From Caulochytrium protostelioides (Eukaryota > Chytridiomycota > Caulochytriomycetes > Caulochytriales > Caulochytriaceae), in assembly GCA_003615045.1 (NCBI GenBank), contig ML014129.1, positions 62,001 to 126,000 of the forward strand: a stretch of DNA of 64,000 nucleotides, given 5' to 3'. Each line of letters opens with the position of its first letter. Within the stretch, counting starts at the first letter, position 1. This document shows positions 1-64,000 of this stretch, one piece after another. The notes under the pieces are model-generated. The model saw only the letters and a list, made by a program, of their open reading frames with translations. It searched no databases and was not told the origin of the DNA. Position numbers and translations under genes: made by a program.

Positions 1-595
1 ACCCGGCGATCGCCCCGTTGCCCGTCCGCTCGCCCGCCCGCCTTGCGGCTTCTCGCTCAGATCGCCCGTCACCACGTCGGGGTCAAGCAGACAGCACGGG
101 CCTTAGGCACCCAGGAGAGGGGACCGCCGCGGCGGCGATCGCAAGGCGCGCTCGTACGGTCCCTTGCGGACCTCCGTCCCTGTGAAGGCTGTCGTCGTGC
201 CGCCGCTGCCGTACGCGTTGCTAAGTACGCTGCCATCGCCTTTCGCCGGGGACGACGCCGATCTCACCCGGCGTCAGGGCCGAGGGCCAAGCGTGTCGAC
301 GATGGGATCGCCTTGGGTCGCTCTCGGGGACGATACGGGGGCCATACATGATGGACGGGTCGTGGTCGGCATCGCGATCGGCAGATCTTCAAAAGCTTGG
401 TATCGTTCACCATTCACCATTTCTTGCAACATCCTGCTGGCGTCCATCCCAGTCGATTCGCGATTCACAGTGCCCACTTCGGGTGCAGTCCGACCTCCGC
501 AGACCATCCCGCACCGCAGCGCCTCGCCCGTCGACTCCGTCTCACCCACCGCTTTTCGCGCGGCTAATTACGCGAGATCGCTGCTGGTCGGCACC
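1..595. other. Left-edge intergenic sequence, no gene recognised
   Basis: GC-rich sequence ahead of the Trx-NDK gene. The short open frames on both strands are arginine-rich and match no family I know. It probably holds the 5' UTR and promoter of the gene starting at 596. I see no convincing TATA box or RNA gene. Confidence 0.5.
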
Positions 596-3500
596 ATGGC
601 CGCCCGCACGACCGCTTTCGACCAATTCCAGCAGGTGACTACCGCTGAAGAGTATGCCGAGAAGCTGGAAAAGCCCGGACTGACGAGTAATGTCACACTT
701 GTGATGCCACCACCACCGGTGTAATGCATGAACAGAGCGGCAGTTTTGTGATGAACAAGATCGGGTTCGTATCGTTGATGTTGGTCCGCATGGGCTCACC
801 GTTGCTTTCTTCGATTCTGATGGTATGGTTGTGTGCATACTCCTGGCATCATGTGCATGCTCCATGATGGCATCATGACTCCTCCTCCAGTTGTCGATGT
901 ATACAGTAAGTTGCATCTTTCCCATGCCCGCTCGATTCAGCGTTCTTTGCCCCCCGGCGGCAGGACGAAGAGACTTACCATGGATGATCCTGATTCTTAT
1001 TTTTCATACGTCGTGGGCTTTTCCGTGATAGCAAAATGGGCTGGTCCCTGTGAGGCCATGTCGGCCACCTTCAAGCGCCTCCGTCTTGACACGATGGACA
1101 TGGCGCCACTGAACATTATCCAGGCTCAGTCCGACGCGATCCCTGCCCTTGAAGCCTATCAGAAGCACTGCAAGCCGGTGTTTCTCCTCTACTGGGTAAG
1201 TCGGTCCGTAACTGGCGACCTTGCGACAGCCATTGCCCAGACTCACCCGCATGAATGGGTATGATCGTGTTGATGGTCACGCGAACATGGCGACGTGCCA
1301 CGTGTACCTCCGCCCTCCTCCCGTTCCCTTGTCTGGTCCGCAGAACGGTGTGCTGCTGCGGACCGTAGAGGGCTGCAACGCGCCGCAGATCGAGCGAACG
1401 GTCCGTGCCGAGATGGACAATGAAGCTGCCGGCCGGGAGCACGTGCCCTCCGACCCGCAGGCGGCCGATCCGGCGACCGCGGTGGGCGGCACCGATCCCG
1501 CCGACCCCAGCGCCACGGGGCGACCCTCGACCACGGGCGGCCTTGGCCGCGGCGGCCCGAGCCTCGCCGCCCTCGCGCTCAGCAGCGGCTCGCGCGTGTT
1601 CGGCTCCCACGCGCACCTCGAAGGCCCCGACGTCTCCGAGACCGCGATCCTGGTGAAGCCGCACCTCATGCAGCCGAGCCGCCTCGACGCCTTCCTCGCG
1701 CAGCTGCGCAGCGCCCGCTTCGAGATCCGCCAGACCAAGAAAGTCTGGCTCGCGCCGGCGCTCGTGGCGGGCCTGCTGGCGCCGTCGGCCATGCCCGGCC
1801 GCACGACCCTCCACACGCCGCGCGACTCGGTCGCTTCCTCGTCCGATTCATCCGAGCCGCCGGCGGACGCTGCCACGAACGCCGCCGACGGCGAGGAGCC
1901 GTCGTCGCCCGTCGTGCCATCGCTGTCGCCGGAGGTCGAAGCCTACTATACCTCGGGCCCGTTGCTCGCGATCCGCGTCCGCCAGGTCGAGGCGCTGGAT
2001 CTGCTGCACCAGCTCGTGGGCCCCGAGGACCCGGCGAAGGCGCGCACGTCGGCCCCGCGCTCGCTCCGTGCGCTGCAGGGTCTCTCGCCGCTCGAGAACG
2101 GCGTCTGGATACCGCCCGACATCGAGGCCTCGGCGCGCGCGCTCGTGCTGCTGTTCGACGAGTCCCTCGAGCCGAGCCGCGTCCTCGTCGACGGCGAAAT
2201 CACCAGCGTCGGGACGCCCCAGAAGACCGTCCTGCTGGTGCACCCGCGCGCCCTCCGCGTCGACCACCTGGGCGTCGACGCGGGTGCTTCGGACGCCGCC
2301 GACGCCACCGACGCCGACACGGACGGCCGCGGCTTGGATGCCGCCGTGGAGACGATCGTGCAGCGTCTCGTCTGGCGTGGATTCACGATCAGCCGTCGCG
2401 AGACCCAGCGCCGGCTGACCCCCGAGCAAGTCGCGCCGCTGCTCGCGCCGTACAGCGAGCAGGGTTGGTTCGGCGACGCCGTCGCGTACTGGAGCCACGA
2501 CGGCGCGCCCGACGGCGTGGCGGTGCTCGTTGTCAAGGGAGAAGACGTCGTCCGCGCCGTCCGCGAGCTCGCAGGCAATGTCGACCCGCAGGTCGCGCGC
2601 AGCCAGGGCGAGCCGGCCAGCTTCCGCGCGTTGCTCGGCCGCGACCTCGTGCAGAACGGCGTCTGGGTCGCCGATACGTCCGAGCAAGCCGTCGCCGCGC
2701 TCGACACCCTGTTCCCGAGCCTGCTGGCCGGCGACGGGACGTTCATGACGCGCCACAATACCGTCAGCGACCTGACGCAGCTCGCCACGGCAACGCACGT
2801 GGGCGGAACGTCCGCCAGCACTGAGGAGGAGCGGACCGTCGCTATTTTCAAGCCGGAGGTCGCGCGCCAAACCGACCTGGTGCCGCAGCTGCTGCAACAG
2901 ATCGAGGCTGCCGGGTTCCGCATCCTGGTCCAGCAGACGCGCACGCTGCTGGCCACCGAGATCGAGACCATGTACGCGCACGTCGGGCAGCCGGTCGCGT
3001 CGCCCACCGTCTGGCCGTCGATGGTCGACGTCGTGCCCGAGACGCTGGATGCGCTCCGCAACGACCTCGTCACGGCCAACACGACCGCGCCGTGCCTCGT
3101 ACTCGTGCTCGCCAAGGTCGGCGCCATCAGCGCATGGCGCGCGCTCATCGGGCCCACCGATCCCGACGTCGCGCGCACCAGCGCCCCGCAGAGCTGGCGC
3201 GCTCTCTACGGCCACTCGCTGCTCAACAACGGCTTCCACGGCGCCCGCCATCCGGACGCCGTGCGCCAAGAGCTTGCGATCCTCTTCCCGCCCCTTATCG
3301 AGGGCACCACGGCGCCGCATCTGCCGCTCCGTCGCAACCGCACCGTCACCCTTGTCGCTGCCGCAGCTGCCACCTCGACCGACGCCGATGCCGCGCCGGA
3401 GCCGCGCGCACAGCAGGTGTCGCAGTCGCTCCGCGAGCACGGCGTATGGGTGCCTGCGCAGCACCGCATTGCCGCCACCACGGCCCACCACGCGAGCCGC

Positions 3501-4574
3501 TACCACGTGCCCGAAGGCGTTCCGGCGATCGCGCTCCTACTGGAGGGCCGCGACGTCCTCGGCGCGTGGCGCGACACGCTTCGCCGGGAAGCTGTCACAT
3601 GCGACGGCGACGCGACACGGCTGTATGCGCCCGCGACGCCGCAGACCGCGGCCGACGCTATCGCCGAGCTGTTCGCCGACGCGGCCGACGGCCCCGTCGC
3701 CACGGCGCCCGCCGATGAGCAGACCTGCGCCATCGTCAAGCCGGACGCCATCGAGCACGCTGCCCTCGTCGAGGCCGCCATCCATCGCGAGGACCAGCTC
3801 GAAATCGTGCAGCGCGAGACGCTCACGTGGACGCCACAGACCGCCGAGGCGTTCTACGCCGAGCACCACGGCAAGCCCTTCTATGCGACGCTCGTCGGTT
3901 TCATGACCTCAGGCCCTATCCAAGTGATGACCCTCGCGGGCCCTGGCGCCATCGGCGCGTGGCGTGGGCTCGCCGGACCGACCAACAGCGAGCGCGCGCG
4001 CCAGGTCGCGCCCACGAGCCTGCGCGCCCGCTTCGGCACCGACGGCACCCACAACGCCGTCCACGGCTCCGATTCACCGGCCGCCGCGGCGCGCGAGATC
4101 AACATCGCGTACCAGGTCGACATTGAACCCACGGATGCCCCTGCCTCGGCCACTCGGTCCGGCTCGGCGGGCACGAGCAAGCTCAGCCGCACCACGTCGC
4201 GCAGCACGCCGCGCGTCCGCGCGTCCACGCAGCAGCTGACGGCAGTCCCGCCGGCGTCTGGGTCGGCCGGGTCACAGCCCAGTATCCGACGTGCGTCTAG
4301 CGTTGTCACCTCGGGCAAAGGCGTCGGCGCGTCGGGCAGCGTGGCCGGCAGCCGCACAGCCATGAGCGGCGCCGGTGCCGCCGGCGGCAAGGGCGCGTCG
4401 GCGTCGCACGCATCGGTCGCCGGCCGGTCAATGGGGTCTATGAGCCTCAAGGAGCGCGTGGCTGCCGTCGCCAAGACGGTCCGCAACTCGACGCGCGACC
4501 TCGCCAACCTAGGCCAGCCCAAGTCGTCGGCCAACTCGCGCCAAGCGAGCCAGGCAACTCTGGCCAAACCCTAA
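596..4574 (+). CDS. Thioredoxin domain plus multi-NDK protein (TXNDC3/NME8 type), 4 exons
   Basis: Exons 596-686, 891-905, 1032-1195 and 1344-4574 join in phase to about 1166 residues. All three introns are GT..AG. Residues 1 to about 90 form a thioredoxin fold with motif VDVYTKWAGPCEAM. The usual WCGPC is WAGPC, so the first redox Cys is missing. After a linker come repeated nucleoside diphosphate kinase (NDK) modules. They begin SETAILVKPH, PQKTVLLVHP, ERTVAIFKPE and, last, QTCAIVKPDA, with a partial module before the last. Only the last (about residues 880-1020) keeps the complete NAVHGSDS active-site motif. The third has NNGFHGARH, and the others have NGVWI/NGVWV where the catalytic His should be. 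The C-terminal ~150 residues are Ser/Ala/Gly-rich. In animals and algae Trx-NDK proteins belong to axonemal complexes, so a flagellar role is inferred. Most modules are probably structural. Confidence 0.85.
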
Positions 4575-4774
4575 ACGGTCCGGCTGGTGTGAACGCACCC
4601 ATGGCCCATCGATGGCCTCTCCCCTTCCACCCTAGCCTCGATGCCAATTCGAAACGAGCTCCCTTCCATAAGAATCTGCCGTTTTTCCACTCTATCTCCA
4701 ACAACTGCCCGTTTAAATGATATACAAGACGTCTTTATATTTGTGTAAAAGGAGAGAGGCTCTCCCGTGAGACG
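4575..4774. other. 3' flank of the Trx-NDK gene
   Basis: AT-richer 3' flank containing the AT-rich stretch ATATACAAGACGTCTTTATA. No coding signal is seen. It probably holds the 3' UTR and polyadenylation region. Confidence 0.4.
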
Positions 4775-5200
4775 ACCCAACATGAGCATTATGCCCTCCT
4801 TGATACCCCCAAATAGTCCCTCCAGAAGGCCACCCGCATTAGGATGAGCATCGCATGAGCTTGCCGACCACGGGCTGCCACTTGGCATCCCCGGGAATGC
4901 GACACAGCGTCGCAGGTCGGGTGGTCGACGCCCTCAGACGGCGGCCTTCGTGCGCCGGCTTTGCACTTTTTTTCAGGATGAGACTCGTCTCTGCTCGTAC
5001 CTGGGTTGTCCGCAACGCTTCCACCATAACCGCAATAGGGTGTGGTAACGCTGGGCGCACGCCCTGTACGCCCGAGCCGTTGGGACAGCGATGTCGCCCT
5101 GGCCTCTGAGGACAAACCTGGAGGCGCCATAAGCGATCACCAAGGGCTTCTTCTCCGTGGCTGCCCCCTCGGCGACATCCGCTCGTCCAAGAGCTGATGA
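4775..5200 (-). pseudogene. Fanzor (eukaryotic TnpB-like) 3' fragment
   Basis: Read on the minus strand, about 5040-5165 encodes LVIAYGASRF, then IAVPTARAYRACAQRY. This matches the RuvC-side region of the larger Fanzor pseudogene at 39.2-40.6 kb (VVIAYGASKF, IAVPTAGAYKACAQGF). A frameshift follows, then VEALRTTQVRAET at about 5000-5020, where the other copy has IDEFRTTQVHAN. The catalytic Glu position reads Ala here. About 4775-4870 resembles the sequence just beyond the ORF in the other copy, with GATGAGC and GAGCTTGCCGACC in common. No RuvC-I region or N terminus is present. It is an inactive, 5'-truncated relic. Confidence 0.65.
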
Positions 5201-5322
5201 TCTCACACGCGGTTTATATAGGGGGTCGGGCCGGCAGTCGAGCGCCACCGTCGTCGAGTTGACTGACAGCTTTGCGTGGCCGTCGGAAGCGCCTGTGCAG
5301 TCTTTTTCTCTTTCTCTCTCGC

Positions 5323-7572
5323 TCAATGCTTGTGATAGCACTGAGTGCAATATCCGACCTTGAACGCATGCTGCTGGAAGTCGTCACAGCCGCAGGTACT
5401 GCACGCGGCGGCGGTGGCGGCAGCAGCATGCGTCAACGCTGCAGGTGTGCTGCCATAGAGCCCGACGGCCCCCAACGACCGGCTTGCGGCGCCGCCTGCC
5501 AGCCGCGTCGGTGGACCGTTTGTTGATGATGAGGACGACGACGGCGCCGCCGCCGCCATCGCCGCGGCGGGACCGCGCGACAAGAGGGCCGGCGAGGAGG
5601 CGTTGAACCCGCCCGTCGCGCCCAGCGGCCGCGGCACAGCATGGGCCGCGTGCGCCGCTTGCGCCGCGAGCACCGAGGACGAGGAGATCGCCGGCGGTGG
5701 CGGCGGGGAGGGCCGCCGGAGCCGCGTGGCGGTGGCCGGGACGGCGGGCGGCGGGAGTGGCATCTGCGAGAGACTGCCGCTCGAGAGGGAGGGTGTGGCG
5801 CGCAGGAAGCTCGACCGCGGCGAACCGCTCCGGAGCGAGACTGGCGAGCGCAACAGCGGCGGCGGCGTCGGGCGCAGCGCTTCGGTCGGCGAGGCGACGG
5901 CGCTGCGGAGCGGCGGCGAGGTCGCGATCGGCGGCGGCGGCGGCGGCGGGGAGGCATGGTCCCGGCTGCGGGCGTCCTTGTCGGCGAGCATACTGGTCCG
6001 CTTGACCTCGACGGCCGCCGGACTCGGCTCCACTCGCGGCGGCGCCGGGCCGGGGCCGTCGTCGCGGATGTCCAGCGGTTGGTTGGTCGGCGTGTACGAG
6101 AGCCGGGAGAGCGCCGAGAGCCGGATATGACCGGTGCGCTCGAGGGCGATCGGGAGCTCGAGGCCCGGCGGCCGAGTGACAGGCATCGCGCCGAGGGCAG
6201 ACGCCGACGCCGGCGCCGATGCGGCCGCCGCAGGGGGCGACTGGGCCAGCTCGCTTTCTGGCGGCACGAGGGGACTCTCTGCGAACCCGAGCGGATCGGT
6301 CGACGAGAACATGGCCGAAAACGCGGGCTGCGTGCCGTCATTTCCGGCCATCGCGGGCGGCGCGGCGACAGCGACGGGGGTCGCGGCAGAGACGGCAACG
6401 GCCGGCGGCGCGGCGACCGGCGTGCAGTACGCCTGCGGGAACATGCCGGTACGTCCGGTTCTCGTGCTTTCCCCTTCCCACCACCCCTCGTCAATGGGGT
6501 ACAGCACGCGCACGACGTCCCCCGGCGCAATGGTGAGCTCGTCGTCTTTCTCCGCGTCAAAAGGGTAGAGGGCTGCCACGTACGCGGGCGTCGGCGTCGT
6601 CGACATCGGGGGATCGGCGCCATCGTCGCTGGGCACCGGCGGCGGCTGCATGATACTCGCCGTCGAGCTGTCGCGTCCGCAGCCGCCGCCCACGCTGTCG
6701 CGACCGTTCGCGCCGCCATTCAAGCCGCCGCTGAGGCCCACCGAGCCGACACTGCTCTGCCGCATGCGCTGCGACGACATGACGGACGGCGCGCTGATCG
6801 AATCCAGCGAGCCTTGTGCGGTCGGTTGGAATGCGTTATGGCGCAAGGAGCCGTTGGCGCCGTTGGCAACGCACACACTGGCGAGCGAGGCTTGGAGCTG
6901 CCGGACGACCTCGAAGCAGTTCTGGTAAAAAGCGGCTTCGGCATCGACAAACGCGAGCAAATCTTGGAGCTGGTCGGGCTCGTTGGTGTTAAGGGAGATC
7001 ATGAGGCGGGTCGTTTCCTCGAGCGACTCTTCATACTTGAGCTGCGACTGGCGCAACTCTTCTTCTAACTCGGGTTTCTCGCGCCGGCTCTTCAGGATCT
7101 TATTCACCTTTGAGTCATAGTCAAGGCGCCGGCTTTCGAGCTTCTTTTTGTGGTGCTCGTACTCGCGCATCTGCGCCAGAATGTTCTGCAGGTTCTGCAC
7201 ATACCCGTCGCGAACACGGGTCACGTACTCCACAGTGATCGAGGCGATGTGGGTATGCGCTTCGCCGAACTGCATGAGCGCTTTGCCGTAGGCCGACTCG
7301 TCATGCAGCTCCTGCCCAAAGTGGAGCATACTCATGGCAAGGATCTCGACCGGCAGTTTCTTGGCTTTGTCTTCCGTCGACTCCTTGCGCTTGCCCAGGC
7401 CACGCAGATACGCCGTACAGGCCTCGTGCACGCGCTCGGTATAGGCATGGCGCAACTGGGTTTCCTGCTCGAGCCGCATGAACTCGAAACTCGTCTCGGT
7501 CCGCGACGTGCTGCCCATCTTCTCTCCGGTCCATTGCCGGAGCTGGCCCAATTTCTTGCCGAGCCCCGCCAT
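5323..7572 (-). CDS. BAR-SH3 membrane-remodelling protein with C-terminal Cys/His motif
   Basis: Single exon, 749 residues from the ATG at 7572. An upstream in-frame GTG is not needed. Residues ~1-245 are an endophilin-like BAR domain with long charged helices: GKKLGQLRQWTGEKMG at the start, then EYVTRVRDGYVQNLQNIL. An SH3 domain lies at ~328-390 (ALYPFDAEKDDELTIAPGD ... DEGWWEGE ... GMFPQAY), with the ALYPF, WW and P residues that bind Pro-rich ligands. Residues ~390-715 are Pro/Ser/Ala-rich low complexity. The last ~26 residues form a Cys/His cluster, CSTCGCDDF ... CTQCYHKH, probably a zinc-binding tail. BAR domains form dimers that sense or make curved membrane, and the SH3 recruits endocytic or actin partners. 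The role in endocytosis is inferred from family knowledge. The fold assignments are strong. Confidence 0.88.
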   Translation of the reverse strand: MAGLGKKLGQLRQWTGEKMGSTSRTETSFEFMRLEQETQLRHAYTERVHEACTAYLRGLGKRKESTEDKAKKLPVEILAMSMLHFGQELHDESAYGKALMQFGEAHTHIASITVEYVTRVRDGYVQNLQNILAQMREYEHHKKKLESRRLDYDSKVNKILKSRREKPELEEELRQSQLKYEESLEETTRLMISLNTNEPDQLQDLLAFVDAEAAFYQNCFEVVRQLQASLASVCVANGANGSLRHNAFQPTAQGSLDSISAPSVMSSQRMRQSSVGSVGLSGGLNGGANGRDSVGGGCGRDSSTASIMQPPPVPSDDGADPPMSTTPTPAYVAALYPFDAEKDDELTIAPGDVVRVLYPIDEGWWEGESTRTGRTGMFPQAYCTPVAAPPAVAVSAATPVAVAAPPAMAGNDGTQPAFSAMFSSTDPLGFAESPLVPPESELAQSPPAAAASAPASASALGAMPVTRPPGLELPIALERTGHIRLSALSRLSYTPTNQPLDIRDDGPGPAPPRVEPSPAAVEVKRTSMLADKDARSRDHASPPPPPPPIATSPPLRSAVASPTEALRPTPPPLLRSPVSLRSGSPRSSFLRATPSLSSGSLSQMPLPPPAVPATATRLRRPSPPPPPAISSSSVLAAQAAHAAHAVPRPLGATGGFNASSPALLSRGPAAAMAAAAPSSSSSSTNGPPTRLAGGAASRSLGAVGLYGSTPAALTHAAAATAAACSTCGCDDFQQHAFKVGYCTQCYHKH

Positions 7573-8952
7573 GCTGCCGGCGCCGAGACGTTCGCCAGGC
7601 ACGCCGCCAATCGGCCGTCACGGCGACCCGGAGACCGCCCGAGAGGCGGGTCGCGCCACGTTCACACGGCCCGTACAGCGCAGCGCCACGTGGGCCCGAC
7701 GCCGTCTCGTTTCGTACGGATGCCGACGACAGCAACGATGCCGACGCCGACAACGACCGGTCTCGCTTCCCTCGGAACAAGGCGCCCGCAAGAGCTGTTC
7801 TCGCGTCGGGGTCACCGTCGGAGTTTAAGCGATCCCGTGGAGGGGCGCGGGGGCGCCGTCGACGTCGCTTCGGCTCGCTCGACCGTGAGGTGAGCGCGTC
7901 TCTCAATCCAGGCGTCGCTCTCGAAACAAGGTGCTGTGTCGGAAGGCCGGCTCACGTGGCGTCGTACCCGCTATCAGCGGCGGAAGCCAAGCTGCACCGC
8001 GGCACGCTTTAGCGCTGACGGCGCGAGTCAGCGGCAGGAGAGAGAAGCGTCAAGGGGCTGACGTGGCCGGTGGCAGCGGTGGAGGCTGAAGCGATGCAGC
8101 GGGGAGGGCAGGAACCATCGAGTATCAGGATTCAAGATGCACGCCGTGCATGGGCGAGCGTCGCATCAGGCGTCGGGTCCAGGGACGACGAGATACAGAG
8201 CCTCGGCGAGTGGCAGCGGTGGGTTGCACGGATCGGCGGTCCTCCTCAGTCTGGAGCGGCGGTCCTCCCCCGTCTGAAGCGGCGGTCGGCGACCCCGCTG
8301 CCGGCGGCCGCAGGCGGGGACCACTCCGCGATGCGGAGCGTTGGAGCCCATGCGCCGCGGGCTGGTTGGAAGTGACCCCCCGACCCCACTCGTCGCCGGT
8401 ATGACCAGTGCCGCGCACGCCGTCGCCGGTATGACCAGTGCCGCGCACGCCGTCGCCGCCCCTCCGCCGAGCGCCGGCCCGTCGGCCCGCCGGACCGCCG
8501 GCCGATCCCCGTGGAAGCCGCAGCCGATCGTCTCGTCGGGCGAAGAGGCCGCCGCCGGGTCGTCCGCGCTTCCGCGCTTCCAGTCGCCACCGTGGCGGGT
8601 GGCCAGCGGCACCGCCAGCGCCGCCGGCCGCGGGGGCTTGCTTGAAATGTGGCCGAAGGCGGCCAGCGGCGCCGATAGCCGTGGGATTGAAAGACCGCCC
8701 ATCACGGCGGCGGCGGCGACGATCCTGCATCCCGCCATCCTTCATTTCGGCGGTACACCATACCCAGTCTGAGATAGAGAGTCGCCCCTTCGGGCCCCGC
8801 TTCCTCAGCACAGCGATCGTTCAACATGCAAGGCGGTCGATTATCATCCAAAAAAAAAAAAAAAGAAAAAGAAAAGGGGTATCAACACGTGGAAAACGGT
8901 GAACACGTCAGGCCGGCGTGGCCGCGGCTGACGTCGGATGCAAGGGCTTGAT
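7573..8952. other. Intergenic region with short tandem repeats
   Basis: Lies between the 5' end of the BAR-SH3 gene and the 3' end of the membrane-protein gene. It contains two perfect 30-bp direct repeats (8392-8451), imperfect ~20-bp repeats at about 8234-8290 and a poly-A tract near 8850. A plus-strand frame from ATG 8349 to 8772 is open for about 140 codons but matches nothing I recognise. The left part probably carries the BAR-SH3 promoter. Confidence 0.4.
8392..8451. repeat. Two-copy 30-bp tandem repeat
   Basis: Two adjacent identical 30-bp units, each containing GGTATGACCAGTGCCGCGCA. The unit is a multiple of three, so it keeps a plus-strand frame open, but no gene is otherwise supported here. 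Confidence 0.8.
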
Positions 8953-10656
8953 TCATGACTTGGCGGCTTGATGGCCCGCCGGCTCGGTCGGCTCGATGGG
9001 GCGGCTGAGGCAGAGCTCGATATGGTTGATGCCGCCAAAGATCGGCCACGCGCCGATCCACGCGCGGCCGCGGACCACGACGACGTCGATGTGGTGGTCC
9101 TCGGGCGCATGCGCCTGCCAGACGGCCGCAATCTCGGCACACGAGCGCACGAGCACCGCTTCGGCGCGGCGCGCCCGTGACCAAGCCGTCATGTACCCGA
9201 GCGCCACCAGCAGCGCCACAATGCCGCCGACGACGCCGGGCAGCGTCGCGGGTGCCGTGACCACGATCGCCGCCGTCAGCAGCCCCGCCGAGAGGGCGCA
9301 CGCGAGGGCGCTGACCACCAGCAGAGTGGGAATCTGCGAGATCGAGCCGACGAGCGCCAACCAGCCGGCGGGCCCGGCGAGCTGCGGATCGACGATGGCG
9401 CGGCGGTGCCATGCCCACGGCGGCGCGTGCGCCGCAGCGAGCGAGTAGCCGCGGCCACCGAGCCCGTCGCGCGGCGGCCACGACCGCAGCAGCGCGAGCG
9501 ACGGCGACTCGGCGTCGTACGCGATCAAGGGCCGCGCGCGGTTAAAGTACGCGTCCCACATGGGCGCCAGATGGGCGCGCGCCGACACGAGCGTCAGGCC
9601 CGGGCGGTAAGGCGTCTCGGTCCCGAGCCATGCGGCGAGGGCGGCGGCGTCCGGGTCCAGGTCGGCGTCGCGGTCGGGGGTGGCGGAGGTGGTGGCGGCA
9701 CCGACGCTGTCGCGCTCGGGCTCGCCGGCCGAGCACGGACGCCACGACGACGGGATGGCGGCGCCCAGAATGGTGGCACTGGTGGTGCGGCGGCGCCGAC
9801 GGTTGCTGGGCGCGGCGTCGCCGTCGCGGGAGGCCGCGTGGGCCACAGGGGTATCATGGGATTTGCTGTCGTGTCGCCGCCGCCGCCGTCGACGGAGCTC
9901 GTCGTGTGGTGTCGGCAGCAAGCGGATGCGGTAGGTTTGTCTTGGCGCGGTGGACGCGGGTGACGGAGAGAAGGAGGTCATGGAGGAGGTGCCCACGACG
10001 GCGCCGGCGAGAAGGCTGGTGGTGCGCATGTCGAGGGTATCCGCCCGCGGCGGCGGGGACCGCGATACCGCCGCGTAGGCGGAGGGGTAGCGGGTGCGCG
10101 GGGTCGAGTGGTGCCGGACCGGCGGGACGCCAGGCCGCTTGGCGTCGTAGGGTGGCAAGAGCGGCAGCGGCCGTGGCATGACGGGGTTGCGCCGCAGATG
10201 CGCGAGCGGGGTGTTGGCCTGGGCCTCGAGTGAGGCGCGGTACGTGACGCCGCGCGACCCCATCCCGGACTCGGCTGCTGCCGCGAGGCTCAGCATGTAG
10301 GGGTGCAGCGGCATACTGGCGAGAGGCCCGCCGGCCAGCGGCGCGGCGGAGGGTCGTGCCGGCGCCTCGAAGCCGGCATGCGCGCCACGGGCGGCGGCGG
10401 CGCTGAGCGGCGTGTGAGACGAGGAGGCGTCGGCCGATAGCAGGGCCTCGTGCATGCGGACCAAGGGCCGCGTGGGTCCCTCGGCCAGACCGCAGACGGC
10501 GGCCGCGGTGGAGGATCGCGAGGTTTTGGTGTCCAGAACGCTGGCGCGGGCACCGTCGTCCAGCCGCGCGGGCGGTGCCGACTGGCACTGCACGGGTCCA
10601 GCGGCGACGGCGACCGACGCCGAGACGGACGTCAGGAGGGATGTGAAGAGCCGCAT
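8953..10656 (-). CDS. Hypothetical membrane protein with two C-terminal TM helices
   Basis: Single exon, 567 residues, ATG at 10656. I do not recognise the family. The N terminus (MRLFTSLLTSVSASVAVAAG) is hydrophobic and Ser/Ala-rich and could be a signal peptide or mitochondrial presequence. Residues ~30-330 are low-complexity and Arg/Ser/Pro-rich, with runs of arginine. A more ordered segment follows. Two adjacent hydrophobic helices lie at ~440-500 (TLLVVSALACALSAGLL and LPGVVGGIVALLVALGYM), then a soluble tail of ~65 residues. Codon use resembles neighbouring genes, which supports real coding. Topology and location are inferred. The predicted hairpin could sit in an organelle membrane. 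Confidence 0.6.
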   Translation of the reverse strand: MRLFTSLLTSVSASVAVAAGPVQCQSAPPARLDDGARASVLDTKTSRSSTAAAVCGLAEGPTRPLVRMHEALLSADASSSHTPLSAAAARGAHAGFEAPARPSAAPLAGGPLASMPLHPYMLSLAAAAESGMGSRGVTYRASLEAQANTPLAHLRRNPVMPRPLPLLPPYDAKRPGVPPVRHHSTPRTRYPSAYAAVSRSPPPRADTLDMRTTSLLAGAVVGTSSMTSFSPSPASTAPRQTYRIRLLPTPHDELRRRRRRRHDSKSHDTPVAHAASRDGDAAPSNRRRRRTTSATILGAAIPSSWRPCSAGEPERDSVGAATTSATPDRDADLDPDAAALAAWLGTETPYRPGLTLVSARAHLAPMWDAYFNRARPLIAYDAESPSLALLRSWPPRDGLGGRGYSLAAAHAPPWAWHRRAIVDPQLAGPAGWLALVGSISQIPTLLVVSALACALSAGLLTAAIVVTAPATLPGVVGGIVALLVALGYMTAWSRARRAEAVLVRSCAEIAAVWQAHAPEDHHIDVVVVRGRAWIGAWPIFGGINHIELCLSRPIEPTEPAGHQAAKS

Positions 10657-13600
10657 CGTGGCGACTGGATTCGGCTAGTAATGCTCGTTCTGAAACCCCA
10701 AGCCCAAGGGGTTTGGTCGACGAGCGCCCCGAGTGAGCTGAGGCAGCGCGCGCCGTGGCGATGGAAGCAGCCGCTCTGTTAGCGTTTGTGAAAGCGATGG
10801 TCCCAAATCCCTGATATCAGGAATCGTGGCTCGCCAGGGTGGGCTCGAGTGGCATCTGTCTATATCCGGGCCACTAACAATGCGCGCCGTCTAAACGTTC
10901 ACCCGTCGTGCCAGCAGCGGGTGGCGAGAAAGGGTGTTTTGAGGAGGAGCACACCTCCGATGTATGGTATGCGCAATGTGGGAAAAGGAGGATTAGTCGT
11001 CAAGAAGCGATCGGTCCATTGAGAATAAGTGGTCACTGCCGGCCTCCCCTCGACCATGGACCCTCCCTGCGCCCCCCCGCGCGTACCTGAAACAACTACC
11101 GTGCCGAGCTTGCGCACGTGCTGCTGCAGAAAGAACAGGACGGTACGGCGACCGGCACCGCATATATACCGCTGACGGCATCAAGCGCCCTCGGCAGCGG
11201 AAGGCGCGACCGTGATCGACACTCGCCACCGGCGGGTCCGCATGCCGCCGTCTGCCGCGCCGTCTCTCGCAGCCGGCCGCGGTCCGAGCCCTGCGAGTCC
11301 CCGCGCCTCCGGGTGCGCTTCTAGCGGGCGTTCCCGGAGGGCAGCGCGTCCGTGCGCGCCATCGCCGTCGTCGTCGCTGTCGCCGATTCGATCTCAGCGA
11401 GTATGAAAAAAGAGGCGTTGGCGCACCCCCACTCCCCCCGACCGGATGACGCCGGCGGCCGCACCGGCAGCCCTCGGGCATCAGGCGACACGACGACACG
11501 ACACGACACGGGATGCGACGATGCGAGGCAAGGCGAGACGGCGCGTCCCGCGGCATGACGCGGGCCTTCCCGCGATGGATGGCCACGGGGTGGCGTCGGG
11601 ATTCGGCCGTGCCGATTGGCCTTCCCGGTAGCGGTCTCTCGCGGCGCGGCCATCGCCCACACGCCGCGGAGCAGCGACCCCGCGTGCGTGCGCGCCCTCG
11701 CGTCCTGCGCCCGGCGCCGATGCTCCACGGCGGCCATCGCGTTGTGGCCAATGGCAGGGCCGATCGATGGACATGCCCATCGCATCACGGATGCGGGGTC
11801 GCTTCGCCGACGTGGGTGCGCCGCCCTGGCAGACCGCGGATCCGCGTGTCCAAGCCTCCCCCTCGCCGGCATCGCCCGCATGCCTCGCCATCGCCCGCAT
11901 GCGTCGCCATCGCCACCTGGCTTCGCCATCGCCACCACCATCGCCAGCGCCACCATCGCCATCATCATCCTCATGCGCCGCGGCCATCGCCGCGGTGGAA
12001 TTGGTGTTCCGACTGGGGCGCGCGGCCGTCCGGGGTGACCCGGTCTTCCGTGGATGGCATTCTGCCAACCGGCTCGGCCCGCCGGCGGGGTCCCCGCCCC
12101 TTCCCGACAGAACATCGGCAGCCGGTCCAGCAAAAGCCGGTGCTTTGCGTTGGAGCTGGGGCTCTGCCGGAGGCTGGGCTCGTCCTCCTTGAACGGCGCT
12201 GCTGGGGCGCTCCGAGCATCCGCAGCCAGAGAGCGTCGTCCGCATCGCCTTCCAGCGCGGGTCAGGCGAGCCGCGGCTCGGCGCCCCGTGCCATGCCGGG
12301 CCTTCCCGCGGCTGCCGTCATGCTAGGCGATGGCGCATGAGGGTCAACCCCGTATCGGCGTGCGAGAGCGCCTCACCATCGCATGCGGCGTGCAGGTCGC
12401 GGTCCATCGGACCACGAGACTCGCGACTCGCCACCTTATGCCAGACGACTACGAGACGATGGCCGATGGCCGATGGTCCATGACCGATGGCCCATGGCCG
12501 ATGCTGGCGCACGGGACGCGCGGGCAGACGACGGCCGGCCAGGGGGCTTGGACGGCCTTCGTCGTGCAGCCTTCGCCGATGCCGGGGACCCCCTCCTCCT
12601 CGATCCCCGGCGCCGCGGCGAAGACCCGAAACTCGCGCCGCAAGCCGCACAACACGCCCGCATCGCCTGCAAGTTTCTCTGTTTTTCGGGAACAAAACGC
12701 GGCGCTTAGCGCCAGCGCACGGATGTTCCGTGGGAAGACGGGACGAGAGACTGAGCAGGCTGAGTAGGCTGAGCAGCAACGAGTGAACGCGCTGTCCGGT
12801 TTATGGCGGTGGCGCCCATTGTTCCCGACCAGGGGAGGGTTCCACCGCACCTCACCACACCGCATCGCGTCGCATCGCATCGCGTCGATGCCACCCTGCG
12901 GGGACGGAGGGTTCTCTGACAAATGGCGCGCCACGACGTGTCGGCCATCGCTGGGTGCGGCCTATGCGGACGCGATGTGGTAATGCCGGCATGTAGTCAG
13001 CTGTGTGTTGCCCGCCGATAGCCGCCAACGACCCAGGCACGCAGCTATTCTCGCAATCGATTCAAGCAGGGAGTCGCCGTCGCGATCCGTAAGTCAGCCA
13101 TCCCCCCGCGACGGCGACGCCAAGCCCGAATGCCTTCGCCTGCGACGCTCTCCGCCCGCAGAATCTGACGGCGCGAGACGACCTTGGCCGACGGAGAGAG
13201 CATGGGGATCGCCCGAGACATCGATCCAGCCCGAGACAAAGACCGACGGGAGGGGGTACCCAAGCCAAGCGGCTTTGATTGAGCAACAGTGTGAGCGTCG
13301 ATCCGGCTCAGATACGGCCCGAGCTCATGGCCAGCAGGAGCGGCAATGAAAGGAACGCGGAACCGTCTCCATCGGGTCCAGCCGTGAAGGCGTGCGGCGT
13401 TAATACCGGAAATCCTAAACCCCGAAATTTGAAGCCAAGTTCGAAGCCTGGAATGTCTCTTGGCTACCGCGCGGCGAACCATGCGTTCACGGGACGCAAT
13501 GCGGCTGTCCCCAGGTCTGCTCGGGACCGCTGCCGTATTACATGGCACCTTCCACAGCAATGACCCGAAACGTCAGATTGCCGGGATGCGGCCGCCGTCG

Positions 13601-14582
13601 GCGTCGGCATCGGCATCGGCATCAGCCGCACGACGCGGCGTACCCGCCGATCTAGCATGACGACAGACGGCGGCCCGTGGGAGAGATACTGGGGCAGACA
13701 ATGCGCATCCAGCAGCGGCTGGATGAAAGAGACCACGCACAGCGGCGGGGGGGCGCTCCCCAGTGGCTTGGATCACGATCAGTCGTAGCTCCGCTGGACG
13801 TCGATGCTTAGTGAGGGTCAAAGCTCGACAGCTGGGTGTTGTCCATCGCAGGCGGCATCGTCCAGTGGCGCCTCTCTGCCGGGTTCTGGCCCACACGTCA
13901 TGGAGGGCCATGCTCTACCCGTTCATGACACTAATGCAGCGATCGGCCGATCAAGGAATGGATGAAGGAGGGCGTTCGATGCGGCTGCCTCCGGCACACG
14001 GCAGTGACAAACCATGACCCGCTATCTTGCATCCATTCCCATGGTGGTCCCTAAAATGTGAAAACGAAAGGAGTTTGGGAGATACGACGACATGTTGGGC
14101 CTCTTAGGCGATGACATATTGAGTCTCTATTTGCCCATGTAAACTATACCCATGTTATCTCAAAGGTTCGTCCCTGTGCAGAGTTATATGCGACTGTCAC
14201 GTCGATGACGTACCATCATCGCAAAAACGATCGGGGCTCGAGCCCCGTAGTTTTGAAAGTCCGCTCGATCCGCCTGCTCGATCCCTGCCGATCCCCGTTG
14301 TTTGGGTAGCCGGCGTATGAAAGTCCGCTTCTACAACACCCGTATCAGACAATCCACGCCAAAGACTGCAAGACCTCATGAACACGATCGCCGATCCGCG
14401 AGAATCGTACCCGTAGTATGCCCAAAGGACGCGCTGAATGGTTACCGACGACCCCATCTTATTTCACGCTTGGTCCATCTTTTCAGAGGCATACGCGGTC
14501 TCCGGAGCTTCTCAAACTCCGACCAACCTCCATCTTGGCCGATCTCTGCCGCGGCGGCCTCCACGCGTGTCATCTGAGCGCC
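10657..14582. other. Long gene-poor region
   Basis: About 3.9 kb without a gene I can support. Open frames up to 275 codons exist on both strands between 11.3 and 12.8 kb. They are dominated by Arg/His/Ala and come from degenerate CATCGC- and GATGGC-type repeats, notably 11865-11975 and 12455-12505. A GCATC-rich run lies at 12860-12887. An AT-richer stretch at 14040-14180 precedes the next gene and may be its promoter. I found no tRNA or rRNA signature. Confidence 0.45.
12860..12887. repeat. Short GCATC/GCGTC pentamer run
   Basis: Imperfect pentanucleotide repeat of GCATC and GCGTC units. It is the same motif family as the large (GATGC)n satellite at 27.7 kb, read on the opposite strand. Confidence 0.6.
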
Positions 14583-15317
14583 ATGACGGCGGATTCCCTG
14601 TCAGCCGCTGACGCGCTGGCCGCGCACGCCGTCACCTGCATCAAGACTCTCATTGCCCTCTGGGGCCCTTGGGTCGCGCGTCCCTGCGCCACGTGGCAAC
14701 GTGACCTGGTGGTCGCTGACGTCGTTCTTGCGGAGGGGACGGCCTCCGCCAACGGTGCCGCCGAGGCTGCGTATGGCTGTGTCACGGCGCAGTCGACGTG
14801 GAGCCTCGCGACGCCCGAGCAGCCCGTGAGCCGCGCGACGATCCGCATCATTTGGGTCTACACGCGGCATCCAGCCTCCGCACCGGCATCGGCATCGATG
14901 GCTGCTGCTGCCGCACCGCAGATCGAGGAGACGTTGACGTACCAGTTCCTGCCGTTCTCGCAAGCACATCGCGTGCCACTGCCGCTCGATACAGCGGCCG
15001 CCCACGCCTCTACGGAGGCCGAAGCGACACGGCTCGCGCTGTTTGGCTCAGAGGGCGCGCTGGTGGCCGCCGCGACGCCGGACGCGAATACGCAGCGTCA
15101 TCCCCAGTACGCGTCGGGCGGGGGGTTGTGGACCTCGCCGCTGGCCAATCCGTCGCGTATCATCGACAAAGTCTTTGCCACGTTCCATGCCGCCGCGCAG
15201 GCCATGGTCGCCAAAAAGATTGTCCCCGATCTCGAGACTGAGACCTCGTCTCCACCAGTGGCGGACACCGCCGCGGCGGGCGGGGTGCCCCAGGCGGCCT
15301 CGAATGTCCCATCATAA
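14583..15317 (+). CDS. Hypothetical protein, unknown family
   Basis: About 244 residues from ATG 14583. The frame is open back to 14418, so an earlier ATG or a spliced upstream exon is possible. I do not recognise it. It starts MTADSLSAADALAAHAVTC and has an ordered-looking segment with alternating hydrophobics (ATIRIIWVYTRH, EETLTYQFLPFSQ). It ends with an amphipathic stretch (NPSRIIDKVFATFHAAAQAM) and an Ala/Pro-rich tail. No TM helix or signal peptide is evident. It converges on SEH1, with about 180 bp between the stops. Calling it a gene rests on codon use and uninterrupted length only. Confidence 0.5.
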   Translation: MTADSLSAADALAAHAVTCIKTLIALWGPWVARPCATWQRDLVVADVVLAEGTASANGAAEAAYGCVTAQSTWSLATPEQPVSRATIRIIWVYTRHPASAPASASMAAAAAPQIEETLTYQFLPFSQAHRVPLPLDTAAAHASTEAEATRLALFGSEGALVAAATPDANTQRHPQYASGGGLWTSPLANPSRIIDKVFATFHAAAQAMVAKKIVPDLETETSSPPVADTAAAGGVPQAASNVPS

Positions 15318-15494
15318 TGCGCTCCGGTCACCTGGCCGAGACTGGCCATCGATCGCTATGCTACGACTAACGGGTTCAGGCCGATGCATGCTAGGCAATA
15401 AAGCAAAAGTACAAAAGTCTAACCATCAAACAAACAAGAAGAAAGGCCGCGTTACGGGGTCAACCTAGAGACGGCCGGCACGGCGCCACGCTGA

Positions 15495-17596
15495 TCAGTG
15501 GTAGCCGTAGCCATACCCGCCGCCGTGAGCGCCGAAGGGTGTCATGGCCGGAGGGCCTGTGGGCTCGTGACCATACGCGTCACGGGGACTCTGCTCGATG
15601 CCCGCCGGCAGACCCGAGAGACCGGGGGCCGCGCCCCCGGTGCCCGTCGACGGAGCGGCCTGGGCGCTCGCGACCTCCGCGTTGATAATGCTCAGGCAGC
15701 GCCAGCCGCCGCTGCCGCCGCTCGCGGCCTTCCAGTTGCGCACCGTGCCATCGTCGCCGGCGCTTGCCAGAATCGTGCCGGTCACGTTCCAGCGGACCTG
15801 CCACACCTCAGCGGCGTGGTCGCTGAGGTCGGCGACAAGGGTCACGACGAAGCGGTGGCCCTGTGCCGCGGCATGCGAGGCAGCGGCGGCAGCGGCAGGG
15901 TGGGACGCGTCGCCCGAGGGAAGCGGCGAGTCGGGGCTCGCGCCGTCGGCGCGGCCGAGGTCAGAGCCGCCGGCGCCCGCGCCGCTGCCGTAGGGCCCGT
16001 AGGCCGGGTCCGAGTGCGTCAGGTCGCGCAGGTAGCCGCGGGAGTGGCGATCATACGGGATGCCTTGCTGCGGGGGCTGCTGGGACGCGTAGGGCGACGC
16101 GGTGAGGCGGGCCTGGGTGTCGGGGCTGGCCAAGTGGGCGGCGCCGGCAGCGCCGGCGGCGGGCAGACCCTCGTCTCCGCCAAAGAGATGGCCTGGTGGA
16201 GGTTTGGGCGTCAGCTTGTAGATGCGGACATGGCCGTCGCGACACGCGGTCGCGATAAGGTGATAAGTGCGGCCCAGGTTGGGCGCCCACGCAACGTCCG
16301 TCACGAGGTCGGTATGTCCTGCGAGGACTTCGTAGCCCTTCCACCGGTTCTGCGCGCTGATGCGGTAGATCATGGGATTCCAGTCGTGGCCGGACGTCTT
16401 GAACTGCAGGTTGATCGTGTTCGGACCGTCACCCGATCCCGACATAAGATGGTTGCTGCTCGTCGCCGACGCGCTGTTGTTTGGATGCGTATGGCCGCTG
16501 CCATCGAACCCGTCCATCGTCTCCGCATGGTCTTGGCCAAACATGGACGAGCGGCCGATCGCCACGGCGCCCGAATTCGGCGCGCCCAGGCTGCCGCCGC
16601 CGCCGCCGCCGCCCGAGCTGCTGCTCAGCGCCGCAGTCCCGGGCCCGCTGGGGCCGATGTTGCCGCCGCCGCCAATGACCATCATGGCCGGCACGTGGCG
16701 TGCCGGACACCAGTCCAAGCAGATGCGCGCTTCCTGCGAGCGCAAGGCCACCGGCACGACCTCAATTTCCTCCATCAGCGTCCACGCCGGATGGGATGCA
16801 CTCCCAGCGCCGCCGGCGCCGCCAGCGCCGCCGACGCCCGCCGTGCTGGGCGCGCCCGGACCGCCGGCGGCCGCCGTCTTGGCGGCGCCGTCACTGCTGC
16901 CGGCGCCGGCGCCGATCGCATCGCCCGTCGACTGGTAGATGCGGACGAGCCCGTCGGCGGCCGCGGACGCGAGCTGGAAGCCGAGGTGCGGCGGGGCGAA
17001 TGCGATGGCGTGCACGGGTGCGCGAGCATCGGCGAGTCGCGCGCGCTCGATCCACGGCGAGGGACCGTAGGGACCGGCGGCGGCGGCGGCGTCCGTGGCG
17101 GGCAAGGCCGCGTGGTCGTAGCCCGGGAGCCGCGGCACGGCTTCGAACTCCTGCCAGATGCGGACGGTGCGGTCCATGGAGCACGAGGCCACGATGGATC
17201 CGAATTCGGGATGCGCCCAGACGACGCGCAGCACGGGCGCGTCATGGGCCTTCCAGGCGTCGCGCGGGACCCATGTCCCGGCGGCTTCATCGAACGCCCA
17301 TAGCCGCAGTCGCTGATCCGATGAACAGGTCTGCACGCACAGATTTGCCGCAAGACCAGCGAAACGTATTGAAAAGAAAAAGCCATGCCGAATGTGAAAG
17401 AGGTTCGGTGAGTGTGCTGCATTCTCGTCATCATACCGGGTTGCTATGCTGATCGTAGCGCGTTGTATCGCAAGACGATCGCGTTTGCGCTGTTCATGCT
17501 GTGAGCCTTTACCATTAAGCGAAGACCATAAAAGTCATACGCAAGGTCATGGAGCAGATCTTCGTGACCTGCATCGAATGCAATGATATCCTCCAT
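15495..17596 (-). CDS. SEH1: Seh1-type WD40 nucleoporin / SEA-GATOR2 subunit, 2 exons
   Basis: Exon 1 is 17596-17513 (28 codons) and exon 2 is 17330-15495. The 182-nt intron begins GTAAAG and ends CAG, phase 0. The product is about 639 residues. The joined start MEDIIAFDAGHEDLLHDLAY continues into TCSSDQRLRLWAF, matching the Seh1 opening (HxDLIHDVxFDFxGxRxATCSSDQ). WD blades are visible: VVWAHPEFGSIVASCSMDRTVRIW, ICLDWCP, VAWAPNLGRTYHLIATACRDGHVRIYKL, VRWNVTGTILASAGDDGTVRNW. Large Gly/Ser/Ala inserts between blades lengthen it well beyond the ~350-420 residues usual for the family. Seh1 is shared by the Nup84/Nup107 nuclear pore complex and by the vacuolar/lysosomal SEA/GATOR2 complex in TORC1 signalling. 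Without exon 1 the protein would lack its first blade strand. Confidence 0.9.
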
Positions 17597-18539
17597 CGTG
17601 AAAGGCGGCTCTCCGCCGGACGGGGCGCACGCGGGGAAGCGGCAGCGGCGTCCGTCCTGGCGTCCAAACTCCGCTCACGGCACCCGGTTATCAAGCGAGA
17701 TCAGCCGAAGGACCAGCGAGAGCGCGTATCAATGGATACTTCGCAATATTGCCGTACAGCACGCGTCTTTCCGAAGCGTTCAGCGACAGCAGCTACAGCC
17801 GAATAGGCAAAAAAAAGGGGAGAACGACGGCGGCGATCCGCGCTCGAAGCAGGAGGGGGCGCGGGCAAGGAGCTTATTACCGCGATATCGAGCGACACAA
17901 AGCCAACGCACTATCGCGTGACTTCATCGCAGGACCTCGATGTCATAACTGTGCTTGCGCGTGTACGTGATCGTCGTGCCGCCTCGCGGACTGTCGTGTT
18001 GGGGGTCGGCATGTCTGCTTGTCTCTGCTCCCCGCGTGCCGGTCAACGGCCGCCCCAGCCCCGCGATCAAGGGCCCTTGTTCGATGTTCTGTGGCGTGGC
18101 GGGGGTGGCCGGCCTCTAAGCCCGACAGGACGTGTGCCGTGGCCGCTGTAAGGCCGCCCCGATGCCGTCTCGCATCCAACGAGCCAGGGACCGCGGCATC
18201 AAAAGAGGCACCATACTCGATGTATCCGACAAGCAGGAGGATGAGGGGGCACGCTAGGGCGTCTTCTCGAGACCCCGTGTCGACCTGACGATGACCTTGT
18301 CCTGGGTGCTTCTTTCTCGCGACGGCCGCTTGCCCTGGCTCTGCCTCCCCACGACCGCCTCCTCCCGAAACCTCCGACTCCGACGCCCGAATCGCGACGG
18401 GAGCGCCGCATTGACCTGACGGACTGCCCGATGCGATAGTTGTGACCGCGTTTGTCTGTGCATCCACCGCGTGGCCTTGGCGCTCTCTCCGCCCTTCCCG
18501 CTCCTGCTCACCGCCCCACGGGTCTTGCGCTGCGCCGCG
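17597..18539. other. Divergent promoter region between SEH1 and MRPL6
   Basis: About 0.94 kb between the two divergent starts. It must hold both promoters. I see no gene. The 16-nt palindromic element GATGCCGTCTCGCATC is at 18161-18176. Confidence 0.45.
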
Positions 18540-19421
18540 ATGTCGCGCTGGGTGATCCCGTCGCTGGCTGCGCGCCAGCTCGCCGGCATGGCGTGGTCGT
18601 CGCCACCGGCGCCGTGCCGCGCCGGTCTCCAGCTGCGCCTCGCACACACGGGCGCCTCGCCGATTAAGTTTGCGGCCGCCGACATCGCCATGCACCTCAC
18701 GCTGCCGCACGGCGAGCCGCGTCCCGCGGGCATGAGCGACGCCGACTGGACCAGCACGCTCGCAGCCCGCGCCACGCGTCTTCAGCGGCCAAAGAGCTCC
18801 CGGTCCATGGCCTCCGGCGACCCGCAGGGTCGCGTGCTCACCGTCACCCACCGCCGCTCCAATAAGTCCTTGAGTCTGCCGATCCCCAACTTTGTGCAGC
18901 TCAACTTTGCCGACGAGGCCTCCACGGCCGCCGCGGCGGCTGCCGGCGCAGGCGCAGGCGCCGCCGCTCCCGCCGCCGCTGCCGCTGCGAGTGGCACAAC
19001 GACGCTGCAGCTCGCCGTGACCGACCCGTCGGACAAGAAGCAGAAGCAGATGTGGGGCACCACGCGCACGCTGATCGCGAACATGGTCCGCGGGCTGACG
19101 GAAGAGTTCACGGTGCTCGTGCACTTCGAGGGTGTCGGGTACCGCGCGGCCCTGGCGCCGGTGCCGACGGCGCCGGACTATCCCGGCCAGCAGCAGCTGG
19201 TGATGCGGCTCGGGTACTGCAACGACATGATCGAGCGCGTGCCGTTCGGCGTCTCGGTGCGCATCCCTTCTGCGCAGCGGCTCGTGCTGCAGGGCCCTGA
19301 TCTGCAGGTTGTCACCCAGCTCGCGGCCAAGATCCGCGCCCACCGTCCGCCGGAACCCTACAACCAGAAGGGCGTCTTTGTCGGAGACGAGACCATCGCC
19401 AAGAAGGAGGGCAAGCGATAA
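18540..19421 (+). CDS. MRPL6: Mitochondrial large-subunit ribosomal protein uL6m
   Basis: 293 residues from ATG 18540 (MSRWVIPSLAARQLAG), an Arg/Ala-rich N terminus typical of a mitochondrial presequence. An in-frame GTG further upstream is not a likely start. The uL6 signature lies in the second half: GTTRTLIANMVRGLTEEF then VHFEGVGYRA, with the family ending KGVFVGDETIAKKEGKR. Bacterial L6 ends in a comparable GxxY...RRKxGK motif and contacts the sarcin-ricin region of 23S rRNA. The first half carries an Ala/Gly-rich insert. It converges on the MADS-box gene, with about 150 bp between the stops. Confidence 0.9.
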   Translation: MSRWVIPSLAARQLAGMAWSSPPAPCRAGLQLRLAHTGASPIKFAAADIAMHLTLPHGEPRPAGMSDADWTSTLAARATRLQRPKSSRSMASGDPQGRVLTVTHRRSNKSLSLPIPNFVQLNFADEASTAAAAAAGAGAGAAAPAAAAAASGTTTLQLAVTDPSDKKQKQMWGTTRTLIANMVRGLTEEFTVLVHFEGVGYRAALAPVPTAPDYPGQQQLVMRLGYCNDMIERVPFGVSVRIPSAQRLVLQGPDLQVVTQLAAKIRAHRPPEPYNQKGVFVGDETIAKKEGKR

Positions 19422-19567
19422 TGGCCGTCCGAAACGATTCTTCATCTATACATAAACTCCGACCGAGAGATCTCCTGCGATGTGACATCTCCGATCTAGT
19501 GGTGGCTGTTCAAGGGCTGAAGCCGTCGTGCCTGTCGACGGCATCGGCTAGATTGCGTCAAGCCGAC

Positions 19568-20827
19568 TTAATCGAGGCCGGGCCGTTTGGATTTGCGCCG
19601 GCCGGCACGGGGCCGGATGCCGCCCATGAAGCTGACCTCCCGCTCGGCCGCGGCGTCCGGTATCGATCCTGGCGGGGGCTCGGACACCGACACCGGCACT
19701 GCTGCGGCCGCCGCGACAGGCTGGCGAGCAGGGGCGGGGACCGCGGGCGACCGATGGGCGGCGGCCGAGAGTCGCCGCCGTGACACGGCGGGCGGGGCCG
19801 CCGGCTGCAACGCCGCGGCGCGCGACGCCTCCGTTGCGTGCGCCGTCTGCTCCAGGATCTGCCGCGGATCCACGGCCTCGCCGTCCTGCCTCGCGGGGCG
19901 GGAGGCCGCCGTGGACGGGACGGCCGACGCCGCCGTGGACGGGACGGCCGACGCCGCCGGCGAGCCCGACGTCGAGGAGGACCCGGGTGACGCGGTGCCG
20001 GACGGCGCAGCGAGGGCCGCGCGCTGAGCGGCGTCGTCCGGACTCGCGTGGCTGCGCATCGCTTTCCGTTTCGGCGACCGTCTGGCGCTAGCGGCAGCGG
20101 CGGAGGCGCCCGCGTCGAGAACGGCAGGCGGCGGTGGCGTCGGGACCGGCATGGGCGCGGGGGTCGCCGTCGCCGTCGCCGTCGAGGCGGTGGCCGTGGC
20201 CGTGGCGGCGGCTGGGAGCGGCGCGACGACGGGGGGCGGCACGCCGGCCATCTCGAGCAGCGGCTTCAGGTAGCGTTCGTCGTGGACGGGCAGGTGCTCG
20301 CGGCGCAACGGGTCGGGCGGCGCCGGCGCGTTCAAGCAGGACTGGATCATACGGCGGCTCTCGGGCCGCGTCACAATCGGCTTGAGCTTCGGCGTCGCGT
20401 ACGTGTAGACGTAGCCCGTCTCGGACGCGATGACCAACAGCACCTCCGTGCCTGTAAGCGCCGAGAGCTCGGCCGCCTTCTTCATGATGCCGGTCTTGCG
20501 TTTGCTGAAGGTGATGTGTCGTCGCGCGCGGTCCGCAATATACTCGATCCTGATTTTGCGACGGCCGCCCGGAACGCGGGCGCTGTCAGCGTCAGCGTCA
20601 GCGTCAGCGTCGCCATCGCCATCGGCGTCAGCATCCGCATCCGCATCCGCATCAGCGTCAGCGTCAGCGTCAGCGTCAGCGTCAGCGTCAGCGTCGCCGT
20701 CGCCGTCGCCGTCGAGAGTGCTGGCGTTCAGCGCGGCGGCGGGCTGGCGGTCGTCAGGCCGTGCGATCATCGAGGCCGAGGAGGCCGGGGCCGTCGCGCC
20801 ATCGACGGCCATGGATTCCGCGGGCAT
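19568..20827 (-). CDS. SRF/Mcm1-type MADS-box transcription factor
   Basis: 419 residues from ATG 20827 (MPAESMAVDG). The frame is open upstream, so a longer start is possible. Residues ~86-143 are a MADS domain: GRRKIRIEYIADRARRHITF then SKRKTGIMKKAAELSALTG. It runs into an SRF-type SAM extension (VLLVIASETGYVYTYATPK, then ESRRMIQSCLNAP). TGIMKKA and the SAM place it with SRF/Mcm1, not MEF2/Rlm1. It should bind CArG boxes as a dimer. Just ahead of the domain (about residues 38-81) is a near-perfect Asp-Ala repeat, strongly acidic and possibly activating. The C-terminal half is Ala/Pro/Ser-rich. In fungi Mcm1 acts with cofactors in cell-cycle and mating control; that role here is inferred. 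Confidence 0.9.
   Translation of the reverse strand: MPAESMAVDGATAPASSASMIARPDDRQPAAALNASTLDGDGDGDADADADADADADADADADADADADGDGDADADADADSARVPGGRRKIRIEYIADRARRHITFSKRKTGIMKKAAELSALTGTEVLLVIASETGYVYTYATPKLKPIVTRPESRRMIQSCLNAPAPPDPLRREHLPVHDERYLKPLLEMAGVPPPVVAPLPAAATATATASTATATATPAPMPVPTPPPPAVLDAGASAAAASARRSPKRKAMRSHASPDDAAQRAALAAPSGTASPGSSSTSGSPAASAVPSTAASAVPSTAASRPARQDGEAVDPRQILEQTAHATEASRAAALQPAAPPAVSRRRLSAAAHRSPAVPAPARQPVAAAAAVPVSVSEPPPGSIPDAAAEREVSFMGGIRPRAGRRKSKRPGLD
20584..20714. repeat. Hexanucleotide repeat encoding Asp-Ala in the MADS protein
   Basis: Mostly GCGTCA and related hexamers on the plus strand, encoding an alternating Asp/Ala (or Asp/Gly) run on the minus strand. The period is in frame, so length changes keep the protein open. 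Confidence 0.85.
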
Positions 20828-22054
20828 GAATGATCCTGCTGACGGCGCGGCCGATCCCGGAAGGCGGGTCCAGCGCCGCGGTGCCTCGCGCACGGTGCCC
20901 ATGGCTCGCCCCTGGCTCGCACGTGAGGGCGCACGGGGTGGTCGCGGGGAGGGGAGGGCGGAGTTGCGCGATATTGCGGGGAGAGGCCGCGGATCACTGC
21001 GTCGTGTCGATGCGTCCGGTGGTGCCCGCGCTGTGCCGGAGTATACCGAAGAAAGAGGCTTCTCGTTTCCCAAAGGCGGAGTAAAGAGCGGTCTATCGAT
21101 GCAGTTGAGCTGGGTCTTGGCGAACATCCACGAGTATCGACAGCGCCTGCTGCCGCGGCCGCTGAGCACGAAAGTGTGGCGCAGCAGACTGGGTAAGCTT
21201 CGCCTTAAAGGGATCGGGAGAGCGCGACGCATACCGCAGTCTTTTCCCCCTGACCTATGGACACCCTTTGCCGCGCCGCCTGCTGATCCCGTTGTCTCAC
21301 TGCCGGTCGGAGCCTCAGCCCGGCGCGCTTCTGACCGCCGCCACGAGCCTCGCCGTCGGGTTGGACCGGACCGGCTTGCACCCCCGCTGGCAAGCCCAGG
21401 TGCCAAGCCATGCCGTCAGGTCTCCGGTGGCGGCGCGGATGGGCCGGAAGATGGGCCATAGCCGGCGATCGCTCGCGAAAGCACCGCTTCACTTCCCGAA
21501 CACCGCTCGGTTCCTGGGCTTAGTTGTGTGCATTTGATTGCCCACATCGCAGCCTGAAGCGCATCAAATCGTCTTGCTCAGAAGGAGATCCGAGGGACGG
21601 AGATGCGATGATCATAAGTAAATAGTATAAGCCAGCTTGAGGCGAATCGTTCTTTGTCAAGGTATAATATTTAATTATCCCACGCCATCGAGATGGCGCA
21701 GGCCGATCCCAGCGAACCCAACGGGCTCGTGGTGGCTCGACAGTGACATCAAAACGATCAAAAGAGACGAACCGACGGCATCGTGGGGGGCGTCGACGCG
21801 GTAGCGATGAACCCTGGGCAAGGCCACGTGGGCGGCGGGCTCACCGAAGGGATGGACGGCGGACGGCGGGCGGCTCCATCGGCTGCCGCAGTGGGCTCGG
21901 TAGTTGTTTAAGCGGTCGGCGCGGCCGTCGGTGCGGCAGTTGGTGCGGCGGTCGGCGCGGCGGCTAGCAAGGCCGCGGAGTTCATGGCAGTTGCTGGCGG
22001 CGGGCCGGTGGCGTCATGACGCGTGGTGCCGGCGTCGGCGATCACCCTAGGCGG
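20828..22054. other. Intergenic region upstream of the MADS gene
   Basis: It holds the MADS promoter and the 3' flank of the membrane-protein gene. 21595-21690 is AT-rich (AAGTAAATAGTATAAGCC, TATAATATTTAATTATCC) and may be regulatory or 3' UTR sequence. I see no supported gene. Confidence 0.4.
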
Positions 22055-23434
22055 CTAATGCGGTGCCGCACCGCCGGGTTCCGCGGCCTCTTCGGCTTCC
22101 AACTGCGCTTCTTGCGCCTTAAAGGTCTCTTCTTGGAGTTGTTTCTCTTCAGGGGTCCGCGGGTCGACGGGCAGCGGCGTCGGCTCGGTCTCTGGCTCTG
22201 GTTCGTCTCCCATGTCGTCCTCGTCCTTGGGACCGCGCAGCGACCCGCGCAGCGCATCGTCGCCTTCGGTGGCGACTGCCGCAATATTCTTGACGACCAT
22301 CCGTTGCTCGCGGTCGCGCGTGTCTTCAGGGATACTGAAGAAGGTGCCCGCTTCGACGGCTTCATCTTCGCGCTTGCTCTGGTGCACGCGGACCAGGAGC
22401 GCGCTGTCCTCGACTTTGTCTTTCGTGATGTTGATGTCCTCCATGTCATCATACGAGATGCTCTCGATGAGCATCTGCCGGTTGATTTTCTTTTTCATGT
22501 GGTGGATCCACATCTGCCCGCATAAGAGCAGTAGGCCGAAGGCAACGCCAAAGATGATGTTCGCGATGGCGGCAGCCCGCAGAATCAATACCAGCCCACC
22601 CATGGTCAGTGCGGAGCCGGCCATTATGGCGCCGATGATCACCTGGACTGTGATGCCGATCAGAACGGACATCAGCATATTCCAGAACGTATGGAGCACG
22701 CGCTTCCACGTGAGGAAATCCTCCTCTTCGTCGTAGCTGACGTCGCCGGCCATCCCCGTCATCGCGGCCGACAGCGGGCTCACATCCTCACTTTTCGCAT
22801 TGCTGTTGGATGCGATCACCGGGGTGTGGCCGATGGTCTCGACCGTACGCACATCAGAAATCGGCGTCCCGTGGTCCGCGGCCGCGTGGTCGGCGGGATC
22901 GGCTGTGACCACAGCACGCCTCGTCCGGCGCAGCCGCCGCATGCGCATGCGCATGCGCATCCGCCGCCGCTGCGGCAATTCGAAGCGCAGCGTATCTTCA
23001 ATGTGTTTGCTCATGACGGCGCTGAAGCCGTTCTCCACGTGGCGGTTCGCCTCGTCCTGGGCCGCCTGGCCCCAGTGCAGATGGGCGCCGCGCTGGGCCA
23101 TCGTCTTGAACGACGGCAGAATCGACTCGCGCCACGCATTGCAGAACGCATCGGTCTGCATCCCCGCGTGGACGGCTTCCACGTGGTGCATCGCGTCGTC
23201 GGGGTCGAGACCCTCGAAGAGTGGATCGGTCGCGACCGAGGCGATGCGGACGCGGACGCGGGCGCCGGTGAAGCCCTGCATCAGCTGGCTATTGACCACG
23301 TTGTCAGCCTGCGCTTGATCCGCCTCCGACGGCTGTTGGGGCTGCGGGACGTCGAACTCGGGGAGCGCCACGGCCGCGCCGTGGGCCCACGGCACCAGCA
23401 GCGTCGCCCAGAGGGCCACGGCTGGGACCACCAT
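22055..23434 (-). CDS. Hypothetical secretory-pathway membrane protein
   Basis: 459 residues from ATG 23434. The family is not recognised. The N terminus MVVPAVALWATLLVPWAHGA is a good signal peptide. A lumenal or extracellular region of ~220 residues follows. It contains an Arg/Met stretch encoded by CGCATG repeats, which could be a basic processing or trafficking site. Two closely spaced hydrophobic helices lie at ~248-310 (VLIGITVQVIIGAIMAG and IANIIFGVAFGLLLLCG), then HHMKKKINRQ. The C-terminal ~150 residues are charged and end Glu/Ala-rich. A signal peptide plus a TM hairpin suggests both soluble parts lie on the same side. The function is unknown. Confidence 0.65.
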   Translation of the reverse strand: MVVPAVALWATLLVPWAHGAAVALPEFDVPQPQQPSEADQAQADNVVNSQLMQGFTGARVRVRIASVATDPLFEGLDPDDAMHHVEAVHAGMQTDAFCNAWRESILPSFKTMAQRGAHLHWGQAAQDEANRHVENGFSAVMSKHIEDTLRFELPQRRRMRMRMRMRRLRRTRRAVVTADPADHAAADHGTPISDVRTVETIGHTPVIASNSNAKSEDVSPLSAAMTGMAGDVSYDEEEDFLTWKRVLHTFWNMLMSVLIGITVQVIIGAIMAGSALTMGGLVLILRAAAIANIIFGVAFGLLLLCGQMWIHHMKKKINRQMLIESISYDDMEDINITKDKVEDSALLVRVHQSKREDEAVEAGTFFSIPEDTRDREQRMVVKNIAAVATEGDDALRGSLRGPKDEDDMGDEPEPETEPTPLPVDPRTPEEKQLQEETFKAQEAQLEAEEAAEPGGAAPH

Positions 23435-24829
23435 CGCCACCCAGTCACGAGCCGGTGAACCGTCGGATGGATCGGTGAATTGGCGGGCCGCAGGCAGAAA
23501 TCAAGCGATGGGGTTAGTCGGAGTGGAAACGGCGATGCGGCAGCAAGACTCTTCCAGAGAGGAGCGTGGGTACGGCAGTGCGACGTCTCGAGAGGACGTT
23601 GCTAACAAGCGGAAAGATGCCAAGGCGACCAGGACAAAGATATCGAGGTGACGAGCGTGAAGATGTCGGTATGGAGCACTCTGCCAATAGATATGTAAGA
23701 CGGGAGTGGGCTAAACGGCATGGGATGGGGCGGAAGCCATCAGAGAATGGAAAAGAACGATACGACCCCACGATCCTTCTCGCTTGAAGTCTTCACGCTG
23801 ACACGCACGCTTCGCCCTCAGTGAATGCATGGTCTCGTCCATCTCTGTCATACAGCAGCTAGGCGTGGATGTGAGGCGGGGAGCGGCAACGCGAGTATAA
23901 GCGCAGGTGGTGCGTGGCAGCAGCGCTCTGGGCGGGCGGCCCTTCCGTAGCATGGTTAGGGATGAGCGGAATGCGGAGCAGACCCACGGCAGAGGCCGCG
24001 GGGGCGAAGCAGGGTTGCAAGCATCGGCTCAGCTGCGCGTGGGTTGACCATGCAGAATTGCGGCTACGTTGGACCGGCGGATGCGCGTCCGCATCGTGCT
24101 CCCCGTAGGCGCCGCGACGCAGGGGCTGCGGACCCATCATCGTTCGAGCGAGGATCCCCGGCACCCCCCTCGCGACCGACCTCCGCATGGCAGAAGAGCC
24201 CCATCGCCGTTCTCGGCCTCAGCATGGCCTGCCGTCCAGCACACAAAAATGTCGATTTTGTTTGTTTGCCCAACGGAGCCACGCGCGGCATGCAGAGATT
24301 CAGAAGATCCCCCATGAAGCGGCACGGTCTGACCGAGCACGACACCAGCATGCCAGCAGACCGGCGCCGGTAGCAATGGCCGGCCCGGACGGCGGGAACG
24401 TTTGCTCCGAAGGTCGCCACGGCGACGGCGCTTATCGCCGCCGGCAAGCGCTGATCGGCCGATCGGCCATCCTTGGCCACGCGCCACCTCGTTAGCGGAT
24501 GCATCAAGGGGATCGACCGGCCGGCAGCGCAGGCAAGTAGCGGAGCCAGGGACCGACCGGCTCGCCGGTGGGCTGCGGAGACGCGACCCTTGTCTGGCTG
24601 ACCCCACACCGTCATGGCTTAGCTGCAGCCGGAGGGAACCCTCGGGGCGCCCGCAGGAAGCCGGTCAGCCGCGTTCACCGCCAACGCCGACGCCAACGCC
24701 GGCAGGCACGTGCCTGGGTGGATCGACACGGCGATCGCGGCGGCCCGCGACACAGGACACCGCGTGAGCACGCCGACATGAAGCGGGCGTTCCTTTCCCA
24801 TGATGTCTTGATATCTGCAGTCGGCAGGA
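23435..24829. other. Intergenic region between divergent genes
   Basis: About 1.4 kb between the membrane-protein gene (minus) and the zinc transporter (plus). The frames here match no family and are probably chance. Both promoters should lie here. Confidence 0.4.
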
Positions 24830-27100
24830 ATGCAGAAAGACAGGTATGCGGAGATGCGGGGATGTACGTCTGCGGAATGCCGCGACAGCGGATCGAACGA
24901 CAGCAGAAACCGCGCGCTGGGCCTTGCCATCGACACGAACCGCGTCTTACCTCGCCCGACGGGTGGCTCCACGTGCGCCTCGATTCCTCCTCTGGCTCTC
25001 GACAGCTCCGCGTATCGCCTTGCGCGTGGTGCCGCTGCGGCCGTTCTGCTCGCGACGCGTTTGCGTTCGCGCCGTGACCTCTCATACTGCGCCACGTGGC
25101 CGCGGCCGCCGGAGTGGATGAGTCTGACGCCACGAGACGACCCGGGCGGCGTCGTAGGACATGCGGCTGTGAGCCGCCGTCGCAGCAGCGCGAGTGCGGC
25201 ACCCCGCAGTCCGGTGAAGCCCGCCGGCCACGCGGCGTCCGCGTCCGCAGCGTCCTCGGCGCCGCTGCCGCTCCCGGCCATGCCCAACAAGGTCGACCCG
25301 ACCCATGCCGTCTCAGGCATCGCGGCCGCAGCGGCCGCGGCCGCCAACGCCGCCATCACCTCGCCCGCCTCCTCGCTGATGTCGGGATCGCCACACGTCC
25401 AAAGCACGACCCCCATGTCGGGGCATGATCACGGCCATGATCATGATCACGACCATGACTACGGGAATCACCGCGACCATGACCACGGCCGTCGTCACGA
25501 GCATCACGACCACGACCACCAGCTTCACCAGCACCACCCGCACGAAGGATACCATGCTCACCCAAGCACGTCACAGACCGGCAGCCGCTCTTTCCTTGCG
25601 TCAGGCGGCGCGACCGTCGCCACGCCGCGGCATACGCAGCTCGCACGCGACAGCGCTTGGGCCGACGTGGGTTCCGGCGGCCTCGGCAGCGCCCAGGCGT
25701 TCCGCTCCGCCCAGCTCGCCTCCGACGTCGGATCGCCCTTGCTCGGGCAGCAGACACCCTTCCTCGCGCCGGATCTCGGCTACGGCGCCTATCCGTCCTC
25801 GTCGACGTTCCATCACGGAGGCCCGAGTATGGGTGGCAGCGCCGGCATGAGCATGGGCGCGCCGTCACCCGGCGTTAGCTTGGCCGTGCCGGACTACCGC
25901 TCCAGCCTGCCCTACCATGCCGGCAGCGGTGTTACGACGACCGTCGCATCGAGCCATAGCCATAGCCATAGCCATGGTCATAGCCATAGTCATAGCCATG
26001 GCGGGTCATGGTCACATGCGCACGCGCGGTCGTTATGGAGCGCCATGGAACTCCGACGCTTGTTTTCGCGGTATCTCGATGCGTTCCTGATGAACCCCGA
26101 AACGCGGAACGTCACGTATTTTCTGGCGCTCAACATCTCGTTCACATTCGTGGAAGCGCTGTACGGGTACTGGACGGGCTCGCTCGGGCTGACGTCGGAC
26201 GCTGTGCATATGCTGTTTGACTCGACGGCCCTCATTGGGAGCCTGGTCGCGAGCGTGATCGCGCGGTGGCCGGCGACCGATGCGTATACCTACGGCTACG
26301 GCCGTGTCGAGGTCCTGGCGGGCTTTGTCAATGCCTTGATTCTTGTGCTCGCGAGCGCGCAGCTACTCTGGGAGTCTGTGCTGCGTCTCAGCGCGCCCGA
26401 GCCCATCGGCACCGATAACCTGCTGCTGGTCGCGGTTCTCGGGCTCGTGGTCAACATTGTCGGCATCTTTGCCTTTGACCACGGAGGCGCCCATGGCCAT
26501 GCCCACTGCCATGGCGAAGAAGATGGCCATGGCCACGGGCATAGTCACAGTCATGGCCATGATCATGATCATAAGGGTCATCATCACCATAGCCACGGCC
26601 ATAGCCACGGGCCCAGCCATGGACATGCCCACTTTGAAGGCCATACGGCGAACCCGCTGCTGGAAGGCATGTTCCTGCATATTCTCGCGGACACGCTCGG
26701 CTCGGTGGGCGTGATTATCTCGTCACTGCTCGTGCTGTGGTTCGAGTGGCACTGGGCCGACCCGCTGTGCTCGCTCTTCATTTCGGCTCTCACGATCGTG
26801 AGTGTGTGGCCGCTACTGCGCCAGAGCGCGCTGACCCTGCTCCAGCGCGTCCCGTTGAAGGTGCAGCAGCAGCTGCCCGCGGCGCTGAGTCAGGTCCTGC
26901 ATGTGCCCGGTGTCGTGCGGTATACAGAGCCGCGCGTGTGGTCCCTGGACAGCCGCCAGGTCGTCGGCACGGTCCACGTGCAGGTCCGCCACGGCACCGA
27001 GGTCTCGCGCACCCAGCGGCTCGTCGCTTCGTTCCTCCGCGGCGCTGGGGTCCAGGACATCACTGTCCAGATCGACGAGCTCGCCCCGGAAGCCATGTAA
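24830..27100 (+). CDS. CDF-family zinc transporter (ZnT5/ZnT7/Msc2 type) with two His-rich regions
   Basis: Up to 756 residues from ATG 24830. Later in-frame ATGs at 25118 and 25279 are also possible starts, because the first ~150 residues are low complexity. Six TM helices follow residue ~420: NVTYFLALNISFTFVEALYG, then AVHMLFDSTALIGSLVAS, three more, and PLCSLFISALTIVSVWPLL. The HxxxD metal pairs of zinc CDFs are present in TM2 (H460/D464) and TM5 (HILAD, about H617/D621). The TM4-TM5 loop is a dense His/Asp/Gly run, and a second His-rich stretch lies near residues 200-245 with a Ser-His run near 370-390. The C-terminal cytoplasmic domain (VVGTVHVQVRHG) is the CDF regulatory fold. Relatives load zinc into the ER/Golgi lumen by H+ exchange. 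ER/Golgi location is inferred. Confidence 0.9.
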   Translation: MQKDRYAEMRGCTSAECRDSGSNDSRNRALGLAIDTNRVLPRPTGGSTCASIPPLALDSSAYRLARGAAAAVLLATRLRSRRDLSYCATWPRPPEWMSLTPRDDPGGVVGHAAVSRRRSSASAAPRSPVKPAGHAASASAASSAPLPLPAMPNKVDPTHAVSGIAAAAAAAANAAITSPASSLMSGSPHVQSTTPMSGHDHGHDHDHDHDYGNHRDHDHGRRHEHHDHDHQLHQHHPHEGYHAHPSTSQTGSRSFLASGGATVATPRHTQLARDSAWADVGSGGLGSAQAFRSAQLASDVGSPLLGQQTPFLAPDLGYGAYPSSSTFHHGGPSMGGSAGMSMGAPSPGVSLAVPDYRSSLPYHAGSGVTTTVASSHSHSHSHGHSHSHSHGGSWSHAHARSLWSAMELRRLFSRYLDAFLMNPETRNVTYFLALNISFTFVEALYGYWTGSLGLTSDAVHMLFDSTALIGSLVASVIARWPATDAYTYGYGRVEVLAGFVNALILVLASAQLLWESVLRLSAPEPIGTDNLLLVAVLGLVVNIVGIFAFDHGGAHGHAHCHGEEDGHGHGHSHSHGHDHDHKGHHHHSHGHSHGPSHGHAHFEGHTANPLLEGMFLHILADTLGSVGVIISSLLVLWFEWHWADPLCSLFISALTIVSVWPLLRQSALTLLQRVPLKVQQQLPAALSQVLHVPGVVRYTEPRVWSLDSRQVVGTVHVQVRHGTEVSRTQRLVASFLRGAGVQDITVQIDELAPEAM

Positions 27101-28467
27101 GGAGGCGAGACACCCTATATGGTGCGAACGGCGACGCATGTCACATGATGTCGCTTTCTCCCTCGTGCGTGTTGTTCTGCACCTTCTAATTAGTTTTTAT
27201 ACTTCTCTACGTCGAATCCCGCCGATTGAGTCGGTGCATGCGGCTCCTCGTAGCGTTCAAAGCTCATACGGCGATATCTCAGATGTCGGGGGAGGGAGAT
27301 TAACATTTGGCACGTGCACGTGCCAGCGAAGCGGCTGTATGGCAACACCCACCATTTTTATGCTTCTGTGATGAAATCTCGGCTAGGGCTCCGCCTTCGA
27401 CGACGCGGTAGCAAGCCAAACATCACGGCCGCGCTGGCTTCAGATCCCGGCGTTGGCGCGCGTGTGCGCCAGTGTGCATCGGCGCACCGGGGACCGGCAA
27501 GCGACCGTCTGGATCGACCGTCGCCATCATCGCCATCGTCGTCGTCGTCGTCTTCGGGGTCTGCGTCATTTTTTCTGCGATAAGCCGCTCGCCACGCGCG
27601 ATGATGGGCGCCAAGCCCTTTGACCCTTCGTAGGGTGCCTCCCGCGGCCGGCCATTCGCCGGATCGGGGGGATGAGAGCCGCCAGATCGGGGGCACTGAC
27701 CGACGATGCGATGCGATACGATGCGATACGATACGATACGATACGATACGATGCGATGCGATGCGATGCGATGCGATGCGATGCGATGCGATGCGATGCG
27801 ATGCGATGCGATGCGATGCGATGCGATGCGATGCGATGCGATGCGATGCGATGCGATGCGATGCGATGCGATGCGATGCGATGCGATGCGAAGCCATGTC
27901 ATGCCATGCCATCGCCATGCAGCAGCACCCCTCATTGGCAATTGGATGCCGCAGCCGCAGTCGCAGTCGCAGCAGCCGCAGCAGCGCGGATCGGGGCCCT
28001 GGCGCCGCCAACACAGCCGCTCGGACACCCGTGAACCGCGGCCCGCCAGGCGACCATGCGCGATGCCGACGCTCGTTTTTCATCAGAAACATGCGTGCGC
28101 GACGGAATCGGCCCGTGCTGGCGACGAGCATGGCGGCAGCTTGACGGTATGAGCCGGGGGCCCCCGAATGTTTTATCGCAAGATCGCATCGCTTGTACTT
28201 GCCCAACTGCCGCAAGAATGCGATAATCTCTTCATGAATGGACCCGTGGATCATGTCGCACAGGTCAGGCTGTCCAGCCGTACGCGTGGCTTTTGCATCG
28301 CCAGTCGACGACACCATCGTTGATGCCGCATTTCCAGCGACCCTCCGATCTCACTCCTGTCCGATCTCCCATCCCATCCTTCGCCGTCGAGACCGCGCCC
28401 ACGCGTCTCCTAATCGCCGCTTTCGCCGGGAACCAGGCGACGCGCGGCGATAGATAGCCGACCGTCG
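27101..28467. other. Intergenic region containing the GATGC satellite
   Basis: 3' flank of the zinc transporter and promoter of adenylosuccinate synthase. The apparent long frames across 27.6-28.0 kb exist because a pentanucleotide repeat has no stop in several frames. No gene is supported. Confidence 0.6.
27704..27890. repeat. (GATGC)n pentanucleotide satellite with GATAC variants
   Basis: About 37 tandem 5-bp units. Roughly the first third mixes GATGC and GATAC (27704-27755), and the rest is uniform GATGC. Smaller runs of the same motif occur at 12860-12887 and 55776-55812. The uniform block suggests recent expansion by slippage. Confidence 0.95.
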
Positions 28468-30050
28468 ATGCTGCAGGGCGCGACGCCGACGCCGCCGGCG
28501 ATGAGTGTCACGAGCCATTCGACGCCGGCGATGGGCGCCACGAGTATCACAACGCCGCTGGCGCCCCGGATCGAAGGCAAGCTGGCGCCCGTGTGCCGCA
28601 ACGTGACCGTCGTGCTCGGCGCGCAATGGGGCGACGAGGGCAAGGGCAAGCTCGTCCATATCCTTGGCCAGCAGGCCGATCTCTGCTGTCGCTGCCAAGT
28701 AAGTTGTTGCCGAACAAAAGATGATTCTTACCCGTGACCATCGCGTCACGCCGTTCATGCAGCCTCACGCCGCATCGACGTTTTTATTTTTTTATTTTGT
28801 CATGGTGACGGTTTCGCATCGCTGGTATGTGTGTTTGTGTGTTGACGACTTAGGGCGGAAACAATGCGGGCCACACGATCGTCGACAAGGGTATCAAGTA
28901 TGATTTCCACCTGCTGCCCAGCGGCGTGATCTACCCGCGGTGCACGGGGGTGATCGGCAACGGCGTGGTCATCCATCTGCCCAGCTTCTTCGCGGAGATC
29001 GATAAGCTCCAGGCGCAGGGCATTGATGTCAGCGAGCGCATGCGCGTCTCGGACCGCGCGCACCTCGTCTTCGACTTCCACCAAACGGTGGACGGGCTCA
29101 AGGAAGCCGAGCTCGGCAATGCGCAGGTCGGTACGACCCGCAAGGGCATTGGCCCGGCGTACGCGAACAAGGCCTCCCGCTCGGGGCTGCGCGTGCACCA
29201 TCTCTTTCAGCGCAACGACTTCCGGCAGCGCCTCGTGCGCGCCGTCGCGAGCCGCCAGAAGCGGTATGGCCCCTTCGAGTACGACGTGGAGGCCGAGATC
29301 GCGCGCTACGAGGCGTATGCGGAGCGCCTGCGCCCGATGGTCACGGACGTCGTGCCACTGATCAGCGACGCGGTCCGCGACCCGGCGCAGCAGATCTTGG
29401 TGGAGGGCGCGAACGCGCTGCTGCTGGACATCGACTACGGCACGTACCCCTTCGTGACGAGCAGCAACACGACCGTCGGCGGCGTCTTCACGGGCCTCGG
29501 CGTCCCGCCCTCCGCGCTGAAGCGGTCGATCGGGGTCGTCAAAGCCTACACGACGCGCGTTGGGAGTGGTCCGTTCCCCACTGAGCTCGTCGATGCCGTG
29601 GGCGAGCATCTCACGGATGTCGGCCATGAGTACGGGACAACGACGGGACGCAAGCGCCGCTGCGGCTGGCTCGACGGCGTCGCGCTCCGCTTCTCGCACC
29701 GCATCAACGACTATACCTCGATCAACCTGACCAAGCTGGACGTGCTCTCGGGGCTGCCGACGCTGCAGATCGCCGTCGGGTACTGCGTCGACGGGCAGTA
29801 CCTGACGAGCTTCCCGGCCGACCTGAGCGTGCTGGCGCGCGTCGAGGTCGAGTACAAGCGGATGCCCGGGTGGACTGAAGACCTGAGCCAGTGCACGACG
29901 TACGACGCGCTCCCGCAGGCGGCGAAGGACTACGTCCAATTCATCCAGACGTGGATCGGCGTGCCCATCGAGTGGATCGGCGTGGGCGCCGGCAGCGACG
30001 CCATGATCCACCTGCCCCTCACCGTGGAAACCCCGACGGAACACGCGTGA
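28468..30050 (+). CDS. ADE12: Adenylosuccinate synthase, 2 exons
   Basis: Exons 28468-28698 and 28854-30050 (155-nt GTAAGT..TAG intron, phase 0) give 475 residues. The enzyme joins IMP and aspartate using GTP to make adenylosuccinate, the first AMP-specific step of purine synthesis. The GTP/IMP-site loop [11 protein letters not shown] is at ~51-61. The intron falls in the invariant [12 protein letters not shown] motif. Later motifs include [69 protein letters not shown] and the end [14 protein letters not shown]. The N-terminal ~40 residues are an extra Ser/Thr/Pro-rich extension. Starts at Met12 or Met22 are also possible. The catalytic Asp (WGDEG) and downstream His (GHT) are present, so activity is expected. 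Confidence 0.96.
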
Positions 30051-30186
30051 TATGTTCTATTAATCAGACTCATCCCTCTGACCACCCCACCGGGTGGCAG
30101 CACCCGTATACCCCGAAATGCATGGCCAAGACGGCATCGGACGTGCCCTGGCCACCGTCGCGGCCAGGGCCGCGGTCAGGCGCGCG

Positions 30187-30840
30187 TCAGTCCGATTTGG
30201 CCGTGAGCGCGTGCAGCATGCCGTTCATATAAGCCGCGAGGGTCGAGGCGACAAAGAGACCGTCGGCATGGAAGAGCTCGCCGACGGGGATGACAACGCG
30301 GACGGAGACGGGCGTGGCGTCACGCGGGCCGCGGACGGGCGCGCCGAGGAACGTGACGCCGGCGCAGGTCGTCAGCTGAATCGCGATTTCGCTGCCATAC
30401 CGCTGGTGCTCGAGCCGGGCGACCATGTGCGGCCGGCGAGGGTCCGTCGGCGTCGCCAGCGGCGGCGCAGGCAGGGCGTCGGCGTCGCGGGCCTCCGTGG
30501 ACGCCGGCTGCGGCTCGGCGAGGCGGTGGCCCAGGAAGATCACATCCGAGGGCGCGAGCATGGCGAGGAGGGTGTTGACGCCCTGGCAGACAAAATAGCC
30601 GACGACACCGACAAAGAGGACCGTCTGTGAGGTATGGAAGTCGATGAGGTTGCTGTAGATGCTGCTGTATGCGGCAAAGACTACGCTCAGCCAGTTGAGC
30701 AGCATGCGCACGTCCGTGTAGCAGGTGTCCTGCTCGTATCCGGCATCGGTCACGAGGTAGTTCGCGACCGCGTCATCGATCAGCCGCTTCGCATCCACGG
30801 TGTTATACGGGTCCACGGTCTGCGGATGCGTTTCTGTCAT
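30187..30840 (-). CDS. SPC2: Signal peptidase complex subunit 2 (SPC25)
   Basis: 217 residues, ATG at 30840. It matches the SPCS2/Spc2 family. A short cytosolic N terminus (DAKRLIDDAVANYLVTDAGY) is followed by two close TM helices at ~45-65 (LLNWLSVVFAAYSSIYSNL) and ~73-95 (VLFVGVVGYFVCQGVNTLLAM). A cytosolic C-terminal domain comes next, with VIFLGHRLAE corresponding to IFLVAHRKD of animal SPCS2. The protein is a non-catalytic subunit of the ER signal peptidase and links it to the Sec61 translocon. The insert at ~105-140 is Ala/Pro-rich. It lies convergent with adenylosuccinate synthase, with about 140 bp between the stops. Confidence 0.85.
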   Translation of the reverse strand: MTETHPQTVDPYNTVDAKRLIDDAVANYLVTDAGYEQDTCYTDVRMLLNWLSVVFAAYSSIYSNLIDFHTSQTVLFVGVVGYFVCQGVNTLLAMLAPSDVIFLGHRLAEPQPASTEARDADALPAPPLATPTDPRRPHMVARLEHQRYGSEIAIQLTTCAGVTFLGAPVRGPRDATPVSVRVVIPVGELFHADGLFVASTLAAYMNGMLHALTAKSD

Positions 30841-31837
30841 TGAAAAGCAAGAGCGAAAAAACCGCGCTGTGAGCGATGCTTCCTAACGACCGAAAGCGCA
30901 TGCGGCATCGAAGATCGCCGAAAAGTCGTTCGCCGACCCGATCTTACTGTATTCTTCCAGAAATTCGGAGTGTCCGGACACCGGCATCGGCGCCAACGAC
31001 GCGCCCACGTCTGTTGTGACGCCCGTCATGGCGCACTCGCCTGCGGCGCGTGGAAGCGGTTGACGATTCCCGAAACGACGGCGACCAACGGCGCTGACAG
31101 CCGTTCAGTGATCGGAGCGACAGCCGGAGCAGTGGCCGGAGCAGCAACCGTCGGAGCAGGACCCCGCGTCGGCGCTGGCGAGCAGGCACTTCACTCCGGA
31201 GAAGACGTCCACGCGGGTATGCGCGGGACTGTCGGGGTTTCCACTGCTTCCGCTGCGTCTGCTGCTTCTGCTGCCTCCGCTACTAGGCGAGCGATAGTCG
31301 AAATGGGGCGGGCCGGATCGTGGTGATGATGGTGGGGGTGGTCGCCGACGACTCCGTCATGGCATCGCGCGCCGGTGGCCGTGACATCGACTCGATGGCG
31401 GCGATCAAGCCTACGAACGCTGTATCGCCCGCTCCATACCGCATACGCGCTCTCGCGATGGTCCTTCTGACGAGGAAAACGCGCATACCTCCTCCGGTCT
31501 TGTCTCTCGCCTCCGTGCCGCCGACACCCAGGTGAGACCCAGCGGCGAGAGCGCCCGTGAACGCCCATGGGGCATGGCGGGCGGGCGGGCGGTCAGCGCC
31601 GCTCACACCACATCTCCCTTCCGTCGCCCAACCTCCGCGGTCTGGCCAAGCCCCATCTCGTCGAGGCAGGAGGCGCAGCACGTCGCGGGCCGCGTGCCCG
31701 GCGTCACGTACGATCGGCGTTGCTCCCGGCGGCGCCTCCGCCGCACGAAGGATTCCCGTCGGACTCGGACTTACAGAACAGCAGTCCCATTCAGATACAC
31801 GGGTGATTGTGGTTATCCAGTCACGACCGTCGCGCGC
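30841..31837. other. Intergenic region upstream of SPC2
   Basis: Promoter of SPC2 (minus strand) and 3' flank of SNF5. A minus-strand frame from 31467 to 31283 is open for about 60 codons, but I recognise nothing in it. Confidence 0.4.
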
Positions 31838-32401
31838 TTACTCGCCGTGTGACGGCGATGGTGCCAGTGGCAGCGACGGCGCCGTGGACGCCGAGGGCGC
31901 GGGCACCGGCGCGGGCACCGGCGCGGGCGTCGCCGCAGCGCTCGAGGGCGTCGCGGCCGATCCCGGGCGGAGCCGCGCCTGCACGTTCGCATAGTGCTGC
32001 CGATTCTTCAGATGGACCTCAAAGTTACCGAGCGTCTCGTCGGGCCCGAGGCGGTAGACCTTGCCCGGGCAGTCGTGGCAACGGAGTCGCGGTTCGCCGG
32101 TGGGGTCGAGCGGGTGCGGCACGATGGAGAACAGGTCGCGCGGGCGGCGGGCGCTAAGGGCCGCGTGCGCGCGCAGCAGCCACGGCGGGCAGTGCAGCGG
32201 GACGCTGGTGGCCGTCGGCGCCGAGGATGACCGCGCCGACGGCGCGCCGAGCGGCGTCCATGCCGCCGCCGGCGAGAGCGCGGCCGCCGCAGCGCCGTGG
32301 AATGATCCGGACGGGAGGAGCCGGTTCGGGGCGCCGGGGGCGGCCGACCGTGACGTGAAAGGCGCCGCGGCTCCGCGCTCACGCTCACGCTTAACGGCGG
32401 A

Positions 32402-32432
<31 letters not shown>

Positions 32433-35400
32433 GAGGAGCGCGTGGTGACGGCCGGCATGACGCGCGTAACAACGACGGGCTCGGGCGGCTCGTACGGCGG
32501 CGAGGAGGGCACGTCCTCGGGGGAGATGGGCACGGCCTCGAAGGCCAGGCCGTTGGAGGAGCCCGTGGGCCCTGTCGCCCGCAGCGTCGCGGCCGGCATC
32601 GACAGCGACGGCGTGAGGCGTTCGCGCTTCACGGGCGGCATCCCCGTCTCGGACTTGGCCGTAGCGTCGTCGTCCTCGTCGTCCTCGTCGTCCTCATCGT
32701 CGTCTTCGTCGTCGTCCTCGTCGTCGTCGTCCTCATCGTCGTCCTTGGCGTCGGCGACGTGGTCGGATTCGTCGAGATCCATCTCGCGCCGCCGCTTGCG
32801 CTCGCGCTCGCGGTACGCTTCGCGCTTGGAGAGGCGCAGCGGCGCACCCGTGGCGACCGACGCTGCGCACGGCTCACACAGCGCCACGTCGTTGCGCCGG
32901 CGGTGCCGCAGGGTGCCTTGGCATCGCGCGCAGGACCGCGCGCCGTACAGCGTGATCGGCGTCTCGGCCACGGCCGCCGGCAGCGGCAGGGACCCGGAGG
33001 GCCAGGCGGGCGTGCCGGCGGCGGGGCCCGAGAGCATCGACGGCGTGCCGAGGAGCCGGTCATCGAACCCGAGGCCGCTGGGCCCGCGGGTGCTGCGGCC
33101 GTGGCGGGCGGCGGCGCCGCGCGGGGGATGCTGGGCCGCGACCGCGGCGGCGGCGGCGGCCTCGCGCGCCTCGATCTCCTGCTGCTCGCGGCGCGCTTGC
33201 TCGCGGCTCACCTGGCGGCGCACGAGCACGGCCTGCGGGCCCAGCAGCCGGTCAGGCACGGGCACGGGCCAGGACGACGCGCCCGACGCGCGCGGGGCGT
33301 CGGCGACCGCCGTTTCGAGCGGCACGACGCCCGTCGCCGTGTCGATGAGCCGCTGCTGCGCCTCCGGCAGGTCCGAGCGCATCGTCTTGAGGACGTCGCG
33401 GTCGGGGATCACGTTGGCGCGGCGGGAGCGCGCCGTGGAGCGGCGCTTGCGGCGGGCGTCGCGGTCGCGGTCCTTAGACATGATGAAGTCGAAGAGAGGC
33501 GTGCCGCCGATCGGCCCGTCCTCGGTCATTTGGCGCAGGTGCGGGCCCTGGCGCTGCGACTGCTCGAGCGAGCGGACCGCCGTCGCGCAGGGCACGAGCG
33601 GCGGCAGGAAGCACGCCGCGAGCTCCTCGTGGTCGAAGGGCGCACCGTCGAAGCGGTGGTCCAGCAGCAGCAGGCTTTTCGCATACATGTGCAGCTGCTC
33701 GCGGATCGCGTGCGCGATCGCCGTCACGAACTCGGGCGGGAGCCGCAGATCGTGGCACAGCCGCTCCGCAAACCGTTCGGGGTGGTTGCGCTTGCACGCG
33801 AGGTCCCACTCGAACTGGTCCGTCAGCTCGAGGCCGTTGAGAATGATGTCCAGCTTGATCGTCGTGCGGAGCTCGGGGCCGTCCAGGTCCGGCGGCGGCG
33901 CGCGGTCCGCGGTGCCGGCCGTGGACACATGTGCCGTCGCCATCACGGCCGCCGCGCGGGCCGCCACGCGATTTGCATGATCCTGGACGGCCTGCCATGC
34001 GTCTTCTGGCGCCGGGCGGGGCGGCGAGATGGGATCCTCGGGTGTCGCAGGCTGGAGCGGGAGTGGCACGCGCAGGCCGGGCGGAAGCTGCCCCTGCTGC
34101 GCCGTTTCGCTGAGCAGCTGAATGGGCGCGTGCTGGCCGTGGTCGGCGATCTGGTCTTCGATGGAGCGCGCGATCGCCTGCGCCACCACCGCGTTCGCCC
34201 CGATGCCCAAATCGTCCAGCAGCATTTCCGCAAACTGGAGCGGCGTCACCATCGTCTCGTTGCGGTTCCACGTGAGCACGTCGTGGACCGGCGGCTGGTC
34301 CTCAAGATCGACGTCGATGCGGATCGGCACCAGGTGCTCGTCCTGCCGCGCGGCCTCCTGCAAGCCGCGTTCAAAGGCCAGCGGCTGCGCGCCGCGGGTG
34401 AACGGCGTGACCGGGTTGCCGCGGTGCCGCGCCTGGTGAAGCACAATCTCGTCACGCGGATCCCGCTTCTGGCGGTGCGCCGGAGGCGGTCGCGCCAGCG
34501 CCGCTTGCTGCCGCCGCCGCGACTCGAGAAACGAGAGATGCGTCTGCATCAGCGCCAAGCCTTGCTCCGACGCTTGCTTGGTCTGCGCCACGTGCGCCGC
34601 TTCGCGCTGGCGGTACGTCGCCACGGCCGCCGCGCTCTGCGGATGCCGCAGCGGGCCCGACCACCGCGTGTTCACGCCCACGGACGCATGCGTGCCGACG
34701 GTCTTGCCGTCCTTGCCGTCTGTAGCATCACCAGAAGGCGACGCCGGCGCCATGACCACATCCGCGTCGGACCTTTCGGCCTTGACGGGGCTCATCGCCG
34801 TGTCCATAGCGGCGTTGGCGGGCGGCGGCGCCGCGGTCGACGGCGGGCCCACTGGCGGGCCCACTGGCGGGCCCACTGGCGGCGCGGGCGCGGGTATCGA
34901 TGGGGCCGTTGGCGGGGCCGACGATGCCACGGGTGCGGGCGCTGTCGGCGTCGGCGCCCCGGTCGAGGGCGACGAGGCCGCCAGTACTGTGGCAGATCGC
35001 GGCGGCACGGCGGCGGGCGCGCCAATCGACACGGGCGTTGGCGCGGCTGATCCCGCCGACAGGCCCTCGGCGCGTCCGGCGGGTGGTCTGGCCGCGGCTG
35101 CGGCGGCTGCGGCGGCCGGCGCCGTTTCCAACCGATGGGCAGGCGCCCGCGCAGCCATCAGCGACTCGAGCTGCGGCGCGGCGGGCGGTGGCGCCGACGG
35201 TGGCGGCGTCCGCGCAACGGGCGTCGTGGACAAGGGCGGTGGCGGGGCGGGCGTCGGGGGGGCCGCTGCGCCGCCGGCCGCGCCGCCGACGTGGGGCAGA
35301 TGTGACGCTGGGCTCGAGATCACGGGCAGGGACGCGACCGGGCCATGAGAGGATGGTGACGGTGCGGGTTCCGCGGCGCAAGGCGGCGCTATTGCGGCCG

Positions 35401-35626
35401 CCGTCGGCGTGAGCTCCGGGAGGCTTGCGACGCCCGGGAGACTCGGGAGCGGCGGCACCGGGGCCGAGACCGCGATCGAGCTCGGCATCGGCATCGGCAT
35501 CGGCATCGGCATCGGCATCGGCATCGGCATCGGCAGGCCGGGCCCCGGGGACGCGGCCATGGCCGGCGGCAGCGGCATCGTCAGATCAGGCCGGCCATCG
35601 ACTGGCGCCGGCCCCGGCGCCGACAT
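31838..35626 (-). CDS. SNF5: SNF5/SMARCB1-type chromatin remodelling subunit
   Basis: 1262 residues, ATG at 35626, one exon. The core has the two SNF5 repeats. Repeat 1 (~427-470) reads LVPIRIDVDLEDQPPVHD then TWNRNETMVTPLQFAEMLLD. Repeat 2 (~586-640) reads IKLDIILNGLELTDQFEWDL then NHPERFAERLCHDL. These repeats bind other SWI/SNF or RSC subunits and partner factors. At ~897-922 is a CARC ... CEPC four-Cys motif resembling a degenerate GATA-type finger. A long Asp/Glu run follows (~950-985), then a polyGln stretch. Near the C terminus is PPWLLRAH ... RCHDCPGKVYRLG then ETLGNFEVHLKNRQHYANV, an ending I associate with fungal Snf5. The N terminus is Pro/Ala-rich with a Pro-Met repeat. It could be Sfh1 (RSC) instead of Snf5. 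Confidence 0.92.
32665..32745. repeat. TCG/TCC trinucleotide run encoding an acidic tract in SNF5
   Basis: Imperfect GTC/CTC/ATC repeats on the plus strand that encode a long Asp/Glu stretch on the minus strand inside SNF5. The repeat is in frame. Confidence 0.85.
35483..35534. repeat. (GGCATC)n hexamer encoding Pro-Met in SNF5
   Basis: Eight to nine copies of GGCATC on the plus strand, encoding an alternating Pro-Met run near the SNF5 N terminus. Confidence 0.9.
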
Positions 35627-36924
35627 CGCAGACGGCGGCGGCAGCCTCGCCGTTCCTCCGCCGTCGGCAGCCGTCGCGCCGCGTCAGCGAGAGGATCGCG
35701 GGACAGCCCGCGGCCAGCGGTTGCAGAGAGCGGCAGGGCCCCGAGGACACCGGATCGCGGGGAGGCGCGGCGTCGACACGGTTGAGAGGGCGGCGGCCAC
35801 GGCGGCCACAGCCGCGCGGGGGTCGGATCTCGGAGCGGTAGCGTCAGCAATCACGTCGCTGCCGTTTCTAATGGGGGGAAGCTTTCGCGATGGCGGCGTA
35901 TAGAGCGCACGGCGCATCGACCGGCGCCGACGTCGGGGTTCTCCGAAGCGGTGTCGGGAGCACGGCAGGAGAGGGCGTCGCGCGCGGGATCGGCAGGCGA
36001 CTGGCCCCTCGTCTATAGGGATCGGGTGCCGCCGTCCTCGCGAATCACGATGAGCATGCGTTTTCCGACGCGGGCGGCCGTTGAGGCGGCGGGACGCCCG
36101 CGTGGTATCGGCGGCGGCGGCGGCGGCAGCGGCGCGTCTCAAGCACCCCGCGCACGGGGGCGGCGCGTGACGCGTCGGTCGGCGGTCGCCGTGGCTGGTG
36201 CGAGACGCAGGGGAAGCGACGCCGCGGCGCGCATCAGAAACGAATGCTCTCGTGGCAGCGGCGGCGAGCGGCGAGCGGCGAGCGGCGATGGCTTCAAGGG
36301 CCGAGAGCGAGAGGCGCGAGGCAGCGGGATGTCCAGCGGCCAGGTTCCGCCCATCGGAGGCCTTCGCTGCGCGCGCGTCGCTGCCGCGGCGCTGCCGTGG
36401 CCGTCCGGGTCGCCCGACGGCGGCGGCGCCGGCGGCTGCTCGCGCCGGGCGCACCGCGGATATAGACGATGCCGCATCGCATCGACGGCCATCTGCGCCG
36501 CCGCCGCCGCCGCCGCCGTCGGACCTCGGCCGCCAGTGACCACGCGAGCGTCGCGATGGCACGCCCACCAGCCCGCGCGGCCCCCGCGCCCTGTGGTGCT
36601 TGGCCGGGGGCGCGGCACGCCCGGCCATGCGCCACGGGTCATGGGCCATCGCCACCCATGGGCTCGATGGAAGTGGGAGACCGAGTGAGCAAACCGCCAT
36701 CGGTCGCTGATCAAGATCTCGGAGGGGTTTGTTCGTACATATACAATCGACTCGGCCGACCACAAGGGCGCTGAGAACTCAGAGTCGTTTCCGGAGGTCC
36801 CCAAACGATTGAATTCGATGGATGGGAGACTTCTCAGAGTACGAAGCGTCAGCGGGATGCGCGAGGGGGTTCACAATGGCATCGGAACAACCGATCGATG
36901 CTGACCGGATCCGGGGTGCCACGG
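35627..36924. other. Intergenic region between SNF5 and RPAP3
   Basis: About 1.3 kb upstream of SNF5 and downstream of RPAP3. A 359-codon minus-strand frame is open here, but its product is Arg/Ala low complexity with no recognisable domain, so I treat it as chance in GC-rich DNA. An AT-richer stretch at about 36700-36860 lies next to the RPAP3 3' end. Confidence 0.4.
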
Positions 36925-38594
36925 TTAGTTGACCAGCAACCCCATGGCGCGCTGGATCGCCGGCAGCTCCGAGAGGAGCGCCGGGTCCTGGCTCGCGCGG
37001 GCCAGCACTACGTTCTTCCAGACCGCCTCGCGCTCACGGCGGGTAAGGAATTTGAACGCGAGGCCGACGCGCGGGACCTTCGCGAGGTGGCGGACGACGG
37101 CGGCGGTGCGCGCGACGCCCGATGCGGCGTCGCCAAAGGGCCCCGCGGCGTCCGCCAGCACGGCGCCGATGTCCGCGAGATGCTCCGCCTCCAGCTGCGC
37201 GCCAAACAGCGACGGCAGCGCCGCGGGCGTGATTTGCGCCAGGTACGCGCCGAGCGCGGCGCGGGCGTCCGGCCGCCGCGCCAGCGTTCGCCAGTCGCGC
37301 TCGAACATGGACAGGGTGGCGGGAACCGCCGGCAACGCCCGCGTGGAAGACTCCGAGGCCGTCCCTGATGCGGACAGCGTCGCCGGCGGCAGCAACCCGG
37401 AATCCGCTGGTGCTGGCGACGGCGGATCCTGCTGAGCGGCTTCCGTGGATGGACGTGATACGGGTGCCAGCGCCGTCTGGGTCGCTGGCTGCAGGGCGTG
37501 GGAATGCGAGGAAGGTAGCGCTGCCGCCGCCGCCGCCGCCGACGACCGTTTCTCGTCGATCGGCCGGTTAATCTCCTCGATAAAGAGCCGACGGCGCGGC
37601 ACATTGGCGGCCGGCAGGTCGTGCTTCGCCTGCTGAGAGAGCTCGAGCTCCTCGAGCACCCGCTCGAGTTCCGTCTTGACGGCGGCCTGCTGCGGATCCA
37701 GGACCCGCGCGCGCTCGAGGTCGGATTTGGCCGCGACGAGCTGGTTCAGGTGGCGCCGTGCGACGCCGCGGCGCCAGAGGGCCTTGACATTCTTGGGATC
37801 CGCGGGCACGACGACGCCCGTGGCGGAGTCGATGAAGCCGTCCAGCACACTCGTGCAGTCCGCGGCCGCCGCTGCCCACCGCTGCAGCTTGAGCGCCGCC
37901 ATGGCGCGGTTGGTGCGCGAAGCCGTATGCCGCGGGTCCTTCTCCAAGCTCGATGTATAACAGGCGACGGCGCGGGTATAGTCGCCTTTGCCGAAGTAGG
38001 CGTTGCCCTTCTCTTTTTCGATCAAGCAGGCCTCCAGGTCGGCGATGAACGGAGTTGGCGGCGACGCGGTAATGACGGGTGCGACCGCAGCGGGCGCTGG
38101 CGAGGCCACCGTGGCCGTCTCGGGGACGCCGTCTAGTTCGGCCAGAGCGCGGTCCACATCAAACTTGTCCCATGCGCCGAAGTCGGAGCCGCGAATGCGC
38201 TGCGGCGGGGCGCTCACGGCCGGCGAGGCAATCATCGACGGCTGGGCGGATGCTGATGCGGCAGCTGGCGCCGATGCCGATGGCTGAGCACTCGGTTCGA
38301 TCTTCGTTTGCCATTGCGTCAGATCTTGAACGAACGACTGTCCATCGATCCGCATCATTGCATGATTGCATCGCCGTATCAACGCATCGTAAGACGAAGG
38401 TTTGATCATAGACAGAAAGAAATGATGGTCAGCATACCGTCCAAAGGATATGTGGGTGAGTCGTGGAAACCGCATTCGTCTCGCAACATACCGTCGGCTT
38501 CATCGCAGCCCGTGGTGACGATCATGCTGCTCGGAGGCCTTACCTGGTAGTCGCCGGCATTACGGCGGATTTGCGCAGCAATGTCGGCCGACAT
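36925..38594 (-). CDS. RPAP3: RPAP3-type TPR co-chaperone, 2 exons
   Basis: Exon 1 is 38594-38544 (17 codons) and exon 2 is 38337-36925. The 206-nt intron starts GTAAGG and ends CAG, phase 0. The product is 487 residues. The joined start MSADIAAQIRRNAGDYQ then SFVQDLTQWQTKIEP matches RPAP3 (QVKQNAEELQDFMRDLENWE). Residues ~113-225 are TPR repeats (KEKGNAYFGKGDYTRAVACY, SRTNRAMAALKLQRWAAAAA, KALWRRGVARRHLNQLVAAK) that clamp the EEVD tails of Hsp90/Hsp70. Residues ~370-480 are the RPAP3_C domain (MFERDWRTL ... LAKVPRVGLAFKFLTRRERE). With R2TP, RPAP3 helps assemble RNA polymerases, PIKKs and snoRNPs; related proteins also preassemble axonemal dyneins. Expected in the cytoplasm. Confidence 0.9.
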
Positions 38595-39086
38595 CGCGCT
38601 CAGCCGTACTTAGGAGAGGCCGTCTGATCGCTCGTACAGAGGCAACGGGTCGACAGTGGTTGTGCAAACGAAGCAGGTGTGGCGAGGCCTCGCGACGGAG
38701 GCGGCGCACGAATTGCCAGGTGATTGGCTATGGGGTGGATGGCCGTTGCGGAAGTCTTCTCTCGTCCATCGCGAGAAACAGGGATACGATCGACAGAAAT
38801 AAACGATCCGCCCGTCGTTGTTGCCAGCTCGTGAGTATGATGTGAAGGGCGGTCATTCGGTCTCGCACATGGACGTAATGACTAGCGTCGTACACCGTTT
38901 GCCAAAGCGGAGCACCACGAGGGCCCAGCCCGCGAAGGCTTGGGCTAGTCCCGTGCTGGCGGTCACTGAACCATGCCCCCCGCCCGAGGCCGAGGCAACG
39001 CGACCGCCACACGGAAACGGACCGCGAACCCAAGCATCCACCGGCCTGCGCCACACTTTCGATTTCCATGTTTTTTCAAGAGGTTA
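38595..39086. other. Lower-GC intergenic DNA next to the Fanzor island
   Basis: Promoter side of RPAP3. Composition becomes more AT-rich than upstream. No gene is seen. The sequence GGTTATATATACAG near 39085 adjoins the conserved element end. Confidence 0.4.
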
Positions 39087-39205
39087 TATATACAGACCCT
39101 TCCTTACCCAACGCGCACGCCATCCCCTCTGTGGTGGCCCCAAGGGCCCCCCATCGAGGCAGCGCGCATCTTGGTTCAGTGTCGGATGAGCTTGACGAAA
39201 TTAGT
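39087..39205 (-). other. Conserved downstream end of the Fanzor element (possible guide-RNA region)
   Basis: On the minus strand this begins at the Fanzor stop codon and runs ~115 bp downstream. A clearly similar sequence lies at 43185-43320 in the opposite orientation and a weaker one at 4775-4870. Shared blocks include GATGAGCTTG, TTGGTTCA and ACCCAAC. In Fanzor and TnpB systems the guide RNA overlaps the 3' end of the ORF and the element end, so this is the natural place for one. RNA function is inferred, not shown. Confidence 0.5.
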
Positions 39206-40655
39206 TTACTCGGGGTTGCAGTATAACGCCATCGGTCTGACGGGTAAGGCCAGGCAGCGTCGGATGTTCGATGCGGCGTTGAGATCGCGGTTCACAAACT
39301 GCCCGTTGGTGGATTCGCACCACAGCAACTTCGACCCACGGCCTCCTTGCGCCGGCGTTGCCCGGGTTTCAGGACTACATGCGTCTGGTCATACACCCTG
39401 GTCCTGGGGACCGGATTGGCCGGCGTGGTTGAGGGAGCGCCTGGCCGGGAGGCGGGAGAGATCGGCACAACCGTCGTGTCCTGGATCTGCACCTTTGTCA
39501 GGACCCGATACGTATTGGCATGCACCTGGGTCGTTCGGAATTCGTCGATCAGGAAGGTGCGGAAACCCTGGGCGCACGCCTTGTATGCCCCAGCCGTTGG
39601 GACGGCGATCTCGTTCTGACCTCCCCGGGCAAACTTGGAGGCGCCATAGGCGATCACCACTTCAGCGACCAAGGGCTCCATCTCCGTGGCCGCCCCCTTT
39701 GCGACGCGGTTCAAGAACTGGGCAAAACACGAGCTGCTTGCCACTATACAGCCGCAGGCGCTGGCGTGCCCAGTACGGCTTCAGGAACTCGACCCACAGC
39801 CGTTCGTACGTGGCGAGCCACACCTCCAGGAACTGGTGCGCAGCGAGCGCTGTGCCTTTGGATCTCATCTCTGACACCCGCTGCAGCGGCTCTTTCAAAT
39901 GACGCGTCCAAGCCTCTGACTGCTTTTGGGCGGCTTTCATGCCGCCGTACGGCTTTCGGGTCAGCTTCCAGTTGACCTTCTGGCCTTTGGACGCCACCAT
40001 GGGCACAAAAAAAGATGTTCATTCGGCCGGGGTCACTCCCCAGGATGCAGTGCTGATCGAAGCTGTCTGCCAAGGGGGTCTCTGTTTCGGGGGAAGCCGT
40101 GGCAGTCAGCACGCTGTCGGCCACCTTCTGGCGCCGGAAATGGACACACACGCTGGTTTCATCGCTGTCGATGCTGTGAGTGAACGTGTGGTCCTTGCCT
40201 CCCAGCGTGCGGTATGCCAGGGTGGCCGCCTACTGCTGTATGGCCATGGCCTTGAAGGTCTTCTCGTTGCAGGCCACCCGCTCGAGTTCCTTCAGCAGGC
40301 CATGAAACACACGGGTGTCGATCGTGATAAACTGAGCGCACCTCTGGATCACCGGTCCGACGTTGGCGGCCGGCAGTTCAGCCTCCAGGTATCGCCAGAC
40401 AAGAAACGCGTGGCGCACGAGGCGGTGCAAGGTGTCCTTGCTTGTCAACCGGTGAGCCGCCGCTTTTTGGTCTTCCTCGAGGCCCAGCACGCTGCAGTGC
40501 GCAGTTACTGCCGGCTCCATGAGCCGTAACCACTCTACGGCTTCCGAGTTCCGACGCGGCCCGAACCCACAGGCCCGTCGCAGCATTCAGAGGCGCTGCG
40601 GGTCGTTCAGGCCCATCGGAAGACGCGCAGGTACTTCTTGGCCGGCACCTCGAAG
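39206..40655 (-). pseudogene. Fanzor (eukaryotic TnpB-like RNA-guided nuclease) pseudogene
   Basis: Minus-strand relic read through three frameshifts and one in-frame stop. 40586-40230 gives a helical N-terminal part (RHAFLVWRYLEAELPAA). After the TAG near 40231 the same frame gives FTHSIDSDE, CVHFRR and ILGSDPGRMNIFF, which has the RuvC-I Asp (codons near 40023-40034). A second frame gives YWARQRLRLYSGK. A third gives VVIAYGASKFARGG then FLIDEFRTTQVHAN, with the RuvC-II Glu at 39532-39546. The second frame returns with LLWCESTNGQFVNRDLNAAS then NIRRCL, with the RuvC-III Asp near 39276-39290, and stops at 39206. Order and motifs match Fanzor1/TnpB. The Cys/His pairs of the zinc ribbon are mostly gone. 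The N terminus is truncated beside the neighbouring gene. It is not functional as it stands. Confidence 0.8.
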
Positions 40656-40656
40656 C

Positions 40657-42279
40657 TTATTCCGGGGTCGGGAGATCAGAACCTTTAGCTAGGAGCAGTC
40701 CTCCGAGATATGAGGGATACGGGGGCAAAAAGTAGCCTCCCGATGCAGCCTGAAATTGAAAGGGAACGACCGGTTTATTGGCGACCAGTTGTGTTCCTTG
40801 CGCCGAAAGGGCCAATATATCCTTTCTAAAAAGTTGTAGCCATGTCATGATTGATTTGGCGGTTCCGGCTGGATTACGTAGGAAGCGGCGTCCGAATTTT
40901 CGGTCGTACAGGGGCATGCTGTCTTCAGAAAATGGTGGTCGTGAACCTCTGACAAGAAAGTCAAGTCGTAAATAGCATTTCATGGTGTGTCTCATTAAGG
41001 ATCGCTGGGTCACCTCTTGGTGACCGATAAGAAACACGTCAAGGCCTGCGGCGTTCTTCGACATGATCGGAAGCCTGAACAGCGAACCTGGATCCATTAT
41101 CGACGGATCAGCATTGAGTGACGTTATCCCCAGCCTGCACAGTGAAGCTATCTGCGCAAGCACATGCTGGATCGTGGGTTCCGATTCAGATTCAGTCGGT
41201 GGCGTCGGCTGGCCTTCGATCAAATCGATGTGCTCGTATATGGCTCTAGCAAACTCCAGAATTCCACCCAGTTTGCCGCTTCCAATGGTCGCCATCAATC
41301 GGCCAAGTATTTCCGGTCTCACTGCGTCCTGCAGGAACGTTACCAGAAACCCACCGTCGACGCCGCCGAGAATGTATGCAAATGGCGGAATGCGTTTGAT
41401 GAGCTCGTAGTTTTCCTTCAGATCGGGTGAGGATTGACATTTTTTGACTGCTGCCAACAACTTCCGAAAGTTATTCAGCCAACTTAGTTTCAGACGCAGG
41501 TACGTTGGGGCTCCCGATGACGAAGTTAGCCCCTCGTAGTGGTAGAGCACGTTGTTAAACAACAGAATGTCAAGCTGCATGTACATCGCATGCCATGCAG
41601 GAAACAATTGCAAGTAAACTTCTTCTGTTCCTGGGTGCACGCCGTTCCAGAGGGAATAGGTATCTTGTAGAGCCTGGCGCAGCATAAGGAACCCCTCTCG
41701 GCAATAGCCGCCTGTGATGAACGCATGCCGGACAGCGTACGCCATTTCCGCCGGTGTAATCAATGGATTATGCTCCAAGTAGTGGATTAGGTTAGGCAGA
41801 AGAATCCATGTTTCAACATTATGGCTGATTCCCGCTTTGTCTGTGATAGTTCGACGCCGAAAACCGGACCATGCCAGCTTCCCAGCCAATTGTGCGGCGA
41901 TAGGGCCCTGGAGCACTAAACGAAGCGGGAAGGAAGGCATTGGTGGTACAGAAAAATCGGTAAGTGAATTGCTTGGAAGAGCCACGCTGGGAACCGCATC
42001 ATCTGCTTTTGGTATTTTTTCGATTTGCCCTCCCAGAGGTTCAACGTCACTTTCGCGATAGAGTGGCAGTCCCGAGGCGTCAGTTTTAGGGCGATCGAAA
42101 GAGAAACTCGGGTAAGATAGTGATAGAGCTTTCGGCAGTCTGAAGATGGAGCGACGGTTCGGCACCGAGACTGAATCGCCGCTACGGAGCGCCATGAAAC
42201 AAGCGAGCATGGCTAGCAGGACGAGCCGGAGCCCGTCACGACGTCCATCATGACGCGTGCTACCAACAAAACAAGGCAT
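40657..42279 (-). CDS. Putative secreted protein of unknown family, low GC
   Basis: 540 residues from ATG 42279. Earlier in-frame triplets are GTG only. The N terminus has a basic region then a hydrophobic core (LRLVLLAMLACFMALRSG), a likely signal peptide or anchor. I recognise no family. The body has many aromatic and aliphatic helices (TPAEMAYAVRHAFITGGY, AWHAMYMQLDILLFNNVLY, GGILEFARAIYEHIDLIEG). It lacks the Ala/Pro/Gly padding of neighbouring genes, and its GC content is visibly lower, so a different origin is likely. Its stop lies at the start of the Fanzor pseudogene, and both sit between oppositely oriented copies of the element end. It is intact over 1.6 kb despite the decay next door, so it may be under selection. 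It could be cargo or a lineage-specific exported protein. Confidence 0.7.
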   Translation of the reverse strand: MPCFVGSTRHDGRRDGLRLVLLAMLACFMALRSGDSVSVPNRRSIFRLPKALSLSYPSFSFDRPKTDASGLPLYRESDVEPLGGQIEKIPKADDAVPSVALPSNSLTDFSVPPMPSFPLRLVLQGPIAAQLAGKLAWSGFRRRTITDKAGISHNVETWILLPNLIHYLEHNPLITPAEMAYAVRHAFITGGYCREGFLMLRQALQDTYSLWNGVHPGTEEVYLQLFPAWHAMYMQLDILLFNNVLYHYEGLTSSSGAPTYLRLKLSWLNNFRKLLAAVKKCQSSPDLKENYELIKRIPPFAYILGGVDGGFLVTFLQDAVRPEILGRLMATIGSGKLGGILEFARAIYEHIDLIEGQPTPPTESESEPTIQHVLAQIASLCRLGITSLNADPSIMDPGSLFRLPIMSKNAAGLDVFLIGHQEVTQRSLMRHTMKCYLRLDFLVRGSRPPFSEDSMPLYDRKFGRRFLRNPAGTAKSIMTWLQLFRKDILALSAQGTQLVANKPVVPFQFQAASGGYFLPPYPSYLGGLLLAKGSDLPTPE

Positions 42280-43184
42280 CTCGGCGGCTAAATGAAAGGT
42301 GTGACGGTCAACGAGCACATCAAGATTGATGCGCCTGGCTGAATCGGAGTCAATGAGTGCGGTGGAGGATAAACGGCAATGATCAGCTTCACAGTAGCGC
42401 GGCGGGCATAAGATGATGTGGGAGCGGAAGAGTCAAGCACCATGATGTAGAGCGACGGCAATCCTCATCGCACCCAGGTCAATGTGGAGACATATGCTTA
42501 TACTTGCTTATACGCCCATAACGCTTATACTGGGGCATTTGTTGGCTTTGAGAATCTCCGACTTTTGACTTGCAGTCAAACCCCCAGCCCTCTTTGAAAC
42601 AAGGGAGTTATAACCTCCCCTTTCCCCTCTTACTGGGCTTGGGAACCCAGTTTTTGAGTTGCTGTTCAGGTTGGCCCTCATGGGACTTCAACGGCAGCGA
42701 TGATGCCGTGCCCGACTGGAGCTCATGGGCGGCAGCTACTGCGACAGCTGTCGGCCCGGGCTTTCACCCTTTTCTTTTTTTTTTTTGGCTTTCAAAACAG
42801 GGAACTCCTAAGACCTTGAGGTATGGCTTGCCGAACTGACGATTGGTCGAGGTAGCCTCGTGTGATGCGCTGGGTGAGGCGTTCTGTCAAGTCCCACACT
42901 ACACAGGACCGCTACACGCGATCCTGGGTGTCTTCTCCCCTGCAGAGAAGTCATGGGTGGCCCATTGTGGTCGCCCCTCCGAAAAATTACCGGGGACTCA
43001 CGGCACCGGGACGGGGTCACGCTAGGGGTCAAAGATGGCGTTGCATGCGCTGGGACATATCAAGCAAACAGAAAAAAAAATCAATAAATGAAACTTTTGC
43101 TAACAAGCGTCCCGGTAACCACTCAGAGGGCTGCCCATCACTTCCCAGAGAGGGATACAGATATCCAAGTTCGCATATAGCGGT
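42280..43184. other. Low-GC flank, no gene recognised
   Basis: Upstream of the putative secreted protein. It holds several short, repeat-like pieces (TTGAAACAAGGGAG near 42590, TTCAAAACAGGGAAC near 42790) and a T-tract at 42774-42786. It may be promoter plus transposon debris. No domain is recognised. Confidence 0.4.
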
Positions 43185-43320
43185 GGGGTCGGCAAGCTCA
43201 TCCGCCAATGAACCAAGTACGTCCTGCCCGGTGCGTACGGCCTCGGTCGGGGCCCCCTGGGGGGCACCACGAAGGGCATCGTGTGCGTGTTGGGTCGGGG
43301 AGGGTGTGTACGTTCTGTAA
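43185..43320 (+). mobile_element. Solo copy of the Fanzor element end
   Basis: On the plus strand this resembles the minus-strand sequence at 39087-39205, so the two copies face each other. Shared blocks are CAAGCTCATCCG, TGAACCAAG, GGGGGCC and GTTGGGT. No Fanzor coding sequence lies upstream of it. It is either the far end of a larger composite insertion or a separate non-autonomous (MITE-like) copy. Confidence 0.55.
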
Positions 43321-43817
43321 GATGAGTATTGCGCGGAATTGACGGCGGCGCAAGTCTGGCAGACAGCCAAAGCTTCGACGCGCACGCCTCTGGGGCCCTG
43401 AAGGCGACAGGGACACGGAGAGCGCCCCAAACAAAAGGGTTTAGCCCTTCAGCCGCTCCGCCACGACGACGAGCGCACAGCGACGCCTCCTGCTGGCCGA
43501 ATGTTGAGCAGCGCCCTTCCTCGCCGCCCGCCGGCCAATCATAGCGACAACGCATCGGCGATCGGCATGGCTATTACCGCTTCCTGCATGGTCTGAAGCT
43601 TGATCGGCCCCGACGCGTCGCTGTGAATCGTTAACCACAAATGCTCATCATCAGTCGAACCCATCTCCCTTAAAAACGGTCTGGCTTACCCCCTTCGTCG
43701 TGAGATGTAAAACACGGATACCCAGTTACCGTTGCTCCTATCACTCATTATCGCGTCGCTGGCCACTTGACGCTGCCCCTTGAGAAGCAGCGGTGGCGAA
43801 TCGCCGCGGTCATCGCG

Positions 43818-45977
43818 ATGCGCCATCTGCCGTCGGACATCCGCATCACGGGCCCCTCGCATGGCAAGTGCGGCTACTGTCACGGATCGCGCGGCAGTCG
43901 GTCCTCCCATACCTTCGGCTTCCTCGCCACGCGGCTCTCGGTCACAGGCTATCAGCAGCTCATCGACCGCGGCTGGCGCCGCTCAGGACGCTACCTCTAC
44001 CACCCGCACCCGGCGACCTCGTGCTGTAAGCTGTATACGATCCGCCTGAATGTCACCCAATACCAACTGACGCACGGCCAGCGCAAAGTTCTGAAGCGCG
44101 CACACCGATGGACGGAGTCCACCCTTGCTGCCGCGGCATCGGCGGACGCTACCGCCGCGATGACGACACCGTCCAGCGCCGCCACGGCCGCCGCTGTGCA
44201 CGTCGAGACCCTGCCGGGCGCTCTGCCACTGGACCGCGACGCCTTTGCCACGCCGACGACAGACCACCACCCGGGCCCCGATGACTTGCTTGCGGCCTCG
44301 ACGGTGTCCACCCCTGGACCGCCGTCGGCCGCTGCGGATGGGTATCCCGCCGGCGCCGCGCGTTGCGTGAGCGCCCGACGGACGCTCCGACCGCCCGAAG
44401 GCGCTGCGCGTCCGGCCAGGCCATCGGCAGCGTCGCCACCGCTCGACTGGACGCGGCCGATGTGTGCCATCTCCGCGCAGATGGAGGACCCGCGCGTTTG
44501 GCGCACCGAGCTCGTACCCACGGCGTTCGCGGAGGACGCATATGCGTTGTATCGGTCGTACCAGATCGGCGTCCACGGCGACGACCCCGACAGGATCACG
44601 CGCGAGCAGTACCGCCAGTTTCTGGTCGATTCGCCGCTCGTGCCGCTCGAGGCCTCGCGCGCCGCGTTGATGGCGCAGCAGCGGGCCGAGGCGCGGCGCC
44701 AACGTCGCGCTGCCATGCAGGACGAGCATCCATGGCGAGCCGACGAGATCCAAGCGGCGCAGGAGGACCTCGAAGAAGAGGCCGACCAGGACGCTGAGGG
44801 TGGCGCGAGTTTGCCCGCGCGGCATCCGGAGCACGGTTATGGCTCATTCCATCTCCGATACTATCTCAACGGCCAGCTCGTCGCTGTCAGTGTTCTGGAC
44901 ATCCTGCCGCGCTCCGTCTCGAGTGTCTACTTCTTTTACGATCTGGCCCATAAGCACTTAGGTCTCGGGCACTACTCGGCACTCCATGAGATCGGGTGGA
45001 CCCAGCGACTCTACCAGCGGCGCTACCCACACGCCCCGCCTATTGTACCCGGCGACGGCACGCTCGCGCCCCAGTCGACAACCCCGCTGGCTGGCGCAAA
45101 TGCCGCGGATCCGTCGTTCGCCGCCGTCGTCCGCCAGCACGGCGGCCAGACCAGTCTCACCGGCTTCGGCATCCGATATTACTATTTGGGATACTACATC
45201 CACGACTGCGCCAAGATGCGCTACAAGGGCTCCTACCAGCCCTCGGAGCTGCTGTGTCCCGTCACCCAAACCTGGTGGCCGCTCAGTGACCACGACCGCG
45301 TCGGCCGCGTCCTGGCGCAGCAGCGTCGGCCGCTCCACGTGCCGTCGTCACCGTCCGCGCCGTCCGCGTCGATTGCAGCATCGGCCACGCGGGCCGCCAT
45401 CGGCAGCACCACCGCTCCGCCAGCGCCAGCGCCAGCGTCGATGACGGCGACGCCGACCGCCCTGGCGAGCGCCTCGGCGGCGTCCGTCACCACAACCGCG
45501 TCCCATCGCGCCGCGACGGCGGCGGTCCGTCTCGCGCCCGCGGCGGTCCCGCGCCCGCCGTACATGCAAACGCCGGACGTGCGCCGTGTCGGAATGGTCG
45601 CGCTGTACGTGCGCCCGAACACGGTCCTCATGCTCGAGCAGGTGAGCCAGCCGGTCCATGACGCGATCGCGGCTCAGCGGCGGGCGCCGCGGGCGGCGGG
45701 ACCCGTGGCGGTGGCATCGTGGGGGCTGCCGAGCCCATACGAGCGGTGGGTCACCGAGCTGGGCCGCTCGGCGGGGTGGGACTTTGTGCTGGACTGCTCG
45801 ATCGGCGTGATGGCTGGTCTGGCCGATGACTCCGGTTCCGGCTCCGACTGTGACTCCGACGAGGACGTGGAGGACGCGGAGGAGGACGCAACGTGGGATG
45901 AGGAGGCGAGCGGCGCCATGTCCGAGACGAGCGCGATGCCAGCCGATCCCGTGAACACCGCCACCGCCGCGGCATGA
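43818..45977 (+). CDS. ATE1: Arginyl-tRNA--protein transferase
   Basis: 719 residues from ATG 43818. Ate1 transfers Arg from Arg-tRNA to N-terminal Asp/Glu/oxidised Cys, creating N-degrons of the Arg/N-degron pathway in cytosol and nucleus. The N-terminal domain has the four family cysteines: KCGYC (C18, C21) and TSCC (C69, C70), known to bind zinc or an Fe-S cluster. Between them is QQLIDRGWRRSGRYLYHP. The C-terminal GNAT-like catalytic domain shows GYGSFHLRYYLNGQLVAVSV, then DILPRSVSSVYFFYD and LGLGHYSALHEIGW, later YYLGYYIHDCAKMRYKGSY and PSELLCP. Long Ala/Pro/Ser inserts separate the domains. The tail is Asp/Glu-rich. It converges on VPS26. Confidence 0.95.
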   Translation: MRHLPSDIRITGPSHGKCGYCHGSRGSRSSHTFGFLATRLSVTGYQQLIDRGWRRSGRYLYHPHPATSCCKLYTIRLNVTQYQLTHGQRKVLKRAHRWTESTLAAAASADATAAMTTPSSAATAAAVHVETLPGALPLDRDAFATPTTDHHPGPDDLLAASTVSTPGPPSAAADGYPAGAARCVSARRTLRPPEGAARPARPSAASPPLDWTRPMCAISAQMEDPRVWRTELVPTAFAEDAYALYRSYQIGVHGDDPDRITREQYRQFLVDSPLVPLEASRAALMAQQRAEARRQRRAAMQDEHPWRADEIQAAQEDLEEEADQDAEGGASLPARHPEHGYGSFHLRYYLNGQLVAVSVLDILPRSVSSVYFFYDLAHKHLGLGHYSALHEIGWTQRLYQRRYPHAPPIVPGDGTLAPQSTTPLAGANAADPSFAAVVRQHGGQTSLTGFGIRYYYLGYYIHDCAKMRYKGSYQPSELLCPVTQTWWPLSDHDRVGRVLAQQRRPLHVPSSPSAPSASIAASATRAAIGSTTAPPAPAPASMTATPTALASASAASVTTTASHRAATAAVRLAPAAVPRPPYMQTPDVRRVGMVALYVRPNTVLMLEQVSQPVHDAIAAQRRAPRAAGPVAVASWGLPSPYERWVTELGRSAGWDFVLDCSIGVMAGLADDSGSGSDCDSDEDVEDAEEDATWDEEASGAMSETSAMPADPVNTATAAA

Positions 45978-46031
45978 CCGCGACCTGGGTGGATCCAAAA
46001 CGGCGACCCACCGCTCAGCATCAAACCCACG

Positions 46032-46101
46032 AATGCCGTCTCGCATCGAATAGATTTCTCAAACACCACCGATGCCGTCTCGCATCGTATAGACTTTTCA
46101 A
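46032..46101. repeat. 39-bp spaced repeat with palindromic core between ATE1 and VPS26
   Basis: Two copies of ATGCCGTCTCGCATCG followed by a similar ATAGA.TT tail, 39 bp apart, between the convergent stops of ATE1 and VPS26. The core GATGC-CGTCTC-GCATC can pair with itself as a small hairpin. The same 16-mer occurs at 18161-18176. Confidence 0.7.
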
Positions 46102-46197
46102 TCGCGATCAACAGCATTAGTTCGTATCAAGGGTACACGACGGCTACAGGATCGGAGTTAGAATCCACGGCAGCCGCAGGGACTGCCGTCGCTCCCG

Positions 46198-48894
46198 CTA
46201 TGGCTTCGCGGAAGCCCATTCGAGCGCGGGATCCGGCGCGCCGTCGAACGCGCTCGGCAGGTAGGGCGTGGTGGCCGAGTGCGGCGCCTCGGCGGACGGG
46301 GCCGAGTCGCCCGCCGACGCATCCGCGTCGTTCGCCTCCGGGTCCTGGAACGCCGCCGTCGTGGCCGCTGCCGCCGCCGCATGGGCGGGCGGATCGTCGT
46401 GCGCCGCGGCCGCCGTCGTGGCTTGTGAGCGGACCGGCGCCGGCGCCGCCGCCGCCGTGGATCCTGCCGCCGCGGGCGCCGTCACGGGCGCCGCCACGGC
46501 CGTGTCCTCGCTCGGCCGGCTCGTCGTCGTCGTCGTCGAAACGCGGTGGCGGATCGTGGCCGTATCGGACAGCGCGGGCGGAGCGATGCGCCGCGTCTTG
46601 CCAAGGTTCTGGGTGGGCAGCGCGGCGGGCAGCGCGTCTTCTTCCGGGAGCCGGTAGATGGTCACCTCCTGCTGCTTATAGTAGCGGCGGTTCTCATCGT
46701 CGACGAGCACCAGGTTCAGGTAGTATCGCGTGGAGAACTTCTTGTTCACGTTGCGGTAGGTGGGCGTCAGCTCGAACCCGGAAAGGAACAAGCGGATCGG
46801 GATCGATTCGCCGCGCATGGGCGCGCCGTCCATGATTTCGAAGCGCGTTAGGATATCACTCTCGTTGTACTCGTTCGGGGGGGTGCCCGTCGTCTCGCGG
46901 CGGTTGATCGAGAGCTCCATGTACTTGATCTTGATGCGCACGAGCAGAAAGTAGATCTTGCCAAAGATCACGTCGCGCAAGTGATACTTGGACTTATTGT
47001 ACTCGAACTCGAGGTGCAGGCAGTTGCCGCACACCACGGGTTGCGACACCGCATGGCCCTGCCGCTTCCGCACGATCAAGAGACCCGACGGCACGGTGAC
47101 GCAGTACACGTGGGAGACGCCAGTCGCCGGCGCGGCGACGCGTCGGCAATGCTCGGGCTGGACCACGGGCATGCTGCTGGTGGCATCGGTCGCATTGGTC
47201 AGCGGATCGTGGCAGGTGATCAGCCACGACGGCCCGTCGCTCATCGCTGGGATCGACAGGGACACCACGTGGCTGCGGCTCGCGTAGCCGGCCACGAGGT
47301 AGAGGTGAGACAGGGTATCCCGGACGTGGGGGCTCGGGGTCACAAGGGCGGGCAGTGGGCCCGGCAGCGGCACGCCAGCGCCGACGGCCGCCGCCGCGTG
47401 GAGCCCCTGGATTACCGCGCGGAGCTCCGATCGGGTCAGCGCGTTGAAGACCCAGGCCGCGAGCTTCAATGTGGCGACCAGCGGCACCACTGTAGTGCCT
47501 GCAGGCGTGCGGTCCGACGTCGCGCCTTCCGCAAGGGTGGCCGGGGACGGGAGCACGGGAATCGTCCGTGGCGACGCCGCGGCGTCGTCCAGCGATTTGA
47601 TAGAGACTGCTTCATCGTCCGCTCCGCGCTCCGTGCCGTCTAAGCCATCCGCGTCCGCTGGCGGCTTCGGCAACGCTGCCTGGAACCCAAAAATGCGAGA
47701 CCAGCCCGTGTGGGCGATCACCGCGTGCCGGTGGCCGTCATCGACGGTGACCGACACCGTCTGTCCCGCCTCGGCGAGCCAGGCTTGAATGAGCGCCGCG
47801 GCGGGGGCCGTCGGAATTGGCAGCGCGACGGCGCCGGCGGGTGCGGCAGCCGGCGGCATGGCCGCCCCCGCACAGTAATACCCGTAGAGCCGTAGCAGCG
47901 CGTCGGCGCGCGACGGAGTGGCGCAGTCAGCGTCCGCGCAGAGCGCTAGCCAGACAGCGCGCTCCGTCGGCCGTGGCGCGAGGCCACCGGCGACGCCGCC
48001 CATCACGCGGAACGGCTGGCGCTGGTGGTACAACGCGCCGATTTTGGCCTTGGTCCACGCGTCCGTCGCTGGGGTCGATGACGACGACGAGGACGACGAC
48101 GACGACGACGTATACCAGTCGTGAGTCTCGGTCGTCGTGAGTGCGACGCCGCCCGGGATCTGCGGGTCCGCCACAGCGATCACGTGCCGTGTGGGATCGA
48201 GCGGCTTTTCAAGGAAGGCGCGGCCGTCGGCCTGGGGTACGGGCGGCACGTAGTGGATGGTCGGGGGCCCGGTGCCATCTGCCGCACGAGACGGTACGAC
48301 GGCTGCAATCCGGTCGTCGTGCGTGATCGTATGGAACGGCCGGAACCCGCGCTCGGTCAGGACGTCATGGTCGGGCGTGAAGCAGTCCTCGATGCCGACC
48401 TCCATCTTGATGGCGTTGTTGATGTCCGGGGGCATGCGGTACGAGTGGACCCAGACATCGCGCTCCTTGACGACATTGCTCATACGGCGACCCATGACGA
48501 CGCGGACAAAGTAGCGGAGTTTGACGTTGTTGCCAAAGTAGGATTCATAGCGCTTCTCCACGTTGTGGAATGCAAAGTCGTACGTGGCCGTCGCGTCGAG
48601 AACGCCCGGATCCACGAGGCTCTGCGACAGCGTCAAGAACTCGTCGTGGTTGTCGCGGTTGCCGAAGAGCAGCTCGATGTGGCCAATGAACTGGATCCGC
48701 ACACCCTGGTGCTCGATCCGCTTGCCGTCGCGGACGCGCAGCAGCACTTGCCCGCGGACGGTCTCGCCGTCGAAGTACAGCGGGAACCGCGCCTTCTGGT
48801 CCTTGTCGACCTTCATCTCGATGGCCTTGCGGCTATCCTCGTCATCGAAGACGATTTCGATCTCGGCTGTCTTGCCGAGTCCGAACAAGCTCAT
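46198..48894 (-). CDS. VPS26: Retromer subunit VPS26 carrying an in-frame intein
   Basis: 898-residue precursor, ATG at 48894, one exon. Residues 1-170 and 625 to about 770 are a clear Vps26 (arrestin-like) protein: MSLFGLGKTAEIEIVFDDED, YFGNNVKLRYFVRV, then MPPDINNAIKMEVGIED and, after the insertion, CLHLEFEYNKSKYHL, EIMDGAPMRGESIPIRLFLS, STRYYLNLVLVDDENRRYYK then QQEV. Residues 171-624 are an intein, listed separately. The mature protein would be 444 residues, including a ~120-residue Ala/Thr-rich C-terminal tail beyond the usual end. Vps26 pairs with Vps35 and Vps29 to recycle receptors from endosomes to the Golgi. Without splicing, the arrestin fold would be broken, so function should depend on intein removal. 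Confidence 0.95.
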   Translation of the reverse strand: MSLFGLGKTAEIEIVFDDEDSRKAIEMKVDKDQKARFPLYFDGETVRGQVLLRVRDGKRIEHQGVRIQFIGHIELLFGNRDNHDEFLTLSQSLVDPGVLDATATYDFAFHNVEKRYESYFGNNVKLRYFVRVVMGRRMSNVVKERDVWVHSYRMPPDINNAIKMEVGIEDCFTPDHDVLTERGFRPFHTITHDDRIAAVVPSRAADGTGPPTIHYVPPVPQADGRAFLEKPLDPTRHVIAVADPQIPGGVALTTTETHDWYTSSSSSSSSSSSTPATDAWTKAKIGALYHQRQPFRVMGGVAGGLAPRPTERAVWLALCADADCATPSRADALLRLYGYYCAGAAMPPAAAPAGAVALPIPTAPAAALIQAWLAEAGQTVSVTVDDGHRHAVIAHTGWSRIFGFQAALPKPPADADGLDGTERGADDEAVSIKSLDDAAASPRTIPVLPSPATLAEGATSDRTPAGTTVVPLVATLKLAAWVFNALTRSELRAVIQGLHAAAAVGAGVPLPGPLPALVTPSPHVRDTLSHLYLVAGYASRSHVVSLSIPAMSDGPSWLITCHDPLTNATDATSSMPVVQPEHCRRVAAPATGVSHVYCVTVPSGLLIVRKRQGHAVSQPVVCGNCLHLEFEYNKSKYHLRDVIFGKIYFLLVRIKIKYMELSINRRETTGTPPNEYNESDILTRFEIMDGAPMRGESIPIRLFLSGFELTPTYRNVNKKFSTRYYLNLVLVDDENRRYYKQQEVTIYRLPEEDALPAALPTQNLGKTRRIAPPALSDTATIRHRVSTTTTTSRPSEDTAVAAPVTAPAAAGSTAAAAPAPVRSQATTAAAAHDDPPAHAAAAAATTAAFQDPEANDADASAGDSAPSAEAPHSATTPYLPSAFDGAPDPALEWASAKP
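47023..48384 (-). mobile_element. VPS26 intein, 454 residues, eroded LAGLIDADG endonuclease
   Basis: Starts at Cys171 (codon 48384-48382) and ends with Asn624 (47025-47023). The +1 residue is Cys (47022-47020). Block A is CFTPDHDVLTERGFRPF. Block B is GVALTTTETHDW, with the conserved T..H. Block F is VYCVTVPSGLLIVRK, typical of eukaryotic and viral RNA-polymerase inteins. Block G is VVCGN|C; the penultimate His is Gly, as in other GN-ending inteins. A Ser run follows block B. In the middle, ALLRLYGYYCAGA (~162-174) and RSELRAVIQGLHAAAAVGAG (~318-337) sit where the two LAGLIDADG helices belong, but both catalytic acidic residues are absent. Homing activity is probably lost. Splicing residues Cys1, His, Asn and Cys+1 are intact, so splicing is expected. 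Confidence 0.9.
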
Positions 48895-49178
48895 CGTGGG
48901 CGTGGTCGATCGTCGACGCGAGGCTTCAGGGTATGGTCATGGATCGTGGGTCTGGGGAAGAGAGGTCCCGGCCGGACCAGGCGGAGGCGGCTGCGTTAGC
49001 AGTGGCAGCAGTGGCAGCAGTGGCAGCAGTGGCCGTCACGGCAGCGGCAGCAGCGGTAACAGCCAGGGGGAGGGTCCACCCCCAATCAAGAAACAACCGG
49101 CTCGCCAAGGCGATTGCCAGCTCCCCTCAAGATCACGGGTGTGGGTGGCGTCGCCGCTGAGGACACGATGCAGTATCA
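48895..49178. other. VPS26 promoter region
   Basis: Upstream of VPS26 (minus strand). It contains a GCAGTG/GCAGCA-type repeat at about 48996-49060. A plus-strand frame (from 48933) is Ala-rich because of this repeat. It might include the lost N terminus of the ARP6-like relic, but I cannot show that. Confidence 0.35.
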
Positions 49179-49906
49179 ATGAAAGGAAGTTCAGCCAGTT
49201 CAGCGACGACGCGATGGCAGACGCAGCAGACCATGCTTGACGATGCCTCTCGACACGTGGGGCGTCGACCCGGCTGCGACGAACCTCGTCGTGACCGAGC
49301 CCGTGCTGAGCCCGGTGTCCCTGCAGCATGCCTATCACGAGCTTCTGTAGGAGCGCTACGGCTTGGCGCGCTGCTGGTCGATCTTGGCGACAGGAGCACG
49401 ACGGCGGTTCCCATCATCGCTGGCCGGATCGTGCGTCACGCCGTCCGCCGCCTCCCGGTCGCCGGCCGCGTCCTGACGAACGCGCTGAACGACCTGCTCT
49501 CGCTCCGCCACGTGCATCTGCTGGACGACGCCCCCGCGGCGCGCGCGCCCTGAAGGAGCTGCTGGGTCGCAGACGACGACGCGGCGGCGATGCGCCGGAC
49601 CCGCCGCGAGCACGCCGCTCTCCGCGCCGCCGGCATCGCCTGGACCGACGCCGTCTTCCCGTCGGCCGCCGCCGCCCCGACCGTGCTCGCCGACGCCATC
49701 CTGCCGGACGGCATGACGCCGCCCTGGCCGCGCACTCCGGCCATGGCCATGGCGACGGCCGCACCGACATCGACGCCACGTCACGTGCTGCTCGGCACCG
49801 AGCGCTTCCAGGTGCCGGAACGGCTGTTCACGCCGCCGTCGCCGCCATCACCACCGCCCTCGCCAAGTCGATCAGACCGCACATGGACGACGGATGGACA
49901 CAATAG
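49179..49906 (+). pseudogene. ARP6-like actin-related protein relic
   Basis: Pieces of an Arp6-like protein occur in order in shifting plus-strand frames. TTRWQTQQTMLDD (49206-49244) resembles the NWDTQ..WDxM stretch. WGVDPAATNLVVTEPVLSPV (49258-49317) resembles the LVVTEP..N..S motif. A TAG then interrupts the line, and about 25 residues of the family are missing. LLVDLGDRSTTAVPIIAGR then VAGRVLTNALNDLLSLR (49365-49525) follows. VLADAILPDG and LLGTERFQVPERLF (49685-49830) come next. AVAAITTALAKSIRPH then appears in a third frame to 49906. The ATP-binding N terminus and the final GG motif are not found. Arp6 belongs to SWR1-type H2A.Z remodellers. Frame changes, a stop and a deletion argue for a pseudogene; missed introns or assembly errors are possible. 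Confidence 0.5.
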
Positions 49907-50812
49907 GGGGGACGACGGGTCCACAACACGCGCATCCCACCTCATCCTATCTACGCCTTCTTCCCCTGGTTGGACTGCTACGAAAAAGGATCTGAGCCGT
50001 CTTCTCACTCCCCGATGGTGTGAGTTGGTACTCATTGACAGTATCCACGTTCGAGGAGCCATGGAAGTTGGCCATACTCTTGCATATCCGGACATCTTTG
50101 GGGAGCCTGGGAACGATATGGCGGAGGCCTCTCAGAGATGGTCATGAAGGCACCGGTGGAGTTCAGATGAGGACCTGATGGTCTATACAGCTCGTCGTGC
50201 TCCATGGCGTCATCGTGCTGGTGGCCGGCGCCACGGGCGCCTGATCTCGCACGCGAACGCCAAACTGTGGCGTTCACGACCGCGCTTTCCGGCGCCGGCC
50301 TGCATGACGACGAATCGCCTCGCTCGATGCTGGCTTTCCAACGCCATGGGATGGTATGGTATGGTTTGGCTTGGCTTGACTTGGCTGGGCCGCGTCGTGG
50401 ACTTTCTGTTGATCCTTCCGGATGGCGTGCCGCATGCATCGGGGAGCTGCATCCGAGCGTGCTCCGTGATTCCCGGCCGTGGCTGCTCCGACGGACGGAC
50501 GGAAGGACGGACGGACGGAAGGAGCAAGCCACGGCCAGACGGCGGTCGCGGCTGCGGCATCGGCGTTGGCCCGCCGCCTTCATCACTTCATCACTTTTTC
50601 CGGTATGGCGCACGGCACGGCCAGCGCCGCGCGACGGCACGCGGGGAGGGTTCTCCGGATGGAAACTCAGCCGAGCTCTCCACCGCAACATGGAGCGCCC
50701 GGACTCCCGGGCGTCCGGTCTGCCGAGTATGCCGCCAGGCCCACGGCGACACCACCCATGCACGCCAGTCGACTGGGTCCACGGCGTCCGCGCAGGAGCA
50801 GCAGGAGCCTCT

Positions 50813-50896
<84 letters not shown>

Positions 50897-51616
50897 GCGA
50901 CAACAACAGCGGTGTCGGCGGCTGTTCAACAGAATCACGACCCGCGGTCGACCACCGGCCGACGCTAGCTCCTATTCGACAGGGAATCGGGTGTGTGCCG
51001 CCCGAATCACCGTCACGCGACGCGACGATGGGATGGAGCCAAACCAAGCGGTAACCGTTGGGATGTGGATGTCGGCGTTGTTGATGATGCACGCCACACT
51101 CGCCGCATGCTACCGCGTCTCCCGCTGGCTCGCCGCACACCGACCCCACACCTCGGGCTCCGCTCTCCGGCCCTTCCCCCCGCCGCGGCAAGGTCCCGCC
51201 GCCGGCCATCGCGCCTCCTCTCGGGACGGCTCGCACCCCCGTCGCCGCCCTGCGATCCCGCGCCGGCCGTCCTGCCGCGAATCTCGATTTCGTCGACGGG
51301 ACGGTCGATATCGATACCGCCGTCGGCGTCCAGCGTCTCCTGGCTCGGCAGACGGACTATACTCGGCGATCTCGGGTCATCTCGCTGATCCTGAGCACGT
51401 GCGTTCGCATGCCCGACGCTCGTCGAGCTGATCGAGCGCTGCTCTCCCCTCGGCACAGCGGCGCTTGCTGGCTTCGGTCGCCGCCGCCGGCGCTCGCGCC
51501 CTCCACTGCGACGGCTCCCGCGCATTGGTAGCGGGGCCGCGCACGGCTTTCTGGCGCCGAGCTTCTCCCGGACGATCGCGGGCCGGCGCGACCCGTCGTC
51601 GTAGGCCGCGGCCAGG
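49907..51616. other. Intergenic region with CAG repeat
   Basis: No supported gene. A 417-codon plus-strand frame (50178-51431) spans the CAG repeat and would encode polyGln, with a CRVCRQAHG stretch before it. The rest is Arg-rich and unconvincing. The sequence before 51617 includes the kinase promoter. Confidence 0.4.
50814..50889. repeat. (CAG)n microsatellite, about 25 units
   Basis: Nearly pure CAG run followed by CAG/CAA/CGA-type variants to about 50912. It encodes polyGln in one plus frame and polySer or polyAla in others. I cannot tell whether it is coding. Confidence 0.95.
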
Positions 51617-51835
51617 ATGATTTTTGGCCCATCGTTCACGGCCAACGAGTGCTGGCTCGCCAGCGCCCATGGCGGCCACGGCATTGGCCAGCGCACGGCC
51701 GCCAGCAATGCTCCCGCGCCCTGCACCCGCATCCGGCTTCCGCATACCGCGGATCGGTCCCGACGGGGCGGATGCTATGTCGGCTCGCACTCGCCCCGCG
51801 CGTCGGGGCGTGCCGCCACCGCCGCCGACGATGAA

Positions 51836-51867
<32 letters not shown>

Positions 51868-54800
51868 TGATGATGATGATGGAGAAGCGTATACTCGCCC
51901 TTCCAACAGCCATTCGCCGCGCCGTGATGTCAACAGCGGTCGCCGACATGGCCGCTCGCGCGGATCCTCACGTGGCCGCCGCGACTACTCGCCAAGCAGC
52001 GCCCTTGATGATGCGACCAACGACGACGACGACGACGACGACGATGATGATAGCACGGCCACAACGCCGACAACGTCGTCTCCTTCCGCAACATCGCGGC
52101 AGCTCAGCACGAGCAACGCGCATCGCACAGCGCTGGCGCACGCCCGCGCCTGGTTCCGGCGCTCCACCTCCTCGCAGCCCTCGTCGCCGCGCCACCACTC
52201 ACCTCACGCCTTCGCGCCCCGCCGGCCACGCTCCATCTCGTCCCTCAGCACCGCCAGCTTCGACGAGACCGGCGCCCACACCGGCGTTATGACCGCGAGC
52301 CCGCGCCGCGGCTTCTGGCACGCCGTCTCCGCCATCCTCTCCCACGCCTCGTCCGCGGACGCCGCGGACGCCGACCGTCGGCGGTCGCCGCGGCGGCCGG
52401 TGCCTACTTCTCCCTCCGCCGCGCGGCCCTCTGCCTCACGTGCGTGGCCTTCCTTCTCACGACCTCATATGTCGACGGTGCCTGAACCGTCCGCGATCTC
52501 GGCCGCGCCGCCGATGCGGACGCTGCCGCCGCCGCCGCCGCCCTCCACACCGCCGCCGTCGGGAGCCGGACATGCGACTTCTCTCCGCGCCACGGCCTGC
52601 GCCGCCGCGACGCGGATGGCGACGCCGCCGCCGATGGCCGCGCCACTTGCACCGGCCGCGGCAGAACGGACGCCGCCGCCCGGCTGGACGTTCCACCGCG
52701 ACCATCACTATCACTCGCTGGTGGGAAACGCGCTCGCGCTCGCCGTCAGCCGCCGCGCCTCCCACCACTCCCGCAAGTCGTTCTCGAGCCGCAACGTTTC
52801 GGGCTCGGGCAACAGCGTCCACAGCACGAGCAGCAGCACCGGCAGCACGCATACGGCACAACCCCCTTACGGAAAGCCTACGACGGCGACGGCGCCTGGC
52901 GCGGCATCGTCGCCGACGGCGATGTCCACCGGCGAGGATGCGCCGCACATCGAGACGAACGGCGCTGCGCTGCGGGCCACGAGTGCCGGTCTGAATCCAT
53001 CCGCCAACGAGGCTCCGCAAGCCTCCTCCCATCCCTCCGCTGCCGCCTCATCGACGGTGGTGTCCACGACGGCGACGGCCCGGCACGCCATGGTAGGCTC
53101 CACGGCCGCCGGAGCCCCTCCGCCGGCCCCCGCCGCTGCTGCTGCGGCTATTTCTCCGCCTCGGCCTTTCCCCGGCTGCACGAGCATCGACGAGGAGCGC
53201 GGTGTCGTGATGACCGTCGCGCCCGACGGCTCCCTTATCTGCGGCCGCGTGCTGCCGCCCGCCAATGGCCGCAAGGGCCGCGTCATCGGCAAGGGCGCTA
53301 CTTGCAGCGTGCGGCTCGTCGTGCTGGAGACCGAAGCCACGACCGCGCTGGTCGCGAGCGCGCCCGACGTCGCCGCGGCGGCGGTGGCTGGCACAGCCGC
53401 GACGGGCCTCGTCGCAGCGAGACCCCCGGCAGCGTCGCCGTCGGCGGCCGCGGCGTCGACCGCGCCGGTGCCGCGGCGCTCGTGGCTCCGCCTCCCGCGG
53501 TCCAAGTCGTCGCAGACGCCGTCGCACGGGCTTCCGGCCGCGGCGCTGCTGCGCTCCGGCCACGACGTGAACGGCCGCTCCGTGGCCCCCGTCCTGCCAC
53601 CCATGACGCTGCTGGGCAACACCGCGCCGTCGCGCTCGTGGCCGGCGACGGTCGCCGGCGACGCGCTGCTCCCCGGGTCACCGGCGGCGTCGCCGGCGGC
53701 TTCGCCGGCCGTCCGCGTGCACAAAACAACCTCGCAGACGGTCTACGCGGTTAAAGAGTTCCGGCCACGGCGCAAGGACGAAACGGCGCGCAACTACATC
53801 AAGAAAGTCACGGCCGAGTTCTGCATCAGCAGCGCGCTGCACCACGCGAACGTCGTCGAGACGCTGGACTTGGTGCTCCAGCGGAACACGCGCGCCGCGT
53901 CGTGCTCCGTATCGTCGCACCATGCGTCGCACGGGGCAGCTGAGACGGCCGTGGGGTCGAGCTCGCTGCATGGCGACAAGTATGGTCTCTCGGACGACGG
54001 GATGGGCATGCGCCGCACCAGCAGTGGGTGCTCCAGCTGCGACTGCGCCGCCTCGCTGTCCTCGTCGTCGCACTACGACGACGGCGCTTCGCGGCACGGC
54101 AAGCCCGTGAATGGCAAGCATGGCAAGCATGGCAAGCACGGCGGCCACGGTAGCGGCCACGATGGCGACCCCTTGTGCTACGAGATCATGGAGTACTGCG
54201 GCGGTGGGACGCTTGATGCCGTGCTGCGCGCGAAGCCGCTGTCGTACTCAGAGATTGCATGCCTCTTTGCCCAGCTCTGCCGCGGCGTGGCGTTTCTGCA
54301 TTCGATGGGTGTCGCCCACCGCGATCTCAAACCCTCGAATCTACTGCTCACTGACGCAGGACATCTCAAGATCGCCGACTTTGGCACCTCCGACGTGTTC
54401 CAGCTGCCGTTTGAGTCGAAGTCCCATCTCTCGCACGGCGTCTCTGGCTCCATGCCGTACATCCCGCCCGAGGAATGGACGTCCGAGAGCTACGACGCGC
54501 GCGAGGCCGACGTGTGGGCGTGTGGCATCGTCTACTACTCGCTCCACTTCACCTCGCTCCCGTGGCGCGCCGCCATCCCGGAGCGCGACGCGCATTACCG
54601 CGCTTACGTCGCCCACCGCTTCCGCCACTTGCCCGTGAGCCCCGTGGAAAGCGGCGGCACCGACGACAGGAGCGCCGTGGCGGCGGCGGCCACCGACGCA
54701 CCGGCCACGTGTGCCCCGCCGCCGCCATCGGCGTCGGCGTCTTCCGCCGGCGAGACGCCGGTCGTTGCGCGCATGACGGCGCCCTCGCGCGCGTTCCTGG

Positions 54801-55204
54801 TGCGCATCCTCGAGCCCGACCCAAAACTGCGCCTCACCGCGACGCAGCTGCTCGTGGATCCGCTCGTGGCCGACGTCGTGGCGTGCTGCGATTCGCTCGA
54901 CGTCGCGGCCAAGCGCTGTGCGGCCGCTGGCGCCGCCGTCGCGACCGGGATGCCGGCGCCTGATGTGGCGCCCGCCGCCGAGCACGCCGCCGCGTCTTGC
55001 GCCGTTGACCGCGGCACAGGCCCCGCATCCACCTCCATCACGACCATGGCGATGTTGGGCCACCACCACGTCATCCTGCCCGGCGACGAAAAGCGCATTT
55101 ACCGGCGGCGGCACCACCCGGGCGCGCCCGTCCACGGCCGCAGCGCCAAGTCCAAGTTCCAGCGCAGGTTTCACTTCAGTATGGGTCTCCGCTCGCACCA
55201 CTGA
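51617..55204 (+). CDS. HAL/NPR-type fungal Ser/Thr protein kinase
   Basis: 1195 residues from ATG 51617. The start is uncertain because the first ~500 residues are low complexity, with two poly-Asp runs and many Ser/Ala/Pro. The kinase domain is at ~555-1085: Gly loop VIGKGATCSVRLVV, Lys motif VYAVKEFRPRRKDE, hinge YEIMEYCGGGTLD, catalytic loop HRDLKPSNLLL, ADFGTSD, and PYIPPEEW for APE. GTSDVFQLPFESKSHLSHG then VSGSMPYIPPEEW is the activation-loop signature of the Hal4/Hal5/Npr1 family, which regulates nutrient and potassium transporters at the plasma membrane. Two large inserts stand out: ~150 residues between the Gly loop and the Lys, and ~90 Ser/His/Gly-rich residues before the hinge. All catalytic residues are present, so it should be active. 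Confidence 0.88.
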
Positions 55205-55920
55205 TGCGCCCAGGGGCCTTGGATGATGTTGTATGATCACCGAATTGACATCCGTGGTCTGATCTGCTGGCCGTGCCCGGCGCAGCGCGGCGCAACGCAA
55301 CGGCTTTTTCTTTGTTGTCGGCGAGATCACGCGGGCACGTTTGCGTGAAGAGGTCGTCGGGTACAAGGCACGGCGGCGGCGGCGACGGCGGGGCCATCCC
55401 CGGCGCGCCGGCAATGAGCGGGCACGGGGGGCGAGCCAGGTGCGGCCGGGCCGGGGCCACCGGAAAGGGGCATGGCCGCGGCGGCGACGGGCGTGGGTGG
55501 CGTGGCGTAGGGAGACGGCCGAGCGCGCCGCCGCCTATGCTGCAGCGCGCCGCGGACCACTGCGGAAGCGAGGATCTGCGACGCGGAACGGCGTATAGCG
55601 AACCACGGCGGCGGCGGCAGCGGTGCGTCGGCTCTCGTCGCGTCAAAGCGGAGAGCTTCCGTACCCAAGAGGACGTGGCGGTCGCGCCGGGGGATGGGAA
55701 CACGCCCATACCACAACGGATGGACGATGCTTCGTTTCAGGTGCACATGGTATGCATCCGATGACGACCGGTGATCCATCGCATCGCACCGCATGGCATC
55801 GCATCGCATCGTCTCCGCCGTCCTCTGGCCAAACTGCCGCCATCTCCGACTTTTTGCGCTTGTGCTGCTGCCGCTTGACCCTGTTCTCCCCGACGACGCC
55901 CACCCGGACCGCTGACCATC
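55205..55920. other. Intergenic region between kinase and SVF1
   Basis: 3' flank of the kinase gene and promoter of SVF1. A GCATC-type pentamer run is at 55776-55812. A plus-strand frame (55273-55764) is Gly/Arg-rich with no domain and is not called. Confidence 0.45.
55776..55812. repeat. Short GCATC pentamer run
   Basis: Imperfect GCATC/GCACC/GCATG units upstream of SVF1, the same motif family as the 27.7-kb satellite. Confidence 0.6.
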
Positions 55921-57409
55921 ATGAGCACAACAAGTAAGCCGCCCTTCGTAATGCGCAGACCGCGTGCTCGTTGATCCGAGCTTCGTTGGCAGACCACGTA
56001 CCCGGACCCGAGAGCCCACCCCGACGACGACAGCGACAGCGACATCAACGACGAGCGTACCGCGTCGTAGGAAAGTCGTCGACGGTCACCCACTTCCACC
56101 TTCACGTGCGAGATGGGCGGTGCGATGGCCAGCATCGCGAGAGGGACATCGATGCGACACCGGGCTCTCGCTGACGATGTCGTGAGTCTGTTTCGTCGAT
56201 GTTTGGCTCTGGGGTCAGGGCGAAGCGAGCATGAGAGACCCGCTCGTCGTTGGCTGTGCGGTGGTCTACTCGGATGCGCCAGCATCGTGTGGGCATGCGC
56301 CTACGACATCGCCGGATGCATGCGCCTCGTGATGCCGTCCCACTCACCTGCTGTTTCTTTGATCTTGTCCAGCGCTGACCAACACCAAGACGAAGCCTGA
56401 GGACTTCGCTTGGGACCAGTCGTTGAGCGGCGCGACGGTCGGCCAGACCTTCTACATTGTGCTGGACAACGGCGATCTGGCCCTGATCCAGTTCGTGTAC
56501 ACGACGATTTCGTGGGCGCAGTGGCAGGTGAACTGCCGCTACTACGACAAGAATGGCACGAAAGGCGAAGTCGCGTCGACGCTGAGCGGCAGCGCGCTCA
56601 CCGTCTCGCCCGACAAGCAGAGCGTCCAGAGCAAGGACGCGAGCATCCTCCGCGGCCCGGATGGCTCCTTCAACATCCACCTCCACCAGGGCGACATCAA
56701 GCTGGACGTGCGTATCGACGGCGACGTCGAGAAGTATGCGTACAAGGTCAACTCGGGACGCAAGAACTTCTACGAGTCCGACCCCACCGCGGGCCACATC
56801 CAGGCCTGCTTCATCTCCAAGATGACCTCCTCCGGCCAGATCGCGGTCAAGGGCAAGCCCTACAACGCGGCCGGCCAGGCGATGCTCGTGTGCGCCGTCC
56901 AGGCTAAGCCGCAGACCTGCGGGCGCTGGAACTTCATGACGCTCCAGAACGAGAAGGATGCGCTCATGATGTACCAGTTCGAGCTGCCCGACCTCTCGCC
57001 CCTTGGCTACCAGTACAGCGTGAAGCGCGAGAACTGGGCGTCCATCGTGCTTGACGGCAAGCAGATCGCTGTCACGGTCGACAACATCGCGGAGCACCGC
57101 GATACCGAGCTCGACAGCTTCTGCGGGTTCCCGGTACCCAAGACGATCTACTACAAGTGGAACGGCACCACGGAGGACGGCAAGCCCGTCACGGCGGAGC
57201 TCTCGGTGCCGCTGACCCACCTCTGCGACAAGATCGACCTGCTGGCCGAGATGCCGTGGATGGTCCGCAAGATCGTCCAGACCCTCATCACGGCGCCCTA
57301 CGTCTACCAGTGGCTTCAGCACGGCAAGGCCACGATCACCGTGGATGGCCAGACTCGCACCATCGAGGGCAACGGCATGTTCGAGACCTGCTTCATGCAG
57401 AATGTGTAA
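55921..57409 (+). CDS. SVF1: Svf1-family survival factor, probably 2 exons
   Basis: The main exon is 56373-57409. It begins in phase 1 after a TTGTCCAG acceptor and reads TLTNTKTKPEDFAWDQSLSG then ATVGQTFYIVLDNGDLALIQ, the Svf1 opening in which an acidic EDxxW precedes the first lipocalin-like strand. Further matches are GSFNIHLHQGDIKLDV, GHIQACFISKMTSSGQI, FVYTTISWAQWQV and the end TIEGNGMFETCFMQN. The only good phase-matched start I find is a 13-nt exon at 55921-55933 (MSTT) with donor GTAAGC, giving 349 residues and a 439-nt intron. Yeast Svf1 is a lipocalin-like protein needed for survival under oxidative and cold stress, linked to ceramide transport at ER/Golgi contacts. The N-terminal amphipathic helix of yeast Svf1 is not evident, so another exon may be missing. 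Confidence 0.82.
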
Positions 57410-57675
57410 AAACGGCTCTTGTTGTCTTAATACCTTTTTTTTTCCTTTCGTCTACTGCGCTCCTCTGGCGCGTGCGCGCACTTCTGGCCTTATATCTGTC
57501 TCCTGGCACGAGGCGTTCTGCATCAGCTCACGTGACCCTCTCGTTTTTTTTTCTCTCACCGCTCGATCGCGCCGCACCTCTAGTTTGAATGGGATTGAAA
57601 AGAGAAAATGACGCGACTCAGCGAAAGACAAGCGTTCCACGCGCCTCCGTTGGGTGCCTGTTGGGGGTACCACAA

Positions 57676-60600
57676 TCAGCCCGAGCTATACTTGGCGAGA
57701 CCTTCGCGGATCTGGTTGAGGAACTGCGGGTAACTCGGCATCTTTTCGTAGCGGTCCTCGACGAGATGGCTGAGGAACCAGGTCTTGAGGCTCGGGTCGC
57801 CGTCTTCGCGCACGATGTACAGGTGCGGCCAAAGCGTCATCTGGCGCATGCGGTCGGCGCGAATCTGGGCGATCAGGTCGCGCACCACGCGACCGAGCGG
57901 CGGCGTCTGCGCGCTGGTTGGCGAGAGCGAGGCTTTGCCGACCTGAACTTGGTCGACCGAGGGACGGTCGAAGAGGGCATGCACGGTCGCCGGCGGCACG
58001 GCCGATCCCACCCAGAGGAAGAGCTCGACGCCGTTGTCGAGCAGGAACACGCCCTGGCGGTCTAAGCGCTCGGAGGAGAGGTTGAGTTGCTTGGGCATCG
58101 GCAGGCGGCCCAGGGCATCTTTGGCCATCGGGGGCTGTGCGTCAGCATCGAGCACGGTGTGCAGCGCGTAGAACTGCGGATGGATCGCCATGGCGATCAT
58201 GTCCGCTGGGAAGACGTAGAGCAAGGCCATCCAGTAGCTCCGCAGGTCCGAGGGAATCGTGGCCGTGTCGCGGAATGCATTCATCTTGAGCAGGCCGAGG
58301 CACAGCAGCGGCAGGAGGCGCAGGTTGGCCGGGGTCAGGAGCTGGCCCGCCTGGCCAGAGCTCGTCATGGACTGCTTGTAGGCGCCGAGGATGTCGATGA
58401 GCTTGTGCTGGATAGCGTCGCGCGCGTCCTCGATCTTGGATGTGAGCGTGCGGTCGACGCCCTTCTTGGCAAGCAGGCTCGCGATGGCGACCTGGTCAGC
58501 GCTCGTGAACACGTCCGCAATGCTCGTCGTGACGTTGAGCGCGAGCGTCAGCACGCGGATGCGGCGCTCGCCGTTGCTGCTCGTGTGCAGAACGGCCGTC
58601 TGGAAGCAAACGAGCGGCGACACGATGGTTTCGGTGAGCTGGCACTCGACAGCGTATGCGTTGTCGGTTGACACGTTCGGCAGCGACAGCAGATCCGTCG
58701 ACCGCAGGAAAAAGTTGCCGTGGAACGCGGTCATCTTGACGCCGCGCGACGCGCGGATCCGCAGCACCGCCTCGAGACCGAGCGCGCGGCCGAGGAAGTG
58801 AGACAGTTCGGTCGTGAACTTGACGGAGTCTTCGGGCCGCTTCGCGTTAAACGCCTTGTAGTAGTACGTCGCGCCGGCCGTGAACTTGGCACACCCGTTG
58901 AGCGTCGCGATATCGGCATAGTCGTTGCTGAAGAGGAACATGTCCACCGAGACCTGACTCGGTGAGCACGTGACCGCAAGGTTCTTGTAGAACGCGGTCT
59001 GTGGGTGCAGCAGGGTCGTTTCCTTGTTAGTGCCCAGCAGCGACACGTCTTCTCGCATCTTGAGCGACCCCTCGCCTGTGTTGGGCAAGCTGTTGCTCAG
59101 CACGATGATCTTGCCGCCGATGGGGCTGATCAGCTTGCGGGCCGCGGTCAGCCCCGTGCCCAGGCAATGGCCCGGATCCGTGTTGTGCTTGAACATCTCA
59201 GGCAGCTTGCCGAGCAGCGACTGAACCTGGCTCATCGACTCGGTGAGGGACACAAGCAAATCATACGGCTGCGGCAAAAACGGGTCCGCGTGGTCACTCA
59301 TCACGAGCATCTGCGGCTCGTTCAGCACCGACGACAAGTTGTAGAACTGCAAGTTGCTGTCGAACGTGATGATCGCAATCTTGGTGCGGTCCTCGGTATT
59401 GGGGATCGACTGCAGGCTGGACAGGATCGCCTTCGATGCCGCCGCGACCATCCCGGACTGAATCGCATTGAAGCTCACATCGATCAGGAACAGCATCACG
59501 ACGGGCTGCGGCGGACGGACCATGTACTCCTGGGGCGCGACGAACTCGACGACGGCGTGCGTCAGCTCCGGGCGCTGCATACGGTCGACGTTCTGGCGCG
59601 TGTCCGGGTTCCAGTCAAAGAACGAGGGGACGTCGTTCGTCAAAAAGCAGAGATTACACTTCCAACGGTGGCCCTGCTCAATAAAAGTGACCCACGGGTT
59701 GATGTACGTGCGGCAGCGGCGGCACCGCACGACCTGCGGCGCGTTGATCACCGGCACCTCTTCTTCGCCAGGCAGCAGCTGGCGATACGGCTTCACGAGC
59801 AAGCCGAAGGGGATCCGCGATTTGTTGAGCACCTGCTGGGTCGTCGGCACCGAGTTGATCGTGCTGCGTTTCCAGACAGGCGCGCAGTTGGACGTAGGGC
59901 TCTGCGACGCCGAACGGCTGCTGGGCAGCGTCTTCTCAATCACGCTCGTCGACGCTTCGAAATCGATTGTCTGTGGCCCGCTCAGCAGGTTCACGTGCTG
60001 GTGGAGCGACTGCGGCGCCGCCAAACTGCCCTGGCTGCCGTAGTAGCTCCCGGCGCCCGCAGGACTACCTGCCAAGCTCGTTTGCGAGAACTGCTGCGTG
60101 AGCTGGGGCATGCCGTACGCCGGCTGACTCGGCTGGCCTGGCTGACCCGGCTGGCCGGGCTGACCGGACTGACCCATAAGGTTGGCGCCCGAGGCAGCAC
60201 GATTGCCCGTGCCGAACGTCGGCACGACGCCAGGTGCCGAGAAGGTGGGCACCGCCGCCGGCTGGAACATTTGATGCTGCGGCTGCTGCGGAAAACCGGG
60301 CTGCGGCGGCTGCATGTTGGACGTCGCTGGGAAGCCGGGCTGGCTGAATGACGGCACGGTCGCACCGCCCACATAGCCAGACGAAGGCGGCGGCGGCTGG
60401 TGTTGTTGGTGCTGCTGCTGGCCATATTGCTGCTGGTGCTGCGACTGCTGGCCATACTGCGGCGGTTGCCGCTGATGCTGGGGCTGCTGCTGATGCTGTG
60501 GTGGCAGTTGGTGATGTTGCTGCGGCGTGTTGGGCGTCACCGGATGGCCGTCAAAGGGATCGACCATCGCCGGGCCGCGGGGCTGCATGGGCGGCATGTT

Positions 60601-62044
60601 CGGCTGCGGGTAGCGGTGGGTTTTACCCTGAACATGCTGCACGGGCGGAGTACCGACGGTCGGCGGGATCGGCGCGTTCGCGACCGAAGCGAGCTGCGGC
60701 ACCTGCGGCGGACGATATGGCGCCGGCGCCTGCGTCGACGGCGCGCCCATGGGCATGGCCGGTTGCGTCTGAGGCGGACCCCGCGGCATGCCGGCCGAGG
60801 CGATGGCGCTGGGCGCCCCGGGCGGGGCCTGGGGCGAGGGCCCGCTGCCGACGGGCTGCGTGGTCATGAGGGGCGGCGGACCGGGGGCCAGGGTGGCCGC
60901 GGGCGCGGTTGGCGTGGCACCCATCGGACGGATGCGCATCTGGTCCTGCAGCGTCGACAGCGGCACATTGGAGCTCGGTGATGACATGGCCACCGACGCG
61001 GGCGATGCCGTCGCCGCGTTCGTGTGCAGCGTCGCGGTGTTCACCACTAATGTGGGCATGCAATGGGACGGGACCAACCAAACAATGAGGTGAGGATCCC
61101 GATATGGCGCGATGGAAGACTATTAGAACAATTGACGCGGTGTTTCACTTACTGGGACGCGACATGCCGACCGAGGCGGCCGAGGCGGGCGGCGGGTGCA
61201 TAGAGCTCGGAGGCATCGAACTCGGCAGGAGGCCTGAGCCTGGCGCACCCATGGGCGGACCCGTGGGCGGCTGCGATGTGGGCTGCGATGTGGGCTGCGG
61301 GGGCGATGTCATGGACACTGATGATGGTGGGCGCGGCATCGCGGATGGCGGACGATACGGCGGCTGGCCGGGTTGGCCGGGCTGGCCGGGCTGGCCGGGC
61401 TGGCCGGGCTGGCCGGGCTGGCCGGGCTGGCCGGACTGGCCGGGCTGGCCGGACTGACCAGGCATGCCCGGTATGCCCGACTGAGCAGGGGGGCCCGGCA
61501 TGCTCGGCATACCAGGCTGGCTAGGCTGCGTGGGCGCCGCAGCGCTCACGGGACGCGGGGGCTGCGATCCCATTGGCATCGGCGGCCGCGGTATGCCGGG
61601 GCCCAGCGGCATCATGCCCTGCGACGACGGCGGCCGCGGCATGCCTTGGCCCGGCGGCGCACCAGGGCCGGCGCCGGGCGGTCGAACGTTCATGGGCGGC
61701 CGCGGCATACCCTGCCCGGGCGGCGGCATGCCCGGACCCCCAGCTGAGGGCGGCCGCGACATGCCTTGGAGCTGCGGGGTACCGACCATACTCGCGGGCG
61801 GCATCCCTGGCATCCACGGACGCGGCTGCTGCTGCGGCTGCGGCGGCGGCTGCGACTGCTGCGGCTGCGATTGCTGCGGCTGCTGCGGCTGCTGCGGCTG
61901 CTGCTGCTGCGACTGCGAGAGGAACGGCGGAGCATGTGATCCCAGGGGTCCCGTAGGCGCGCCGGGATAGCTGCGCGGCGGCGGCGGCCCGCCTCCCTGG
62001 CCGGGAGGAGGCGGATACCCATTCGACGGCGGCGGTGTCGCCAT
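57676..62044 (-). CDS. SEC24: COPII coat cargo-binding subunit Sec24, 2 exons
   Basis: Exon 1 is 62044-61153 and exon 2 is 61046-57676. The 106-nt intron is GTAAGT..TAG, phase 1, and the product is about 1420 residues. Residues 1 to ~630 are Pro/Gln/Gly-rich, with a Gln-Pro-Gly repeat coded by a 9-bp satellite. Then come the zinc finger (CRRCRTYINPW ... WKCNLCFLTNDVP), the vWA-like trunk (PVVMLFLIDVSFNAIQSGM, KIAIITFDSNLQFYNLSS, GKIIVLSNSLPNTGEG), the beta-sandwich and helical domains (SVDMFLFSNDYADIATLNG), and a C-terminal gelsolin-like domain (GVFLLDNGVELFLWVGSAV). Sec24 pairs with Sec23 on ER exit sites and picks cargo by export signals. The folded part is about the usual size. The extra length is the disordered N terminus. 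Confidence 0.95.
61362..61456. repeat. 9-bp tandem repeat encoding Gln-Pro-Gly in SEC24
   Basis: About ten units of GGCCGGGCT (with GGACT and GGTT variants), in frame in SEC24 exon 1. A shorter run lies at about 60130-60170 in exon 2. Confidence 0.9.
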
Positions 62045-63596
62045 GGTGGTCGTCGTCGCGGCGTCAAATAAAGCGTCAGATGCTGTGGATGGGCGTGCGC
62101 GCGCGTCGAGTGAAGTCGGGAGGAGGGCGGCGATAGCGACGAGGGGAGGCAGCGAAGGCGCGAAGCAGAACGATCGATCACGCGATCGATCACAGGGAAA
62201 GGGAAAGCACGCGACAGACTCGCGCGAATCAATGAATCGTATCAGGATCCGCGTGCCGCGACCAGCGTGGAAAAGAAATGGTCTTCGTCAAGCGACGACG
62301 GGACCCGCAAGGCCACGGTGGCACTTGTCGCTGCACCGGCGATGGGATGGGCCAATCGGGAAAATAGGCGCGCAGACACCGGGACGGCACGCTATCGACA
62401 CGATGAAAGAGGGGAACCGCGGGAGGGCTCGCGCGTATGCCGCAGGTCAACACGTGGTCCGTGGGGAGACCCGACCTCGTGGTAGCAGCAGCAGCAGCGA
62501 TGCTCGTGACATCGCTTGTCAAAAGCCGACGCGTCGATAAAGCGAGTTCACCCCAAATCGGAACAAAAGATGACGGCCGAGAAGGGAGGAAGGGGGAGGG
62601 AGCACGGCAAAGCAAGGCCAGGCGAAGGGGGGCACATGCCGTGGACGCGACGCGCAGCAGCCGTCGACTCAGGGCCGCCCCCGGGAAGCCAAAAAAAAAA
62701 TGAAAATTCGCCACACGAATGAACCGGCACGCTCAAGAGGCAAACGACCGTGATCTGGCGTCAAGCCAGCAGCCGAGGTATTCTCAGTATCCTCAGATCG
62801 CTGGTGGTATCCTATCTCTGACGCGGCCGGTCGAGATCGGCGCTAGGATGATCATCGCCCTGGCATTTCAGAACTGCGACATCTTCCTCGGGGCCAGTCC
62901 CCCTTGAACAAAGCACAATGACGTCGACGACCAGATCATCTTGGTCGGCGACATCGGCAGGTCGCGGTACGTTCCGTCATGCGGAATTACGGGACAGTGT
63001 CGAGCGCACACGTGGCAATCGCGGCGGAACGGGCCCGACGAGGGTGCTTTGTTGATACTGTGGCTCACGCCTGGGCCGTCGCGCATTCGGTCACGAATGG
63101 ATCGCCTGTGCGGCTGCGCCACGCGAGCAAGCGGATCTTTCCCATCATCGTAAAAGAGCGGGATTCTCCAGAAGGATCGGCGGGCCTTGAAAGCATATGT
63201 GGCGGATCAGCACGAGACGACGACAACGGGAGCACTGGGTCACTGGGCATGGTGGGCGGCGGGACGAGCGACCGTCGGTGGCGAGTGGAAGCGTCGCATC
63301 GCCGACTCCCGATGCCCGGTCTGTGTCGGCCAATCATGCGTCGACATGATGTCAATAATCCCCACCGCACGAATTCATATTCAGAGTCATAAGGTCAAGG
63401 ATCGGTCGTCATCGATCGGAGACGGGGGTACCACGGACAAGGGTAAAGGAAACGGTGCTTGTGGAACGTGAGCTCTCAAGTAACTCCTTCCAGCTTTCTC
63501 CTCGCCATCCACGTTTCAATCCTGACTTCTGGAGCTTCGGCCTCCTGTCATGGTGCCCCCTCTGCTGACGGCCTGACGCGCGGCCCAGCATGCACC
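62045..63596. other. Intergenic region upstream of SEC24
   Basis: SEC24 promoter on the left. A plus-strand frame from ATG 62979 to 63392 (137 codons, starting MRNYGTVSSAHVAIAAERAR) looks less biased than its surroundings and could be a small gene or exon, but I do not recognise it. A poly-A tract lies at 62691-62700. Confidence 0.4.
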
Positions 63597-64000
63597 ATGC
63601 ACGTGGTCGACTCCCCACGTGCCTCATCGCTGACTCGTGCTTCCGGCAAGACCACGCCCGCCGCGGCCGATCCTGACGCGACGTCGCTGCCCGTCCATGC
63701 CGACCATACTCGGGCCATAGCCTCCGTGACGGACGCATCATCGTGGTGCCGCCCCGGCAACGCGGCGCCCGTCGCGCCATATGGCTGGCATATCGATGGC
63801 GATGATGACGATGAGGGCGACGAACCCCTGACCGAAGCGCTGATCGATGCCCTGGTCGATGAAGAACTCCGCGCGTATGGCAAGAATGGCACCGCTTCGG
63901 CGGCGTTAACGCCGGTGGCTGATGCGGCGGCGTCATTGGCGCCATGGAGACTCGGTGCCGTCGACGAGGGCGCGTCATGGTCGATTCCCGACACGACGCC
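63597..64000 (+). CDS. Partial open frame running off the right edge
   Basis: From ATG 63597 the frame stays open to the window end (134 codons). The product is Ala/Ser/Asp-rich with an acidic patch (HIDGDDDDEGDEPLTEALID) and a helical piece (ALVDEELRAYGKNG). I recognise no domain. It looks like the disordered N terminus of a larger protein. A minus-strand frame over the same bases is also open but is Ser/Ala-rich without structure. Confidence 0.45.
   Translation, partial: MHVVDSPRASSLTRASGKTTPAAADPDATSLPVHADHTRAIASVTDASSWCRPGNAAPVAPYGWHIDGDDDDEGDEPLTEALIDALVDEELRAYGKNGTASAALTPVADAAASLAPWRLGAVDEGASWSIPDTT

Follow-up and report, generated by a model that had tools for sequence, protein, structure and literature searches.

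Inteins of Nuclear Genes

The well-known nuclear inteins reside in PRP8, VMA1 and RNA polymerase genes (PMC5784728, PMC1635734); those of RNA polymerase and of PRP8, the latter at seven sites, are treated in parts of PMC1635734 and PMC6805012. Eukaryotic inteins are described as scarce in passages of PMC5784728, where three inteins in Fusarium fujikuroi serve as an example of several per genome, and the table of the most common inteins in the main text of that paper names no trafficking protein. According to passages in PMC4031507, residues 1 and +1 act as nucleophiles together with the terminal Asn, and B:7, B:10, F:4 and the penultimate His are helpers; this His is regarded as assisting, not absolute, and work on splicing without it is cited there. 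Inteins in the polB gene of Pandoravirus are described in sections of PMC6950457.

The window analysed here is a stretch of 64,000 nucleotides from Caulochytrium protostelioides (contig ML014129.1), in which the gene for the retromer subunit VPS26 carries an insert. Chemistry by conserved residues and a conserved site in the host are common to this insert and to the well-known nuclear inteins as presented in parts of PMC5784728 and PMC1635734; it differs from them in having a penultimate Gly instead of the standard His. Closer counterparts are inteins of the same genome in ThrRS (L028), at the first site of RPB1 (L020) and at the second and third sites of PRP8 (L029), which share with the VPS26 intein the order of blocks, a start of the type CxxxDHxLLTxxGF and the TxxH motif. 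All of them have a block F with Cys at F:4 and end with Gly-Asn or Gly-Gln. The ThrRS and RPB1 inteins retain both endonuclease Asp, whereas the VPS26 intein is without both and has the longest branch. By the family model described below, database inteins of RPB2 and family B DNA polymerases, whose hosts are genes of transcription and replication, belong to the same family, including those of P0165 and P0198, which are named at their source as DNA polymerase type-B of Pandoravirus aubagnensis and as an RNA polymerase from a viral metagenome, respectively.

The open-licence literature searched yielded no description of an intein hosted by VPS26; in the parts of PMC8778642 concerned, intein and VPS26/retromer are mentioned apart from each other, and in those of PMC5785209 the intein is a purification tag. 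The statement in the first-pass annotation that no intein was known from a membrane-trafficking coat protein is correct for this literature; it does not extend to database proteins, since the same family is carried by uncharacterised proteins with adaptin (P0125), WASH-7 (P0124) and dymeclin (P0126) domains (sources jgi, ena). These are membrane-trafficking hosts like VPS26, although the proteins and the sites are other ones, and the adaptin intein retains endonuclease motifs (LGDG, ADGD), unlike that of VPS26. Further database hosts of the family are a Sorochytrium GlnRS (P0218) and proteins with Mo25 or RPN11 domains. Another member, the Coemansia protein P0199, contains domains which, judging by their accessions, we take to be those of PRP8.

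The VPS26 Gene and Its Host Protein

The gene and its host parts are located as follows (positions of the window):

46198..48894, minus strand: intein-bearing VPS26 precursor ORF of 898 aa, stop included in the span, no internal stop
48385..48894, minus strand: N-extein, VPS26 residues 1-170, last residues ...MEVGIED, with matches to PF03643 and to Vps26 in the PDB
46198..47022, minus strand: C-extein, VPS26 residues 625-898 and stop, first residues CLHLEFEY, with PF03643 and PDB matches and the rejoined-flank alignment
47020..47022, minus strand: Cys+1, with which the C-extein starts and which corresponds to the conserved Cys of GIE(E/D)C (Cys in 118 of 120 VPS26 relatives, Ser in 2)

The Pfam family PF03643 (Vps26) matched the 898-residue ORF in two stretches, with an E value of 2.6e-114 for the whole protein. 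Solved Vps26 chains matched residues 10-172 and 624-752 at adjoining chain positions (5-166 and 164-292 of 6h7w_J). Comparison with VPS26 relatives (best 120 of 188 matches) showed the insertion site uninterrupted in 120 of 120, with the variants GIEECLHIE (75), GIEDCLHIE (43) and GIEDSLHIE (2). The two flanks had been expected to rejoin into an uninterrupted Vps26, and the rejoined flanks indeed gave a single alignment spanning the junction with each of these 120 relatives. Likewise, a 454-residue insertion at 47023..48384, directly before the Cys of GIEDC, and a mature length of 444 residues had been proposed, and all of these values hold.

The top-scoring relative was from the chytrid Phlyctochytrium planicorne, and the rejoined host part was 72% identical to the chytrid protein P0002. 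When the VPS26 protein was compared with its own assembly (20.9 Mb, 337 contigs), one match at E <= 10 was obtained, which was its own locus; an exon-by-exon search of the 20.9 Mb, possibly incomplete, did not find a second, intein-free VPS26.

Splicing Blocks and Endonuclease Relics

The insert, which has a length of 454 aa or 1362 nt (a multiple of 3), begins with CFTPDHDVLT and ends with PVVCGN, followed by Cys625. Its parts are listed below with the conservation in the family model.

47023..48384, minus strand: intein, residues 171-624, 454 aa from Cys1 to Asn454, delimited by a model of 54 family inteins from which VPS26 was excluded
48343..48384, minus strand: splicing block A, CFTPDHDVLTERGF, nucleophile Cys1 (in the family Cys1 53/54, Thr10 54/54, Gly13 54/54)
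48121..48132, minus strand: core of splicing block B, T85-E-T-H88 (Thr85 47/54, His88 54/54)
48076..48110, no strand assigned: trinucleotide repeat translated as a run of serines, with block B on one side and the endonuclease relic on the other, seen in the DNA and in the translation
47857..47895, minus strand: LRLYGYYCAGAAM, remnant of LAGLIDADG motif 1 (LELYGYWLGDG in the family consensus), with Gly173 in place of the catalytic Asp (42/54)
47377..47421, minus strand: RAVIQGLHAAAAVGA, remnant of LAGLIDADG motif 2 (GLRxADG in the family), with Ala332 in place of the catalytic Asp (48/54)
47065..47112, minus strand: splicing block F, HVYCVTVPSGLLIVRK, with Cys428 at F:4 (54/54)
47023..47046, minus strand: splicing block G, SQPVVCGN, ending in Gly453-Asn454 (Gly 48/54; Asn 45/54 and Gln 5/54)

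The Cys start, blocks A, B, F and G and the Asn-Cys end had been read from the sequence beforehand, and the residues concerned (Cys1, Thr85, His88, Cys428, Asn454 and Cys+1) are all kept. The penultimate residue, Gly453, is not the standard His; Gly is found at this position in 48 of the 54 family members.

The endonuclease part presents another picture. Both LAGLIDADG Asp, which were taken as the mark of an active homing endonuclease, are lost from the VPS26 intein, and Thr192 stands where most of the family (46/54) has an endonuclease Lys. Of the 55 family rows, 41 have the pair of Asp intact; VPS26 belongs to the remaining 14, in which at least one is missing. Of the strongly conserved columns, the VPS26 intein keeps 19/26 for splicing versus 22/45 for the endonuclease, which is a weak contrast (Fisher p 0.04). 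Decay is clearer in PRP8b (23/26 versus 25/48) and PRP8c (26/26 versus 23/47), and no such decay is seen in the inteins of ThrRS (26/26 versus 44/46) and RPB1a (21/26 versus 36/48). The number of splicing columns kept by VPS26 is also lower than in these four relatives from the same genome (21 to 26 of 26). The site, which had been noted as strongly conserved, as preferred by homing elements, is uninterrupted in 120 of 120 relatives; the element itself, with both Asp gone, looks incapable of homing.

Recognition of the Insert Through Its Family

The insert alone gave no credible match in Pfam, NCBIfam or PDB sequences, the sole Pfam row being IMUP (E 0.16), and residues 171-624 had no match at E <= 10 among 8000 candidates scored from the protein database. 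The first-pass annotation had regarded the lack of any intein-family match as an argument against an intein; this proved to be a poor guide, since an insert without a credible match in any library could yet be assigned through inteins which the genome carries in ThrRS, RPB1 and PRP8. Pairwise comparison with the ThrRS, PRP8b, RPB1a and PRP8c inteins gave z values of 15.7, 10.6, 6.9 and 6.1 (200 shuffles), versus -0.6 to 2.8 and no alignment for the seven other inteins of the genome. Identity of the insert to relatives was 19-29%. Against a profile of the four related inteins the insert scored a probability of 98.3 (E 2.3e-14), over its residues 307-454 only.

For the family model, the ThrRS intein was compared with the protein database, which yielded 182 proteins at E <= 1 among 8000 candidates scored. 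From 119 of the best 120 of these, 120 segments were cut, of which 56 were left after dereplication; 6 segments of >=700 aa were dropped, and the remaining 50, from 49 proteins, were combined with the four inteins of this genome to give 54 sequences. The dymeclin protein P0126 was left out of the model, as was VPS26. The model matched the VPS26 protein at exactly residues 171-624 (model positions 1-442) with 98.9 bits; the best of 500 shuffled sequences reached 4.1 bits, so that chance is excluded, and the seven other inteins of the genome reached at most 6.0. When the open stretches of >=50 codons in the window were scanned in all six frames, VPS26 was the sole match, the next one scoring 3.8 bits (E 0.81).

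Residue +1 was C, S or T in 47 of the 50 dereplicated segments. Among the 120 proteins listed as matches of the ThrRS intein, Rpb2 domains (Pfam column) were present in 72, and PF03643 was absent from all. When 10 family members were scanned with the domain libraries, LAGLIDADG_3 was obtained in 4 (best E 0.00069) and intein_Nterm in 2 (best E 0.0099); none of the PDB chains was matched at E <= 1 by a profile of 10 members. Among viral sequences, the RPB1 intein by itself detected no relative, and the alignment of the four inteins from this genome detected 3 loci.

The family, without VPS26, could also be aligned with the seven other inteins of the genome, from family position 1 to position 311 of 435, and Cys1, TxxH, GDG and ADG were then in register (probability 90.5, E 1.4e-6); for the C-terminal part no credible alignment was obtained (probability of the second alignment 0.3). 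Six of these seven matched Pfam Intein_splicing, 4 of them above the cut-off, and the seventh, the first PRP8 intein, had a match to Hom_end_hint just under the cut-off.

Phylogenetic trees were constructed with rows of up to 600 aa only (51 and 50 rows). The end branch of the VPS26 intein was very long in both (3.85 and 5.32). In one tree it joined PRP8b, a join which was flagged as possibly false, and in the tree without PRP8b it had no supported neighbour. The family inteins of this genome fell into more than one group (4 changes, of which at least 3 were forced). With no supported nearest relative of the VPS26 intein in the trees, the element may or may not have arisen by direct intragenomic copying.

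Interpretation of the Insert

From the features of the sequence, we estimate a probability of about 0.9 that we are dealing with an intein of class 1 whose LAGLIDADG homing endonuclease has decayed; such an intein would excise itself from the only VPS26 found and would have arrived by homing or intragenomic spread. The earlier reading as an intein is borne out by where the insert lies, by its ends and splicing residues and by the intein family to which it belongs.

Another explanation would be a spliceosomal intron that is open in frame by chance, and 32 in-frame pairs with GT-AG, GC-AG or AT-AC ends, 8 of them GT-AG, do occur within 60 bases of both insert ends. These pairs would, however, remove conserved VPS26 residues or retain residues of the intein. 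The six registers which restore VPS26 exactly have the ends AC-CA, CT-AA, TG-AC, GC-CT, CT-TG and TT-GC, and none is GT-AG, GC-AG or AT-AC. Moreover, the host frame alone is open through the insert, with 0 stops versus 4 to 14 in each of the other five frames, and the translation is an end-to-end match to the intein family. Third-position GC is 0.83 in the insert and 0.876 and 0.885 in the flanks. An intron was rejected since no recognised splice sites restore VPS26 exactly and since the family match exists; we consider it extremely improbable. Equally improbable is a lineage-specific ordinary domain of VPS26. It would agree with the failure of the insert by itself to obtain any credible match in the libraries, but the same family also occurs in hosts as unrelated as ThrRS, RPB1 and PRP8, as well as in many proteins of the database, with C, S or T at +1 in 47 of 50 segments. 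This explanation was rejected on the basis of the family model match and the unrelated host proteins.

More weight, while still unlikely, is given to a dead intein that is kept as an inserted domain, or to one that performs cleavage only, which would leave VPS26 as an 898-residue protein or in two pieces. The strong divergence, as expressed in the end branch lengths, and the retention of only 19 of 26 conserved splicing columns would be consistent with it. On the other hand, the intein still has its two nucleophiles, its terminal Asn and the residues of block B and F:4. The VPS26 sequence around it is conserved, the site is uninterrupted in all relatives compared, and a second VPS26 was not found in the assembly. 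The VPS26 intein thus most likely splices itself out; on our reading it has lost homing and probably kept splicing.

For the self-excising intein the following course is proposed. The precursor would be translated as 898 residues; Cys171 (intein Cys1), aided by Thr85 and His88, would attack the Asp170-Cys171 bond, Cys625 (+1) would receive the N-extein, and Asn624 would then cyclise. The expected products are the 454-residue intein and a VPS26 of 444 residues with the GIEDCLHLEFEY site restored, the ligated junction peptide of which should be ...GIEDCLHLEFEYNK. We infer the order of events and the route of arrival: the element could have come by homing or by intragenomic spread of the family which is present here in ThrRS, RPB1 and PRP8 and, outside this genome, in RPB2 and DNA polymerase genes, some viral by name. 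After fixation, the endonuclease would have decayed, and splicing would have been retained because the gene is the only VPS26 found in the genome.

A more far-reaching idea, which we regard as a long shot, is that an intein family linked to giant viruses has spread through ordinary genes of some microbial eukaryotes, including their vesicle-sorting machinery, and that the endonuclease-dead VPS26 copy is kept for conditional splicing, e.g., under redox control via Cys1, Cys428 and Cys+1; assembly of the retromer would then be switched on post-translationally.

A retromer subunit is hereby added to the hosts of inteins. The VPS26 gene would be wrongly described by gene models in which the insert is left in the mature protein or is taken out as an intron. 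VPS26 is a new host for a known kind of element; the wider interest lies in the intein-rich genome and in a poorly listed family, which occurs in many kinds of proteins and is matched weakly or not at all by domain libraries (10 members scanned).

Other Inteins of the Genome

At least 12 inteins were found in 9 genes of this genome, VPS26 included, which is a lower bound. The others were detected with library intein models, followed by reading of the ORFs; when the first RPB1 intein served as query, ThrRS and PRP8 were added, and the ThrRS intein as query brought no further gene. Besides VPS26, the hosts are IleRS, a protein with glycosyltransferase group 1 domains, TrpRS, RPC1, RPB2, RPB1 (two inteins), ThrRS and PRP8 (three inteins). 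Pfam supports the classes of these hosts, and the exact labels IleRS, TrpRS, ThrRS, RPC1, RPB1 and RPB2 are probable assignments read from the sequences. Since the endonucleases range from intact to dead, decay and spread of inteins should be traceable within one nucleus. Recent movement of inteins inside this nucleus is visible in the pair of RPC1 and the second RPB1 intein: 1138 of 1239 aligned bases are identical, against 96 and 106 in the flanks of 150 bases.

Inteins of RNA polymerase subunits and PRP8

Two inteins of the Caulochytrium protostelioides genome occupy the same site in paralogous genes:

L018:3118-4374, + strand, intein in RPC1, site DTAVK|TAETGY
L020:4358-5605, - strand, intein in RPB1, site DTAVK|TAETGY

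Comparison of the two elements showed 1138 identical bases among 1239 aligned, whereas their host flanks (150 bases each) shared only 96 and 106 identical bases. This contrast marks a recent jump of the intein between RPC1 and RPB1. Altogether, RPB1 contains two inteins and PRP8 (L029) three, one of the latter being a mini-intein of 163 residues. The first RPB1 intein also matched L030 (G000:C112:40080-40253), but weakly (E 0.012) and with an internal stop; on reading, this locus held an open stretch of only 71 residues, and the similarity is perhaps due to chance.

Inteins in other hosts

One intein each was present in three aminoacyl-tRNA synthetases of this genome (L015, L017 and L028), which, judged by their sequences, would be of the Ile, Trp and Thr types. 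A database protein of Sorochytrium milnesiophthora named glutaminyl-tRNA synthetase (P0218) bears an intein of the VPS26/ThrRS/RPB1/PRP8 family. Inteins of this family were also found inside five database proteins with the following host domains:

P0124, WASH-7
P0125, adaptin
P0126, dymeclin
P0135, Mo25
P0204, RPN11

All five hosts are absent from the table of most common inteins in PMC5784728.

Trinucleotide repeats

Arrays of GCA (35.7 copies, window positions 50792-50898) and CGA (14 copies, 51826-51867) were located within long ORFs.
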